Origin: Promethearchaeota archaeon
Lineage (GTDB): Archaea > Asgardarchaeota > Lokiarchaeia > Sigyniarchaeales > SOKP01
Assembly (NCBI GenBank): GCA_019058425.1
Contig: JAHPYZ010000016.1
Coordinates: 7,266-61,764 of the forward strand
Length of the DNA: 54,499 nucleotides
Direction: 5' to 3'
Every line of letters begins with the position of its first letter. Position 1 is the stretch's first letter. Below, one piece after another: positions 1 through 54,499 of this stretch. The notes beneath the pieces are model-generated. The model had not been told where the DNA came from. It searched no databases and worked only from the letters and a program-made list of their open reading frames with translations. The translations under genes were made by a program, and so were the position numbers.

Positions 1-144
1 AAGCAATTAATTCAAGAACTATAAAATTCACCTTCAATGAGATATTTGAATCAAAATAATTAATATTTTTATTTACTTAAAGTTTCTGTAAAAAAGTACC
101 AAAAATATTGTCTAGTTGTATTTAAAGTATGATCTCGTTGAGTC

Positions 145-1392
145 TTAGAATTCGAATAAAACTTTAACAGCATGAGATTTAGATTTATTAGTCAATATAT
201 CAAAAGCTTCCTTATAAGCATCAAGTGGAACCTTATGAGTGACTAATATACTAGGATTTAATCTCTTTGAAGCTAAAAACTCCAAAAAAAATTCAAACGC
301 ATGAGCACTCTTACCTTCAAAAGTCTCTATGGAAAATGCATTTGATCCAATAATTTCAAGTTCTTTAAAGTAATGTGGTGTATTTTCCCATCTTTTTGGT
401 GTGCTTACACCAAGAAACACTAGGACGCCTTGAGCCGTTAGTATACGTACTCCTACTTCTAAAGTCTCGGCAGAAGCAATAGTATCAATAATACCGTCAA
501 CACCATCTAATGCCCACTTTAAACCTTTATCAGGAGTAAATAATTTCGCATCCATATAATCTGCAATTTCTTCGATTAAAACTTCTCTTTTAGATGTAAA
601 AACGTGCTTGGCACCCAATTTTAGGGCTATTTCCTTTTGAAATTGATAACGACCAACAGCGATTATATTCTTTACATGAAATAAATTTTTTAAAGTCATC
701 ACAGATAATAACCCAATTACACCTAATCCATATACCAAAATTGTATTATTAGGGTCAGGATTCAGGATTAATATCGAATGGAATGCAACTGCGAATGGAT
801 CGGCTAAAACAGCTTGATCAAATGAAACATTCTCAGGAATTAAAAAGCACTGAGATTCATGGATCGCAATGTATGGAGTAAATCCACCATAATATTTTGT
901 GACTCCTAAATGCATTCCACTCGGTAAAATTCCTCTCTGAAAATTATGACAATGAGTATAATTACCAATCTTACATCTTGGACATACGGGGTAAATTCCA
1001 CGAGAAACACATGGTAACCATGGAGTTATAGCAACTCTATCACCAATTTTAAGTCTGTTTACACTTTTACCTTTTTTTTCTATTATACCTACTGGTTCAT
1101 GTCCTAAAATTTGGGGAAATGTGATTAATGAACGTAAAGGATTATCGCGAGCTCCGTCTAAAGTTATTTCTTTTATATCACTTCCACATATTCCACAATA
1201 TACAGTCTTAACCAAAACCCAATCATCAGAAATGAGTGATGGGATAGGAATATCCCTAATATTAACAGGTCCATTTTCTTTCCAATAACCAGAAGTGTAT
1301 CTCTTTCCACGTAGGTATGCCTTCATTAATTTAACTAATTTCATCTCAAACATTAATGCAGGCATAAGTTGTATTTGTTTATTTTTACCCAA
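145..1392 (-). CDS. Zinc-dependent alcohol/polyol dehydrogenase (MDR family), copy A
   Basis: Medium-chain dehydrogenase/reductase that should oxidise an alcohol or reduce an aldehyde/ketone with NAD(P). A catalytic-zinc Cys lies in CGICGSD (C66) and a Gly-His-Glu motif at 97-99. A structural zinc lobe is seen at C128, C137, C140 and C148, with an unusual 8-residue gap between the first two Cys. The Rossmann motif reads GLGVIGLL. The first codon is TTG, placed directly after the TAA of the upstream gene; GGAGATG lies 8 nt before it, which supports this start. In-frame ATGs at 1365 and 1326 are alternatives. It is homologous to the upstream gene along its whole length. The substrate cannot be read from sequence. 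Confidence 0.88.
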   Translation of the reverse strand: MGKNKQIQLMPALMFEMKLVKLMKAYLRGKRYTSGYWKENGPVNIRDIPIPSLISDDWVLVKTVYCGICGSDIKEITLDGARDNPLRSLITFPQILGHEPVGIIEKKGKSVNRLKIGDRVAITPWLPCVSRGIYPVCPRCKIGNYTHCHNFQRGILPSGMHLGVTKYYGGFTPYIAIHESQCFLIPENVSFDQAVLADPFAVAFHSILILNPDPNNTILVYGLGVIGLLSVMTLKNLFHVKNIIAVGRYQFQKEIALKLGAKHVFTSKREVLIEEIADYMDAKLFTPDKGLKWALDGVDGIIDTIASAETLEVGVRILTAQGVLVFLGVSTPKRWENTPHYFKELEIIGSNAFSIETFEGKSAHAFEFFLEFLASKRLNPSILVTHKVPLDAYKEAFDILTNKSKSHAVKVLFEF

Positions 1393-2688
1393 TTAATTTT
1401 CATCTCCTTGATTATTGTTAAATGAAAAAGCGACTTTAATCGATCTGTATTTCTTCTGAGCTCGAGCTGTTAAGAATGCTTTTTTATAATTTTCTAAAGG
1501 AAATCGATGAGTAATCATTGGTGTAGGATCGAGACGCCCCTCTTGAAGAAAACGAAAATAATGAAAATAAGCGTGCTTACGATAGCCTTCAAACTCCTCA
1601 ATTGCGAAAGCGTTACTGCCAATAATCTTAATTTCTTTAAAATACCATGGTGTCCATTCATATCTATGTGGGGAGGATACTCCCGTTACAACTATAACTC
1701 CAGATGATAATTTATCAGTTTCAACATCTTTTTTGCGAGCTCTGACAATTCGTATACCGATTTCAAGAGTTTCTGGTGATGCCACTGTATCAAATAAAAA
1801 ATCGACTCCCTCAATCAGCCAAGGTTTTTTATTTTTTAGATGATAAACATCACATTGCGTATAATCAGCGATTTTCTCAACGAGTTCATTTGTAGGAGAA
1901 GAATAAATTACCAAATCAGCACCATATTTTTTTGCCATAGTTGTTTGGTGTGGAAAACGTGAAATAGCTAATACTTGTACATCCTTATAAATTTTTTTTA
2001 ATATTAAAATTGTTAGAAGCCCTAGATTACCGCAACCATAGACTGCACATATTGAGCCTGGTTTAATAGGAACCTTTAAAATTGAATGAAATGCAACTGA
2101 AAATGGATCTGAAAGCATTGCTTGATCCCAGCTAATATCATCTGGTATAGGGATAGCCATAGAATCATGTGCAGGAAAAAATTGGCTAAAGCCCCCAGTA
2201 ACATCGCTACTGTTTCCTGTATGTATCCCTGGAGTAAGATTACCTTTGTTGAAATTGCGACACAGAGTATTTTTACCTATTTGGCATGCTTTACAAATTG
2301 GTTTAATACCTCTCGGTAAACAACTTATCCAAGGATTAAGCACAACGCGTTCTCCAATCTTGAGATTAGTTTTTAGACCAACTTCTTCAATGTATCCAAC
2401 AGCTTCATGTCCTAATATCTGAGGCCAAGAAATTAAAGCAGTCATCGAGTTATCTCGGTTACCATCAAGAAAAACTTGCTTATGGTCACTTCCACATATA
2501 CCACATTGTTTAGATTCAACTATAACCCAATCATTAGCTTTAATAGTAGGTTTTGGTAACTCTTTTAATCTTAATGGTCCTAGTTTTGTTAAAAAACCCC
2601 TTAGACTAAATAATCCAGCGATACGTGCCAATGCTAATTTTGAAAGTTTGTATTGATAAAGAAGAGCTTTAATACAAGATCCCCACAA
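1393..2688 (-). CDS. Zinc-dependent alcohol/polyol dehydrogenase (MDR family), copy B
   Basis: Paralogue of the downstream dehydrogenase: CGICGSD (C62), GHE at 93-95, the same enlarged structural-zinc lobe and a GCGNLGLL nucleotide-binding motif. Both copies share DG-x-RDN after the first zinc Cys, and a Ser/Ala-Asp-Pro-Phe segment. The start is TTG; no ATG precedes the conserved core. The AT-rich box TTTATAAT about 15-20 nt upstream suggests a near-leaderless transcript. Its stop abuts the start of copy A (TAATTG), so the two are a translationally coupled pair and may form a heteromer. The gene diverges from the ThDP decarboxylase genes across only 100 bp. Confidence 0.87.
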   Translation of the reverse strand: MWGSCIKALLYQYKLSKLALARIAGLFSLRGFLTKLGPLRLKELPKPTIKANDWVIVESKQCGICGSDHKQVFLDGNRDNSMTALISWPQILGHEAVGYIEEVGLKTNLKIGERVVLNPWISCLPRGIKPICKACQIGKNTLCRNFNKGNLTPGIHTGNSSDVTGGFSQFFPAHDSMAIPIPDDISWDQAMLSDPFSVAFHSILKVPIKPGSICAVYGCGNLGLLTILILKKIYKDVQVLAISRFPHQTTMAKKYGADLVIYSSPTNELVEKIADYTQCDVYHLKNKKPWLIEGVDFLFDTVASPETLEIGIRIVRARKKDVETDKLSSGVIVVTGVSSPHRYEWTPWYFKEIKIIGSNAFAIEEFEGYRKHAYFHYFRFLQEGRLDPTPMITHRFPLENYKKAFLTARAQKKYRSIKVAFSFNNNQGDEN

Positions 2689-2788
2689 AAACTTCGTACA
2701 ATATTATAAATTTATTTTTTCTTAAGTTTTAAAGATATTTGAAAATTAATGATAATAACAAAAATTAACAAATTTTAATCTTTGGGCT

Positions 2789-3283
2789 ATGAATGTAGAT
2801 AATTCCTTATATGAAGTTATTAAAGATTCAGGTATAGATTTGATTTTATCATTACCCTGTATTTTATTAAAAGGTCTTTTGGAAGAAATTGATGACAAAG
2901 GTGAAATTCAAAATATTCGTGTAACACGTGAAGAGGAAGGAGTTGGAATTGCAGCAGGTGCCTACTTAGCTGGAAGAACTCCAGCCCTATTAATACAGAA
3001 TTCGGGTTTAGGTAATTGTGTGAATGCTATAAAATCATTACTGCAATTGTATAAAATTCCCATTATATTTATAATGAGCCATAGAGGAGCTGAGGGAGAA
3101 AAAATAATTGCACAAATTCCTATGGGTAAGCTAACTCCACGTTTATTAAAGATTTTAAATATTAAAATGTTTATTATTGATTCATTTGAAAAAATAAAAG
3201 AAATTAATAGTGCCGTTGAATTTAGTAAGGAATCAAAGAAATCAGTGGGAATTCTTCTAAAAAGGCAATTATGGAGGGAATAA
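2789..3283 (+). CDS. comD: ThDP-dependent decarboxylase, alpha (PYR-domain) subunit, ComD-like
   Basis: Small subunit of a split thiamine-diphosphate decarboxylase, corresponding to sulfopyruvate decarboxylase alpha (ComD) or the N-terminal half of phosphonopyruvate decarboxylase. The cofactor-activating Glu region reads TREEEGVGIAAGAYLAG, followed by a conserved QNSGLGN segment and MSHRGAEGE. The length (164 aa) is normal for ComD. The stop is 1 nt before the ATG of the beta subunit, so the two are cotranslated. In methanogens this enzyme makes sulfoacetaldehyde for coenzyme M; in this organism the substrate (sulfopyruvate or phosphonopyruvate) is not determinable from sequence. Confidence 0.88.
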   Translation: MNVDNSLYEVIKDSGIDLILSLPCILLKGLLEEIDDKGEIQNIRVTREEEGVGIAAGAYLAGRTPALLIQNSGLGNCVNAIKSLLQLYKIPIIFIMSHRGAEGEKIIAQIPMGKLTPRLLKILNIKMFIIDSFEKIKEINSAVEFSKESKKSVGILLKRQLWRE

Positions 3284-3284
3284 T

Positions 3285-3845
3285 ATGAAAAGATATGATG
3301 CATTAAAAAGGATTGTAGACTCATTGAGTAATGAATTAGTTGTCTGTAATCTTGGTTCTCCCTCACGTGAGTTATATAGCATTTCTGATAGAAACTCAAA
3401 TTTCTATATGCTGGGATCTATGGGATTAGTTAGTTCAATTACTCTAGGTATTGCCCTTGCTCAACCTAAAAAAAGAGTATGGTGCATTGATGGTGATGGT
3501 TCTTTATTAATGAACCTTGGAAGTTTAAGTACAATAGCTAATAATCAACCAAACAATCTAATGCTAATAGTCATTGATAATTCATCTTATGGATCTACTG
3601 GAAATCAAAAAACATATACTAGTGGCAAAACAAATCTTGAAACTATTGCTGAAGGCGCAGGATTTGAATCTATTACGGTTATTGAAAAAGAAGAAGATAT
3701 TGTACCAAGTTTAAAAAGTCTAGGGATCGGATGTCATTTTGTTCTCATTAAAACTCAACCAGGTAATGCTCAGGTAGAAAATGTCCCTTTACTTCCTGAG
3801 GAAATAAAAAAGCGGTTTATGAAATCATTAGCAGAAAAGATTTAA
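3285..3845 (+). CDS. comE: ThDP-dependent decarboxylase, beta (PP-domain) subunit, ComE-like
   Basis: Carries the thiamine-diphosphate/Mg2+ binding motif: GDGS followed about 25 residues later by IDNSSYGSTG. This is the PP half of a split decarboxylase, and it is of ComE length (186 aa). It starts 1 nt after the alpha subunit stop with a GGAGGG-like purine run inside the alpha gene end, which indicates coupling. Together with alpha it should form a heteromer with active sites at the interface. The neighbouring divergent Zn dehydrogenases could act on the aldehyde product; that is inference from position only. Confidence 0.88.
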   Translation: MKRYDALKRIVDSLSNELVVCNLGSPSRELYSISDRNSNFYMLGSMGLVSSITLGIALAQPKKRVWCIDGDGSLLMNLGSLSTIANNQPNNLMLIVIDNSSYGSTGNQKTYTSGKTNLETIAEGAGFESITVIEKEEDIVPSLKSLGIGCHFVLIKTQPGNAQVENVPLLPEEIKKRFMKSLAEKI

Positions 3846-3960
3846 ATAAATATACTTGACTGTTCTTAAAAACCTTAAGTTAGACAGATTATACATAATT
3901 TTAATTAGGTATACAATTATTATTTCTTTAGAACTAATTGATAATTAGGGAAATATTGAT

Positions 3961-5574
3961 ATGTCAGAGAAATTCGAACAATCCAATGATAGTAAAAATT
4001 CAGGAAATGAAGAAACTGAATCCAATATGGAAAAGAGTGATATTAAAGAAGAAGAAGAACAAATTAAAAAAATAAGTAAGCCTGTAATTATCAGAGCTGA
4101 TGCATATAAAACAATTATCCTATATGCAAGTCGGTATGCAAATAAATCTATACCTCCAGAACAATGGAAAGAGATTTATGGTATCTTAATTGGCAATTCT
4201 GATGAAGAGTTAGTATATGTAGAACGCGCAGAGGCACTAACGTTTGGACATTCTACAGATGTGCAATTAGATGCAAGGCATTATGGATTCATCGAAAATA
4301 TTCAAGATACGCTCGAAAAGGAGGGAAAAGGATATTATATGGTTGGATGGTTCCATAGTCATCCTGGATTAAACTTATTCTTCTCTTATATAGATTTAAT
4401 TAACCAGTTAGGTTTTCAACCCAGTAATGATGATTTTTGTGGGTTAGTATTCGATCACACGTTGTTAGGAAAGAAAAAGCAAGATATTGTAAAAAATGAA
4501 GATGGTTCCGAATATACAATGACCAAATATGATACTGGTTTTGAAATATACCGCATTACTGATGTTACTATGGATATAAATGATGCCCAGTTTGATTCTA
4601 ATTATCATAAAGTAGACTATGTTGTAGATGGATTGAATAAATTTTTCTTCGCGAATGTATTATCAGAACTCTCTGCATTAGTTACCGAGGGAAAACCATT
4701 ACAATCTGCTTACGGAGAAAAAGAATTGTCATCAGAAAATACTTTAAAATCATTAGAACAAGGAACTAAAGAACCTTCTTATTTTATTGATGAACTTAGT
4801 AGTATTTCAAATAAAGAGTTATTAACTGAAATTCCAATGGCAGAAGAAATTGCTTTTGATGTGGATGATTTCTTTTATGGTGAAATAGATACAAAGAAAA
4901 AAAAGAAGGAATTAAATTTAAGAGAAATTGCAGAAAAATTCATTTATGAAGGTAACCAAGCTTTTGAACATAAAGATTCTTTTACCGGAATTGAAAAATT
5001 TAGACAAGGTATTAACAAATATAAAGAGATTAAAGATTTCGATAGGGTATTAGATCTTTTAAGAACTCTCTCGCATATGTGTATTTCAAATGAACATCTT
5101 ATTTTAGCCGATGAATTTGCCGATGATCTAAATAAACTTGCTAAAAAACAAAATCACAGTTTTTATCTGGGAATAGCACATTATATTAAAGGATACTTGT
5201 TATTGAAAAAAACAGATAATGAAGTTTTAGAAGAAGCTTTACATAAAATTCAAGATGCTGCTATAATTTTTGAAAAAGAAGGTGATTTTGCTGGTGCAGG
5301 AATGTGCTTTAACAAAATCGGTACAATTTATCAATCAAGACTTAATAAACTAGAAAATGCTTGTCTGTTTTATAGAGCTGCTATAGAGAATTTCAATAAG
5401 GCGCTTCTTAAAATGCATCCTCTAAGAACCAATTTTTGGAATAAACCTGATCTACTTATTCAAAAAATTGTAGAATTAAGAGATATTGTTGAAGAGATAC
5501 TACCAAATCTTGAAAATATTGAATTGAAAAACAAAATTATAAATGAACTTAAAGATCTTCATTATAATTTTTAA
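3961..5574 (+). CDS. JAMM/MPN+ metalloprotease (Rpn11/CSN5-like) fused to a TPR-like helical domain
   Basis: Residues 1-40 are acidic and probably disordered. Residues about 42-220 form an MPN domain with a complete JAMM zinc site: E71 (EIYG), H132 and H134 in HSHPG, then S142 and D145 with the canonical 7- and 2-residue spacings. This is the pattern of active isopeptidases such as Rpn11 and CSN5. A charged linker leads to about 320-537, a helical region with TPR-like hairpins (AEKFIYEGNQAFE, LGIAHYIKGYLLL, AGMCFNKIGTIY). Inferred role: removal of ubiquitin-like modifiers, with the TPR arm binding a partner. The next gene encodes C2HC zinc fingers. No signal peptide or membrane segment is seen, so it should be cytoplasmic. 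Confidence 0.85.
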   Translation: MSEKFEQSNDSKNSGNEETESNMEKSDIKEEEEQIKKISKPVIIRADAYKTIILYASRYANKSIPPEQWKEIYGILIGNSDEELVYVERAEALTFGHSTDVQLDARHYGFIENIQDTLEKEGKGYYMVGWFHSHPGLNLFFSYIDLINQLGFQPSNDDFCGLVFDHTLLGKKKQDIVKNEDGSEYTMTKYDTGFEIYRITDVTMDINDAQFDSNYHKVDYVVDGLNKFFFANVLSELSALVTEGKPLQSAYGEKELSSENTLKSLEQGTKEPSYFIDELSSISNKELLTEIPMAEEIAFDVDDFFYGEIDTKKKKKELNLREIAEKFIYEGNQAFEHKDSFTGIEKFRQGINKYKEIKDFDRVLDLLRTLSHMCISNEHLILADEFADDLNKLAKKQNHSFYLGIAHYIKGYLLLKKTDNEVLEEALHKIQDAAIIFEKEGDFAGAGMCFNKIGTIYQSRLNKLENACLFYRAAIENFNKALLKMHPLRTNFWNKPDLLIQKIVELRDIVEEILPNLENIELKNKIINELKDLHYNF

Positions 5575-5678
5575 TTCAAGTCTAAAATTTATAATTTTTA
5601 TATTCTTTTTTTTTGAAATACAAAAAAAATATATTTTAAGAATAATTATCTAGTATACTCCTTTTAGTGATATATTAT

Positions 5679-6365
5679 ATGCCAAGACGTAAGCAAAAAA
5701 TAAAATATTCTAGGAAAGTTGCGTGCAAACACTTAGAACCGAAAGGTGATATAAGCACCAGCCTTCAGGCTTTATGTTATTGTCCTGCGAGAGAATTAAC
5801 TTTGGGAACTCGCGCATATGTTTGCCAAGTATGTACTATATATGATCCTGTTAAAAATAATAATCGATTCTCTGATGTATATGAAGAGAGTAAGAAATTA
5901 GCAGAAAAGAAAATCAAAGAGAAAGCAATAAAACTGGAGGAATTTGAACTCGGAGAAATATTATCTGATGAGGAAATTGATTTATCTATTGATGAATTTG
6001 AAGAAGATGATGAAGAATCTCCCTCAAAATTTGAAAAGAGGAAAGCTGGAAAAGCAGACCTTGAAGATTCAGAGATTGCGGATATTACAGAGTGTCCTTT
6101 CTGTGGTGATTTTTTCGAGGACTTAGCTTCACATATTCAGAGTTGTGAGTTCGCCCCCGACGATGCAAGCATAGAAGATATCATGCCCTCAAAACCAAAA
6201 AAGAAAAAGAAAAAGCCAGGTGCAAAATCTGGAGAAGCTGCTGGAAAAACTGCAGATAAACAGAAGTGTCCTTATTGTGGGAAGGAATTTGTTAGACTTG
6301 GACGTCACTTGAATTCATGTCCTAAAAAACCTGAAGATGCTGAAATTGGAGAAGATGAGAAATAA
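5679..6365 (+). CDS. Multi-zinc-finger protein with two C-terminal C2HC fingers
   Basis: A GTG at 5667 is in frame, but ATG 5679 gives a better N-terminus (MPRRKQKIKYSRK). Residues 16-52 hold Cys at 16, 33, 35, 49 and 52, a likely first zinc site. A very acidic middle follows. Two similar fingers come next: C139-C156 (C-x2-C-x9-H-x3-C) and C197-C214 with the same spacing, separated by a Lys-rich linker. The C2HC pattern recalls UBZ4/Rad18-type ubiquitin-binding fingers, although those have a slightly longer Cys-His gap; nucleic-acid binding is equally possible. It lies 104 nt downstream of the JAMM gene on the same strand. Confidence 0.8.
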   Translation: MPRRKQKIKYSRKVACKHLEPKGDISTSLQALCYCPARELTLGTRAYVCQVCTIYDPVKNNNRFSDVYEESKKLAEKKIKEKAIKLEEFELGEILSDEEIDLSIDEFEEDDEESPSKFEKRKAGKADLEDSEIADITECPFCGDFFEDLASHIQSCEFAPDDASIEDIMPSKPKKKKKKPGAKSGEAAGKTADKQKCPYCGKEFVRLGRHLNSCPKKPEDAEIGEDEK

Positions 6366-6408
6366 CTTGTATTAAAGAGTATAGAACATATCCTTTTCTA
6401 AAGTTATT

Positions 6409-7332
6409 ATGCATAGCAAAGAAGAAATTTACTATTGTCAGCCTGTTTTTAGACCCCCTAGTGAGGCTTATTCTTTATTGATTCAATTAACTGAAGGTTG
6501 TACATTTAAATGCGATTTTTGTATGTCAAATCTTCGTAAACAATTTCTGGTCAGAGATGTAAAATTAGTAAAAAAAGACTTAGATATCGCTAGAAAACAA
6601 TATGGTCCAAACGTCAAAAGAATTTTTTTCTTAGATGGGAATGCGATGGTTACTCCTACTGAGAAATTACTTGAAGTAACCAAATATGCTTATACACTTT
6701 TTCCAAAATTAGAACGGTGTGGCGTTTACGCTCATTCTAAAGATATTCTTAAAAAAACAGATGAACAATTAGAAATGCTGAGTAAGGCGGGTCTTAAAAT
6801 TGCTTATGTTGGTTTTGAGTCTGGCTCTGATCGTTTGCTCGAAATTGTACACAAACATGCAAATAAATCAGATCATATAAATGCTGCTAAAAAGTTAATG
6901 AAAGCAAGTATAACTTTATCGGCGACTTTTATAAATGGCCTTAGTGGTGGAAATAATCCGGAGTCTTCAAAAGAACATGCTTTAGAATCTGCTGATTTGG
7001 TTAATAATATCTGTCCTGATGATGATCGAAATTGGTATATTGCTTTTCTAACACTTATGATACCCTCTGGGACAGAAATTTTTCGAAAAAAGGTAAAAGG
7101 AGAATTTCAAGAGATGAATTCATTAGAAATTCTTCAAGAATTAAAGAATTTCATAAATCAAATTGATTTTCATAATCAGAGTGCGATTTGCATTTTCCGA
7201 AGTAATCATGCATCAAATTATTTACCCATCAAAGGCATTTTAGATAGAGAAAAGGATAAAATTTTGAGTACTATTAATTATGGATTAACTCATAAAAATA
7301 TACTACGACCAGAATTTTATCGGGGGTTATAA
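6409..7332 (+). CDS. Radical SAM enzyme of unknown specificity
   Basis: The [4Fe-4S]/SAM motif C-x3-C-x2-C is CTFKCDFC near residue 31, in the usual ELP3/MiaB-like TIM-barrel position. Other barrel features are FLDGNAM after the second strand and a YVGFESGSD glycine/acidic motif. The C-terminal SNHASNYLPIKG segment is shared by a family of archaeal and bacterial radical SAM proteins without a settled function. The length (307 aa) is complete for such a protein and no extra Cys clusters are seen. It follows the zinc-finger gene by 43 nt and could belong to the same transcript. Confidence 0.85.
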   Translation: MHSKEEIYYCQPVFRPPSEAYSLLIQLTEGCTFKCDFCMSNLRKQFLVRDVKLVKKDLDIARKQYGPNVKRIFFLDGNAMVTPTEKLLEVTKYAYTLFPKLERCGVYAHSKDILKKTDEQLEMLSKAGLKIAYVGFESGSDRLLEIVHKHANKSDHINAAKKLMKASITLSATFINGLSGGNNPESSKEHALESADLVNNICPDDDRNWYIAFLTLMIPSGTEIFRKKVKGEFQEMNSLEILQELKNFINQIDFHNQSAICIFRSNHASNYLPIKGILDREKDKILSTINYGLTHKNILRPEFYRGL

Positions 7333-7368
7333 CCCATTTGAAATAATGAGATTTTCGAGATTCTAATT

Positions 7369-8118
7369 TTATAATCTTGATCTTTTAAAAATAATTTCTT
7401 GAGTTGTAGGTAAATAATCTTGTACTGGACTTTTCGGTTGTTTTTTTAATAGATTTATAAAATCACAAAGCTGTTCTTGGTTCATGGCCATTTTCTTAGA
7501 AAGATTGGAAAGGGAAAGTCTGTCAAAATCTCTTGAGAATTCGTATAACTTATTACTTATTAGGTTTTGATAAGTTAAAGAGATCAACATTTTTAAATTT
7601 GGGAAATTCTCACATTTGATATCTCTTACAAATTCAAAAATTTTATCAGAAGCATCATGATAATTTAATACTTTATAACAACTCAATATTTCATACATTT
7701 TCTTTATATATTTAAAGTATTTAGTGATTTTCTCACTGATATCCTTTAGATGATAACGATCGAGATTATGATCTACGTCGTTTTTTAACATCGCCAATAA
7801 TTTTGAAAAATTTTCTAAATTAGTTTCATCAATTTTTTCTCTCAGAAGATTATTGAATCGCCGCTCATAGATCATCCTGTGATCATTTAATTCTATTTGA
7901 ATTCGTTTACTTAAATCAAAAAAATCAAGAAGTTCTTTCTCAGTATTAAAAGAATCTTTATGTTCTTGAATTAATATTAAAGCTGATCTTACTTTTTCTA
8001 AAGCTGAATTATAATCTCCATTCTTTACTTTCTTTAGAATGACAGATTTATAATATTCTAGTTCTTCAACAAGATTCTTTTTGTTTTTGAAATTTTCAAC
8101 CTTAAAATTAAAGCTCAT
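7369..8118 (-). CDS. Helical protein with possible C-terminal winged helix
   Basis: I do not recognise this gene as a named family. The 249 residues are predicted nearly all helical, with TPR/HAT-like amphipathic pairs in the first 170 residues (YNSALEKVRSALILI, HDASDKIFEFVRDI). The last 60 residues contain LSLSNLSKKMAMNQEQLCDFINLL, which looks like helix-turn-helix plus recognition helix of a winged helix. Solenoid plus winged helix is the architecture of PCI proteins, but this is a shape argument only. ATG 8118 is preferred over GTG 8124. It converges on the radical SAM gene with 36 nt between stops. Confidence 0.6.
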   Translation of the reverse strand: MSFNFKVENFKNKKNLVEELEYYKSVILKKVKNGDYNSALEKVRSALILIQEHKDSFNTEKELLDFFDLSKRIQIELNDHRMIYERRFNNLLREKIDETNLENFSKLLAMLKNDVDHNLDRYHLKDISEKITKYFKYIKKMYEILSCYKVLNYHDASDKIFEFVRDIKCENFPNLKMLISLTYQNLISNKLYEFSRDFDRLSLSNLSKKMAMNQEQLCDFINLLKKQPKSPVQDYLPTTQEIIFKRSRL

Positions 8119-8298
8119 ACGCACTCTACAAAATTTCTAATGATATATATTCTTATTACATCTAAATAGAATAGATTCAAAATTTAAATTTAATATTATC
8201 GTTTTAATAAACCGATTTTTTAAAATATTACAAAAAGAGCATAAGAAGAATACTACCGACGAAAATCATGAAAAAGAATATATAAAGAAGAAATATAA

Positions 8299-8697
8299 TT
8301 AATTTCGAGCCCCACATAGAGAACACACATCTGCATCACCAATAGGATTTCCACAGTCCTTACATCTTCTAACTTCGTCAATAATATCTCTTTCTTCATC
8401 TATATCTATTTTACCATCTATTTCTTCGATGTTTTCAATTCCTTTAGAAAAAACTGAACCTGGTCTATCACCTGGCCAAATGATATTAACAGTAACACCA
8501 GATATTACAATAATTACACATAATATAATGAAGATAGTTAAATTATTACTGAGATTTTGTTGTAAAAAGTCAATTGTAGCTGTAATCCAGGAGATCATCC
8601 AAGATCCAATAGAGGAGATAAGCGGCTTAAAAAAGATTATGATAATACCAAAAATGTCTGCTAGTGCCTTTAAAAATCCTATTGTTTCTAATATCAT
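8299..8697 (-). CDS. Small membrane protein with C-terminal zinc ribbon
   Basis: It has two hydrophobic segments, around residues 12-30 and 50-72. The acidic cytoplasmic-type tail ends in C-x2-C-x9-C-x2-C (CKDCGN ... CSLCGA), a zinc ribbon of the kind often appended to archaeal membrane proteins. The ATG is preceded by AGAGGTGG at 5-nt spacing, a strong Shine-Dalgarno site. It is the third gene of a minus-strand operon, 10 nt after the preceding membrane protein. Function unknown. Confidence 0.72.
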   Translation of the reverse strand: MILETIGFLKALADIFGIIIIFFKPLISSIGSWMISWITATIDFLQQNLSNNLTIFIILCVIIVISGVTVNIIWPGDRPGSVFSKGIENIEEIDGKIDIDEERDIIDEVRRCKDCGNPIGDADVCSLCGARN

Positions 8698-8707
8698 TTT
8701 TCCACCT

Positions 8708-9190
8708 CTATAGTGCTTTCATTCGATTTTCTCGAAGTTTTTTTCTATTTATTGTAAAATCTAAAATATCGTACACTTTTAAAATAATTGAGAAAAAGTA
8801 TACTCCCAAATATATTAAGATCATCTGTTGAAGATTTAAAGAAAAATATCCCATATCTACAATTACAAAATTTATAGTAGTCGCTCCAGAGAATTTATAA
8901 CTCCATATATAGAGACTATTTACTAGAACTTGAATCAAAGCAAACACACCTCTCCTGATTGATTGTTTTGGTGATGAATAATTAAAAAATGCACAACTAC
9001 TAATAATCAATCCTAATGCAGTGACCCAAAAAATAATATTTTGATAATCTTGTTGTTCCAACTGTATAGGGAAACCTTGAACATACATGTTTCGAATCCA
9101 TGAATATGTTAATACTGGAATGACGATGGTGAAAACAACATAAATGGCGGCATAAATAAAGCCTCTTACCATGTTCCTAACAGCGCCCAT
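8708..9190 (-). CDS. Four-helix integral membrane protein
   Basis: This 160-residue protein has about four membrane-spanning stretches: VVFTIVIPVLTYSW, IIFWVTALGLIISSCAFF, GVFALIQVLVNSLYIW and MILIYLGVYFFSIIL. A short basic tail (NRKKLRENRMKAL) predicts a cytoplasmic C-terminus. No catalytic motif is visible and I do not recognise the family. The start has a GGTGGT ribosome site just upstream. It lies between two other small membrane proteins with gaps of 12 and 10 nt, so the three probably act together. Confidence 0.7.
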   Translation of the reverse strand: MGAVRNMVRGFIYAAIYVVFTIVIPVLTYSWIRNMYVQGFPIQLEQQDYQNIIFWVTALGLIISSCAFFNYSSPKQSIRRGVFALIQVLVNSLYIWSYKFSGATTINFVIVDMGYFSLNLQQMILIYLGVYFFSIILKVYDILDFTINRKKLRENRMKAL

Positions 9191-9202
9191 TCATACCACC
9201 TC

Positions 9203-9784
9203 TTATGGTAATCCTCCGACGAGTAATTCAAGTATTCCTATTGTGAGGGAATGTAATCCTATAGAATAATCTAAACTAACTGTCAAATTTGCATAAAACA
9301 ATATAGCAGGAGGACCTCTCAGCCAATTTACTTCTGTAGTAAAATTAGGAAAATTTCCCATATCAAAATCTCCAAATAGCCCTGTTATATTAAAATTTCC
9401 TGTAGAACCTTTTTTAACTATACCAAAAATTTGCGTTTTAGAAAAAATGGATACTTTTCTTGTTTGATTTATTCCTGGTGATGGATAATCAATATGACTA
9501 TAATTTATTGCGAGATCAACTTTTAATTCAAGATTTTCTAAATCGAAGTAGCCGGCGTTAGTAAAGTTAAATGGCAGTGTAAAGTTTATATTATCAATTT
9601 CAAAGGTAGCATTATTCATTTCAATATTAAACTCAGTTTTACTAGGATCTACCCCTATATTTTCTGGATTGGCAAGAATCATGACTGCTGATAATCCACC
9701 AAGAAAAGCTACGATACTTACTGAGATAGTCAGAAATAAGATGAATATTCGGAATATTAGCCTAAAAATTCTTGCCGGTCTCAT
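9203..9784 (-). CDS. Membrane-anchored extracytoplasmic beta-domain protein
   Basis: The N-terminal signal anchor is a basic start followed by a hydrophobic run to about residue 37. About 150 residues of alternating, Asn/Thr/Phe-rich sequence with several N-x-S/T sequons follow, which suggests a glycosylated beta-sandwich outside the cell. The segment FTNAGYFDLENLELKVDL recalls LEA14/LEA_2-type domains, which is a weak match by eye. A hydrophobic stretch at the very end could touch the membrane. It is the first gene of the three-gene membrane operon; upstream is a 366-bp AT-rich intergenic region shared with the divergent ATPase. Confidence 0.68.
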   Translation of the reverse strand: MRPARIFRLIFRIFILFLTISVSIVAFLGGLSAVMILANPENIGVDPSKTEFNIEMNNATFEIDNINFTLPFNFTNAGYFDLENLELKVDLAINYSHIDYPSPGINQTRKVSIFSKTQIFGIVKKGSTGNFNITGLFGDFDMGNFPNFTTEVNWLRGPPAILFYANLTVSLDYSIGLHSLTIGILELLVGGLP

Positions 9785-10150
9785 AATAATTAAAATAACT
9801 TCTTATTGTGATTTATTGTGTTCCATTTAGAAATGATTAATTAACTTGTATTAGAGTTATTATAAATATATATTTTATATTTATAATTTTTAACAATTAA
9901 ATTCCATACAATTAAGATAATTCTGTTTCAATTCCATGAAATTTTGTTAGATTTATAAATTATAAAAATTCAATTTTAATTTTTCCAAACAATTTACCTT
10001 GTAAGCTTTGAAGTTCTTTTAAACTTATTAAAAGAAATTCTATGACTAATATCTATAAGTGAATTTAAATTTGTTAATTAAATAATTAGAATATATAGGT
10101 AAACTAATTATTATTTTTTAAAAAAATCTCTAAAAAAAAATGAAAAAATT
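9785..10150. promoter_or_regulatory. Divergent intergenic region with two inverted repeats
   Basis: No gene is supported here. It separates the membrane-protein operon (minus) from the P-type ATPase (plus). A perfect 12-bp A/T-only inverted repeat lies at 9859-9870 and 9876-9887 with a 5-nt loop. A perfect 9-bp repeat (TTCTTTTAA / TTAAAAGAA) lies at 10014-10022 and 10028-10036, also with a 5-nt loop. In such AT-rich DNA some repeats are expected by chance; the second is the better operator or terminator candidate. Confidence 0.4.
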
Positions 10151-12991
10151 ATGATAGATTTAGAAAATATTAATGCACACTCGATTAACTATGAAAGTGT
10201 AGCTGAGAAATTGAATACTTCGATTGAGGTAGGTTTAACTGAAAATGTCGCTCAAAAAAGACTCGAGGAATATGGAAGAAATGAACTTATCAAAGAGAAA
10301 GGAAAGACAGCTTTACAAATCTTCATAAGTCAATTCAAAGATTTTCTTATATATCTTTTAATGTTTGCAATATTAATTTCAATCTTAATTGGGATATATG
10401 AAGCTAATCGTACTGGTGATCCATTCCCTTCAGAATATATTGATGCTATTGTTATTGCTGCAATTTTGATAGTAAATGCAGTATTAGGATTTTACCAAGA
10501 ATACCAAGCAGAGAGATCACTTGAAAGTCTTAAAAAACTAGCACCTCATTTTGCTAAAGTTCGCAGAGATGGAAGGGTCATAGAAATCGGAGTAGAAGAG
10601 GTAGTACCTGGGGATATTGTTCTCTTTGAAGAGGGGGATAAATTTCCAGCTGATATTAGACTTTACAAAGAATTTTCTCTCTATGTTGATGAGGCGATCT
10701 TGACGGGAGAATCAAAACCTGTTAAAAAACATTTAAAACCTGTTGATGAGAAGATGATTTTAGCTGATAGGACCAACCTTGGTTATATGAATACCATTAT
10801 CACTCGTGGAAATGGAGAAGGAATAGTCATCGGAACAGGAATGGTCACCGAGATAGGTAAAATAGCTGAAAGTCTACAAGAAGAGGAAATAGAGCTTAGT
10901 CCCTTTCAGAAAGAGGTAAATAGATTTGGAAAGCTCTTAGGAATCTTAATAATAGTAATCTGTTTTGGTGTTTTTGCAATAGAGCTAATAATTTTACTAA
11001 TAACCGAATTTAATTTGGAAGATCTTATTGTAGCATTTGAAATATCAATTTCATTAGCAGTATCGGCGGTTCCTGAAGGATTAATAGTTGTCATTACAGT
11101 AGTTATGTCAATTGGGATGCGGAAGATGGCAGATCGCAATGCTCTTGTGAGAAAATTGACAGCTGTTGAGACTTTAGGAAGGGTTAATGTAATTTGTTCA
11201 GATAAAACTGGAACACTAACAAAAAATGAAATGACAGTTGTAAAAGTTTTTCTTGGAGGAATAGAATATAATGTTGAAGGAGTTGGTTATGCTCTTGAGG
11301 GGAAAATTATAGGAGAAAAAGGGAAACAAATTCCATTATCAGATAATTATATGAAAAGATTTCTTGAGGTTTGTATGTTTTGCAACAATTCAAATGTGTC
11401 TCCAAGAAATGACGGTACTAACGATACTGATGTAGTTGGTGATCCTACAGAAATTTCACTAAAAGTTTTAGCTATGAAAATGGAACTAGATACCAAATCT
11501 GAAAAGATTGATGAAATACCTTTTGATTCTGACAGAAAAATGATGTCGGTTGTTTCAAAGATTGATAATCAAATGTTTGCGTTAATTAAAGGTGCTCCAG
11601 ATATACTCTTAAATAAAGCTAGTAAGGCATTTATGAATGGTCAAGAGAGACCTATAAATGAAGTAAAAGATAAAATTCTCCAAAAAAATGAAGAATTTGC
11701 TAAGAATGCCCTAAGAGTTTTAGGTATAGCTTATAAACCTATCCAAGAAGGTTATAGAGAGGAGGAAATCGAAACTGATTATACTTATCTTGGTTTAGCA
11801 GGAATTATTGATCCTGCTCGAGATGAAGTAAAAGACGCCATTGAAGAAGCTAGAATGGCCGGAATTAGAACGATTATGATAACGGGTGACCACAAGATTA
11901 CGGCTATTGCTATTGCGCATGAAATTGGATTGACTGAATCAAGCGAAGCTATAACTGGAATTGATTTAGAAGCAATGAATGATGATGAACTTCGGGAGAG
12001 AGTTAAAACTGTAGATGTTTTTGCTCGAGTTACCTCTGAACATAAATTAAGAATATTACGAAGATTGAAGGAACTAGATCTAATAGTATCAATGACCGGA
12101 GATGGAGTGAACGATGCTCCTGCAGTGAAGGGAGCTCATGTAGGTGTAGCTATGGGATTAAAAGGTACGGAAGTAACTCAAGAAGCTTCAGAAATGATAT
12201 TGATAGATGATAATTACGCCACAATTGTAAATGCTATAGAAGAAGGACGCGGAATATTCGAAACAACTAAAGGATTCTTCCGATACATGTTAAGTACTAA
12301 TTTTGATGAGATCTTTTTAATCCTTGTAGCGTATATAGTAATGAAACTATTTTCAACTGTGTTTATTGCCCTTCCAGTTGCCCCAATTCAGATTTTGTGG
12401 CTTAATATTGCCACAGATGGCATACCTGCTATGGTGCTGGGATTAACTCCTACGGATCCAGATGTCATGAAAGATAAACCAAGGGAGGGATTTACATTGC
12501 TACCTGAAATTAAGGGTCCAGTTCTTCTACTTGGGATTTATACTTCGATAACAGATGTTTCACTTTATTTATTACTCTGGGGTGTACTCATTCCAGCGTG
12601 GGCCCAAACGGGAATAGATCCGAGATTAGGAACTGATTTCCTAACAGTAGGTACAGCATCTAATATATATGCGATCTCATTATCACAAACCATATTATTT
12701 ACAAATCTAGTCGTTTGTGAATTATTATTTGTATATACATGTACTTCCAATATTAAACCCTTCTATTTATTTCCCAATAGACATTTATTTTGGGCTACAG
12801 GACTTTCCTTAGGACTACAATTGCTAATACTATATACTCCAATGGGAATAGCTTTTCATGTTGTACCATTATTTCACCCTTATTACTGGACAACTCTTTT
12901 CATTGGTGCCTTTAGTGTTTCAGTGGTTGATGAAATTAGGAAATGGCGGATTCGTAGAAGGAGAGGGATGACAATCTTCAGAAAATCTTAA
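10151..12991 (+). CDS. P2A-type Ca2+-transporting ATPase (SERCA/PMR1-like)
   Basis: Pumps a cation, most likely Ca2+, out of the cytoplasm using ATP. The 946 residues contain TGES (185-188, actuator), DKTGT with phosphorylated D351, a KGAPD nucleotide-domain motif, DPAR and TGDGVND. All SERCA-type ion ligands seem present: PEGL in M4, N and E in STNFDEI of M5, N/T/D in LNIATDG of M6, and a Glu in M8 (CELL). This supports two Ca2+ sites rather than one. About ten membrane helices are seen. The cation_ATPase_N domain is at the N-terminus. It is monocistronic, with 167 bp to the next gene. Confidence 0.93.
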   Translation: MIDLENINAHSINYESVAEKLNTSIEVGLTENVAQKRLEEYGRNELIKEKGKTALQIFISQFKDFLIYLLMFAILISILIGIYEANRTGDPFPSEYIDAIVIAAILIVNAVLGFYQEYQAERSLESLKKLAPHFAKVRRDGRVIEIGVEEVVPGDIVLFEEGDKFPADIRLYKEFSLYVDEAILTGESKPVKKHLKPVDEKMILADRTNLGYMNTIITRGNGEGIVIGTGMVTEIGKIAESLQEEEIELSPFQKEVNRFGKLLGILIIVICFGVFAIELIILLITEFNLEDLIVAFEISISLAVSAVPEGLIVVITVVMSIGMRKMADRNALVRKLTAVETLGRVNVICSDKTGTLTKNEMTVVKVFLGGIEYNVEGVGYALEGKIIGEKGKQIPLSDNYMKRFLEVCMFCNNSNVSPRNDGTNDTDVVGDPTEISLKVLAMKMELDTKSEKIDEIPFDSDRKMMSVVSKIDNQMFALIKGAPDILLNKASKAFMNGQERPINEVKDKILQKNEEFAKNALRVLGIAYKPIQEGYREEEIETDYTYLGLAGIIDPARDEVKDAIEEARMAGIRTIMITGDHKITAIAIAHEIGLTESSEAITGIDLEAMNDDELRERVKTVDVFARVTSEHKLRILRRLKELDLIVSMTGDGVNDAPAVKGAHVGVAMGLKGTEVTQEASEMILIDDNYATIVNAIEEGRGIFETTKGFFRYMLSTNFDEIFLILVAYIVMKLFSTVFIALPVAPIQILWLNIATDGIPAMVLGLTPTDPDVMKDKPREGFTLLPEIKGPVLLLGIYTSITDVSLYLLLWGVLIPAWAQTGIDPRLGTDFLTVGTASNIYAISLSQTILFTNLVVCELLFVYTCTSNIKPFYLFPNRHLFWATGLSLGLQLLILYTPMGIAFHVVPLFHPYYWTTLFIGAFSVSVVDEIRKWRIRRRRGMTIFRKS

Positions 12992-13158
12992 ACTTCTTTT
13001 ATTTTTATTCTTAATTATTATCTTATTTGTTTTACATTCTTTCTTATTTATATCTAATCTGACTCTTTAATTCTTTTTAATTAATTTTATATTTTTTTCA
13101 GAATTCTATTTAATAATTTAAACAGATTAGTTCAATATCTAGAAACGGGAATTTAGTA

Positions 13159-13857
13159 ATGAATATAACTGAAATATTAAAAACTAAGGTTGAATCTGGT
13201 CAGACTGTACTAACTGAATTTGAATCTAAAGAATTATTACAAGAAATTGGGATTTCTGTTCCAAGTCAAAAATTGACAACTTCAAAACAAGAAACCATTA
13301 CTGCGGCAGAGGAAATCGGATATCCTGTCGTATTGAAACTCATAGCAGAAGATGTAGTTCATAAATCTGATACTGGAGCGGTTAAATTAAACTTAAAAAC
13401 AAAAGAAGAAGTAGAGAACGCGTATGATGAATTAATGAAAATCCCTGCTCAAATGGAAAAAAAAATTTCTGTACAGAAAATGGCTGATGAACCAATAACA
13501 GAACTTATTATTGGTATGACCACTGACCCTCAATTTGGCCCCGCTTTAATGTTTGGTATTGGGGGGATTCTGGTAGAGCTTTTAGAGGACGTTAGCTTTA
13601 GAATAGCACCAATAACTGAATACGATGCAAATGAGATGATCCATGAAATCAAAGGATTTCCCATACTGGATGGATATCGTGGAAAACCCAAAGCAAATAT
13701 TGGAGCAATTGTAGAAACCCTAATGAAAATATCTGATCTCGTAACTGAACATGAAAATATCAACGAAATGGATTTAAATCCAGTATTTATCTACGAAAAA
13801 GGATTAGTATGCGTAGATGCTAGGATAATCTTGAAGGAAAAAGAAAATAGCAACTAA
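13159..13857 (+). CDS. ADP-forming acyl-CoA synthetase, beta (ATP-grasp) subunit
   Basis: The beta subunit of the ADP-forming acetyl/acyl-CoA synthetase transfers phosphate from the alpha-subunit phosphohistidine to ADP, giving ATP from acyl-CoA. The 232 residues form an ATP-grasp_5 domain: LTEFESKELL at the start, VVLKLIAEDVVHKSDTGAV with the conserved His-Lys-Ser-Asp, MFGIGG and EMDLNPVF near the end. The partner alpha subunit is not adjacent; a matching alpha-type gene lies on the minus strand at 40221-41696. It is flanked by non-coding DNA on both sides and so is probably a single-gene transcript. Confidence 0.9.
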   Translation: MNITEILKTKVESGQTVLTEFESKELLQEIGISVPSQKLTTSKQETITAAEEIGYPVVLKLIAEDVVHKSDTGAVKLNLKTKEEVENAYDELMKIPAQMEKKISVQKMADEPITELIIGMTTDPQFGPALMFGIGGILVELLEDVSFRIAPITEYDANEMIHEIKGFPILDGYRGKPKANIGAIVETLMKISDLVTEHENINEMDLNPVFIYEKGLVCVDARIILKEKENSN

Positions 13858-13925
13858 AAATCTCGAACTTTTTGAGTATTTTTATTCATTAATATATAAA
13901 TTTTTCATATAAAGTTCTATTTAAC

Positions 13926-13950
13926 ATCTCATAATTTCTCCATATGAGAT
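13926..13950. terminator. 8-bp inverted repeat between ACD-beta and receptor genes
   Basis: ATCTCATA and TATGAGAT form a perfect 8-bp hairpin with a 9-nt loop, 69 nt after the acyl-CoA synthetase beta stop. It is followed at once by ATATTTAAAG, a TATA-like box. It could end the upstream transcript or be an operator for the receptor gene, whose ATG lies 139 nt downstream. Confidence 0.35.
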
Positions 13951-14088
13951 ATATTTAAAGGAATTAATCGCGATATTACTTATAATATTTTTGTGATAAT
14001 TTACAAATTTACCTACAAAATTATTAATATTGATTGCTAATAGAATTATAAAAATATCAAAATTAATAGAAAAAAATGATTTAAACTT

Positions 14089-17000
14089 ATGATTAACTTT
14101 AACATTAAAAAAAATAAACGGATTCTAATTCTTTTCTCAATTATAATTACAATAAGTTTCTTGAATGTCGGCTATTTTATAGGGATCTTTAATAATTCTT
14201 CAAATAATTCAAATTTACCGAACGAATTTGATTTTTTCAATGAGTTAAAGACTTCCGATTATTCTTCTAGTTCAGGTGGTATTGGTGAAAATATGAATAT
14301 CTCATTACATCAGTCATATTTAAATATCTCTTTTAATACAGCATTAAGTCCTTCAGATCCAAAGAATAATAGCTTTACTTTACCTTGTCCAACTGACGTT
14401 ACTTTTAATACAAGCTATACAGAAATAATGATTAAAGATATTTTTGCTCCAAATAGAACTTTAGATTTAGAAAAGGATATTGATGATACTCCTACAGCTT
14501 ATGGTACTCCAACATATGCCTATTCATTTCCAGTTCCAAGTAAATCTACTATGAAAGAATTTGAAATTTGCTTATCAGGAAATTCAGGAAGTGCGAATGC
14601 TGGTGTTGGGTTTCAAATTTGGAATGCTACGTGGACAGGAGGTCTTATCGAACCAGGGACTAATACTGGACTTCTATCTCATACTGAAACTGTTCTGACA
14701 ACAGATAATAAAGTATGGCACAAAATCAGTGTTAATGCTATTCTTGATCCTACAAATACTGATAATAGTACATTTTTCATTGTAATGTGGAATACAAATT
14801 TACCAACTTCATATCCTGAGTTTAATGCTAAAACTGATGGAGATGGACCAGTTAAATCTCTTGTCTATTATACACCTATTGGACCCTGGGTATCACGATC
14901 ATATGAAGTTTGTTCAAATGTAACATTGGAATTACTAGATAATACACCTAAGCCAACAGAATTGAATATTAAGATAAATGATACAAATGTTAATGATATT
15001 GACAGTTCTAATTCAGGTAAGTGGATCTCAAATGAGATCTTTTCAAATCCCTCTGGTCAATTAAAGTTTAATATTACAGCAGACTGGTGGGATGTTACTT
15101 GTAATGTTTCTCAAGTTCTTATTAATTATACAAAAACAGATTTAGGCGCTAATTCTAAATTTAATATTGCAGGAAGTGGACAAACTGTAGAATGGAATGT
15201 CACTCGAAATGGAGGATTAAATTATTTTGATACAGATTTTAATAATTATAGAATCAATTTTACAATCCCCGCTACTTGGCATGATAGCAGTATAAAAGTA
15301 TTTAATAGCACGGATGAATGGACTATTAAAAAAAGGTTATTAGGTAATGGTTATAGAGATGTTGAGGTGTTAAACGCTAGAAATGGAACATTTTGGTTTT
15401 TAAATGCAACCTCAACAAATTTATTATCAATTATTGACACCTATTTAGGTATTACTCCAACAACGCTATACAACTTTTCTCAAATTGCTCATTTTAATGC
15501 AACATTCTCAAAAGATATAATTGATAATGATGGAATAATTAACCTTAGTGTTTATTCTCCAGTTCTTATTAACAATGACTTAAATTATTCAATAGAAACA
15601 GGATCTTTTACGGGTGGGTCCGAAATATCTATTATAGATTGGGATATTTCTGATAATGTAACTCAATACGGAGATTTTAGAGTTCAAGTATTCTGGTATA
15701 ACAATACTGCAGCAGGATTTTTAGAAAAAACCATTAAAATATTTGGTGAAACAGATGTATCACTTACATTACCATCCTCTCCATATGATTCTAGCAGGAT
15801 TTTTGATATAGAAGTATATTTTGATGATGCTGGTCTTACTCAGGGAATTGAAGGTGCAACTATAACATATCAAATAGAAAGTGGTCCGATTAGAACGGTA
15901 TTGGATGGTAGTATTTCAGAAGAGGGAAATGGATATTATAATATTACAATTGATTGTAATCATACTGATTTCAATGGATACGGGCCGAAATCAATTGAAA
16001 TAAATGCAAGTAAGATATATTATAATAATCAAAGTGTAGAAATTGACATTACTATTTACGGAGAAACTGCTTTAGTTCCCTTAATTCCCAGATATTCTTT
16101 TAACTCCACTGAAAGCTTTGATATTGCTTTGTTTTATAATGATACTATTAAAGACCTCGGTATTGACGGAGCTACAATAGAAGTAATTATTAACCAAACT
16201 CTATATAGTCCTGTAATAAATCCTTTGGGGGGTGGAGATTATAATATTACTATTAATTGTGATCATGATATCTTTGATAATCTGGATTATGGGGATTGTA
16301 ATATAACCATTAACATTGACAAATCTTATTATTATAATCATTCAGTAACTTATATAATTCATATTACAGGAGAAACTAGTTTAAGTGCAACTAAATTTCC
16401 CGATCCTAGTATTGGATATTATAACTCTGATGAAACGTTTAATATCACAGTATATTTTGAAGATAATGGTCGGACTGAGGGGATTTCAGGTGGAGACGCG
16501 AGGATATTTGTTAAAAGAACAGATGAAACCATATATGAAGAATATTTAATATCAGAAGTAGAGTATGGAGTTGGAAATTATAATTTCACAATCTATTGTA
16601 GCGATAACATTTTTTATCCATATGGGAAATATGATATTAAGATCAATATAACTAAAACAAATTATTACGCCGCGCAAGATATAATTCTGGGAGTAGTTAT
16701 TGGAAACACTACTCTAACCATTTTAGATCCAACTGGAACAGTTTCTTATGTAGAGGATGAAACCTTTGATATAAGTGTATTTTATGAGGATCATACTAGA
16801 CCAGGTGGAATCATTAATGCCAATATTACTTATAGTATTGAAGGTAATAGTTATCGGTCGGATAACATTTTACCTGATGGACCTGGTATTTATAATATCA
16901 CTATAAATGCCAATGATGCTGAATTTGGATCTAATTATAAATATGTCGATATACTTATTCGCGCAAACAAATCAAATTATATTAACTTAACACGGACTTT

Positions 17001-19752
17001 TACATTTGAAAGGCAAATTTTAACTCAGATTACTCCTTCAAATACTCCGGCTCAAATACAAGTCATTAGAGGGGTAAATGCTACTTATACTTTTAACTAC
17101 TTAGATATTTTAACAAATCCTATAGTCAAATTTACTACATTTGAGAATATAACTTCTTTAGGAGATTATAAAGTGAATATTAAAAATAATGGAGGGGGAA
17201 GTTATACTTTAGATGTCCTTACTGCCAATGTTCTTGTAACGGGCACTCCAGATGTTATAAATTTTAGCATTTATGCATTTGGTAATCAATCTCAAGAAAT
17301 TTCACTTACAATATTAGTAACAATTATTCAAACTAGAATTGAAAGTATATCATGGAATGATGCTGCTGATTTTGCTCGAAGTACTAGAATCGATATATCA
17401 ATAGATTTCTACTTTAATGATACCACAAATATACTACCTATATCAGGTTTGCAAAAATCAGATGTCAATATTACAAACAACGGCACTGGGACCTATTGGG
17501 GTTTTAATAATTATGAATTATTTACTCAACCTGGACCAGGAAATTATAAACTAAATATTAGTACTATAGGCAAAGATTCTGGTTATTATACATTGCAACT
17601 GCAAATTTCGAAAGTCCCTAACTATAATTGGAGCTTAACATATATCCAATTTTATCTAAGAGGAAATTACACACAAATTGATCTGGTTTCTATGTCACAT
17701 CCAGGGGGTTTATTGACGCCGAAAGGAGCAAATTATAATTATACTATTTTCGAAGGAAGTGACATAAATATGGAGTTTAATCTTACTGATCTTGAATTTG
17801 GTAATGCTCTAGTTTTAGGAGACGCGAATTCTTATAGTGTGTGGTATGAAAATCTTGGCACTGGAGATAATGGAACATTATTGAATACTTTGCATTTTGT
17901 ATATCAAACTCCACTCTTGGGAAGCCATATAGGGACTATTTCAACTTCAAATACTGCTTTAACTCCAGGAAATTATTTGATTAATATTACTATTACTAAG
18001 ACTAACTATGAATCAACGTACTTCGTATTCAATCTAACAGTAATTGAAAAGTACCAAATTAGATTAGACTTCACATATCCAGATGAAGTAAATGCTGGAG
18101 ATCCCTTTGATATTATAATTATAGCGGAATATTACAACGGAACGGGTTGGTTTCCTATAGCAGATACTGATGTGGATCTTACACCATATTTCAATGATAT
18201 CGCTTCATCAATTCAAACTTTAGCTACAAACGTATCTGGGGGAGTCTTATTTACTATAAATGTACTAGGTAATACAAGAACTATGAATTTAACGATTGAG
18301 TTGCGAGAAGAATATTATCATGTTGGTGAAATAAGAATAATTTCAGATATTACTGTAATTCCATTACCAACCGGTTTTAATTTTAAGGATATTTTACCAT
18401 ACCTTATTATTGCAGGGATTGCCGTTGCTGCTATAGGAGCATCAGTTGGTATTTATCGGGGTGTAATAGTTCCAAAAAAGCGTGAAAAAACACGTATTCT
18501 TACAGAAGTTAAAACCATTTTTGATGATGCCATAAACTTAGAACATATTCTAGTTTTATATAAGGGAACAGGTACATGTGTCTATTTCAAGTCGTTTGGT
18601 TCTGAAGAAATTGATCCTGAGTTGATTTCAGGTTTTATTTCTGCTATTAGTAGTTTTGGAAAGGATTTAGTAAGTCAAGAAGAATTGAATGAAATTTCAT
18701 ATGGAGATAAAATGTTATTACTCTCAGACGGAGAACATATTCGAGTTGCTTTAGTATTAGGTAAACAAGCATCTCTCATTCTACGTAGAAATCTGATGGA
18801 ATTCATACATGTTTTTGAGAAGTCTTATTCTAATGAGCTCCCTAATTGGAGGGGTCAATTAAATATATTTCACGATGCGGGAATTCTAGTTGATGATGTA
18901 TTAAATACTTCAATTATTTTACCACATGAAATTTCATATGAAATTTCTACAGCTAAGACTCTTAAGAAACCTCAATCTAAGGATGTATTAAAAATTGCAA
19001 ATAACTTAACGAAAGAGACAGAAAGGAATTTCTTCTTTATTGCTACTTTGTTGAAAGAAGCTTCTGAAAAAACAGGGAAAGAAACAGCAGAAATCTTTAT
19101 GGGGATCAAAGAATTAAGGGACAAGAAAATATTAATGCCAATTGAAATTGCTGCGATTGAAACCCCACCAATTTCTCAGCAAGAAGTAAACCTTATCAAT
19201 CAGAAAGTCTCAGGATTAGTGAATTTATCACCTGAAGAACGACAAAAACTAGTAAATGATCTTTCTCAAATGGGACCCGCAGAAAGAGAAGCATATTTTG
19301 TAAGTCTGAGTGAACACCATGAAATTGTTTCTGCACCTATCGAAACAACGGTAGCTGTTGCTGAAATTGAAAATGTAAAAGAAGCTAAAAAAGAAATTAA
19401 AAAGTTGAAAAATGAAGCTTCTAAGGCAAGGAAAGAGAAAGAATATGATACATCTATAAAAATCCTTCACAATGCGGTAAAAATTGCAACAAGATGGGAA
19501 TTATCAAATGAATCTCAATTATTAGATGATCTAATACGTTTGACTAAAATCGAAGATCTTAATAACAAGCTAAAAACACTTGAGAAAGAAGCAAAATTAG
19601 CCGCAAAGGGAAAAAACTATAATGAAGCTGCTCAGAAATATAAGGTCTCTTCTAAAATTGCATCAGAGATTTTTAAGTTAGGAGTGACTGAAATGACAAA
19701 AGAAGTCAAGAGATTAACAAATAAAGCAAAAGAATTTGAAAAGTTAATTTGA
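14089..19752 (+). CDS. Giant single-pass surface receptor: Ig-like ectodomain, longin/roadblock-like cytoplasmic domain, helical tail
   Basis: Residues 9-33 form a signal peptide or anchor. Residues 40-550 are a beta-rich region, then about eight tandem Ig-like repeats of 100-130 residues (starts near 553, 658, 761, 872, 976, 1081, 1193 and 1321), rich in N-x-S/T sequons. A transmembrane helix lies at 1436-1460, followed by basic residues, so the ectodomain faces outward. The cytoplasmic part has an alpha/beta domain at 1474-1610 whose pattern (HILVLYKGTG, LISGFISAISSFG, FEKSYSNELPNWRGQL) fits the longin/roadblock-like folds common in Asgard proteins. A possible winged helix and two helical hairpins resembling TPR or MIT (KGKNYNEAAQKYK) end the protein. 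Longin/roadblock folds typically regulate small GTPases; ligand and partner are unknown. Confidence 0.8.
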   Translation: MINFNIKKNKRILILFSIIITISFLNVGYFIGIFNNSSNNSNLPNEFDFFNELKTSDYSSSSGGIGENMNISLHQSYLNISFNTALSPSDPKNNSFTLPCPTDVTFNTSYTEIMIKDIFAPNRTLDLEKDIDDTPTAYGTPTYAYSFPVPSKSTMKEFEICLSGNSGSANAGVGFQIWNATWTGGLIEPGTNTGLLSHTETVLTTDNKVWHKISVNAILDPTNTDNSTFFIVMWNTNLPTSYPEFNAKTDGDGPVKSLVYYTPIGPWVSRSYEVCSNVTLELLDNTPKPTELNIKINDTNVNDIDSSNSGKWISNEIFSNPSGQLKFNITADWWDVTCNVSQVLINYTKTDLGANSKFNIAGSGQTVEWNVTRNGGLNYFDTDFNNYRINFTIPATWHDSSIKVFNSTDEWTIKKRLLGNGYRDVEVLNARNGTFWFLNATSTNLLSIIDTYLGITPTTLYNFSQIAHFNATFSKDIIDNDGIINLSVYSPVLINNDLNYSIETGSFTGGSEISIIDWDISDNVTQYGDFRVQVFWYNNTAAGFLEKTIKIFGETDVSLTLPSSPYDSSRIFDIEVYFDDAGLTQGIEGATITYQIESGPIRTVLDGSISEEGNGYYNITIDCNHTDFNGYGPKSIEINASKIYYNNQSVEIDITIYGETALVPLIPRYSFNSTESFDIALFYNDTIKDLGIDGATIEVIINQTLYSPVINPLGGGDYNITINCDHDIFDNLDYGDCNITINIDKSYYYNHSVTYIIHITGETSLSATKFPDPSIGYYNSDETFNITVYFEDNGRTEGISGGDARIFVKRTDETIYEEYLISEVEYGVGNYNFTIYCSDNIFYPYGKYDIKINITKTNYYAAQDIILGVVIGNTTLTILDPTGTVSYVEDETFDISVFYEDHTRPGGIINANITYSIEGNSYRSDNILPDGPGIYNITINANDAEFGSNYKYVDILIRANKSNYINLTRTFTFERQILTQITPSNTPAQIQVIRGVNATYTFNYLDILTNPIVKFTTFENITSLGDYKVNIKNNGGGSYTLDVLTANVLVTGTPDVINFSIYAFGNQSQEISLTILVTIIQTRIESISWNDAADFARSTRIDISIDFYFNDTTNILPISGLQKSDVNITNNGTGTYWGFNNYELFTQPGPGNYKLNISTIGKDSGYYTLQLQISKVPNYNWSLTYIQFYLRGNYTQIDLVSMSHPGGLLTPKGANYNYTIFEGSDINMEFNLTDLEFGNALVLGDANSYSVWYENLGTGDNGTLLNTLHFVYQTPLLGSHIGTISTSNTALTPGNYLINITITKTNYESTYFVFNLTVIEKYQIRLDFTYPDEVNAGDPFDIIIIAEYYNGTGWFPIADTDVDLTPYFNDIASSIQTLATNVSGGVLFTINVLGNTRTMNLTIELREEYYHVGEIRIISDITVIPLPTGFNFKDILPYLIIAGIAVAAIGASVGIYRGVIVPKKREKTRILTEVKTIFDDAINLEHILVLYKGTGTCVYFKSFGSEEIDPELISGFISAISSFGKDLVSQEELNEISYGDKMLLLSDGEHIRVALVLGKQASLILRRNLMEFIHVFEKSYSNELPNWRGQLNIFHDAGILVDDVLNTSIILPHEISYEISTAKTLKKPQSKDVLKIANNLTKETERNFFFIATLLKEASEKTGKETAEIFMGIKELRDKKILMPIEIAAIETPPISQQEVNLINQKVSGLVNLSPEERQKLVNDLSQMGPAEREAYFVSLSEHHEIVSAPIETTVAVAEIENVKEAKKEIKKLKNEASKARKEKEYDTSIKILHNAVKIATRWELSNESQLLDDLIRLTKIEDLNNKLKTLEKEAKLAAKGKNYNEAAQKYKVSSKIASEIFKLGVTEMTKEVKRLTNKAKEFEKLI
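15745..18390 (+). repeat. Eight tandem Ig-like ectodomain repeats within the receptor gene
   Basis: Each unit opens with a Gly-Glu/Asn-Thr or equivalent strand. Common elements follow: ETFDI-x-VFY/VYF, a GI-x-GA-x-I segment, GxGxYNITI, and a final K-x-NYYN strand. The first four units are clearly homologous by eye; the last four are diverged. Variable spacing of 100-130 residues argues for old duplications rather than recent slippage. Confidence 0.65.
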
Positions 19753-19808
19753 TTTATTTTTTTTTTTATTATTTTTACTTTTTACTATTATTCTTAATAT
19801 TCACGTTC

Positions 19809-19838
19809 ATACCTATTCGAATAAATTAAGATAGGTAT
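19809..19838. promoter_or_regulatory. 8-bp inverted repeat upstream of winged-helix-like gene
   Basis: ATACCTAT and ATAGGTAT form a perfect dyad with a 14-nt spacer, 57 nt after the receptor stop and 77 nt before the start of a small winged-helix-like protein. It could be the receptor transcript terminator or an autoregulatory operator. Confidence 0.35.
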
Positions 19839-19915
19839 AAAAAATAAATAATACATTTATAACTATAGTATAAATTAACATTATTAAGACAATTCCTACA
19901 GAGTGATTTAAGAAC

Positions 19916-20164
19916 TTGAATAATGATGAATCTCTCATAGTACCATTAAATATTAAAGAAAAAATAGAAACAATTATCCTGAAGATTCTATATAAATGTA
20001 AATCAGTAAAATCACTAAAAGAATTAACCGAAAAGACACTAGAGAAATCGGCTCAAGAAAGAATTACTACTACTGAAAAACATATAAATTTAATAATTAA
20101 TCAAATGAATAAAGATGAAAAAATAAAATTCACTCAAAAGGATGGATGGAAAATAAGGATTTAA
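19916..20164 (+). CDS. Small winged-helix-like protein
   Basis: The 82 residues begin at TTG; no in-frame ATG occurs before residue 64. GAGTGATT upstream resembles the ribosome site GGTGAT. The pattern is helix (EKIETIILKILYKC), helix (SLKELTEKTLEKS), helix (TTEKHINLIINQMNK), then a short strand pair (EKIKFTQKDGWKIRI), which is the order of a winged helix-turn-helix. There is no metal site. It follows the receptor gene by 163 nt with an inverted repeat between. It may be a DNA-binding regulator; the family is unknown. Confidence 0.55.
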   Translation: MNNDESLIVPLNIKEKIETIILKILYKCKSVKSLKELTEKTLEKSAQERITTTEKHINLIINQMNKDEKIKFTQKDGWKIRI

Positions 20165-20200
20165 TAATAATTAGGAATTGTCAAAAATCTGTATCTTTTT

Positions 20201-21481
20201 TTAATCTGAAATACCATTTTCAGTTATAGAAAAAACAGCATCACCTTCTGGTAAATGGGGGGCATCGACAATTTTGGCAATCCTCTGTTCTCCTTTGCCC
20301 TTTCTTAAATAGATTCTAATTGTAGAACCATGTGCTACAATGTTTCCTCCAGCGGCTTGTAATGGGTTTCCATAAAAAACATCAGGCTTAGATTGAACTT
20401 GATTTGTTACAACAATCGCCAGATCTGGATAAATATCGCATAATCTTAATAAATCATGCAAATGGGAGTTGATTGTTTGTTGACGGGTCGCTAATGTGCC
20501 ACGTCCTATATATTCACTTCTAAAGTGTCCAATAAGTGAATCCACTACAATCAATTTGACACCTTTTTCTTTAATTAAATTGGCAGCTTCTTTAATAAGG
20601 AGAACTTGATGATCACTATTATATGCACGCCCAAAAATTATGTTTTTGAGAACTTTTTTGTGATCCAAATCTAATCCTTCAGACATTTGGATGATTCTTT
20701 CGGGTCTAAATGTACCTTCAGTATCAATATATAAAGCTTTCCCTTCAAGGCCTCCATTTTCTCTGGGTAATTGAACATTAACACATAGCTGATGCATTAT
20801 TTGAGTTTTACCTGTCCTAAATTCGCCAAAAAACTCAATTACACTCCCAGTCTCTACCCCTCCACCTAACGAGTCATCTAACTCTTGGCTACCTGTTGTT
20901 ATTCGAGCTATATTTTTTCTGTGCTCCCAAACATCTTCTGCAGATTTAAATCCAATATTCAATATTTCCATACTTGATTTAATTAATTTCTCAGTTGTTT
21001 TTTCTCCTAAACCACTTTCTGATTGTATAATTTTAGGAGGTGTAAATGCAATTGATTCTAAACTAGAAAATCCTGCTTTAATTAATTTGTTTAATGTAGC
21101 TTCACCTACACCAGGAAGTTCTTTTACTGCGTTAATGCATTCTTTTAAACTTTTTTCTCTGTTCAATTCATCTTCATCATCCAAATCTACATCTTTTAGT
21201 TCTAAATCATCAACTAATTGATCTTCAATTTCGATTTTGTTTTCTCTATCCTCAATTTCATTAAAGGCGTTAATCAATTCTTCTTCATCATCATAATCAT
21301 CATTATTTAATTCATTGTTTTCATCCAAATTATCTTCTTCGGTGTTGTTTTCGAATGAAGCAAAATTTAGATGGTCTTTATAGATTTTTCCTTTTGTATG
21401 ATTACGTTTACATTCTTTACAATAATAAGGATTTCCCATTTCAAAACCATTATTTTTTTCAATTTCACTTGCTTTAGCCAT
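20201..21481 (-). CDS. radA: RadA/Rad51-family recombinase with N-terminal zinc-site extension
   Basis: Catalyses ATP-dependent strand exchange in recombination and repair. The core has a helix-hairpin-helix pair at 118-170 ([22 protein letters not shown]), Walker A GEFRTGKT (219-226), a Walker B segment [11 protein letters not shown], the L1-region motif GTLATRQQ and [11 protein letters not shown] near L2. The length of 426 exceeds the usual 320-350 because of about 110 extra N-terminal residues. Residues 21-37 carry Cys21, Cys24, His28 and His37, a possible zinc finger, and 45-110 are very acidic. The upstream region to the divergent SIS gene is 261 bp and AT-rich. Confidence 0.93.
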
Positions 21482-21742
21482 AAATACTCATCAAAATAAG
21501 TGTAATTTTTATAGATACTATTTATTATGTATAGTTGGGGGCTTGCTTATTTTAATAAAAATAGAGTTATAATTTTCAAATTTTCTTTTGGTAAAGAAAA
21601 AGCAAGAAACGACAATATTCAATAATTTCTATGTATGTTTAAGATTTCATTATCTCTATGAATAATTAATAAAATAATATAAACATAAATAGATTATATA
21701 AAGATATTATTAAATTCTACAAATCAAATGAGATGAAATCTT

Positions 21743-22978
21743 ATGGTAATAAATTTAAAACTTGAATATTATCCAGAAATAAATGATAAAATGATAGTAG
21801 ATTCTATTAATCTCATTAAGAAAAATAAAGATCATTGGGATTCCCCTTTTTTCATTGACACAAAGACTCATATCGATTTATCTAAGATTCAAAATGTTGC
21901 AAACCCGTTTATTTCTGAAACTCTTAAAAATATTATTGTCTTAGGTACAGGTGGTTCAATACAGACTTTACTTGCTCTAAAACATTTAGCGAAAAGAAAA
22001 ATATTTCCAGTTACTAGTTCCAGAGCTGTAGAATTAAATGGATGTTTAGATAAAACATCTCCAGAAGATTCAATTGTAATTCCAATATCAAGAGGAGGAG
22101 AAACTTTAGATATTAATTCAACTATTGGAACATTTTTGAAACTGGGTTATAAATTCTTAGGGCTTTCTTCAATGGGGACAATGAATACAATTCTTAGTAA
22201 AATTGATTGCCCAATATTAGAGGTGCCTAATCTTTCTGGACGGTATGCTGGCTCTGTTACAAATGTAGGAATAGTTCCAGCATACATGGCAGGTATTGAT
22301 GTTAAAGATTTTATAAAGGGATTAGAAGAAAGTTATGAAATATTTTCAAAATATGAAAGACATCCCTCAATGGAACTTGCATCATTTCTATTTAACTTAT
22401 ATAATAAAGGATATAATGTAGTCTTTTCAATGCCTTATTCAAAAAATCTTGAGGGAAGTGTTGGATTATGGGTACAAGGAATATCAGAAAGTACAGGAAA
22501 AGATGAGAAAGGAATGATTGGTACTTTCCAATCTGCTCCAATTTGTCAACATTCTGTTTTAGAATATCTTTTAGGAGGAACTAAAGGAATTGTAATACCA
22601 ATATTATGGACAATTAATAATGAACATCCTAATGTCTCTTTAACCTCCTCTATTACATATGTGGATGGACTTAATGCTCAAACCATAGTTAATTACCAAG
22701 CAAACGCGACATTTCAAGCTTTAATTCAAGAAAAAGTACCCTCAGCAAAAATCTCAATTGATAATCCATCGGAGAGTAATATGGGGCACCTAATGGCTTT
22801 AATTTTATCGTCTATATATTATCTTTGTTTGTTAATAGATATAAATTGGGCAAACAATCCAAAAGTAATTATTGGTAAAAAAATATGCAATGAAGCTCTT
22901 GAAACAAAAATTACTCCTGAACAAGAAGAAAAAATGAGAAGAGAAATCGCACAAGAAAAATTTAAAGATTTCTTCTAA
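21743..22978 (+). CDS. SIS-domain protein of the phosphoglucose isomerase family
   Basis: Two sugar-isomerase domains: LGTGGSIQTLLALKHL in the first phosphosugar-binding loop, and ISRGGETLDI with SSMGTMNTI in the next. PGI-like elements later include STGKDEKGMIG, FQSAPICQHSVLEYLLGG and a C-terminal SNMGHLMAL. The length (411 aa) is below the 450-550 of classical PGI but matches archaeal and bacterial PGI-like forms. It probably interconverts glucose-6-phosphate and fructose-6-phosphate or a related sugar phosphate. It stands alone on the plus strand. Confidence 0.82.
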   Translation: MVINLKLEYYPEINDKMIVDSINLIKKNKDHWDSPFFIDTKTHIDLSKIQNVANPFISETLKNIIVLGTGGSIQTLLALKHLAKRKIFPVTSSRAVELNGCLDKTSPEDSIVIPISRGGETLDINSTIGTFLKLGYKFLGLSSMGTMNTILSKIDCPILEVPNLSGRYAGSVTNVGIVPAYMAGIDVKDFIKGLEESYEIFSKYERHPSMELASFLFNLYNKGYNVVFSMPYSKNLEGSVGLWVQGISESTGKDEKGMIGTFQSAPICQHSVLEYLLGGTKGIVIPILWTINNEHPNVSLTSSITYVDGLNAQTIVNYQANATFQALIQEKVPSAKISIDNPSESNMGHLMALILSSIYYLCLLIDINWANNPKVIIGKKICNEALETKITPEQEEKMRREIAQEKFKDFF

Positions 22979-23011
22979 TCTAATTATTAATATTAATAAA
23001 TTGCAGTTTAA

Positions 23012-24067
23012 TTATAATAGAAAAATGATAATTAAATACGCTAGACCAACTAAAACAAAGGATATGTAAAATACTAATAGATGATTATCAAATTCAATTT
23101 TTCTTTTAATAAATCCAAGATTGAGAGTAAATGTGAAGAAAACATAGGGTGTTAATATTCCATAGATTAACAAAGGTTGAAAATATCTTATAAAGGGTTG
23201 ACTAAAGAACATAAATGTAGCCATAAAAAGTATTGAAAAGAACGTAACCTCTAATATCTTCGCTTTCTTCAGTCTTAGGAAAATGTAAGTTAAACCTATA
23301 ATTCCAACTGGGATTAATCTAATATATAATGGTAAGACCTCTTCACCCATTTGATTCCATGCAAAAAAGAGATTAAAATAATTCTCGACAAAAAAAACTG
23401 GAGTAATGAGGAAAACAAAAACAATAGGAATTGTGCCAATTAAGAACTTCTTCATCTCCTTCCAATCTTGTTCAATTAAATACTTAAGAAATAAAAATCC
23501 TATTGCAGGGATTGTGAAGATTTTTGATACAATAGAAAATGCTAAGAAGATATAAAATAAATATCTACTCCATTCTTCCTCTTTTGGATAGAAATACAGA
23601 GCTAAAAATAAAAAAATAAAAAAGAATGAATCAGTTATGTGGTAACCACAATTCTCGAAACTAAAAACATTGTTTAAAAAGAAAAAGGGATTTATTAAGA
23701 ATAATCCATAAACATATTTCAAATTATTTATCTTAAAACTTTTTAAAACATAATAGAACAAAAAAGCGACAATTATTTCTAAAAGAAAAGCCCAAAAAGC
23801 AAAAACTTCAACCATCCCAAATGATATAACCTGAAAAATTCCCATTAAAAACATCGTAAGTGGAGGATAATTATAATTACCACTAAAATTGATGCCTACA
23901 TCCCCCCAACCTTTTAAAGGATCTAAGATATGGGTAATATAATAAAACGCAAGCATGAAAAGTCTAATTAGAATTCCAAAAACGATTAAAATTATTATTT
24001 TATGAGATAAAATCTTTTCAATAAAAGAGTCTCCTTCTATAGATGTCTCATTACTCATTTTTCTCAT
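23012..24067 (-). CDS. Polytopic GT-C-type glycosyltransferase
   Basis: Nine or ten hydrophobic helices, with an extracytoplasmic loop after the first that contains WGDVGINFSGNYNYPPLTMF. Such an acidic, Asn/Tyr/Pro-rich loop is typical of GT-C transferases using polyprenyl-phosphate sugars, including archaeal and eukaryotic mannosyltransferases. A second loop has FSFENCGYHITDSF. The specific sugar is not predictable. It is the last gene of a minus-strand glycan block, 35 nt after the aminotransferase. Confidence 0.72.
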   Translation of the reverse strand: MRKMSNETSIEGDSFIEKILSHKIIILIVFGILIRLFMLAFYYITHILDPLKGWGDVGINFSGNYNYPPLTMFLMGIFQVISFGMVEVFAFWAFLLEIIVAFLFYYVLKSFKINNLKYVYGLFLINPFFFLNNVFSFENCGYHITDSFFFIFLFLALYFYPKEEEWSRYLFYIFLAFSIVSKIFTIPAIGFLFLKYLIEQDWKEMKKFLIGTIPIVFVFLITPVFFVENYFNLFFAWNQMGEEVLPLYIRLIPVGIIGLTYIFLRLKKAKILEVTFFSILFMATFMFFSQPFIRYFQPLLIYGILTPYVFFTFTLNLGFIKRKIEFDNHLLVFYISFVLVGLAYLIIIFLL

Positions 24068-24102
24068 TATTTTTCATTAATTAAAATATTATTAATTAAG
24101 AC

Positions 24103-25224
24103 TTACTTAAAAAAAGCATTAATTTTTCCTGATATAAACTCAATTTCATCATCTGTTAAAAAAGGATGCATAGGGAGACTAATTAATTCATCTACGTATT
24201 GTTTTGTCTTTTTATTATTAAAATGTTCAAGATAATTGAATGGTTTTGTTTTTTCAATCGGGATTGGATAATGAATAATTGTTGGTATATTGTTCTCACT
24301 TAAGTATGTTTGAAATTTGTCTCTTTCTTTTACTCTAATAGCATAAATATGATAAATTTGTTTATTAATATAAGGAGCGGTTTTTGGTGTTATTACATTT
24401 TCATTATTTACTAATAAATCATCATATTTTTTTGCTACCTCGATTCTCATATCATTCCATTTATCTAAATGCTTAAGTTTTTCATCAACGACTATTGCTT
24501 GAATGGTATCTAGCCTATTATTCCACCCTTTAAAATCATAATGATATTTTAAAGATGATCCATAATTTCTTAAAGATTTAATCTTGTTATATAACTCCTC
24601 GTTGTTTGTTGTAATAACTCCAGCATCTCCTGCAGCACCCAAATTTTTGCCAGGGTATAAGGAAAATGCTGAAACATCTCCAAATCCTCCAACTTTCTTA
24701 TTTAAGACCATTGCTCCATGAGCTTGAGAGGAATCTTCTAAAACAATACAATCAGATTCCTCAGCAATTTCAAGTACTCGCTTCATATTCGAGGGGTGAC
24801 CAAAAAGATGAACTGGAATGAGTACACATGATTTCCATTTTTTTCTATTTTTTTTAAGGTACAATTCCAACAGCTCTACATCAATTTGATAATATTCATC
24901 ACAGTCAATTAACACTAAATCGAATTTAATATCACTAAGGTATGTTATCGGTAATGCAGTAGCTATAAAAGTATTAGCAGGGATAATAACACCACAGGGT
25001 GATTCAAGTTTAAATGCTGCTAATGACAACTTTAATGCATCTGTTCCATTCGAAACCCCTATAGCATATTTTGTTCCACAATATCGAGCAAAATTTTCTT
25101 CAAATTCACCTACAGCTTTTCCGCCAATGAAATCAGATTTTTTAAAAAGAGCGTCTAATCTTGGATTAATATCCTTCTTTATAGCATCCCATTGTTTTGA
25201 TAAGTTATTAAACATTATATTCAT
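24103..25224 (-). CDS. DegT/DnrJ/EryC1-family sugar aminotransferase
   Basis: PLP enzyme that adds an amino group to a nucleotide-linked keto-sugar. The N-terminal motif is FARYCGTKYAIGVSNGTDAL, followed by EDSSQAHGA and the Schiff-base Lys in SLYPGKNLGAAGDAG. That last form is typical of FdtB/QdtB-like 3-aminotransferases, more so than of 4-aminotransferases. It is full length (373 aa). Its neighbours 4 nt and about 900 nt upstream (an oxidoreductase and a hexapeptide acyltransferase) complete a route of the WbpB-WbpE-WbpD type, which gives an N-acetylated amino sugar for the surface. Confidence 0.9.
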   Translation of the reverse strand: MNIMFNNLSKQWDAIKKDINPRLDALFKKSDFIGGKAVGEFEENFARYCGTKYAIGVSNGTDALKLSLAAFKLESPCGVIIPANTFIATALPITYLSDIKFDLVLIDCDEYYQIDVELLELYLKKNRKKWKSCVLIPVHLFGHPSNMKRVLEIAEESDCIVLEDSSQAHGAMVLNKKVGGFGDVSAFSLYPGKNLGAAGDAGVITTNNEELYNKIKSLRNYGSSLKYHYDFKGWNNRLDTIQAIVVDEKLKHLDKWNDMRIEVAKKYDDLLVNNENVITPKTAPYINKQIYHIYAIRVKERDKFQTYLSENNIPTIIHYPIPIEKTKPFNYLEHFNNKKTKQYVDELISLPMHPFLTDDEIEFISGKINAFFK

Positions 25225-25228
25225 ATAG

Positions 25229-26119
25229 CTATCCCTCTAATATTTTTAAAGTATCCATTGTTAATTTTTTTTGTTTGATTAAATCTTCATTGTTAAATGA
25301 AAAAAAAGCTTCAATAGAATTTTTTAACGGCTCTTTATAAGCGCTACAGGGATAACTTAAGTTTCCTGAATAAATAGGAAAACTAATGTTAGCTGAATCT
25401 TCATATTGTAAGAATCTTTTATAATCATCCCAAACAATAAAATAATTATCAAATTCAAAAATACATTCTCTTACTTTTTTCCTATAATGCCAACTAGCAT
25501 TAATACTGGCAATAAAATCACTATATTCTATTAATCCTAAAGAACTATCGTCTTGCTGACCGTTTTTATTCCTCTTATAATCTGTCCATCTTATGTGTAC
25601 AGGGTCTTTTGAAAAAAGATATTGGATAATCGAAATATCATGAGAAGCTAAATCCCAACGAGCATTAACATCAAATCTCTCAGGACCTAAATTTAATCTA
25701 TTCATAGAAACACTTCTTATATTTCCTAATTTACCGCTCTCATAATCTCTCTTTATCGTTTCAATATGAGAATTATATGTAAAAATCCAATTTGTGAATA
25801 ATAGGGTATTATTCTCAAATGCAATATCATATAATTCTTCCGCTTCTGAAGTTGATGTTGTAAGAGGTTTTTCACAGAAGACTTTAACTTCTTTCTCTAG
25901 AAAGTATTTACAAATATCATAATGAGTACTTGTTGGTGTTGTAATAAATACAAGGTCACAATCCAATTGTTTATAATCATTGAAAGTCTGATAATTTTGA
26001 TATTTACTCTTTTCTGAAAAAGATATATCACATACTACGATATTGGTTTTTCCCAAACTTTCCAAATTCTTTAAAATAATTTTCCCCCAATACCCAATTC
26101 CAATAATCCCTATTTTCAT
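25229..26119 (-). CDS. Gfo/Idh/MocA-family sugar oxidoreductase
   Basis: The NAD(P)-binding Rossmann start is GIIGIGYWGK, with VVCD at the end of strand 2 and the family signature CEKPLTTS. The C-terminal domain has ARWDLASHDISI, whose His is in the usual catalytic region. The length (296 aa) is slightly short for the family. It probably oxidises a nucleotide sugar to a keto intermediate for the next enzyme. It is flanked by 4- and 7-nt gaps and therefore operonic. Confidence 0.88.
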   Translation of the reverse strand: MKIGIIGIGYWGKIILKNLESLGKTNIVVCDISFSEKSKYQNYQTFNDYKQLDCDLVFITTPTSTHYDICKYFLEKEVKVFCEKPLTTSTSEAEELYDIAFENNTLLFTNWIFTYNSHIETIKRDYESGKLGNIRSVSMNRLNLGPERFDVNARWDLASHDISIIQYLFSKDPVHIRWTDYKRNKNGQQDDSSLGLIEYSDFIASINASWHYRKKVRECIFEFDNYFIVWDDYKRFLQYEDSANISFPIYSGNLSYPCSAYKEPLKNSIEAFFSFNNEDLIKQKKLTMDTLKILEG

Positions 26120-26126
26120 TTCAATC

Positions 26127-26567
26127 CTATTCCTCTAATTTTTTTAAGATCTTCCCTGGATTTCCGGCTATCACACAATTCGCAGGAAAATCTTTAGTAA
26201 CGACTGCTCCAGCTCCAATAATCGATTTATCTCCAATTTCTACAGGCAATATGGTGGCATTTGAACCAATGCGAACATCATTACCTATTATTGTCTCTCT
26301 TTTTATCCAATCTTCAAAATTTGGCGAATCTACAAAAATATCATTAGTAAACATTGTCCCATGGCTAATAAAACAGTGTTTTCCAATAGTTACTCCATCG
26401 CATATAAAGCAATGACTCTGTACTCTTGAATTATCACCAATAAAAACGTTTTTCTGAATCTCTACAAATGGGCCAATAAAACAATTATTGCCTATTTTAC
26501 ACCCATATAAATTTACAGGTTCAATAATTTTTACATTTTCCCCGATTTGGCAATCTTTTATTGGCAA
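26127..26567 (-). CDS. Left-handed beta-helix (hexapeptide) acyltransferase
   Basis: Hexapeptide repeats run through the whole 146 residues ([IV]-G-x-N-x-x, IGPFVEI, IGDNSRV, IGKHCFI, IGNDVRIGSNATI, IGDKSIIGAGAVVTKDFPANCVIAGNPGKI), which forms an LbH prism. The active-site-type His lies in CFISHGTMFTND. The start is TTG with an AAGGAT-like site upstream. The role is most likely N-acetylation of the amino sugar made by the downstream aminotransferase, as WlbB/WbpD/FdtC do. Confidence 0.88.
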   Translation of the reverse strand: MPIKDCQIGENVKIIEPVNLYGCKIGNNCFIGPFVEIQKNVFIGDNSRVQSHCFICDGVTIGKHCFISHGTMFTNDIFVDSPNFEDWIKRETIIGNDVRIGSNATILPVEIGDKSIIGAGAVVTKDFPANCVIAGNPGKILKKLEE

Positions 26568-26692
26568 AATTTATCCTTTGTTTTCTTTATTCTTTATTAT
26601 TTTAATTCTTCAATAGTTTATGTATTAAATTAAACGTATATTTTGAATTTTTCCACACATAAAAGTATAACTCAAGGTCTAATTAATTTCTT

Positions 26693-27400
26693 TTATGAAA
26701 CTAACTTATACTTGATTAGTTCAATGAAATTCTTTAAAATCGACCGAACTATATAAAAAGGATGTCTAGCAATTTCTTTTTCAATATGATTTACTGGTAT
26801 TTCACAAAATTTTATTTTCATCCTTTCTATTAGATTAACGAGTTCAATCTCTATAAATGGTCCTTTTGCTACTGTTTGTTTGATCATTTTTTTTCCAATA
26901 TCGGTTCTAAATGCTTTTAAACAATCTACATCATTATAATGTGTGTTAAAAAGAATATTAACAAGTATTGTATGAACTTTGGAAATTAAAACCCGAATAA
27001 AAGGCCGTTCAATATTACTTTCGGGGTGAAATCGAACTCCAAGAATGATTGGATACTTGTCAATAAGATTATAAGCACGCTCAATAAAGTCTAAGCTAAA
27101 AGCAAGATCAACGGGATAAAGTGTTACCATATCATAATTGGCCTGAAGTATTCCGTATCGATAGGCTTCTCCATAGGAAGGATTTGGTAAAAAATATGAT
27201 TTTATATTTGCAAATTCAATATCTAATTTTTTAGCAATCTCGGCGGTATTATCTGTGCTCCCGTTTTCTACGATTAAAATCTCAAAATTATTCGGAACTA
27301 TGTCTGTTAAATATCTATAAATTACATCAATACTAGCATAAAGATCATTTTCTTCATTGTATGCTGGAACTACGACACTTATATTCCGTATTTTAGACAT
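26693..27400 (-). CDS. Family 2 glycosyltransferase (dolichyl-phosphate sugar synthase-like)
   Basis: A GT-A fold is evident from SVVVPAYNEENDL at the start, ENGSTDNTAEIA, then a metal-region segment YPVDLAFSLDF where the usual DxD appears reduced. The conserved ending of polyprenol-phosphate sugar transferases, with EIPVNHIEKE, is present. No membrane helices. The length (235 aa) is typical of DPM1/GtrB-like catalytic domains. It is located 7 nt after the flippase-like membrane protein and likely cooperates with it in lipid-linked sugar supply. Confidence 0.87.
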   Translation of the reverse strand: MSKIRNISVVVPAYNEENDLYASIDVIYRYLTDIVPNNFEILIVENGSTDNTAEIAKKLDIEFANIKSYFLPNPSYGEAYRYGILQANYDMVTLYPVDLAFSLDFIERAYNLIDKYPIILGVRFHPESNIERPFIRVLISKVHTILVNILFNTHYNDVDCLKAFRTDIGKKMIKQTVAKGPFIEIELVNLIERMKIKFCEIPVNHIEKEIARHPFYIVRSILKNFIELIKYKLVS

Positions 27401-27407
27401 TCTCTTC

Positions 27408-28466
27408 TTACAAATCTTTATTTCTCACTAATTCTAATTCTCTTAATTTAAAATTATAATGAAATATTGAATAGCCTCCAAAAAACAAAACATAGGCACT
27501 TCTGAATAAATGGTCAATAAAAAATAAGGGCAAAATCTCATATTGAAAATCTAACATAGGATAAAAGAAATATAAAAAGAAGGCACCAATATTTTCTGAG
27601 ATAATCCATCCTCCAGGGGTTATAGGAAATGCTTTACTAAAAAATGATAATAATTTTGCTAATACTAATATTACAATATTTAACTGATATCCTGCGACAT
27701 AAAAAAAGATTACAACGATAAATCCATCAATAATCCATACAGGAAATCCTAGTAAGATAACAAACACTAAATTTTTTTTATTCTCTCTTAATCTTTTAAT
27801 GCCACTTTTAAAATTCCTTATGAATCTTCCAATATAGTTGGCTATCTTTGGAGAGATTTTTGTAATTATTCGAATTATGGTTTCTGTTTTATATAATAGT
27901 AATAAAATGCCAATCAATATCCCAATTATTAAAACAGCTCCAAGAATTAAATAAAATTGTATATTCAATCCTAAAATTTCTCTCGAGCTGACTTCACCAA
28001 TATTACTTATATATAGATATAATAAAGCGAAACAGCTGATTACAAATAGTAATATTAGATCTAATACTCTTTCTAAAGCAATACCTGCCGTTGATTCACC
28101 CAATCTTATTTCTTCTTCATCCCTTATAATAAAAATCTTAGCGAAATCTCCTAATTTTCCTGGAGTAACATCATTTATAACAAATGATGCACCAGTAGAA
28201 AATAAACAATTAATATACTTAACATTATGATTAAGGCCATTGAAGATTAATTTTAATTTGTATGCTCTTAGGATAAAAGCAATAGTATAGGTTATTATAA
28301 AAATTAATAGGCCCGTAACTCCGATTGAGATAATATTTTGAATTAAATTTGAAAAATCAACAAAATAAGCCATTAAAATAATTAATATTATTGTTGTAAT
28401 TCCTATAAGAATTCGTTTCCTTCTCTTTAACCAATCAAAAAATCCTTTTGTATTATTTTCATTCAT
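27408..28466 (-). CDS. Flippase-like membrane protein (UPF0104 / LPG-synthase TM domain)
   Basis: About eight membrane helices with the family signatures: NDVTPGKLGDFAKIFIIR, GIALERVLDLILL and FPITPGGWIISENIGAFF. Members of this family accompany archaeal N-glycosylation and lipid genes and include AglD-associated domains; transport or lipid-flipping roles are suggested for the family but unproven. It is the first gene of the minus-strand glycan block; a 114-bp region separates it from the divergent U32 gene. Confidence 0.85.
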   Translation of the reverse strand: MNENNTKGFFDWLKRRKRILIGITTIILIILMAYFVDFSNLIQNIISIGVTGLLIFIITYTIAFILRAYKLKLIFNGLNHNVKYINCLFSTGASFVINDVTPGKLGDFAKIFIIRDEEEIRLGESTAGIALERVLDLILLFVISCFALLYLYISNIGEVSSREILGLNIQFYLILGAVLIIGILIGILLLLYKTETIIRIITKISPKIANYIGRFIRNFKSGIKRLRENKKNLVFVILLGFPVWIIDGFIVVIFFYVAGYQLNIVILVLAKLLSFFSKAFPITPGGWIISENIGAFFLYFFYPMLDFQYEILPLFFIDHLFRSAYVLFFGGYSIFHYNFKLRELELVRNKDL

Positions 28467-28580
28467 GAATTGTAAATCTAAATTAACTTTTCATCTTAAA
28501 TTTTTTTAATTTTTTTAAGGTATGTCATTATTCTTTAATTATATTAAGAATGTGAATAAAAATCGAAAAAATAGAGATTC

Positions 28581-29843
28581 ATGAAAAGGGTAGAATTACT
28601 TGCGCCAGCAAAAAACATTAAAGCAATAAAAGCAGCTTCAAATTACGCAGATTCCATCTACTTTGGAGTAGAAAAATTTAATATGCGTATGAGATCTGAT
28701 AATATTGCTTTAAAAAATTTATTTAAGATTGTCGATTATTGTCATAATAACAATTTAAAAACATATTTAGCAACAAATATTCTGGTATATGATAATGAAA
28801 TAAAAGATATTAGGAATGTTATTGAAAAAGGGAAAGATGCAGGGATTGATGCTGTTATTGTACATGATTTAGCAGTAATTCAAATTGCCAAAGAATTTAA
28901 AATTCCTTTTCATATTTCTACTCAATGTAATGTATCTAATTCTTTATCCGCTAAATTTTATGAAGAACTTGGGGCTGAACGTATTATTTTAGCTAGGGAA
29001 TTATCCCTAGAAAAAATAAAAGAAATAAAACGAAATCTTTCAAAAACAGAAGTCGAAGTATTTATTCATGGAGCAATGTGTACGTCTGTAAGTGGAAGAT
29101 GTTATTTTTCTCAAGATATCTGTGGAACTCCTGAAAAATCGGCTAATAGAGGGAGTTGTGAACAACCTTGTAGGAGAACATGGTGGGTTAGAGATGAATT
29201 GGATAATGAATATATCTATAATGGTGTGAGATTTATGAATTCAAGAGATTTATGCACTATAGCATATATCCCTCAATTCATTGAAGCAGGAATTGATGCC
29301 TTTAAAATAGAGGGAAGAATGCGTCATCCTCACTATGTAGAGATCGTTTCAAAAGTATATCGTGAAGCAATAGAAGCATATTACAATAATACATTTACAA
29401 AACAGAAAGCAGGAAAATGGGTAACAGAATTAAAGAAAGTGTATAACAGAGGTTTTACTCCTGGCTTTTATTTTAATAGAATGACAGAAAAGGATCATCA
29501 GCATAAATCTCCATCAAATTTATCCCATTACAGATATATAAAAGTAGGGCAAATTGAAAATTATAATAAAAACACAAAATTCTCAAAGGTTTTACTAGAT
29601 AATGGTTATTTGTCCATAAATGACGATGTTATAATCATGGCAAAAGATACTGATACATACGTTCACCAGAAACTCCAAAAAATTATATATCAAGGAAAAG
29701 AAGTTAATAAAACACCTAGAGGAACAAATAATAAGAAAATAGCTGTTGAATTGAAAGTAAATGATAAAGTCATTGGAAATGGCAAGGATAAAATTTATGT
29801 ATTTACTGATAAAACATACTATAAAAAGAAATATTCATTATGA
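28581..29843 (+). CDS. U32-family protein (YegQ/TrhP/RlhA-like)
   Basis: Called peptidase U32 in databases, but characterised relatives (TrhP, RlhA) help hydroxylate RNA bases. The 420 residues begin with ELLAPAKN and contain the signature VFIHGAMCTSVSGRCYFS, then ANRGSCEQPCRR, giving four conserved Cys that may bind an Fe-S cluster. SRDLCTI and FKIEGRMRHPHYV follow. The C-terminal beta domain is present (KVGQIENYNK). It is full length. The 48-nt gap to ftcD on the same strand allows cotranscription, though no functional link is obvious. Confidence 0.9.
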   Translation: MKRVELLAPAKNIKAIKAASNYADSIYFGVEKFNMRMRSDNIALKNLFKIVDYCHNNNLKTYLATNILVYDNEIKDIRNVIEKGKDAGIDAVIVHDLAVIQIAKEFKIPFHISTQCNVSNSLSAKFYEELGAERIILARELSLEKIKEIKRNLSKTEVEVFIHGAMCTSVSGRCYFSQDICGTPEKSANRGSCEQPCRRTWWVRDELDNEYIYNGVRFMNSRDLCTIAYIPQFIEAGIDAFKIEGRMRHPHYVEIVSKVYREAIEAYYNNTFTKQKAGKWVTELKKVYNRGFTPGFYFNRMTEKDHQHKSPSNLSHYRYIKVGQIENYNKNTKFSKVLLDNGYLSINDDVIIMAKDTDTYVHQKLQKIIYQGKEVNKTPRGTNNKKIAVELKVNDKVIGNGKDKIYVFTDKTYYKKKYSL

Positions 29844-29891
29844 TCTCTTCATTTTAATTTATTAAAGAACTCAATTAAAATAGGTTTTTTT

Positions 29892-30809
29892 ATGGAAAAA
29901 GGTAATAAGAAGATAGTTGAATCTGTTCCTAATTACTCAGAAGGAATAGATAGTCAAAAGATTGAATCAATTGTAGCTGAGATAAAGAACACTCCTAATA
30001 CTCGTATTGTTGATGTTCAATACGACTCTGATTATAATAGAGCTGTTATTACATTTGTAGGGACCCCTGAGGCGGTTTTAGAAGCAAATGTAAATGCTGC
30101 TAAAAAAGCTATCGACTTGATCGACATGAATTCACATAAAGGACAACATCCTCGAATTGGGGCTGTTGATGTTGTTCCATTCGTTCCAGCACAAAATGTA
30201 TCTATGACAGAATGCATTGAGTTATCAGTAAAATTTGCTGAAACAATAGCAAAAGAAGGAGTACCTGTTTATCTTTACGAAGAATCCGCTCGGAAAATGG
30301 AGAGAAGAAATATTGATAATATTCGAAAGGGGGAATATGAAAAGCTTAAAGAAGTTATTAAAACAGATCCAGAGCGAAAACCTGATTTTGGTCCATCTGA
30401 GTTTCATCCCACTGCAGGTGCATTAATAACAGGTGCAAGAAATCCTTTAATTAGCTTCAATATTAATTTGGGTACAAATGATGTAACAATTGCCAAAAAG
30501 GTCGCTAAGGCGATTCATTTACACTCTGGTGGGCTAGTAAATATAAAGGCTATGGGGACCGAATTGAAAAATCGTGATTACGTACAAGTTGGGATTTCAA
30601 ATATTAATTATCGAAAAACTCCACTATATAGACAAATGGAGTTAGTAAAGACGGAAGCTGCACGATATGGTGTATCCGTAATAGGTTCTGAGTTAATAGG
30701 TGTATTACCACTAGGTGCGGTTCTGAATTCATTAGAATATTACTTACAACTTGACAACCCAGAAAAATTAGAAGACAAACATTTATTAGAATTTTATTTT
30801 GACTTCTAA
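29892..30809 (+). CDS. ftcD: Glutamate formiminotransferase
   Basis: Transfers the formimino group of formiminoglutamate to tetrahydrofolate (or an archaeal pterin), the last step of histidine breakdown to glutamate. The start motif is ESVPNYSEG, followed by SHKGQHPRIGAVDVVPF with the catalytic His, then GPSEFHPTAGA and ARNPLISFNINLGT. The 305 residues match the transferase domains; the cyclodeaminase domain of the animal enzyme is absent. It converges on hutI with 4 nt between stop codons, so hutUHI and ftcD meet tail to tail. Confidence 0.94.
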   Translation: MEKGNKKIVESVPNYSEGIDSQKIESIVAEIKNTPNTRIVDVQYDSDYNRAVITFVGTPEAVLEANVNAAKKAIDLIDMNSHKGQHPRIGAVDVVPFVPAQNVSMTECIELSVKFAETIAKEGVPVYLYEESARKMERRNIDNIRKGEYEKLKEVIKTDPERKPDFGPSEFHPTAGALITGARNPLISFNINLGTNDVTIAKKVAKAIHLHSGGLVNIKAMGTELKNRDYVQVGISNINYRKTPLYRQMELVKTEAARYGVSVIGSELIGVLPLGAVLNSLEYYLQLDNPEKLEDKHLLEFYFDF

Positions 30810-30813
30810 TCAG

Positions 30814-32130
30814 CTAAGTTAAAAATTCATTATCAACAACTATTTTTCCGTTTTTTATAACTTTTAATACTAAGTTTACACCAAAATGATAAGGTAAGAA
30901 TTGGTGATTAGGAATATCGAACACTATTAAATCTGCTTTTTTTCCAATTTCAAGACTCCCAACTTCATCTTGTCTTTGTAGTGCACATGCGCTATTAATT
31001 GTTGCTGCTGTAAGTGCTTCGGCTGGTGAAAGCTTCATATTATAACAAGCTAAAGTAATTATCATTTGCATTGATTCTGTCCAACAATTTGGATTAAGAT
31101 CAGTAGCTAGAGCGATAGCTATCCCTAAATCAATCATTTTCCTTGCAGGCGCATAATCATTTAACATTAAACAAAAGGGGGTCCCAGGTAGGAGTGTAGC
31201 AATAACTCCTGATTCAGCCATAGCTTTTAAACCCTCATCATTAGACTTTAGCAAATGACCTGTTTGAATTGCCTTTATTTCAGAAGCCAATAATGCACCA
31301 TTTGTATCTACAATCTCGTCAATATGAATTTGAGGTTTTAAACCATATCTAATAGCGGTTTTCAAAATCTTATTTGTTTGTTTTCCAGTAAAAATCCCTT
31401 CTTCACAGAATACATCACAGTATTCAGCAAGATTTTCTTCAGCAATTTTTGGAATCATATCTGAAATAATCAGTTTAATATATTCATTCGGGTTATTTTC
31501 ATATTCTGGTGGTATTGCATGAGCTCCCAAGAAAGTCGGAATTATGTCTAAAGGATGCTGTTTATTCAAAATTTGAATAGCTCTTAATTGTTTAATTTCA
31601 CTTTCAGTAGTTAAACCATAACCAGATTTCGCCTCAACCATAGTTGTCCCACATGCCATCATTCTATTTAAGATTTTCTTACCATTTTCGACCAATTTCT
31701 CTAACGATGCTTTTCTGGTTTCACGTACAGTCTTTAAAATCCCTCCCCCCGCTTTTAAAATCTCAAGATAGGTCTTTCCTTCAAGTTTCATTGATAGTTC
31801 ATTTTCTCGTGTACCATCAAAAATAATATGTGTATGAGGATCGATAAATCCAGGAGTAACTAGCTTATTTGATGCATCTATTTTAGTAGGAACTTTCCCA
31901 AATTCATATTTTGATATGAAATCATTAGTAGTTCCAATAAAAACAATTCTATCATCCTTAGTGGCTATCGCTCCATCATTAATAATTGCTAGTTCTAACA
32001 TTTCTTCGCCTATTCTTGGTGCACCATATTTTGTATTCATTGTAACAAGTTCATTGCAGTGATATATAATTAAATCTGGTTCAAGACCAGAAAACACTTC
32101 TTTTTTTGAATAGGTTGATGCTACAAACAA
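30814..32130 (-). CDS. hutI: Imidazolonepropionase
   Basis: Hydrolyses imidazolone-5-propionate to formiminoglutamate. An amidohydrolase barrel with metal His in FIDPHTHIIFDGTREN, the ARRE-like loop replaced by ELSMKLEGKTYLEI, ESKSGYGL-type AKSGYGLTTESE, PQIHIDEIVD, QTGHLLK and ATDLNPNCW. The start is TTG, 13 nt after the hutH stop; the first ATG (in MNTKYG, residue 30) would cut into the conserved N-terminal beta domain. It is full length at 438 aa and last of the hutU-hutH-hutI operon. Confidence 0.94.
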   Translation of the reverse strand: MFVASTYSKKEVFSGLEPDLIIYHCNELVTMNTKYGAPRIGEEMLELAIINDGAIATKDDRIVFIGTTNDFISKYEFGKVPTKIDASNKLVTPGFIDPHTHIIFDGTRENELSMKLEGKTYLEILKAGGGILKTVRETRKASLEKLVENGKKILNRMMACGTTMVEAKSGYGLTTESEIKQLRAIQILNKQHPLDIIPTFLGAHAIPPEYENNPNEYIKLIISDMIPKIAEENLAEYCDVFCEEGIFTGKQTNKILKTAIRYGLKPQIHIDEIVDTNGALLASEIKAIQTGHLLKSNDEGLKAMAESGVIATLLPGTPFCLMLNDYAPARKMIDLGIAIALATDLNPNCWTESMQMIITLACYNMKLSPAEALTAATINSACALQRQDEVGSLEIGKKADLIVFDIPNHQFLPYHFGVNLVLKVIKNGKIVVDNEFLT

Positions 32131-32143
32131 GTTGATCTAACTC

Positions 32144-33658
32144 TTAACTTTTTTGCGAGATTTTTAATAATTCATTACTTTTGATAATATTTAATGCGGA
32201 GTTAATATATTCGGATAAAATAGTATCTTCCTTGATATAAGGTATCTGTGTCCGAATGTATTTATGACATTTTTCTAATATTATACTAGATTTCAAAGGT
32301 CTCCTAAAATCAAATGCTTGAGCAGCACATAAAAGTTCAATTGCAAGTATTTTTTCAAGATTTTTTAAGACTTTAAGTGCTTTTCTTGCACTGATTGAGC
32401 CCATACTTACATGATCTTCTTGTCCTCCTCCCGTAGGTATACTATCTGCACTTGCAGGAAAACAAAGTGACTTATTTTCACTAACTAAAGCAGCTGATGT
32501 GTATTGTGTTATCATAAACCCTGAGTTTAAACCGGCTCTTTCAATTAAATTTGAAGGTAAACCCCATTTTCCTTCAATTAATAAGAAAATCCGTCGATCA
32601 GATATATTACCCAGTTCTGATGCTGCAAAACAAATATAGTCTAAAGGAAGAGCAAGAGGTTGGCCATGAAAATTTCCTCCACTATATGATTCCTGTTCAC
32701 AAAATATTATTGGATTATCTGTAACTGAATTAAGTTCACATTCTAATTTTTCTTTGAAATGAATTAAAGCATCTCTAGAAGCCCCATGGACTTGTGGGAT
32801 ACATCTAATAGAATAAGGATCTTGAACACGCTCACAATCCTTATGAGATTCTACAAATTGGGAATCTTCCAGAAATTTCCTAATTCTTTTGGCGACTAAT
32901 ATTGCCCCTTTGTGAGGTCTTAATTGTATCAATTTTTCTGTGAAAGGTTGAGGTGACCCTAAATAACCCTCAATAGTTAATGCACTAATAAGATCAGCAT
33001 GATCTAAACATTTGTTAAATTTTTCAGATATTTTTACTCCAAATGCAGAAATGAATTGTGTACCATTAATTAAGGCTAATCCTTCTTTCGCTTGAAGCTC
33101 TAGTGGTTTCATTTTATGCTCATTTAATATTTTCTCAGTCGGTATATAATTTTTACCATCTTTGGTTATATAACCTAAGCCTATTATGGGTAAAAATAAA
33201 TGAGCTAAAGGTGCTAAATCTCCAGATGCACCAACTGAACCTTTCTTAGGAACATGTGGGATGAAATTTTTGTTTATATGCCAGCAAATTCTTTCTACAA
33301 CTTCAAGAGATATTCCAGAATAGCCTATAGACAAAGCATGAACCTTTAGAATTAGCATTAATTTGGCAATTTCAAATTCAATTGGTGATCCAACGCCTAC
33401 ACTATGACTTTTAAGCAGATTTTCCTGTAATTTTCCCGTTTCGGCTTTTGAAACGCGAGTAGTACATAAAGGACCAAATCCAGTATTTATACTATATACT
33501 AATTTTTCTCCATTTGCTATTGATTGAACAGCTTCATAATTTTTAATGATTCGTTCTTTTACTTCTTCAGTTAGAATTCCTTTGATGGATCCTCTAGATA
33601 TTTCTAAAGCTTTTTGTACAGTTAATTTATCCTTACCATATCTAAAAATATTGTTCAG
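32144..33658 (-). CDS. hutH: Histidine ammonia-lyase with non-canonical start codon
   Basis: Deaminates histidine to urocanate. The MIO cofactor triad Ala-Ser-Gly is in GSVGASGDLAPLAH (A144-S145-G146 from the CTG start), matching Ser143 of well-studied HutH. The catalytic Tyr lies in VYSINTGFGPLC. An ATG-only reading would start at 33358 and lose 100 conserved residues including that Tyr. Upstream of 33358 the frame stays open and homologous (NNIFRYGKDKLTVQKALE) to CTG 33658, ATA 33661 and ATC 33664, right after the hutU TGA at 33665-33667. No ATG, GTG or TTG exists there. I choose CTG. Length 504 aa, normal for the family. Confidence 0.9.
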   Translation of the reverse strand: MNNIFRYGKDKLTVQKALEISRGSIKGILTEEVKERIIKNYEAVQSIANGEKLVYSINTGFGPLCTTRVSKAETGKLQENLLKSHSVGVGSPIEFEIAKLMLILKVHALSIGYSGISLEVVERICWHINKNFIPHVPKKGSVGASGDLAPLAHLFLPIIGLGYITKDGKNYIPTEKILNEHKMKPLELQAKEGLALINGTQFISAFGVKISEKFNKCLDHADLISALTIEGYLGSPQPFTEKLIQLRPHKGAILVAKRIRKFLEDSQFVESHKDCERVQDPYSIRCIPQVHGASRDALIHFKEKLECELNSVTDNPIIFCEQESYSGGNFHGQPLALPLDYICFAASELGNISDRRIFLLIEGKWGLPSNLIERAGLNSGFMITQYTSAALVSENKSLCFPASADSIPTGGGQEDHVSMGSISARKALKVLKNLEKILAIELLCAAQAFDFRRPLKSSIILEKCHKYIRTQIPYIKEDTILSEYINSALNIIKSNELLKISQKS

Positions 33659-33664
33659 TATGAT

Positions 33665-35109
33665 TCACTCTCTAATTTTAATATTCTTTTCATTTCTTTT
33701 TTGAGTTTTCAAATAACTATCAATAATATTTTCTATATAATTATCATCTGCTATAAAAGGTAAAGTTAAATGCCCCCTGTTTTCATTTTCAATATTCCAA
33801 TTATATGCCGTTTCAAAAGCGTTAGTGTTTCTAGCCCAACTTCTTCTTGCAATTCCTCCCATAACATCCCACTCAATAGCATTTTTGATAATATTATCAA
33901 CTCTTTCAGAACCATCTAAAACTAATCCAAATCCACCATTAAAGCATTTTCCAATCCCAACTCCACCTCCATTTGATAAAACCACGTATGTCATACCACG
34001 AATAGCATTTCCAGCAAAACAATGAACCGCCATTTCTGCCATTACATTGCTTCCATCTCTGATATTGGATGTTTCTCGAAAAGGAGAATCCGTTCCAGAA
34101 ACATCATGATGATCTCTTCCTAACATAATTGCTCCAATTTCTCCTTTCCTAACTGATTCATTAAATTTTAAAGCAATATCAACTCTTTCTTTAGCATCCG
34201 CGTATAATATTCGTGCTTTACTTCCTACAACTAAATTATTCTTTTTCGCATCCCTTATCCAATTGTAATTATCTCTATCTTGAGCATTTCTTTCTGGATT
34301 AATAGAATTCATTGCAATTTGATCAGTCTTATCCAAATCTTGTTCATTTCCAGAAAGACATACCCATCTAAATGGACCATAACCATAATCAAAACATATA
34401 GGGCCCATTATATCTTCAACATAAGATGGAAAAATAAATCCTTCAGCAGGATTATCTTTAAATTTTGCAATTTCATCCACTCCAGCATCAAAAACAGCCT
34501 TCATAAAAGAATTACCATAATCCCAAAAATATGTACCTCGATTTGTCATAACTTTGATGAGTTCAAATTGGTCTTTCAATGACTCATCAACTAAATCCTT
34601 AAATCTTTGAATATTGGTTTTTATTAACTCTCTTCCTTCTTGAAAACTAATTTGAAATGGTGTATATCCACCATCATATACTGCATGACAAGAAGTCTGA
34701 TCCGAAGCCAGTTCTACCTTTATATCATTCTCGACAACATACCTCCATAAATCAACTATATTTCCTGAGTATGCTATAGATAAGGGTCTTTTAGTATTCC
34801 TAGCATCTTCAACCCAATTAAAAATTTCATCTAGGTTATCGGAGATTCTTGAAACCCAACCTTGATCGTATCTGGTTCTAATTCTTGAGCCATCTACTTC
34901 AGCAATTACACCTATACCTCCTGCGATCTCTACTGCCTTGGCCTGTGCTCCACTCATACCCCCTAGACCTGAAGATAAATATAAAATACCTCCTAAGTCT
35001 TTATCTTGAGGAATATTTAGATATAATCTGCCAGCATTTAGTAAAGTTATATAAGTTCCATGCACAATTCCTTGAGGTCCAATATACATCCAACCACCGG
35101 CGGTCATTT
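33665..35109 (-). CDS. hutU: Urocanate hydratase, exon 2 (C-terminal part)
   Basis: Carries the larger part of urocanase from MTAGGWMYIGPQG onward, with GGILYLSSGLGGMSGAQ (NAD-binding), GRDHHDVSGTDSPFRETSNI and SNGGGVGIGKCFNGGFG. On its own it would start at ATG 35107, but this point lies in the middle of the conserved YGQMTAGGW block, so it is not an independent gene. Joining from 35109 (AA of the Gln codon) to exon 1 at 35140 gives a 683-residue protein, the usual size of the long, animal-like urocanase type. The TGA stop at 33665 abuts hutH. Confidence 0.85.
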
Positions 35110-35139
35110 ATCTGGGACAGAAGCGAATTGCTTACGCCA
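35110..35139 (-). other. Putative 30-nt bulge-helix-bulge intron in hutU
   Basis: Removing these 30 nt turns Gly-Leu-Ala-stop...stop-Met into Gly-Gln-Met (GGA CAA ATG), the conserved urocanase motif. On the minus strand, helix h is AUU:AAU and central helix H is AUGG:CCAG (three pairs plus one A-G mismatch). The bulges are ACU (35141-35139) and AUA (35111-35109). The intronic hairpin pairs GGCGUAAGC with GCUUCUGUC (one U-C mismatch, two G-U pairs) around the loop AAUUC. Cleavage between nucleotides 2 and 3 of each bulge gives the in-frame join. Exon flanks add GGC-GUC : GAC-GCC pairing. Mobile insertion, bypassing or assembly error are the alternatives. Confidence 0.75.
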
Positions 35140-35746
35140 GTCCATAATTTGCGACGCCGAGGGCTGCAGCTGTCTCGAAATCGTTTTGGTTATCGAACAT
35201 ACCAACCATTAATCCATTAGTAGATATAACTCTTGGAGCATTCGAAGAAGAAGGAAAAAGCCCAACTGGATGTCCAGATGCTATAACTAGAGTCTGATTT
35301 TTAGTTAATTGCTCTAAATAACTTTTTACTAGTCGATATTGCATCCAATTTTGAAAAACTTGTCCTGTTTCACCATAGGTTGTTAATTCATATGGATAAA
35401 GAGCTACATCAAAATCAAGGTTATTATCAATCATTACTTGTAGAGCTTTTCCTTCAATAGTTTTTCCATTATATTCATAGATTGTTTTTGCTTTAATATT
35501 TCCTTCAGGTCGATATCTATAGCCATAAATTCTTCCTCTTGATATTAATTCTTCTAAAAATTCAGAGCTTAATTCATCATGTAGGGATGGGGGTATATAT
35601 CTTAAAGCATTTTTAAGGGCTATTTTTGTTTGAGCTGGTGTCAAGTTATAACCTCTAGATGGTGCTCTTCTAATTCCTTCAATAAATTTAGGATATGGAG
35701 GTAGTTCATCTGGTAATCTAATTTTCATAGCTTTAGTAATATCCAT
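35140..35746 (-). CDS. hutU: Urocanate hydratase, exon 1 (N-terminal part)
   Basis: Hydrates urocanate to imidazolonepropionate. The segment holds the N-terminal features of the long urocanase type: GIRRAPSRGYNLTPAQTKIAL, RGRIYGYRYRPEG, YGETGQVFQNWMQYRL and GMFDNQNDFETAAALGVANYG. Unspliced, translation stops at TAA 35132-35134 after two non-homologous residues. Spliced, residue 203 becomes Gln. Codons near the junction are more GC-rich than the rest of the gene (CTC GGC GTC GCA), which fits selection for RNA pairing. It is the first gene of the hut operon; 138 bp separate it from the LRR gene end upstream. Confidence 0.85.
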
Positions 35747-35884
35747 AGTTTATCTAACTCCAATTAATATATAAATCATTTTGTTTTGTTGTTACTACTT
35801 ACTAAAACAAATTTGATGAGTCAATTATTTAATGATTAAGAATGATGCTTGCTAAACTAAAATTTTAGATTTTTAAAGAAATAG

Positions 35885-37618
35885 TTATTTAAGAATTTTG
35901 ATCCCTCTAAGTTCTAATTTATGTAAGAAATCTAAATATCCTTTTAAATTGTTTTTTTCGATATTTAGATATTGAAGAGAAGGCAATAACTCTAGTGATT
36001 CTGGTAATTTAGTCAAATAATTAGATCTAAGAAAAAGATACTTTAATTTTTTAAGCCTTCCTATAGATTCGGGAAGATTAGACAATCTATTATTACCTAA
36101 ATATAAATATTTTAAAGATTGTAATGAACCAATTGATTCTGGTATCATATCTAAATCGTTATAATATAAATATAAATGTTTAAGAGATGTGAGAGACCCT
36201 AGTGTTTCTGGAATTGAAATTAATGCATTTTTCCCTAAATCCAAAATTTCAAGTGTTGTAAGGAACCCTATGGACTTTGGAATATCTTTTAATTTATTAA
36301 AACCAATGATTAGGGTTTTTAACATAGGGAGTGATCCAATTGCTTGTGGTATACTTTCTAGCATATTTGTCGAAATGTCTAATTCTAGCAGTGATTTTAA
36401 AGATCCAATTGATTCAGGAAGTTGTTTTAATTGATTTTTACTTAGATCTAATATTTCTAGAGATGATAGAGATCCAATACTTTCAGGTAAATATTCTAAT
36501 TGATTATCATATAAGTTTAATTCTTTTAAAGATGTTAAAAATCCAATCGAATTAGGTAGTGCCTTAATACTATTGATATTAAGCTGTAATATCTCAAGTG
36601 TATTAAGGTTTTTTATTGAATCTGGGATATTTAATAAATTATTACGTTCGCATCTCAAAATTTTCAGTGTTGACAATTCTCCAATCGAATCTGGTATCAA
36701 ATTTAAATTATTATCTGAGATCTCAAGTCTTAATAACGATCTAAGAGATCCTATTGAATCTGGAAGTTTAACCAACTTATTAGATGAAATACTTAAATTT
36801 TCAAGAGAAAGAAGTGAGCCAACACTCTCAGGAAGATGAGTTAAATTATTTGAAGTTAGACCTAGATAAATTAAACTTTCCAATTCACCAATAGATTTTG
36901 GTAATTTTTGCATGTTATTTCCCTTCAAAAATAGTGATGTTAAAGAGGAAAGATTGCCAAAGGCTTCAGGAAGATTAGTTAGATTATTATTTCTTAAATT
37001 AAGTCTTTTTAGCGAATTAAGTTTAGTAATTGAATCAGGAAGTTTTATTATTTTATTATTTCCTAGGAACAGAATTTCTAAGGAATTTAACATGCCAATT
37101 CTTGTAGGTAGTTCTTCAATTTTATTACCGCTTAAATCTAAAGTTTTTAATTTTTGCAACTGGTCAATTGAGTTAGGGATACTTGTTAATTTATTTTCAC
37201 TTAAATCTAGAAGTTCTAAACGTTTCAAAGCTCCGATTTCATCTGGTAGAAAAGTTAATTGATTCGTTTCTAAATGTAGTTCTTTAAGTGAAGTTATTAA
37301 ACCTATTAAGTCTGGAAATTCTACTAAGTGATTTTCACTTAAATCTAAGATTTCAAGGTATGGTAGAGTAAATACTTCTTCAGCAACTGAGTTTAAATTA
37401 TTACCCCTAAAATATAACTCTTTTAACGAAGAAAATAATCCAATTTCTTTTGGAATTTCTGCTAAACCACAGGAATATAAACTTAGAGCTGTAACATGCT
37501 CGTTTTCAGCATAATATCCCAGTGAATAACGTTCTATTTTAGAAATCTCTAATATTGATTCTCCTATTTGACTTTTTAGTATTTCTAATGCTTCTAATTC
37601 ATTTCTTGAAATTGTCAT
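35885..37618 (-). CDS. Leucine-rich-repeat protein (23 repeats)
   Basis: Residues 1-40 form a short helical cap (NELEALEILKSQIGESI). From 41 to about 565 are 23 consecutive 23-residue LRRs of the form SLxxLxLxxNxLxxLPxSIGxL, the SDS22/plant-Ras-LRR-like type found in Asgard genomes. No signal peptide or membrane segment is present, so it should be cytoplasmic and act as a binding scaffold. No GTPase, kinase or LRR-COR domain is attached. The very regular repeats suggest recent internal duplication. The partner is unknown. Confidence 0.92.
   Translation of the reverse strand: MTISRNELEALEILKSQIGESILEISKIERYSLGYYAENEHVTALSLYSCGLAEIPKEIGLFSSLKELYFRGNNLNSVAEEVFTLPYLEILDLSENHLVEFPDLIGLITSLKELHLETNQLTFLPDEIGALKRLELLDLSENKLTSIPNSIDQLQKLKTLDLSGNKIEELPTRIGMLNSLEILFLGNNKIIKLPDSITKLNSLKRLNLRNNNLTNLPEAFGNLSSLTSLFLKGNNMQKLPKSIGELESLIYLGLTSNNLTHLPESVGSLLSLENLSISSNKLVKLPDSIGSLRSLLRLEISDNNLNLIPDSIGELSTLKILRCERNNLLNIPDSIKNLNTLEILQLNINSIKALPNSIGFLTSLKELNLYDNQLEYLPESIGSLSSLEILDLSKNQLKQLPESIGSLKSLLELDISTNMLESIPQAIGSLPMLKTLIIGFNKLKDIPKSIGFLTTLEILDLGKNALISIPETLGSLTSLKHLYLYYNDLDMIPESIGSLQSLKYLYLGNNRLSNLPESIGRLKKLKYLFLRSNYLTKLPESLELLPSLQYLNIEKNNLKGYLDFLHKLELRGIKILK
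35915..37498 (-). repeat. 69-bp coding repeat array of the LRR gene
   Basis: Twenty-three units of 69 bp encode the 23-residue LRRs. The best-conserved segment of the unit encodes LPESIGSLxSL and recurs with only small changes between units 10 and 22. This makes the region prone to copy-number change and to assembly error. Confidence 0.8.
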
Positions 37619-37783
37619 TTTTTCTAATAATAGTCGTAATGTTGATCTAGAAATATTTTCAAATATACTTTAAAAAATAATAAAATCGGGTTATATTTAT
37701 GTTTAATATATTTGAGATTTACCTACATTTAGATTTTTTATTTGATTCACAAAAAAAAAAATAAAACTAAAAATAGTCATAAA

Positions 37784-38983
37784 TTAGAAATCTACATCCT
37801 TACCCTCGAAAGCACATTGATAAAGCCGAGTTATTTCTTTTTTATTAGGGATTCTAGGAGCCATAACTCCAGAAGGATCCTGGAAAAATAAACTAACTAA
37901 TGTCTCTAAATTATTATCGAAATCTTCTATTGAGACTCCTAAATCCTTAAGATTGGATTTAAAATCTACTGAATTTTGAAGTTCTTTTAATTTAGAAACA
38001 ACTGAAAAAGCAGCTTTTTTAGCATCATCATCCCAGTTTGCCCAACCTAATTTTTTTGCGAGTTCAGAATACAATATAATTGATTCATTATTCTCACCAG
38101 GAGCATTTAAACAAAATTGGATAATGTAAGGAAGATAGAGCCCTACAGATTGACCATGATGAATATGAAAAATGGATGAACTACTATGACCTAGAGCATG
38201 AGCTAAATGAGCTTGTGAATTTCCAAATGACAATCCTGCCATAGTTGCGGCCTGATGTAAGTGATCTCTTGCTTCCTTGTTACCTCCATCTTTATAAGCA
38301 ATAGGTAAATATTTAAAAACTAATTCAATTGCTTTTAGCCCCATAGCATTACTAAACTCATTTTTCCACATTGATATATAGGCTTCAAGAGAATGAGCTA
38401 ATGAATCAAATGCAGTCCCAACTGTTAATTTAGGCGGCATTCCCATGGTAAAAACAGGGTCTAAGATGGCAAAAGTAGGAACCAATACCATATGAGACAT
38501 TGACATCTTTCTCCACACATTGTTTTGTAATCTAGAAATGACTGTTGCCCATGTAACTTCTGATCCTGTTCCTGATGTAGTCGGAATAGCAATTAATTTC
38601 GCTTTATTAGCAAAATCATACATTTCATCAGAAAGAGGATCTATATTATTAATAGTATATTCAGGATATTCATACATTGCCCAAATTGCTTTTGCTGTAT
38701 CAATAACTGAACCCCCACCTAACGCTATAATTAATTCAGGCTTATATTTATTACACTGCTCTTTACCCTTTAATACATCATCTTCATGAGGTTCTGGTAC
38801 TACTTCTGTAAAAATCTGATATTCTTTTTCAAATTTATCAAGTTTATCTGTTAAAATCTTTAGTAAACCTAACTCTTCAATTACCTTATCAGCTACAATA
38901 AAACATTTTTTACCTTTTATTTTTTCAAGAAAATTTAGAGCATCCTCACCATATAATATATTTTGACAATAAAAGTGCCACAT
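37784..38983 (-). CDS. Iron-containing alcohol dehydrogenase (Fe-ADH, group III)
   Basis: Reduces an aldehyde or oxidises an alcohol with NAD(P). Family motifs are ALGGGSVIDTAKAI, PTTSGTGSEVT and LDPVFT. Metal ligands lie in TAFDSLAHSLEAYIS (Asp and His), LAHALGH and HIHHGQSVGLYLP. The 399 residues are normal length. It stands alone on the minus strand with 165 bp on one side and 172 bp on the other. Substrate unknown; butanol, lactaldehyde or methanol dehydrogenase activities all occur in the family. Confidence 0.92.
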   Translation of the reverse strand: MWHFYCQNILYGEDALNFLEKIKGKKCFIVADKVIEELGLLKILTDKLDKFEKEYQIFTEVVPEPHEDDVLKGKEQCNKYKPELIIALGGGSVIDTAKAIWAMYEYPEYTINNIDPLSDEMYDFANKAKLIAIPTTSGTGSEVTWATVISRLQNNVWRKMSMSHMVLVPTFAILDPVFTMGMPPKLTVGTAFDSLAHSLEAYISMWKNEFSNAMGLKAIELVFKYLPIAYKDGGNKEARDHLHQAATMAGLSFGNSQAHLAHALGHSSSSIFHIHHGQSVGLYLPYIIQFCLNAPGENNESIILYSELAKKLGWANWDDDAKKAAFSVVSKLKELQNSVDFKSNLKDLGVSIEDFDNNLETLVSLFFQDPSGVMAPRIPNKKEITRLYQCAFEGKDVDF

Positions 38984-39155
38984 ATCTATTTTTTCACCTT
39001 AAAATTTTACAATTAGATTTGTATTTTTTTATATTTTGATATTAATGTTTATGGTTTTATTAAATTTAATATTTAAATTAAAATTGGATAAAAAATTCTA
39101 ATATAACTAAGATTCTTTTTATAATAATTAGGATATTTGGTAGGATGACTTTAAG

Positions 39156-39563
39156 ATGGAAGAAGTAGAACAAAATAATTTATTTACAACTTTTCAACAA
39201 ACTATTGAAAGTGTAATAAAAGAAAAGAAGCAGAATCCCAAGAATGAAAAATTGTTAAATAAGTTTAAGGCAAGAGTAATTATAGGTTTACAAATTGAAG
39301 AAGATTATTATTTTTGGGTAAATCTAGTTGCTAAAGATGGAGAATATTCTTTAGGGAAGGGGAAACTTGAGGAGTATGACTTGGAACTAAAAGCTGCTCC
39401 TGAAGATTTAGTATTTTTTGTAAATGGCGAGAATTCGGTTGTCAATATGGTAATTAAAAATAATAGCTTTGGATATAAAAAATTAAGGTTTTCAAAGGGA
39501 TCAACTGGTAAACGCAACTTCGGAATTTTATTAAAGCTTTCGAAGATCCTCGTTTTAGATTGA
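39156..39563 (+). CDS. SCP2-like lipid-binding protein
   Basis: The 135 residues fit the SCP2 sterol-carrier fold: an N-terminal helix (FTTFQQTIESVIKEKK), five strands with a central YYFWVNLVAKDGEYSLGKG, then the family-typical DLELKAAPEDLVFFVNGENSVVNMVIKN and a final strand KKLRFSKG. Such domains carry hydrophobic ligands or act as accessory parts of lipid enzymes. The assignment is by pattern, not a strong motif. It converges on the phosphoesterase gene with 19 nt between. Confidence 0.65.
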   Translation: MEEVEQNNLFTTFQQTIESVIKEKKQNPKNEKLLNKFKARVIIGLQIEEDYYFWVNLVAKDGEYSLGKGKLEEYDLELKAAPEDLVFFVNGENSVVNMVIKNNSFGYKKLRFSKGSTGKRNFGILLKLSKILVLD

Positions 39564-39582
39564 AGTAATATTCTAAACGTAA

Positions 39583-40212
39583 TTAATATTTTTTATAAAT
39601 TTTGTTATTTTTTAATACAAAAAAGTACTCTGAGACAATAATTTTTCCTGCTTTTTTATCAAGTTGGTAGAGCTTTGTTATAATATCTTTATTCCTTTTA
39701 TTAACAAGTATTTCAATAAAAGAAGGTATTCCACTTGCAACAAAAGACCAAGCACCAGTAACACTTCCAGGATTTATTAATAAAATTCCTTCTTTTGTAA
39801 GAAAAATTTCCTCTTTATGAGTATGCCCTGAAAATAAAATATTATAGCCTTTTTCTTGAGCGAGTAACTCAAGTTGATCATGGTCTCCTCTAGGTCTTAT
39901 TTGAGTTCCATGTGTTAATCCTAATATAATTGATCTGTTATCTTCAAAAGAAATTTCTATTTTTTGATGAGTAGGCGAATCTCGGTTACCATAATAATAA
40001 TCCATATTCCCTACTACTTTAAATAGAGCTCTTTTTGTTTTTTGATTCAGATAATCAATAAATTCTGGAAAGTCAATCAGATCTCCAGTGAAAAGAATAT
40101 AATCAAAAAGCTTTGATTCTGTTATTTCATTGATTTTATTATAAATTTGCATAGGGAGGTCATTAGCACGAACGGGTATATGTGAATCTCCTAAACATAA
40201 AATCTTATACAT
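39583..40212 (-). CDS. Vps29-like / YfcE-type metallophosphoesterase
   Basis: Calcineurin-like phosphoesterase fold. The metal sites are GDSH (D9, H11), TGDLIDF, GNMDYY, LTHG and SGHTH. Several segments resemble eukaryotic Vps29 more than generic YfcE: GD-x-HIPxRxNxLP at the start, HGTQIRPRGD, ILFSGHTHKEE, INPGSVTGAW, IPSF and TKLYQL. The Asn-Met-Asp in place of the usual GNHD/GNCD lacks the catalytic His, as Vps29 also does, yet all metal ligands remain. Length 209 aa. It lies 8 nt downstream of the ACD-alpha gene on the same strand, probably cotranscribed. Confidence 0.85.
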   Translation of the reverse strand: MYKILCLGDSHIPVRANDLPMQIYNKINEITESKLFDYILFTGDLIDFPEFIDYLNQKTKRALFKVVGNMDYYYGNRDSPTHQKIEISFEDNRSIILGLTHGTQIRPRGDHDQLELLAQEKGYNILFSGHTHKEEIFLTKEGILLINPGSVTGAWSFVASGIPSFIEILVNKRNKDIITKLYQLDKKAGKIIVSEYFFVLKNNKIYKKY

Positions 40213-40220
40213 AAAATCTC

Positions 40221-41696
40221 CTAAACATAAGATTTATTCTTATTCTTTGAATCTTGAACCAATATCCAAAAATTTTTAATCATATCTTCTAAACTAGGAA
40301 AAGTTGGGATATTATGTTCACTCATCAACTGAGATACTCGTTCGACTTCTTCAATTTCACCAATTAACCAGAAGAAAACTGGTTTAGGAGCACTATTGAG
40401 GATTTTTGCAAGTTGTTTATAATTAGTTGAATACCAGCGTTTTGAACAAAACATCATTTGAAGAATACCTTCTATTTTATCATCTTTTATTAGAATTTCG
40501 TATACCGTTTTCATAATATCTCCGGGATTAGTATTATTCATCATTGCCTTCTCCATTGCAGGCCAAAAGTCTATAAGTGTAAATCTATTTGGGGGCATCC
40601 ATTCTGGAAATATCTCTAATAGACTATGATATGCATTTTCACTGAAATTAGGAAATTTCAACCCATATTTCGCTGTAATGTCGGCAACTATCGTTCCTGC
40701 ACCCCCAGATCCTGTAATTAAAGAAATATTTCCTTGTTTTGGTAAATTTTTATTTTCATTATACATCATTGAAAAAGTTCGGGCAAACTGAAATAATTCA
40801 TGAAAATTATTTGCGTGGATTACACCAGATTGTTTAATGATCGCATGAATTAATTGTGAATCCTCAGCTAACGCTCCTGTATGACTTGAAGTGGCTTTTT
40901 GACCTTGTAGTGTTATACCACCTTTCACTAGAATTATTGTTTTGTCTATCTTTTCTTTCATTTTCCTACATAATTGTATAAACTTTCTTGGATCTTTAAA
41001 TGATTCAAGATACACAGCAATAACATTTACGGTTGGATCATCCATAAAATATTCTAAAAAATCAGTTTCACTTAAATCCATCTTATTTCCAATTGAGCAT
41101 GAATACCTAATAGCTAAGTCTGGATATTTTTCCAAAAGATACATCAAATAACCACCATTTAACATTCCTGACTGGCTAATTATGGCAATATTTCCTCTTT
41201 TATATTTGTAAAAAACAGCAAAACTTGTAAAAAATCCCCCTTTATCTTCTGCATCACTATCTCCATCAATTCGAGTAAGACCCATACAATTTGGTCCCAT
41301 GATCCGGATTTTCCGAAAATTATCAGTAATTTTAAGAATCTGGTCTCGTAATTCAAGACCTTTATCACCTACTTCTTCAAAACCAGAAGCTTCAATAATG
41401 ACACCTTTAATTCCCTTTTGAATGCACTCTTCTAAAATCTTAGGTATTTTACGATTTGGAACATAAAATACAGCAAGATCGATATCTTCTTCAATATCTA
41501 AAACTGACTTTTTGAATTCTAATCCAAATAATTCTCCATCTGAGTTAGGATTTATGGGGTATATCTTACCTTTAAATTTATTTGTAACAAGATTATCTAC
41601 AATTCGATGACCGCCTTTCAATGGATTTTTTGAAGCCCCAATCACAGCAACAGACTTTGGATTTAAAAAAGTTTCAATTATTTTATTAGATGACAA
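40221..41696 (-). CDS. ADP-forming acyl-CoA synthetase, alpha subunit
   Basis: Converts acyl-CoA plus phosphate to an acyl phosphate and then phosphohistidine. Domains: CoA-binding Rossmann (LNPKSVAVIGASKNPLKGG), a ligase-CoA domain with IISQSGMLNGGYL, and the phosphorylated His in SSHTGALAED, then a C-terminal flavodoxin-like domain (SLITGSGGAGTIVAD). The 491 residues are alpha-type without a fused ATP-grasp domain. The beta partner is therefore encoded elsewhere; 13159-13857 is one candidate. The substrate range is unknown. Confidence 0.9.
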   Translation of the reverse strand: MSSNKIIETFLNPKSVAVIGASKNPLKGGHRIVDNLVTNKFKGKIYPINPNSDGELFGLEFKKSVLDIEEDIDLAVFYVPNRKIPKILEECIQKGIKGVIIEASGFEEVGDKGLELRDQILKITDNFRKIRIMGPNCMGLTRIDGDSDAEDKGGFFTSFAVFYKYKRGNIAIISQSGMLNGGYLMYLLEKYPDLAIRYSCSIGNKMDLSETDFLEYFMDDPTVNVIAVYLESFKDPRKFIQLCRKMKEKIDKTIILVKGGITLQGQKATSSHTGALAEDSQLIHAIIKQSGVIHANNFHELFQFARTFSMMYNENKNLPKQGNISLITGSGGAGTIVADITAKYGLKFPNFSENAYHSLLEIFPEWMPPNRFTLIDFWPAMEKAMMNNTNPGDIMKTVYEILIKDDKIEGILQMMFCSKRWYSTNYKQLAKILNSAPKPVFFWLIGEIEEVERVSQLMSEHNIPTFPSLEDMIKNFWILVQDSKNKNKSYV

Positions 41697-41724
41697 CGTT
41701 ATAATTGGTTTTTGGTTATTTTGT

Positions 41725-42846
41725 TTAAATTAAATTCGTTTTATATTTTTTATATTCTTCTTGAACAAATTGATAGAGCTCTTTTGCATAATCATCTTTT
41801 TCAAAATGTTCTATAATTGGAGCTAAAAATTGATTAAGATACTTTACTACAGCGGGTTTTAAATCCGGTGGATTCAACTTACCCTCTGCATAATCTTTTT
41901 CTAACTTATCATAAGAACTATATTCAATATTGCCACCATATTTTTCAGGTCGTTCAATTTTAAAAACGTCGACCAGTTCAAATATGATATACTTACAATA
42001 TTCTAACACAGGATTTTCTGTAATCTGCTTAGGAGGACAATATGCTTTGTTTATCTTACGTTTCACTTCATCAGGAGAATTTAACATAAATATTGATGTA
42101 TCTGGATCAGATTTTGACATTTTAATTTCAATTGTCCTATCTACCCCATTTAGATCTGTTGCTGGTGGTTTATTTAAGCCCATTAACATATGATGATGGA
42201 TAGCAACAGGTTTTGGTTTATCTAACTTTTTTGCAATCTCTCTAGCTAGCATATTTACTTTTCTTTGATCCATACCTAACTGACAGATATCAGCAGGAAG
42301 ATAAAAAATATCTGCAGCCTGCATTAAAGGATATAATATTTGAGATGCATAGAGTTTATCCGATTCACTTCTCCCCATTATTTGTGTGCATCTTTTTACT
42401 CTTTTCAATGTTGTTTCTATTCCAATTTTTAAAACTAATTCCCAATAATCAGGATTCTTTACTAAATCTGATGCGTAAATGAACTCTACCTTACTTAAAT
42501 CCATACCACATACTTTCCATAACTCAATGAAAAAATCTCCAACCTTTTTAATTACTTCTAAATTACCTCCAAATTTTTTATTAGCAGCAGCATGCCAATC
42601 AGCAACTAGAAATTTAAATCGAACTCCAGATTTTGTCATTTTATTTACATTAATTGCTCTTAAAAGCCCTTGAGCAATATGGATATTACCAGAAGGCTCA
42701 AATCCATCGTAAGCATATATTTCTTTATTATGATCGCTCTTCCATTGAATTATTTCTCTTAATTCATCTAATGTGATAATTTCTTCGCCAACTTCTTTTA
42801 ATAAAGCAATTTTCTCATCTAAAGTTAAAGACATATCATCAATCAC
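41725..42846 (-). CDS. tyrS: Tyrosyl-tRNA synthetase
   Basis: Charges tRNA-Tyr. A class I aminoacyl-tRNA synthetase of archaeal/eukaryotic compact form (373 aa). It has YDGFEPSGNIHIAQG (HIGH-like), ADWHAAANKKFGGN, YPLMQAADIFYL with tyrosine-binding Gln and Asp residues, LGMDQRKVNMLARE, and IKMSKSDPDTSIF (KMSKS). The C-terminal anticodon-binding helices end in YKKYKTN. Only 28 nt separate it from the ACD-alpha gene downstream. Confidence 0.96.
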   Translation of the reverse strand: MIDDMSLTLDEKIALLKEVGEEIITLDELREIIQWKSDHNKEIYAYDGFEPSGNIHIAQGLLRAINVNKMTKSGVRFKFLVADWHAAANKKFGGNLEVIKKVGDFFIELWKVCGMDLSKVEFIYASDLVKNPDYWELVLKIGIETTLKRVKRCTQIMGRSESDKLYASQILYPLMQAADIFYLPADICQLGMDQRKVNMLAREIAKKLDKPKPVAIHHHMLMGLNKPPATDLNGVDRTIEIKMSKSDPDTSIFMLNSPDEVKRKINKAYCPPKQITENPVLEYCKYIIFELVDVFKIERPEKYGGNIEYSSYDKLEKDYAEGKLNPPDLKPAVVKYLNQFLAPIIEHFEKDDYAKELYQFVQEEYKKYKTNLI

Positions 42847-42946
42847 TAAACATTTTATAAATTAGTAAATAGTTCGATTGATAAAACTTTTACGAATGAT
42901 ATGATTTTGATGACAATTTAAAGAAATAGAGTTAGATATTATTAAT

Positions 42947-45640
42947 TTATTTTTTACTTTCTTCAATTGCAGCTTGAGCTGCGGCAATCCTAGCTACTGG
43001 AATTCTAAATGGAGAACACGATACATAATTTAAACCTATTGAATGTGCAAATTTGATCGAACTTGGTTCTCCTCCATGCTCACCGCATATTCCTGTTTTT
43101 AATTCAGGTCTAGTCTTTTTACCAAGCTCTATGGCCATTTTCATTAATTTTCCAACACCCTCTTGATCAAGAATTTCAAAAGGATTGTTTTCTAGGATTT
43201 CCTTATTTAGGTAAATAGGAAGGAATTTTCCCTCTGCGTCATCTCTCGAGAAGCCATATGTCATTTGTGTCAAGTCATTTGTACCAAAAGAAAAGAATTC
43301 AGCCTCAATAGCAATCTGATCTGCAGTTAAAGCAGCTCTCGGGATTTCAATCATTGTACCAAACTTATATTCTAGATCTACCCCATAACTTTGAATTGTA
43401 TCCATGGCTACTTCCATCAATTGTGCTTTAACAAGTTGTAATTCAGATAACATCCCTACTAGAGGAATCATAACCTCAGGTATAACGTCAATTCCTTTCA
43501 GTTTAAGCTCACAGGCAGCTTGGAATATTGCTTTAACTTGCATTTCATTAATTTCAGGCCAAACAATTCCTAATCGGCAACCTCTTAAACCCATCATGGG
43601 ATTCTCTTCTGATAATGACCTAATCAATGCAATTACTTTTTTCTTTTTTTTAATTTCATTATCTAATGGACTTGTTTCTAATAACGATCTCGATAATGCA
43701 TTTGTCATTTTAAGTTCTTGATTTTCCAATAAAACAGTCGATAATTCAGGTAAAAACTCATGGAGAGGAGGATCTAATAATCTAATAGTTACTGGTTTTC
43801 CTTCCATAATTTTAAATATTTCAGTAAAATCTGCTTTTTGCATGGGTAGTATCTTATCAAGAGCATCCTGTCGGTCCTCTTTTGTTCTCGCTATTATCAT
43901 CTTTTGTACAACAGGTAATCTTTCTTGCGCCATGAACATATGTTCAGTTCTTGTTAGCCCTATTCCTTCAGCTCCAAATTCTATTGCCTTTCGGGCATCT
44001 GTAGGAGTATCAGCATTTGCTCTGACACCTAAAATTTTCATCTCATCAGCAATTTCTAATAATTCCAGAAATTCCCCCTTAATTTCAGGTTCAATTAAAG
44101 GAACCTTTCCCTCAATAATTCTCCCAGTCGTACCGTCAATTGTGATCCAATCACCTTCACTCACAACCATTTCAGCAACTCTGAATTCTCTATTTTCTTC
44201 ATCAATTTCAACATCTTGAGCTCCTACAACAGCAGGTTTACCCATTCCTCTGGCAACTACTGCTGCATGTGAAGTTTTCCCTCCAAATTGAGTTAATACA
44301 CCACATGCGGCATAAAGCCCATGTACATCTTCGGGTTTTGTTTGTGGGCGCGCTAGGATTATATCTTGTTGACCTTGATTTGCTAATTCCTCGGCTCTAT
44401 CGGAATCAAAAATAACTTTTCCAGAAACAGCTCCCGGAGATGCATTAATTCCATGAGCTAAAACATGCACTATGGAATTTTCATCAATGCTTTTAAAAAG
44501 TAATTTTGCTACTTTTTTAGGATCAATACTCATTATTGCTTCTTCTTTTGATATTAATCCTTCTTTAACCATATCAACCGCAATTTTAACAGCTGCAGAT
44601 GGTGTTCTTTTCCCATTTCTCGTTTGTAATATATTCAGCTTACCATCTTCAATTGTAAATTCGATGTCTTGCATATCTCTATAATGTTTTTCCAATTTTT
44701 CCATTGTAGTCAGTAATTGGTCATATATCTTAGGAAATTCATCTCTTAATTCTATTAGTTTTTTAGGGGTTCTTATCCCTGCAACAACATCCTCTCCTTG
44801 AGCATTTGTTAAGTATTCACCAAATTTTCTATTATCTCCTGTAGATGGGTCTCGAGTAAAAGCAACTCCTGTAGCTGAGTTCCAACCTTTATTTCCAAAA
44901 ACCATTGCTTGAATATTAACAGCTGTCCCAAAATCAGGGATATTATTGATCTTCCTATATGTGATAGCTCTTCTATTATTCCAAGATTTAAATACAGCTT
45001 CTATTGCTAAGAACAATTGCTTAACTGGATCTTGTGGAAAAGGAGAGCCAATTTCTTTCTCATACAACGCTTTGTAGTCCGCAATAACTTTTTGTAGATC
45101 AGTCATCTCTAAATCTGTATCTTGAGCATTTCTTCCAATTGCTCGCTTATACTTGTTTAATATTCGCTCAAATTTTTCATCTCCGATTGCCATAACTACA
45201 TCTCCGAACATCTGAATAAATCGTCTGTAACTGTCGTAAGCAAATCTTGGATTATCCGTCTGTTCTGATAAACCTAAAACACTCTCGTCATTCATTCCTA
45301 AGTTAAGAACTGTGTCCATCATGCCTGGCATGCTCATAGGCGCTCCTGAGCGAACACTTACAAGTAATGGATTTTTATTATCTCCAAATTTCTTTCCTGT
45401 GTTTTGCTCTAAGGTTTTTAAATAATCCATTACGTTTGGAGTTAATTCTTTCATTACTTTTTTCGGGTGCACAAAGTATTGAAGACATGCTTCTGTGGTT
45501 ATTGTGAAACCAGGGGGAATTCTTAGTCCTAGTTTAGTCATTTCAGCTAAATTAGCACCTTTTCCACCAAGGAGGTTCTTTAAATCCTTATTACCTTCAC
45601 TAAAATCATATACAAATTTCTTGTTTTCAGTGGTTGTCAT
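42947..45640 (-). CDS. ppdK: Pyruvate, phosphate dikinase
   Basis: Interconverts pyruvate, ATP and phosphate with PEP, AMP and pyrophosphate. Order of domains: ATP-grasp (LLGGKGANLAEMTKLGLRIPPGF, SGAPMSMPGMMDTVLNLG), the phosphohistidine domain with GGKTSHAAVVARGMGKPAVVG, and the TIM-barrel PEP domain (GIGLTRTEHMF, GRLGIV-type RGCRLGIVWPEI, SFGTNDLTQMTYGFSRDD, CGEHGGEP). The 897 residues are typical. The long conserved sequence is uninterrupted. In a heterotroph it can serve either gluconeogenesis or pyrophosphate-linked glycolysis. Confidence 0.97.
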   Translation of the reverse strand: MTTTENKKFVYDFSEGNKDLKNLLGGKGANLAEMTKLGLRIPPGFTITTEACLQYFVHPKKVMKELTPNVMDYLKTLEQNTGKKFGDNKNPLLVSVRSGAPMSMPGMMDTVLNLGMNDESVLGLSEQTDNPRFAYDSYRRFIQMFGDVVMAIGDEKFERILNKYKRAIGRNAQDTDLEMTDLQKVIADYKALYEKEIGSPFPQDPVKQLFLAIEAVFKSWNNRRAITYRKINNIPDFGTAVNIQAMVFGNKGWNSATGVAFTRDPSTGDNRKFGEYLTNAQGEDVVAGIRTPKKLIELRDEFPKIYDQLLTTMEKLEKHYRDMQDIEFTIEDGKLNILQTRNGKRTPSAAVKIAVDMVKEGLISKEEAIMSIDPKKVAKLLFKSIDENSIVHVLAHGINASPGAVSGKVIFDSDRAEELANQGQQDIILARPQTKPEDVHGLYAACGVLTQFGGKTSHAAVVARGMGKPAVVGAQDVEIDEENREFRVAEMVVSEGDWITIDGTTGRIIEGKVPLIEPEIKGEFLELLEIADEMKILGVRANADTPTDARKAIEFGAEGIGLTRTEHMFMAQERLPVVQKMIIARTKEDRQDALDKILPMQKADFTEIFKIMEGKPVTIRLLDPPLHEFLPELSTVLLENQELKMTNALSRSLLETSPLDNEIKKKKKVIALIRSLSEENPMMGLRGCRLGIVWPEINEMQVKAIFQAACELKLKGIDVIPEVMIPLVGMLSELQLVKAQLMEVAMDTIQSYGVDLEYKFGTMIEIPRAALTADQIAIEAEFFSFGTNDLTQMTYGFSRDDAEGKFLPIYLNKEILENNPFEILDQEGVGKLMKMAIELGKKTRPELKTGICGEHGGEPSSIKFAHSIGLNYVSCSPFRIPVARIAAAQAAIEESKK

Positions 45641-45806
45641 GTTATTCTACCAAAATCTCTATAATCATCAATTCTAGATATGATTAAAACAACAGTTTTA
45701 ATTTTTATAGTTTACCTAGATAACTTGTAAAACATTTATTATTATAGTAATCTCATAAAGGAAATAAAATTTTCTAAAAAAGGTAATCTATCAATGTTTA
45801 ATTCAT

Positions 45807-46631
45807 TTATTTTCTATTGAATTCGTTTAAAAGTTCCCAAATTCCATTTATTATAAAATCGGGTTTAAAATCACTATTTTTGATCATATCCATGGTTATT
45901 TCTCCAGATAATACACAACATGTTGTTACTCCTGCTTCTTTTCCCATTTTTATATCTGTATAAAGACGATCTCCGAACATTACTGCATTTTTGGAAGAAA
46001 TTCCTAATTCATCTAATTTGAAAAGAAGCATTTCTTTATTGGGTTTTCCAAACACTTTAGGCATTCTCTCTGTAGCTTTATATAGAAGTGCTGCAATTCC
46101 TCCTGCATCTGGTATATATCCATCTTCGGTAGGGCATCTATTATCGAGATGAGTAGCAATATATGGAAAATCTGGCTTTTGGAGGATATATGCTGCTTTT
46201 ACTAATCGTTCATAAGTTAATTCTTGATCAAAAGCAAGTACCAATATTTCGGGATCTTCCTCTGTCAACTCAAATCCTTCATCCTTAAATTCATTTTTAA
46301 GAGATTGAGTGCCTAGTAGAAATATTTTTTTATACCCCTTTCTATTTAGAAAGTCTATTGTTGGATGTTGCGAGAGAATAAGATTTTCACGAGTTATTTT
46401 TATGTTGAGTAGATGTAATTTTTTAAGATAATCTTCGGTTGATTTGCTTGAATTATTCGAAAGGAAAAAGAATTTTTTCTCTTTTTTTCTTAAAACTTCA
46501 ATTAATTGAAGAACTCCTTTAAATAGCTTATCTCCTAAGTAGATTGTACCATCTAAATCAAAAAAGTACACTAGTTTATTGGTTAATTCGAATAAATTAC
46601 CTGAGTTGAGATCCATTTTAGGCTTCAACAA
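45807..46631 (-). CDS. HAD-superfamily phosphatase, NagD-like (subclass IIA)
   Basis: Motif I is YFFDLDGTIYLG (nucleophile Asp), motif II FLSNNSSKS, the cap resembles NagD/PGP (TEDGYIPDAGGIAALLY), motif III FGKPNKEM, and motif IV VMFGDRLYTDIKMGKEAG. The 274 residues are complete. The substrate is probably a small phosphate ester such as a nucleotide, phosphoglycolate or glycerol phosphate. The genes are spaced loosely: 166 bp to ppdK upstream control DNA and 50 bp to the SCP2-like gene. Confidence 0.9.
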   Translation of the reverse strand: MLKPKMDLNSGNLFELTNKLVYFFDLDGTIYLGDKLFKGVLQLIEVLRKKEKKFFFLSNNSSKSTEDYLKKLHLLNIKITRENLILSQHPTIDFLNRKGYKKIFLLGTQSLKNEFKDEGFELTEEDPEILVLAFDQELTYERLVKAAYILQKPDFPYIATHLDNRCPTEDGYIPDAGGIAALLYKATERMPKVFGKPNKEMLLFKLDELGISSKNAVMFGDRLYTDIKMGKEAGVTTCCVLSGEITMDMIKNSDFKPDFIINGIWELLNEFNRK

Positions 46632-46681
46632 TTATTTAAAATTAAATAAAAAAGAAAAAATATTATTGGTTTTTCACTATT

Positions 46682-47113
46682 TCAATAAAACTCAGTCTCT
46701 ACCATAGTGCTAGAAACAACGAGTTCTTGTGCTGCTCTTGTTGCTCTCAATACTTTAGCCATGTCTCCTTTTAGTCTGGTTTTACCTGCAAGTAATCCAC
46801 GAATAGGATCTAATTCCTTGTTGATAATTTGTACCCATGCATCGTAAGGTCCGGCATATTCATATTCCACATCTACTTCTTCTCCGGCTTCTACTATCTT
46901 GCATCCTGTACATTCTCCATGGTATAACCCTACAAATACACGAATTTCATGATCTAAATTACCAGAGGGTTCAACAACAAAAAGAAAGTCGCCTTCCCAC
47001 CCATCAGGAGGGAAACCATCTGGTCCAGCAGCGTCTCTATAATTTTCATTTCCATTAATGGCTTTACAAAAAGCATCAGCCCATTCTTGTGTTCCAAATA
47101 ACATGAGATTCAC
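46682..47113 (-). CDS. SCP2 sterol-binding-domain protein
   Basis: The 143 residues have features of the SCP2 family common in Asgard and other archaea: LFGTQEWADAFCKAIN at the start, WEGDFLFVVEP, GLYHGECTGCKIVE, YAGPYDAWVQIINKELDPIRGLLAGKTRLKGDMAKVLRA. The final segment corresponds to the lipid-pocket strand and helix. It probably binds acyl chains or acyl-CoA. The position between an acyl-CoA ligase and a HAD phosphatase supports a link with lipid or fatty-acid handling, which is inference. Confidence 0.85.
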   Translation of the reverse strand: MNLMLFGTQEWADAFCKAINGNENYRDAAGPDGFPPDGWEGDFLFVVEPSGNLDHEIRVFVGLYHGECTGCKIVEAGEEVDVEYEYAGPYDAWVQIINKELDPIRGLLAGKTRLKGDMAKVLRATRAAQELVVSSTMVETEFY

Positions 47114-47249
47114 TCTTATTTTTTATTTTATAAAACAATGAATATTTCATTTATTTTAAATTTTAATTGGAATTTATTGGTATTCTATTTTTTAAACAGA
47201 AAAATAAAATGAAAGTATTAAAAATTATAATTTAGTTTTATTATTGTGT

Positions 47250-48950
47250 TTATTTAATTTCTCCTCTTTCCTTCATTTTAGCGATTTCTTCATCTCTAAG
47301 TTTTCGCTTAAAGATTTTCATTGCCAATGTCAATGGTAAGGTTTTTCGAAACTCAACATATTTTGGAACTGCGTAAGGTGGAAATTTATCTCTACAAAAC
47401 TTAAGAATGTCATCGGTTGTTGTATCTTTATAACCAGGATTGAGCTGGATAAACGCTTTTATTCGTTCACTTCCAGGACGTTCTGGATCTGGGAGACCAA
47501 TGATAGCAACTTCATTAACTGCTGGATGTTCATATAATAGATCTTCAAATACTCTTGAATATACTTTCATACCTGATACACTAATCATATCCTTAATTCG
47601 ATCTACAATATTGAAATATCCATCCTCATCCATTACACCAATATCTCCCGTAGCTATCCATCCATCTTCAGTTAATCCCTTTCCCGGAGTAGGCCAATAT
47701 CCTTTCATAAGTTGAGGCCCTCGGACAATAATTTCTCCGGGTTCTCCAAATGGAACCTCTTCTCCCGTTTCAGGGTCAACTAATTTAACGTCAGTATCAG
47801 GAACAGGTACTCCAACACTTCTTTTAACTTCTGACATAAATCCTGTGACTTTTGAAAGACCAGAAAGATTTAGATGAGTTACTGCTGTTTCAGTCATCCC
47901 ATAACCCTCGCTCAGAGGTACACTTGTTTTTTTCTCAAATTTCTCGGCGATTTCAGGAGGAAGTGCTGATGCAGCAGAATAATAAAAAATTGGCATCTTT
48001 GGCATATCTCTCTCAGTAAGAATCATGTAATGAGTAGGAACAGCACAAACCATAAAAGGACGATATTTCTTTATTAATTCTAATATTTTATTAATATCTC
48101 TAGGATCAACTAAGAACATATTTAATCCCATATAGATTGCAGCAAATACCATCATATGTCCATACTGATGGAATGTAGGAACACAAATTAATAGAGAAGC
48201 CTTTCCTTTTATTCCAGCTTCTAAAGGTTTTATATACCATTGAAACGTTTGGATAGTAGTCGTAGTAACATTATAATGAGTTAACATTGTACCCTTTGGA
48301 ACCCCTGTAGTACCTCCTGTAAAAGGTAATTCTGCAAGATCCTCTTTTGGGTCAATCTCAACATCAGGAAGATTTGGCTCATATTTATTCATTAAATCTT
48401 CAAATTTAATGCCCCCATAAGTTTCTTTTATCTCTGGTGGTGAATAATCGGGGAAAATAGGAACAAGAGTATAAATCATTGTTTTGACGCTTGTTTTATC
48501 TTTTATATCATTAACACGTTCAAGACGTCTATATGAGCAAATAACAGTTTCTGCTTTAGATTCACCTAATTCATATAATAAATCTGGAGCTTTATGCAAT
48601 ATACTGAGAGGAACATGAATCGCACCTAGACGTAAAATAGCAAAATCACTAATAATATACTGTGGACAATTTGGAAGAATTGTAGCAACTCTATCTCCCT
48701 TCTTTATCCCTAAAGCTAACAAAGCGGTTGCAAATTTATCTACTTGCAATTTTAATTCCTTGTATGTGATTACATCGTCCATGAAACTAATCGCTTTACA
48801 ATCAGGAAAGTTAGTTGCTGTATCCTCAAGGAATTTGTAAGCAGATATTTCAGGAAAAGGTTCCATCGTTTCCGCGAGTTTGAAAGGTCCTAGTTTATAA
48901 CTCTTTTTCCATGGTTTATCAGCATATGTTAACTTTTTTTCTTCAGTCAC
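47250..48950 (-). CDS. AMP-forming long-chain acyl-CoA ligase
   Basis: Activates a fatty or other carboxylic acid to its CoA thioester with ATP giving AMP and PPi. ANL-superfamily motifs: the P-loop LPFTGGTTGVPKGTMLTH, LSEGYGMTETAV (A5), GWIATGDIGVMDEDGYF (A7), VDRIKDMISVSGMKVYS (A8) and the catalytic Lys near the end in LTLAMKIFKRKLRDE (A10). The 566 residues are full length. It is followed by a SCP2-like protein and preceded by AOR, a set suited to oxidising aldehydes to acids and activating them. Confidence 0.94.
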   Translation of the reverse strand: MTEEKKLTYADKPWKKSYKLGPFKLAETMEPFPEISAYKFLEDTATNFPDCKAISFMDDVITYKELKLQVDKFATALLALGIKKGDRVATILPNCPQYIISDFAILRLGAIHVPLSILHKAPDLLYELGESKAETVICSYRRLERVNDIKDKTSVKTMIYTLVPIFPDYSPPEIKETYGGIKFEDLMNKYEPNLPDVEIDPKEDLAELPFTGGTTGVPKGTMLTHYNVTTTTIQTFQWYIKPLEAGIKGKASLLICVPTFHQYGHMMVFAAIYMGLNMFLVDPRDINKILELIKKYRPFMVCAVPTHYMILTERDMPKMPIFYYSAASALPPEIAEKFEKKTSVPLSEGYGMTETAVTHLNLSGLSKVTGFMSEVKRSVGVPVPDTDVKLVDPETGEEVPFGEPGEIIVRGPQLMKGYWPTPGKGLTEDGWIATGDIGVMDEDGYFNIVDRIKDMISVSGMKVYSRVFEDLLYEHPAVNEVAIIGLPDPERPGSERIKAFIQLNPGYKDTTTDDILKFCRDKFPPYAVPKYVEFRKTLPLTLAMKIFKRKLRDEEIAKMKERGEIK

Positions 48951-48990
48951 GATTTATTCCCCCTCATTTTTATATGCTAATTTTTGTTAA

Positions 48991-50850
48991 TCAATATATT
49001 TCCTTAATCGTCCACTCCAGTCCAAGCTCTTTTAATCTTTCTTGAGTGGGTTTACCAGTTTCTTTATCCCAACCACGATATTCATAATATGCATCTAAAA
49101 GTGTGTCTAGATTAACAATTTGTCCTTTTGCGGGACCTTCGGGCATTGGTTCTTCCAAAAAACGAGCAGGAAGTGTATCATCCTTTCTGCTTAATCCTTC
49201 TCGTACACTATATACCCTAGCAAGATTATATAATCTCTCTCCAGCTTTAGCAAAATCTTTGACAGTAAATTGATAACCTAATAATTTTTCTATTAGAGAC
49301 GCCCAATCCTCTGAAGATAAAACCATACCCATAAATTTACAACCACCAATCGAGTCAAATACTCCAAAAGCATCTTCAAACTCTTTTACAACTCTAGTAT
49401 CTTTGGGATTTTCATTAAGAATATCATCTACCATAGCATCTTCAACTATCATAAATGGCATTGATAAGAATGCCGGTCCTTCAATAAATCCTGTAATATG
49501 ACATCCTCCTCGGTTAGCAGTAGCATAAGCTAATCCAGATATTTTAGCTGCTCTACTATCATAAGCGGGAAGTTCTAAACCTTTAACTTGCATTGCGAAT
49601 TTTATAGAATCCTTTCCCAGTTTATTTGCCATATTTCTTGAACCTTCAGCTAATAAATTTCCAATTCCTTCTCTTGTGCTAATTTTAGAAATTAAATCAA
49701 CCACCAAATCAGCATTTCCAAAAGTGAACTCTAATCCATCTGTATCTTCTTTCGTTAAAATTCCTTTCTCATAGCATTCCATAGCGAAGGCTATTGTTCC
49801 TCCTGCTGAAATTACATCAAGACCGTATTCATTACAGAGAAAATGTGCCATAGTAATTGCTTCTAAGTCGTCAACACCACACATTGTTCCAAGAGCCCCT
49901 ATTGATTCATATTCGGGACCTTCTCCTGAGCTTTTATATTTTCCTTCCTTAATTTCAACAATACGTCCACAGGCGACGGGACATGCAAAACAAGGTTTAC
50001 GTCCCGTGAGCATTGTTTCATTAATTGCTGTTCCATTTATCTTATCCATATTTGGAAAGACTCCCGTCTGGAAATTTCGTGTGGGTAATCCACCCTTAAC
50101 TCCAACTAAATCAACCATAGTAGCTGTTCCAAACACTTCAAGAGTCATTTTTAATAAACTCTGGTTAACCCAATCGTATCTCTGTTTTGCTTCAGTTTTA
50201 TATTCTTCTGGATTTGCAACTTCAATTTTAGCATTACCCTTTGCAGCTATAGCTTTCAATTTTTTAGATCCCATGACGGTACCCATCCCACATCTCCCAG
50301 CAGCTCTACCGTAATTTGGTTTATCACAATCATTCATGACTGCAGCGTACTTAACTAAATTCTCGCCTCCAATACCTATACAAGCCACATTAAACTTATC
50401 TCCTAGATCTTCTTTTATGATCCTAGTTGTTTCTGAAGTATTTTTACCCCAAAGATGTGTTGCATCTTTAAGTTCTGCTTTTCCATCTTCAGTAACAAGA
50501 TAAACTGGTTTTGGAGATATTCCTTCAAAAATAACACCATCAAAACCAGATCTCTTAAGATCACGGCCCCAAAAACCAGCAGAATTTGCTTCACCCCAGA
50601 TACCTGTAAGCGGAGATTTTGCTACTACACAATATCTTCCGGTACTGGGTGAGGGAGTTCCTGTTAATGGTCCAGTCATAACTATAAGTTTATTTTCAGG
50701 TCCTAATGGATCTATTCCTTTTGGTACCTCATCTATTAAATATTTTGTTGCTAATCCAGCTCCTCCTAAATATAATTTTAAGGTTTCTTCATCAGGAAAT
50801 TCTTCACTAATTTTACCGTTTGTTAAATCCACTCTTAGTATCTTTCCCAT
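48991..50850 (-). CDS. aor: Tungsten-containing aldehyde:ferredoxin oxidoreductase
   Basis: Oxidises aldehydes to carboxylic acids, reducing ferredoxin, using a tungstopterin and a 4Fe-4S cluster. The start MGKILRVDLTNGKI is typical, followed by GRAAGRCGMGTVMGSKKLKAI (pterin binding), RKPCFACPVACGR providing three cluster Cys, and a fourth Cys in SIGGCKFMG. AYDSRAAKISGLAYATANRG is the second pterin motif. The length of 619 aa matches AOR. It is upstream of the acyl-CoA ligase by 40 nt on the same strand, so the two are probably cotranscribed. Confidence 0.95.
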   Translation of the reverse strand: MGKILRVDLTNGKISEEFPDEETLKLYLGGAGLATKYLIDEVPKGIDPLGPENKLIVMTGPLTGTPSPSTGRYCVVAKSPLTGIWGEANSAGFWGRDLKRSGFDGVIFEGISPKPVYLVTEDGKAELKDATHLWGKNTSETTRIIKEDLGDKFNVACIGIGGENLVKYAAVMNDCDKPNYGRAAGRCGMGTVMGSKKLKAIAAKGNAKIEVANPEEYKTEAKQRYDWVNQSLLKMTLEVFGTATMVDLVGVKGGLPTRNFQTGVFPNMDKINGTAINETMLTGRKPCFACPVACGRIVEIKEGKYKSSGEGPEYESIGALGTMCGVDDLEAITMAHFLCNEYGLDVISAGGTIAFAMECYEKGILTKEDTDGLEFTFGNADLVVDLISKISTREGIGNLLAEGSRNMANKLGKDSIKFAMQVKGLELPAYDSRAAKISGLAYATANRGGCHITGFIEGPAFLSMPFMIVEDAMVDDILNENPKDTRVVKEFEDAFGVFDSIGGCKFMGMVLSSEDWASLIEKLLGYQFTVKDFAKAGERLYNLARVYSVREGLSRKDDTLPARFLEEPMPEGPAKGQIVNLDTLLDAYYEYRGWDKETGKPTQERLKELGLEWTIKEIY

Positions 50851-51083
50851 ATAACCGTAAATTTTCTTTACACCTCAATATCAATTTTGATTAATTATTT
50901 TATTTTAATTTCAGTTTAATTAAAAATCAATTAATTAATCTTATTCCTTTAATTATAAAATCATTTCTATTTTTCTAAAGAACTAATTATAGCAATTTGC
51001 TTTTAATGATTAAAGAGTAATTAAAAAAAATGCTAAAAATACTTGAAAAGTTATGTATTTCCATTAAAAAAAAGGGGTATTAA

Positions 51084-52223
51084 TTATACTCCAATTCCAA
51101 TTGTGTTGCCAATGCCTGCTATGATAATTTTACTTCCTTTTTCAGTCCGTTTTCTTATAGAATTTTTTATTTTCTCTACAAAACCTGCAACAGATTGAGT
51201 TATTGGTCGTTTCATTGTTGTTATAGCATCTTCTAATGATTGTTTACAAATGAGAGCATCAATAGGAATTGCTCTTCCAGTTGAAGCTTCTTCAATGAAA
51301 TGTTTTTCAATTCCAATACCTCCTATTGCTGCACCTACTCCGACAGCTACTGAACCTGTTTTATCTCCAGTAAGTTTCAAACCCGCATCAATCATTATTA
51401 TCCTTGAAATATTATCGCCATTTTGTTCAATGATTTTTTTGATCGCTTTTCCAGGTTTTCCGACAGTCCCCCCTGGACCTTTTGCACGTACTACAAAAAT
51501 TAATCTATCTTCAAAAGTTAGTTCTTGAACTATTGTATCCCGAGTGATCTCATCAGCTTTAATGTCATTATCTGATACTGCTCTAATAAAGCTAGCAGCG
51601 ACTAACGGGCCAAGACCGTCTCCAATTGGGGATCCTTCAGAAAATGCTTTAGATGCATGGTAATAGGCTTTAGCCATACTCATAATTAGTCCTAACTGAT
51701 ATGAAATCTGAAGTAATAATATCATTGACTTTGACTTTTTACCTAAAATAAGATAATGTCGGATCAGTCTATAAATAAAATCTATCGCCATAGTGGCTTC
51801 TAGTAAATTTTCCAAATTTGCCCTTTGCACTGTGTCTGCATTTGGAGCCATAATTTCTACTTCTTCTTTAAATCTATTATCTCGTACATCAACAACATGA
51901 TCAAATTTAGGAATAATTCCATATGGGTCAAGAGACACAGGTCCAATAGTTACAAATGTAATGAAATCCTCAAGTTGTAGCATTAAATCTTTTTGTGTTT
52001 TCTTTTTATCCGCAAATTCTTTAAAATTTGTAATTAAAATTTCTTTGCATTCATCATTCCACTTTTTCAATTTTTCTAATGCAGTTTGAATTTCTTTTGA
52101 CGCTTTCCATGCCTGTATTTTTTGTCCATAAAACATTGAAACAAAAATTAGTAATAACCATAATAATGATATAATAAGGGAAACGGGATCTGTACCTTGG
52201 GACATCTGGTAAATGTTATTCAT
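51084..52223 (-). CDS. DUF1512 archaeal membrane-anchored protein
   Basis: One N-terminal membrane helix (LIISLLWLLLIFVSMFYG) precedes a large soluble domain matching the archaeal DUF1512 family by length (379 aa) and motifs: LEDFITFVTIGPVSLDPYGI, GSPIGDGLGPLVAA, RAKGPGGTVGKPGKA, DAGLKLTGDKTGSVAVGVGAAIGG, and the Gly-rich ending GIGNTIGIGV. The Gly-rich and Asp-containing motifs suggest a catalytic or nucleotide-binding site, but no function is established. It diverges from the zinc-ribbon membrane gene. Confidence 0.85.
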   Translation of the reverse strand: MNNIYQMSQGTDPVSLIISLLWLLLIFVSMFYGQKIQAWKASKEIQTALEKLKKWNDECKEILITNFKEFADKKKTQKDLMLQLEDFITFVTIGPVSLDPYGIIPKFDHVVDVRDNRFKEEVEIMAPNADTVQRANLENLLEATMAIDFIYRLIRHYLILGKKSKSMILLLQISYQLGLIMSMAKAYYHASKAFSEGSPIGDGLGPLVAASFIRAVSDNDIKADEITRDTIVQELTFEDRLIFVVRAKGPGGTVGKPGKAIKKIIEQNGDNISRIIMIDAGLKLTGDKTGSVAVGVGAAIGGIGIEKHFIEEASTGRAIPIDALICKQSLEDAITTMKRPITQSVAGFVEKIKNSIRKRTEKGSKIIIAGIGNTIGIGV

Positions 52224-52341
52224 CTCTTTTTTAAATTGGTTAATGTTTGAAAACTTAAATCTATTAAATTTTAATAATAATAAAATTTATTTATTCTTTT
52301 CTATTATAAAGCATAGGAAAGAAGATATTAGGACAATTTCT

Positions 52342-52776
52342 ATGATTGAAGAAGAAGACGATGAGGATATACTAAAAAAAGGAATTACCTTAAAAAGTGT
52401 TTTGAAGAACATTTTGTTAATTATATTAATTGTAGCAGGATTTTTATTTATCTATATTGATATTGGTATAGACCAAGTCACAAGTTGGTCAATTGGATTT
52501 ATGCTAATTTGTTTTGGGGCTACTCTAATTCAATTTCAAAAAAGTCCTACCGAGCCTATAAGACAAACCTTGACGATTCTAATATGTAAGCTTTGTGGTC
52601 TAACAAAGGTAAGAAATTACGAGAAAGGAGATTTTGTTTATAAAAGGAAGGATAGATGTGAAAAATGTGATGATTTTATGGAAATTAAACAAATTTACTC
52701 CGTAAGATTGAAAAGCCCTACTGAAAAGAATAAGGAACAAGAAAGTAAGGCAAAAGCTTTAAAAGTTAAAGAATAG
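52342..52776 (+). CDS. Two-helix membrane protein with zinc-ribbon-like tail
   Basis: The start is taken at ATG 52342 (MIEEEDDED), because the longer open frame from 52213 overlaps the divergent DUF1512 start and its first 43 residues lack character. Two membrane helices follow (LLIILIVAGFLFIYI and WSIGFMLICFGATLI). A soluble part then carries C-x2-C (CKLCGL) and, 26 residues later, C-x2-C (CEKCDD), a likely zinc ribbon. The tail is Lys/Glu-rich. It ends 42 nt before coaD on the same strand. Function unknown. Confidence 0.7.
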   Translation: MIEEEDDEDILKKGITLKSVLKNILLIILIVAGFLFIYIDIGIDQVTSWSIGFMLICFGATLIQFQKSPTEPIRQTLTILICKLCGLTKVRNYEKGDFVYKRKDRCEKCDDFMEIKQIYSVRLKSPTEKNKEQESKAKALKVKE

Positions 52777-52818
52777 ATATTCTTATTATCCTTTTTTACT
52801 AGTTAGGGTGTTCTTTAG

Positions 52819-53262
52819 ATTCTAAAAAAAGTTGGATTAGGCGGAACTTTCGATCATCTTCACGAGGGTCATAAATTTTTATTAAAGACCGCTTTATCTG
52901 TCTCTGAATTTGTAGAGATTGGATTAACATCTCAAGATTTATTAAAAAATAAAAAATTTTCCTCAAAATTAGAAGACTACCAGACTAGAAAAAAGAATTT
53001 GAAAACATTTATTAAATCAATTGCAGATTTAAAGCGAATTACTATCGTAGAAATTAAGAATTGGGCTGATATGGATAAATATGCTCAAGACCCAGAATAT
53101 GAGGGATTAATAGTCAGCCAAGAAACTTATGAAAATGCTGTAAAATTAAATGAAAATAGAGAGGATAAAGGATTAAACCCACTTATTTTAATTGTAATTC
53201 CTCTCCTTAAAGACAAATATAACAATAAATTTAGTTCTACTTCAATTAGAGAAAAAGTATAA
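52819..53262 (+). CDS. coaD: Phosphopantetheine adenylyltransferase with ATT start
   Basis: Fourth step of coenzyme A synthesis: transfer of AMP from ATP to 4'-phosphopantetheine. The nucleotidyltransferase motif is GLGGTFDHLHEGHKFLL (HxGH-like HEGH), with the closing motif KFSSTSIRE (ST-x-IR). The 147 residues match the archaeal/eukaryotic PPAT type. Conserved sequence reaches residue 4, directly after an in-frame TAG at 52816-52818. Only ATT 52819 or CTA 52822 can start it; the next TTG (52998) or ATG (53070) would delete the active site. GGGTG lies 9 nt before the ATT. Confidence 0.87.
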   Translation: MLKKVGLGGTFDHLHEGHKFLLKTALSVSEFVEIGLTSQDLLKNKKFSSKLEDYQTRKKNLKTFIKSIADLKRITIVEIKNWADMDKYAQDPEYEGLIVSQETYENAVKLNENREDKGLNPLILIVIPLLKDKYNNKFSSTSIREKV

Positions 53263-53276
53263 AAAAAAAATGGGAT

Positions 53277-54092
53277 TTAAAATTTTACTTTAAATCTTTT
53301 TCTGATTATTATTACCGTTATTAGACCTATTAAGCAAAATATTACACTTAAATGATATCCTGGTATTCCTGGTTGTGATGATTCAGGCACCAATATAACT
53401 GTTATTACATGTTCAGCTTCAATATTACCTGCTACATCAATCGCTTGATATGTGATTTCATATTCTCCATAGTCAGAATTAGAAAGATTAAATGGAAAGA
53501 TATAATCAAACCAAATAGAATTATTGACTTTATACCTTATTGAAGAAATTCCTGAACCAAATAGTTCATCAGTAGCAGTTATAGAAAAGCTTGTAGTTCT
53601 AATTACCATGTTTGGAAGCGCATATGGAGTATATGATATTGAAGCTGTAGGAGATGTTGTGTCAGTACGATGCACTGTTATTTGTTGTTCCATCTCATAG
53701 TTATTAACTTGATCTACTGCTTGATAAGTAATAAGAGTAGCTCCATATGGATAATTAGCTAACGAAAATGGTGTATTATATGTAATCCAACTAGAATCAT
53801 TAATCTTATATCTTATGAATGAAACTCCAGAACCCGAACCATCATCTGCTATGATAGAAAATTCAGTTGTTTCATTAACTATATCAATTCCGCTATGAGG
53901 TGAGAAATTAATTGAACTTGTTGGGGCATATGTATCTTTCCAAACAACTCTTTCACTATACGCTTCCAATCCCCATTTGTCCTTAGCATAGAACCTTATA
54001 GAGACAGATCCATTTACCATCTTATCCCATTCTGTTTGATTTATGATACCAGTAAATCCTGTAAAAGTTATATTTTCTCCCCCATTTAGCAT
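53277..54092 (-). pseudogene. 5'-truncated surface protein with archaeosortase-type C-terminus
   Basis: Two OmpL47-like beta repeats (SGSGVSFIRYKINDSSW, GSGISSIRYKVNNSIW) of about 95 residues follow the tail of another domain (TGIINQTEWDKMVNGSVSIRFYAKDKWG). The end is Pro-Gly-Ile-Pro-Gly-Tyr, a membrane helix, then RKRFKVKF, like the Loki/PGF-CTERM sorting tails. The first ATG is at 54092, but homology-like sequence (RWY) continues upstream to about 54110 with no start or signal peptide before a TAA near 54142. A surface protein without a signal cannot be exported, so it is likely a remnant of a larger gene. Confidence 0.6.
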
Positions 54093-54292
54093 ATACCATC
54101 TTGAGAATAAATTTAATTCAATAATAGAAATGTTTAAAGGTTCTTACAAATTAAAAAGCTAAAATTTTTTACTTAGACTTATTTATTGATTATTAGGAAA
54201 TAAATTCTTAATATTTGAAAGTTATGACACTATCTACGAAGAATCATTGTTTAAAGATAGGTATACTTCAAGATTTATTTTTGTCTAAATTG

Positions 54293-54314
54293 TTTACTCT
54301 GCCAAGGGAGTAAA
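54293..54314. repeat. 7-bp hairpin overlapping the dyad arm
   Basis: TTTACTC (54293-54299) and GAGTAAA (54308-54314) form a perfect 7-bp stem with an 8-nt loop. The stem shares bases with the left arm of the 42-bp dyad, so the two folds exclude each other in RNA. Confidence 0.45.
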
Positions 54315-54342
54315 ATTTCTTAAGAATAACTAATCCCTTGGC
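54301..54342. repeat. 42-bp dyad with co-centred inner palindrome
   Basis: GCCAAGGGA (54301-54309) and TCCCTTGGC (54334-54342) are perfect 9-bp inverted arms. The 10-bp palindrome TTCTTAAGAA (54317-54326) is centred on exactly the same point, 54321.5. In all, 16 of 21 half-positions are symmetric. The arms are GC-rich in a very AT-rich setting. A protein-binding site or a structured RNA element is possible. Confidence 0.6.
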
Positions 54343-54423
54343 TGCGGAATTTTTGATTTCATTTTGATTCATATTCAAAAATTTAAGAATTAAATTATAA
54401 AAGATCTGCCTAATTCAAGATCG

Positions 54424-54462
54424 GATGATTTACGATGATTTAATTCACGAAAGATTTAAATA
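54424..54462 (+). promoter_or_regulatory. Candidate archaeal promoter with upstream direct repeat
   Basis: TTTAAATA at 54455-54462 is a TATA-type box preceded by a purine-rich CGAAAG that can serve as BRE. It lies 24 nt before ATG 54486, which predicts a leaderless or nearly leaderless transcript. Upstream, GATGATTTA occurs twice (54424-54432 and 54434-54442) with a 10-bp period, placing both copies on one face of the helix as for a regulator site. Confidence 0.5.
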
Positions 54463-54485
54463 TATTAGAGATTTTAAAAGATATA

Positions 54486-54499
54486 ATGAAAAAGAAAAA
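54486..54499 (+). CDS. Start of a gene leaving the window (partial)
   Basis: ATG followed by Lys codons (MKKK) runs off the right edge. It is supported only by its spacing from the TATA-like box at 54455-54462. A basic start could be a signal peptide n-region. Nothing can be said about function. Confidence 0.3.

What the first reader, a model, noticed from the sequence alone, without database searches (positions are those of the whole stretch)
35110..35139. 30-nt bulge-helix-bulge intron interrupting hutU mRNA in an Asgard-like genome
Seen: the urocanase frame is interrupted inside YG-Q-MTAGGW by a segment with TAA and TAA in frame. Deleting 30 nt (35110-35139) recreates CAA (Gln203) and the frame with no other change. 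The flanks fold as h AUU:AAU, H AUGG:CCAG (one A-G mismatch), 3-nt bulges ACU and AUA, and a 9-position intronic stem. Symmetric cleavage between bulge nucleotides 2 and 3 gives this exact join. Known: archaeal tRNA-splicing endonuclease removes BHB introns, and cbf5 pre-mRNA introns in Crenarchaeota are the known protein-coding case. Inference: a metabolic gene here needs RNA splicing to make active enzyme. Two independent criteria (protein homology and BHB geometry) point to the same two phosphodiester bonds.
Basis: partly seen in the sequence, partly recalled or inferred. Interest (0 to 1): 0.96.

Follow-up and report, generated by a model that had tools for sequence, protein, structure and literature searches.

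The report
Mobile tRNA-style introns in archaeal urocanase
In a Lokiarchaeal genome the gene for urocanase, a histidine-breakdown enzyme, is interrupted by a 30-base insert with stop codons that is likely cut out of the messenger RNA by the enzymes that splice tRNA; inserts of 29-32 bases interrupt the same gene at the same or a second codon in Thorarchaeal relatives, so this would be a recurrent, probably mobile kind of archaeal mRNA intron.

Summary
Confirmed and extended. hutU (33665-35746, minus strand) is split at Gln203 by 30 nt (35110-35139) with two in-frame TAA. Removing exactly these bases restores a 683-aa urocanase, the only version that passes NCBIfam's hutU cut-off. Four Thorarchaeal-family genomes carry homologous 29-30-nt inserts at the identical bond; the five fit one bulge-helix-bulge (BHB) structure with compensatory changes. 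A second site (Glu126) holds 31-32-nt inserts in four more genomes, and a distant urocanase class has its own BHB insert at the same Gln codon. Two protein searches list about 70 further urocanase stubs ending at these sites. Both exons evolve under purifying selection (dN/dS about 0.09). A blind BHB-plus-frame scan of 1.14 Mb returned the five site-1 inserts and two likely false joins. Around the insert the window's exons resemble Thorarchaeal carriers more than its own genus (rank 1 of 645 windows), suggesting lateral transfer. The genome encodes a catalytic and a non-catalytic splicing-endonuclease subunit and RtcB. No RNA data were available: splicing is inferred, and for the window's RNA alone a rival fold is 1.2 kcal/mol better. 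cbf5 is the known coding precedent; my searches found no Asgard or urocanase case.

The parts
33665..35746 (-). hutU (urocanase) gene, both exons plus insert, stop codon included
   Evidence: frames; TIGR01228 hutU
35140..35746 (-). exon 1: codons 1-202 and first base (C) of the Gln203 codon
35110..35139 (-). 30-nt insert, likely BHB intron; predicted cuts between 35140 and 35139 and between 35110 and 35109; holds two in-frame TAA
33665..35109 (-). exon 2: last two bases (AA) of the Gln203 codon, Met204 onward
35142..35145 (-). H helix, 5' strand AUGG (exonic)
   Evidence: sequence; covarying position
35112..35115 (-). H helix, 3' strand CCAG (intronic)
   Evidence: sequence
35139..35141 (-). 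5' bulge ACU
   Evidence: sequence
35109..35111 (-). 3' bulge AUA
   Evidence: sequence
35116..35138 (-). inner stem-loop: GGCGUAAGC, loop AAUUC, GCUUCUGUC; contains AGCANNNCGCU shared by the five site-1 inserts
35146..35148 (-). outer helix h, 5' strand AUU; pairs with AAU at 35106-35108
   Evidence: sequence
35153..35161 (-). exonic CTCGGCGTC shared by the five site-1 carriers; can pair with GACNGCNGG of exon 2
35097..35105 (-). exon 2 GACCGCCGG, partner of the outer exonic stem

Best explanation
The 30 bases at 35110-35139 are likely a bulge-helix-bulge intron in the hutU messenger RNA, predicted to be cut at both ends by the tRNA-splicing endonuclease EndA and to be closed by a ligase such as RtcB, so that the Gln203 codon C|AA would be restored. 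Shown: the insert, its in-frame stops, the exact frame restoration, homologous inserts at the same bond in four other genomes, covarying BHB helices, purifying selection on both exons, and genes for EnDA-family subunits and RtcB in the genome. Inferred: that EndA cuts it, that RtcB joins it, and that urocanase is made only from spliced RNA. Also inferred: this intron lineage moved laterally from a Thorarchaeal donor into this Lokiarchaeal gene together with about 14 flanking codons, and insertion favours the conserved UAYGGAC or UACGGAG sequences of urocanase, whose AYGG pairs with the 3' end of the intron.
For: Exact frame restoration with a unique product; only the joined protein passes the hutU family cut-off. 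Same bond interrupted in G158, G195, G174, G134, each giving YG-Q-MTAGG when cut between bulge nucleotides 2 and 3. BHB structure pairs 93.3% of 119 cells against 28.6-46.2% for slid versions; six pairs change on both sides; covariation 0.304 against shuffled mean 0.134, reached by 0 of 500 shuffles. H-helix pairs at 0.94-1.0 in unconstrained folds of the four relatives (canonical pairs only in G158). Blind scan of 1,144,738 bp finds seven candidates, five of them the site-1 inserts. dN/dS 0.091 and 0.092 to the two nearest relatives. EndA alpha and beta types and RtcB present. About 70 database stubs ending at the two sites. Patch of carrier-like codons 195-208, rank 1 of 645.
Against: No RNA or protein evidence. 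The window's own RNA alone folds better another way by 1.2 kcal/mol. H has an A-G mismatch here and A-C in G158; at site 2 the H helix is poor in G186 and G176 and improbable in unconstrained folds of all three distinct site-2 RNAs (0.00-0.08). Controls with only five sequences are rough. The carrier-like exon patch could reflect RNA-pairing constraint rather than transfer.
Confidence: 0.9

Rival explanations
1. Split enzyme: the two frames are translated separately (204 aa, and 480 aa from the ATG of Met204) and the halves assemble, with no RNA splicing.
For: Exon 2 begins with an ATG codon, so a 480-aa product is possible.
Against: Gln203, invariant in the eight aligned urocanases, would be lost. 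At site 2 the downstream part (ESGQVCQNW) does not begin with a start codon. Tails read from the insert differ between species. BHB covariation would be unexplained.
Confidence: 0.04
2. Decaying pseudogene: the insert has inactivated hutU.
For: Two in-frame stops; the other hutU genes of its genus in which the site was read have no insert.
Against: dN/dS 0.09 in both exons, as between insert-free relatives; no other lesion in the frame; inserts that recur at the same bond with BHB form.
Confidence: 0.03
3. Translational bypassing: ribosomes hop over the 30 nt, as in phage T4 gene 60.
For: A short stem-loop insert with stop codons; takeoff codon GGA as recalled for T4 gene 60.
Against: The intron splits the Gln codon after its first base (C|AA), so a hop between whole codons cannot read Gln: the triplets before ATG on the 3' side are TAA, AAG, AAA, GAA, CAA in G000, G158, G195, G174, G134 (sequences).
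Confidence: 0.01
4. Assembly or sequencing artefact.
For: The genome is a draft of 143 contigs with 7.44% estimated contamination.
Against: Different but homologous inserts at the same bond in other assemblies; about 70 stubs in the protein database, nine of them in clusters whose longest contig is 70 kb to 1.08 Mb.
Confidence: 0.01

Closest known systems
cbf5 pre-mRNA BHB intron of Crenarchaeota (PMC2738675: abstract and passages read)
   Same: BHB at both junctions, cuts between bulge nucleotides 2 and 3, phase-1 split of a codon for a conserved residue, patchy distribution, hetero-oligomeric EndA in the host.
   Different: Another gene (metabolic), another phylum; two positions in one gene plus an independent insert in a second gene class; sign of lateral transfer with flanking exon. 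Splicing of cbf5 was shown by cDNA; here it was not tested.
HVO_1309 mRNA of Haloferax volcanii (PMC7714728: passages read)
   Same: BHB-containing mRNA processed by EndA.
   Different: Intron in the 5' UTR, not in the coding frame.
Archaeal tRNA BHB introns
   Same: Similar size and geometry; in this genome 12 of 23 over-cut-off tRNA matches span 101-113 nt, suggesting introns.
   Different: The host RNA is an mRNA; no sequence kinship to a tRNA intron was established.

Membership tests
BHB pre-mRNA intron (cbf5 type) | Insert interrupts a conserved coding frame and its removal restores it | tested here: met
BHB pre-mRNA intron (cbf5 type) | BHB: two 3-nt bulges on opposite strands separated by a 4-bp helix, at both junctions | tested here: met
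   Sequence of the five site-1 inserts; G000 and G158 have one mismatch in H. Site 2: full H in G137, one mismatch in G186, only 2 of 4 pairs in G176/G129. Thermodynamic support strong in four relatives, weak in the window.
BHB pre-mRNA intron (cbf5 type) | Cuts between bulge nucleotides 2 and 3 give the join demanded by the protein | tested here: met
   nine of nine class-1 genes; class-2 G219 by reading
BHB pre-mRNA intron (cbf5 type) | Host has a splicing endonuclease, hetero-oligomeric type | tested here: met
   alpha with Tyr/His/Lys and beta without His in 10 of 11 genomes; only beta found in G195. Assembly into a heterotetramer not tested.
BHB pre-mRNA intron (cbf5 type) | RNA is spliced in vivo | not testable with these tools
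   no transcript data on hand
Self-splicing group I or II intron | Catalytic RNA core of hundreds of nucleotides (recalled) | tested here: not met
   inserts are 29-32 nt
Translational bypass element | Hop between whole codons, matching takeoff and landing triplets | tested here: not met
   join splits a codon in phase 1; triplets before ATG differ

The most novel reading that the evidence does not exclude
A family of mobile BHB introns homes into the conserved UAYGGAC and UACGGAG motifs of urocanase messages in Asgard archaea. The intron's 3' end pairs with the target AYGG as it would in a reversal of EndA/RtcB splicing; sites were gained repeatedly (two in class-1 hutU, an independent one at the same Gln codon in class-2 hutU); and copies cross between Thorarchaea and Lokiarchaea with flanking exon. 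This would be a living archaeal case of intron gain and spread in protein-coding genes.
Probability: 0.45. Interest if true: 0.95.

Novelty: new variant of a known kind. Interest (0 to 1): 0.92.

Why it matters
Passages of PMC7714728 (2020) and PMC2738675 (2009) name cbf5 as the one coding gene with a reported or confirmed BHB intron. Here a second, metabolic gene, in the archaeal group nearest to eukaryotes, carries such inserts recurrently, at several positions and with a sign of lateral spread. Gain, loss and movement of protein-spliced mRNA introns become testable in many genomes; databases list such genes as 128-aa and about 209-aa urocanase stubs, so annotation misses the enzyme; and the inserts are ready substrates for Asgard splicing endonucleases.

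Tried and rejected
Same intron in other genes: covariance model R1 over 222 phylum genomes gave only the five hutU copies it was built from (stricter filters). De novo BHB-plus-open-frame scan of 1,144,738 bp from seven genomes: seven candidates, five being the site-1 hutU inserts; L168 and L170 were rejected by my reading as two adjacent genes each, the downstream one starting at or shortly after the join; a Pfam check of this failed on wrong coordinates and was not repeated. Scan thresholds were set with the known inserts in view, and the scanner misses the site-2 inserts. Search for ORFs split relative to a homologue, 801 ORFs: five rows, four of them hutU, one weak (28% identity, L184) not pursued; it did not list the window's in-frame insert. 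hutH looked truncated (404 aa) but its frame is open upstream without ATG, and the 506-aa reading matches histidine ammonia-lyase: no second intron there. G167 looked split near codon 231 but holds an N-run. The joint alignment of both sites put them out of register and was not used; a site-2 alignment was not taken further. One search's 141 insert-free records include L034, an artefact of its own insert (140 without it), and some genes fetched twice.

Energy did not single out the window's BHB. Literature searches listed no paper on a urocanase intron or an Asgard mRNA BHB intron; the library lacks bioRxiv and most subscription journals, and PMC2738675 mentions unconfirmed predictions in other protein-coding genes that I could not inspect.

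Full report
What is there. On the minus strand lies a urocanase gene (hutU, 33665-35746) beside histidine ammonia-lyase, imidazolonepropionase and glutamate formimidoyltransferase genes. Its frame is open for 204 codons, meets two in-frame TAA within the insert, and is open again for 480 codons. Deleting 35110-35139 restores ANYG-Q-MTAGGW and one 683-aa frame; no other 30-nt deletion within 20 nt gives the same product. The stubs match the NCBIfam hutU profile at positions 3-121 and 123-538 (72.8 and 292.6 bits); the joined protein scores 388.6 and alone passes the cut-off of 375. Solved urocanases 6uek and 1x87 read YGQMTAG at the same place. That this Gln contacts NAD is recalled, not tested.

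The host. The window lies in a 4.64-Mb draft genome of 143 contigs, 97.58% complete, 7.44% contaminated. A urocanase match was found in 130 of 196 relatives and in 156 of 227 genomes of the phylum. The nearest genes, 88-89% identical, are in the same genus. A genus-mate's contig matches a named Lokiarchaeota record by length (271,561 bp, JAEOTA010000081.1); contigs of family f8 match Thorarchaeota records (58,516 bp, JAEOTX010000078.1; 4,837 bp, DAOWNS010000156.1). Genome names rest on these length matches.

The same bond elsewhere. Four f8 genomes carry inserts at the same bond: G158 29 nt; G195, G174 and G134 30 nt. All five, cut between bulge nucleotides 2 and 3, give YG-Q-MTAGG, and all share the hairpin AGCANNNCGCU. 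On their alignment the named BHB structure pairs 93.3% of 119 cells, against 28.6-46.2% when partners are slid by 1 to 3 columns; six pairs change on both sides; covariation is 0.304 against a shuffled mean of 0.134, reached in 0 of 500 shuffles. With five sequences this control is rough. One covarying pair has its 5' base in the exon: Tyr201 is TAC where the intron has CCG and TAT where it has CCA.

A second site and a second gene class. Four other f8 genomes have inserts splitting Glu126 in phase 1 after UUACGGAG: G186 and G137 31 nt, G176 and G129 32 nt. In G219 a urocanase of another class (35-38% identical) has a 32-nt insert at the same Gln codon; its unconstrained fold shows a 4-bp helix, a 3-nt 5' bulge and a 9-bp inner stem, H pairs at 0.91-0.99. 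Its removal is in phase 0 and I see no similarity to the others, so it looks independent. In all, 10 of the 156 genomes with a match hold such an insert; DNA was read for only part of the 156, the rest were judged from hit tables.

Many more in databases. Searching the 209-aa stub of G174 and the 128-aa stub of G186 listed 120 proteins each, of 1333 and 1167 hits, 199 distinct. A pattern on the ends put 41 at site 1 and 40 at site 2. By eye, five in each set run on into the exon or simply end, and one of site 1 is the window's own, leaving 35 and 35. Tails such as HMSAAR, QEIAAR, QVLAVR and, as in the window, LA (P0025, P0027, P0032) follow NYG. Stubs that stop a few codons upstream (P0017, P0034, P0044, P0113; P0154, P0158, P0159, P0160, P0164, P0167) may mark further sites or errors. 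For class 2, P0200 (5 contigs, up to 105 kb) ends at CYGQM and may be another case; six other listed class-2 proteins without MTAG or MTCG after YGQ looked like ends, variants or frameshifts.

Not decay. dN/dS of the window gene is 0.091 and 0.092 to its two nearest relatives and 0.077 and 0.091 to two further ones, against 0.080-0.116 between insert-free genes; both exons behave alike.

Lateral origin. All five site-1 carriers share CTCGGCGTC just before the insert; 0 of 141 insert-free locus records has it. In 14-codon windows the gene is normally closer to its two sister genes than to the four Thorarchaeal carriers (median difference -0.22); at codons 195-208 it is closer to the carriers (+0.12), the highest of 645 windows, and again highest against seven Lokiarchaeal and against seven Thorarchaeal non-carriers. 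At conserved residues the same codon is used by carriers in 75% inside codons 193-210 (13 codons) and 42% outside; by the sisters 58% and 72%. The patch can pair with exon 2, so RNA constraint is an alternative or additional cause.

Machinery. Two EndA-family genes: one nearest to chain 3p1z_B with Tyr, His and Lys; one with Ser in place of His. Of 11 genomes, 10 have both kinds. PMC2738675 (passages) ties the unconventional BHB of cbf5 to the hetero-oligomeric enzyme. RtcB is present. Of 23 over-cut-off tRNA matches, 12 span 101-113 nt, longer than an intronless tRNA. PMC11291895 (passages) reports introns in 92-95% of tRNA genes of three other Asgard genomes.

Specificity. A scan of 1,144,738 bp from seven genomes for a BHB whose removal joins two coding-like frames gave seven candidates: the five site-1 hutU inserts and two likely joins of adjacent genes; with the 3' cut shifted by 1 or 2 nt it gave 1 and 2. 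Within what this scan can see, such introns are rare and hutU is a hot spot.

Against. The window's RNA folds 1.2 kcal/mol better another way; the three distinct site-2 RNAs also fold better without the BHB core by 1.4-3.3 kcal/mol with H probabilities of 0.00-0.08; in G195, G174 and G134 the H helix is at 0.99-1.0 but the best fold also closes part of the bulges. EndA or bound proteins would have to select the BHB. There is no transcript or protein evidence.

Relation to the known. PMC7714728 passages name cbf5 as the one earlier mRNA example and add a 5' UTR case; PMC2738675 passages say that no gene other than cbf5 was confirmed though others were predicted. My searches found no urocanase or Asgard mRNA case in the open-access library. 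I file the insert as a BHB pre-mRNA intron by anatomy and comparison, splicing untested, and as a new variant because of several sites in one metabolic gene and the sign of lateral transfer.

Noticed in passing
window 33358-33664 (-): The hutH frame is open back to the hutU stop, but no ATG, GTG or TTG precedes 33358 in frame; the 506-aa reading matches histidine ammonia-lyase almost end to end, so the start codon is probably unusual.
   Followed up: partly
L035 176-388 and L038 262-426: A second, broken hutU fragment lies upstream of the intact-frame hutU in G176 and G170.
   Followed up: no
L239: In G219 a remnant resembling the start of class-1 hutU (MTFDASKAMTIRLPAELPPEPIFDPQYRRG) precedes the class-2 urocanase, as if one class had replaced the other.
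   Followed up: no
proteins P0017, P0034, P0044, P0113 and P0154, P0158, P0159, P0160, P0164, P0167: Urocanase stubs that stop shortly before the two known sites; possible further intron positions or frameshifts.
   Followed up: no
L214 (G000:C43:3023-3135): tRNA-like match of 113 nt whose extra bases appear to lie in the T arm, a possible non-canonical tRNA intron.
   Followed up: no
window 35885-37618 (-): Upstream neighbour of hutU encodes a 577-aa leucine-rich-repeat-like protein, by reading only.
   Followed up: no
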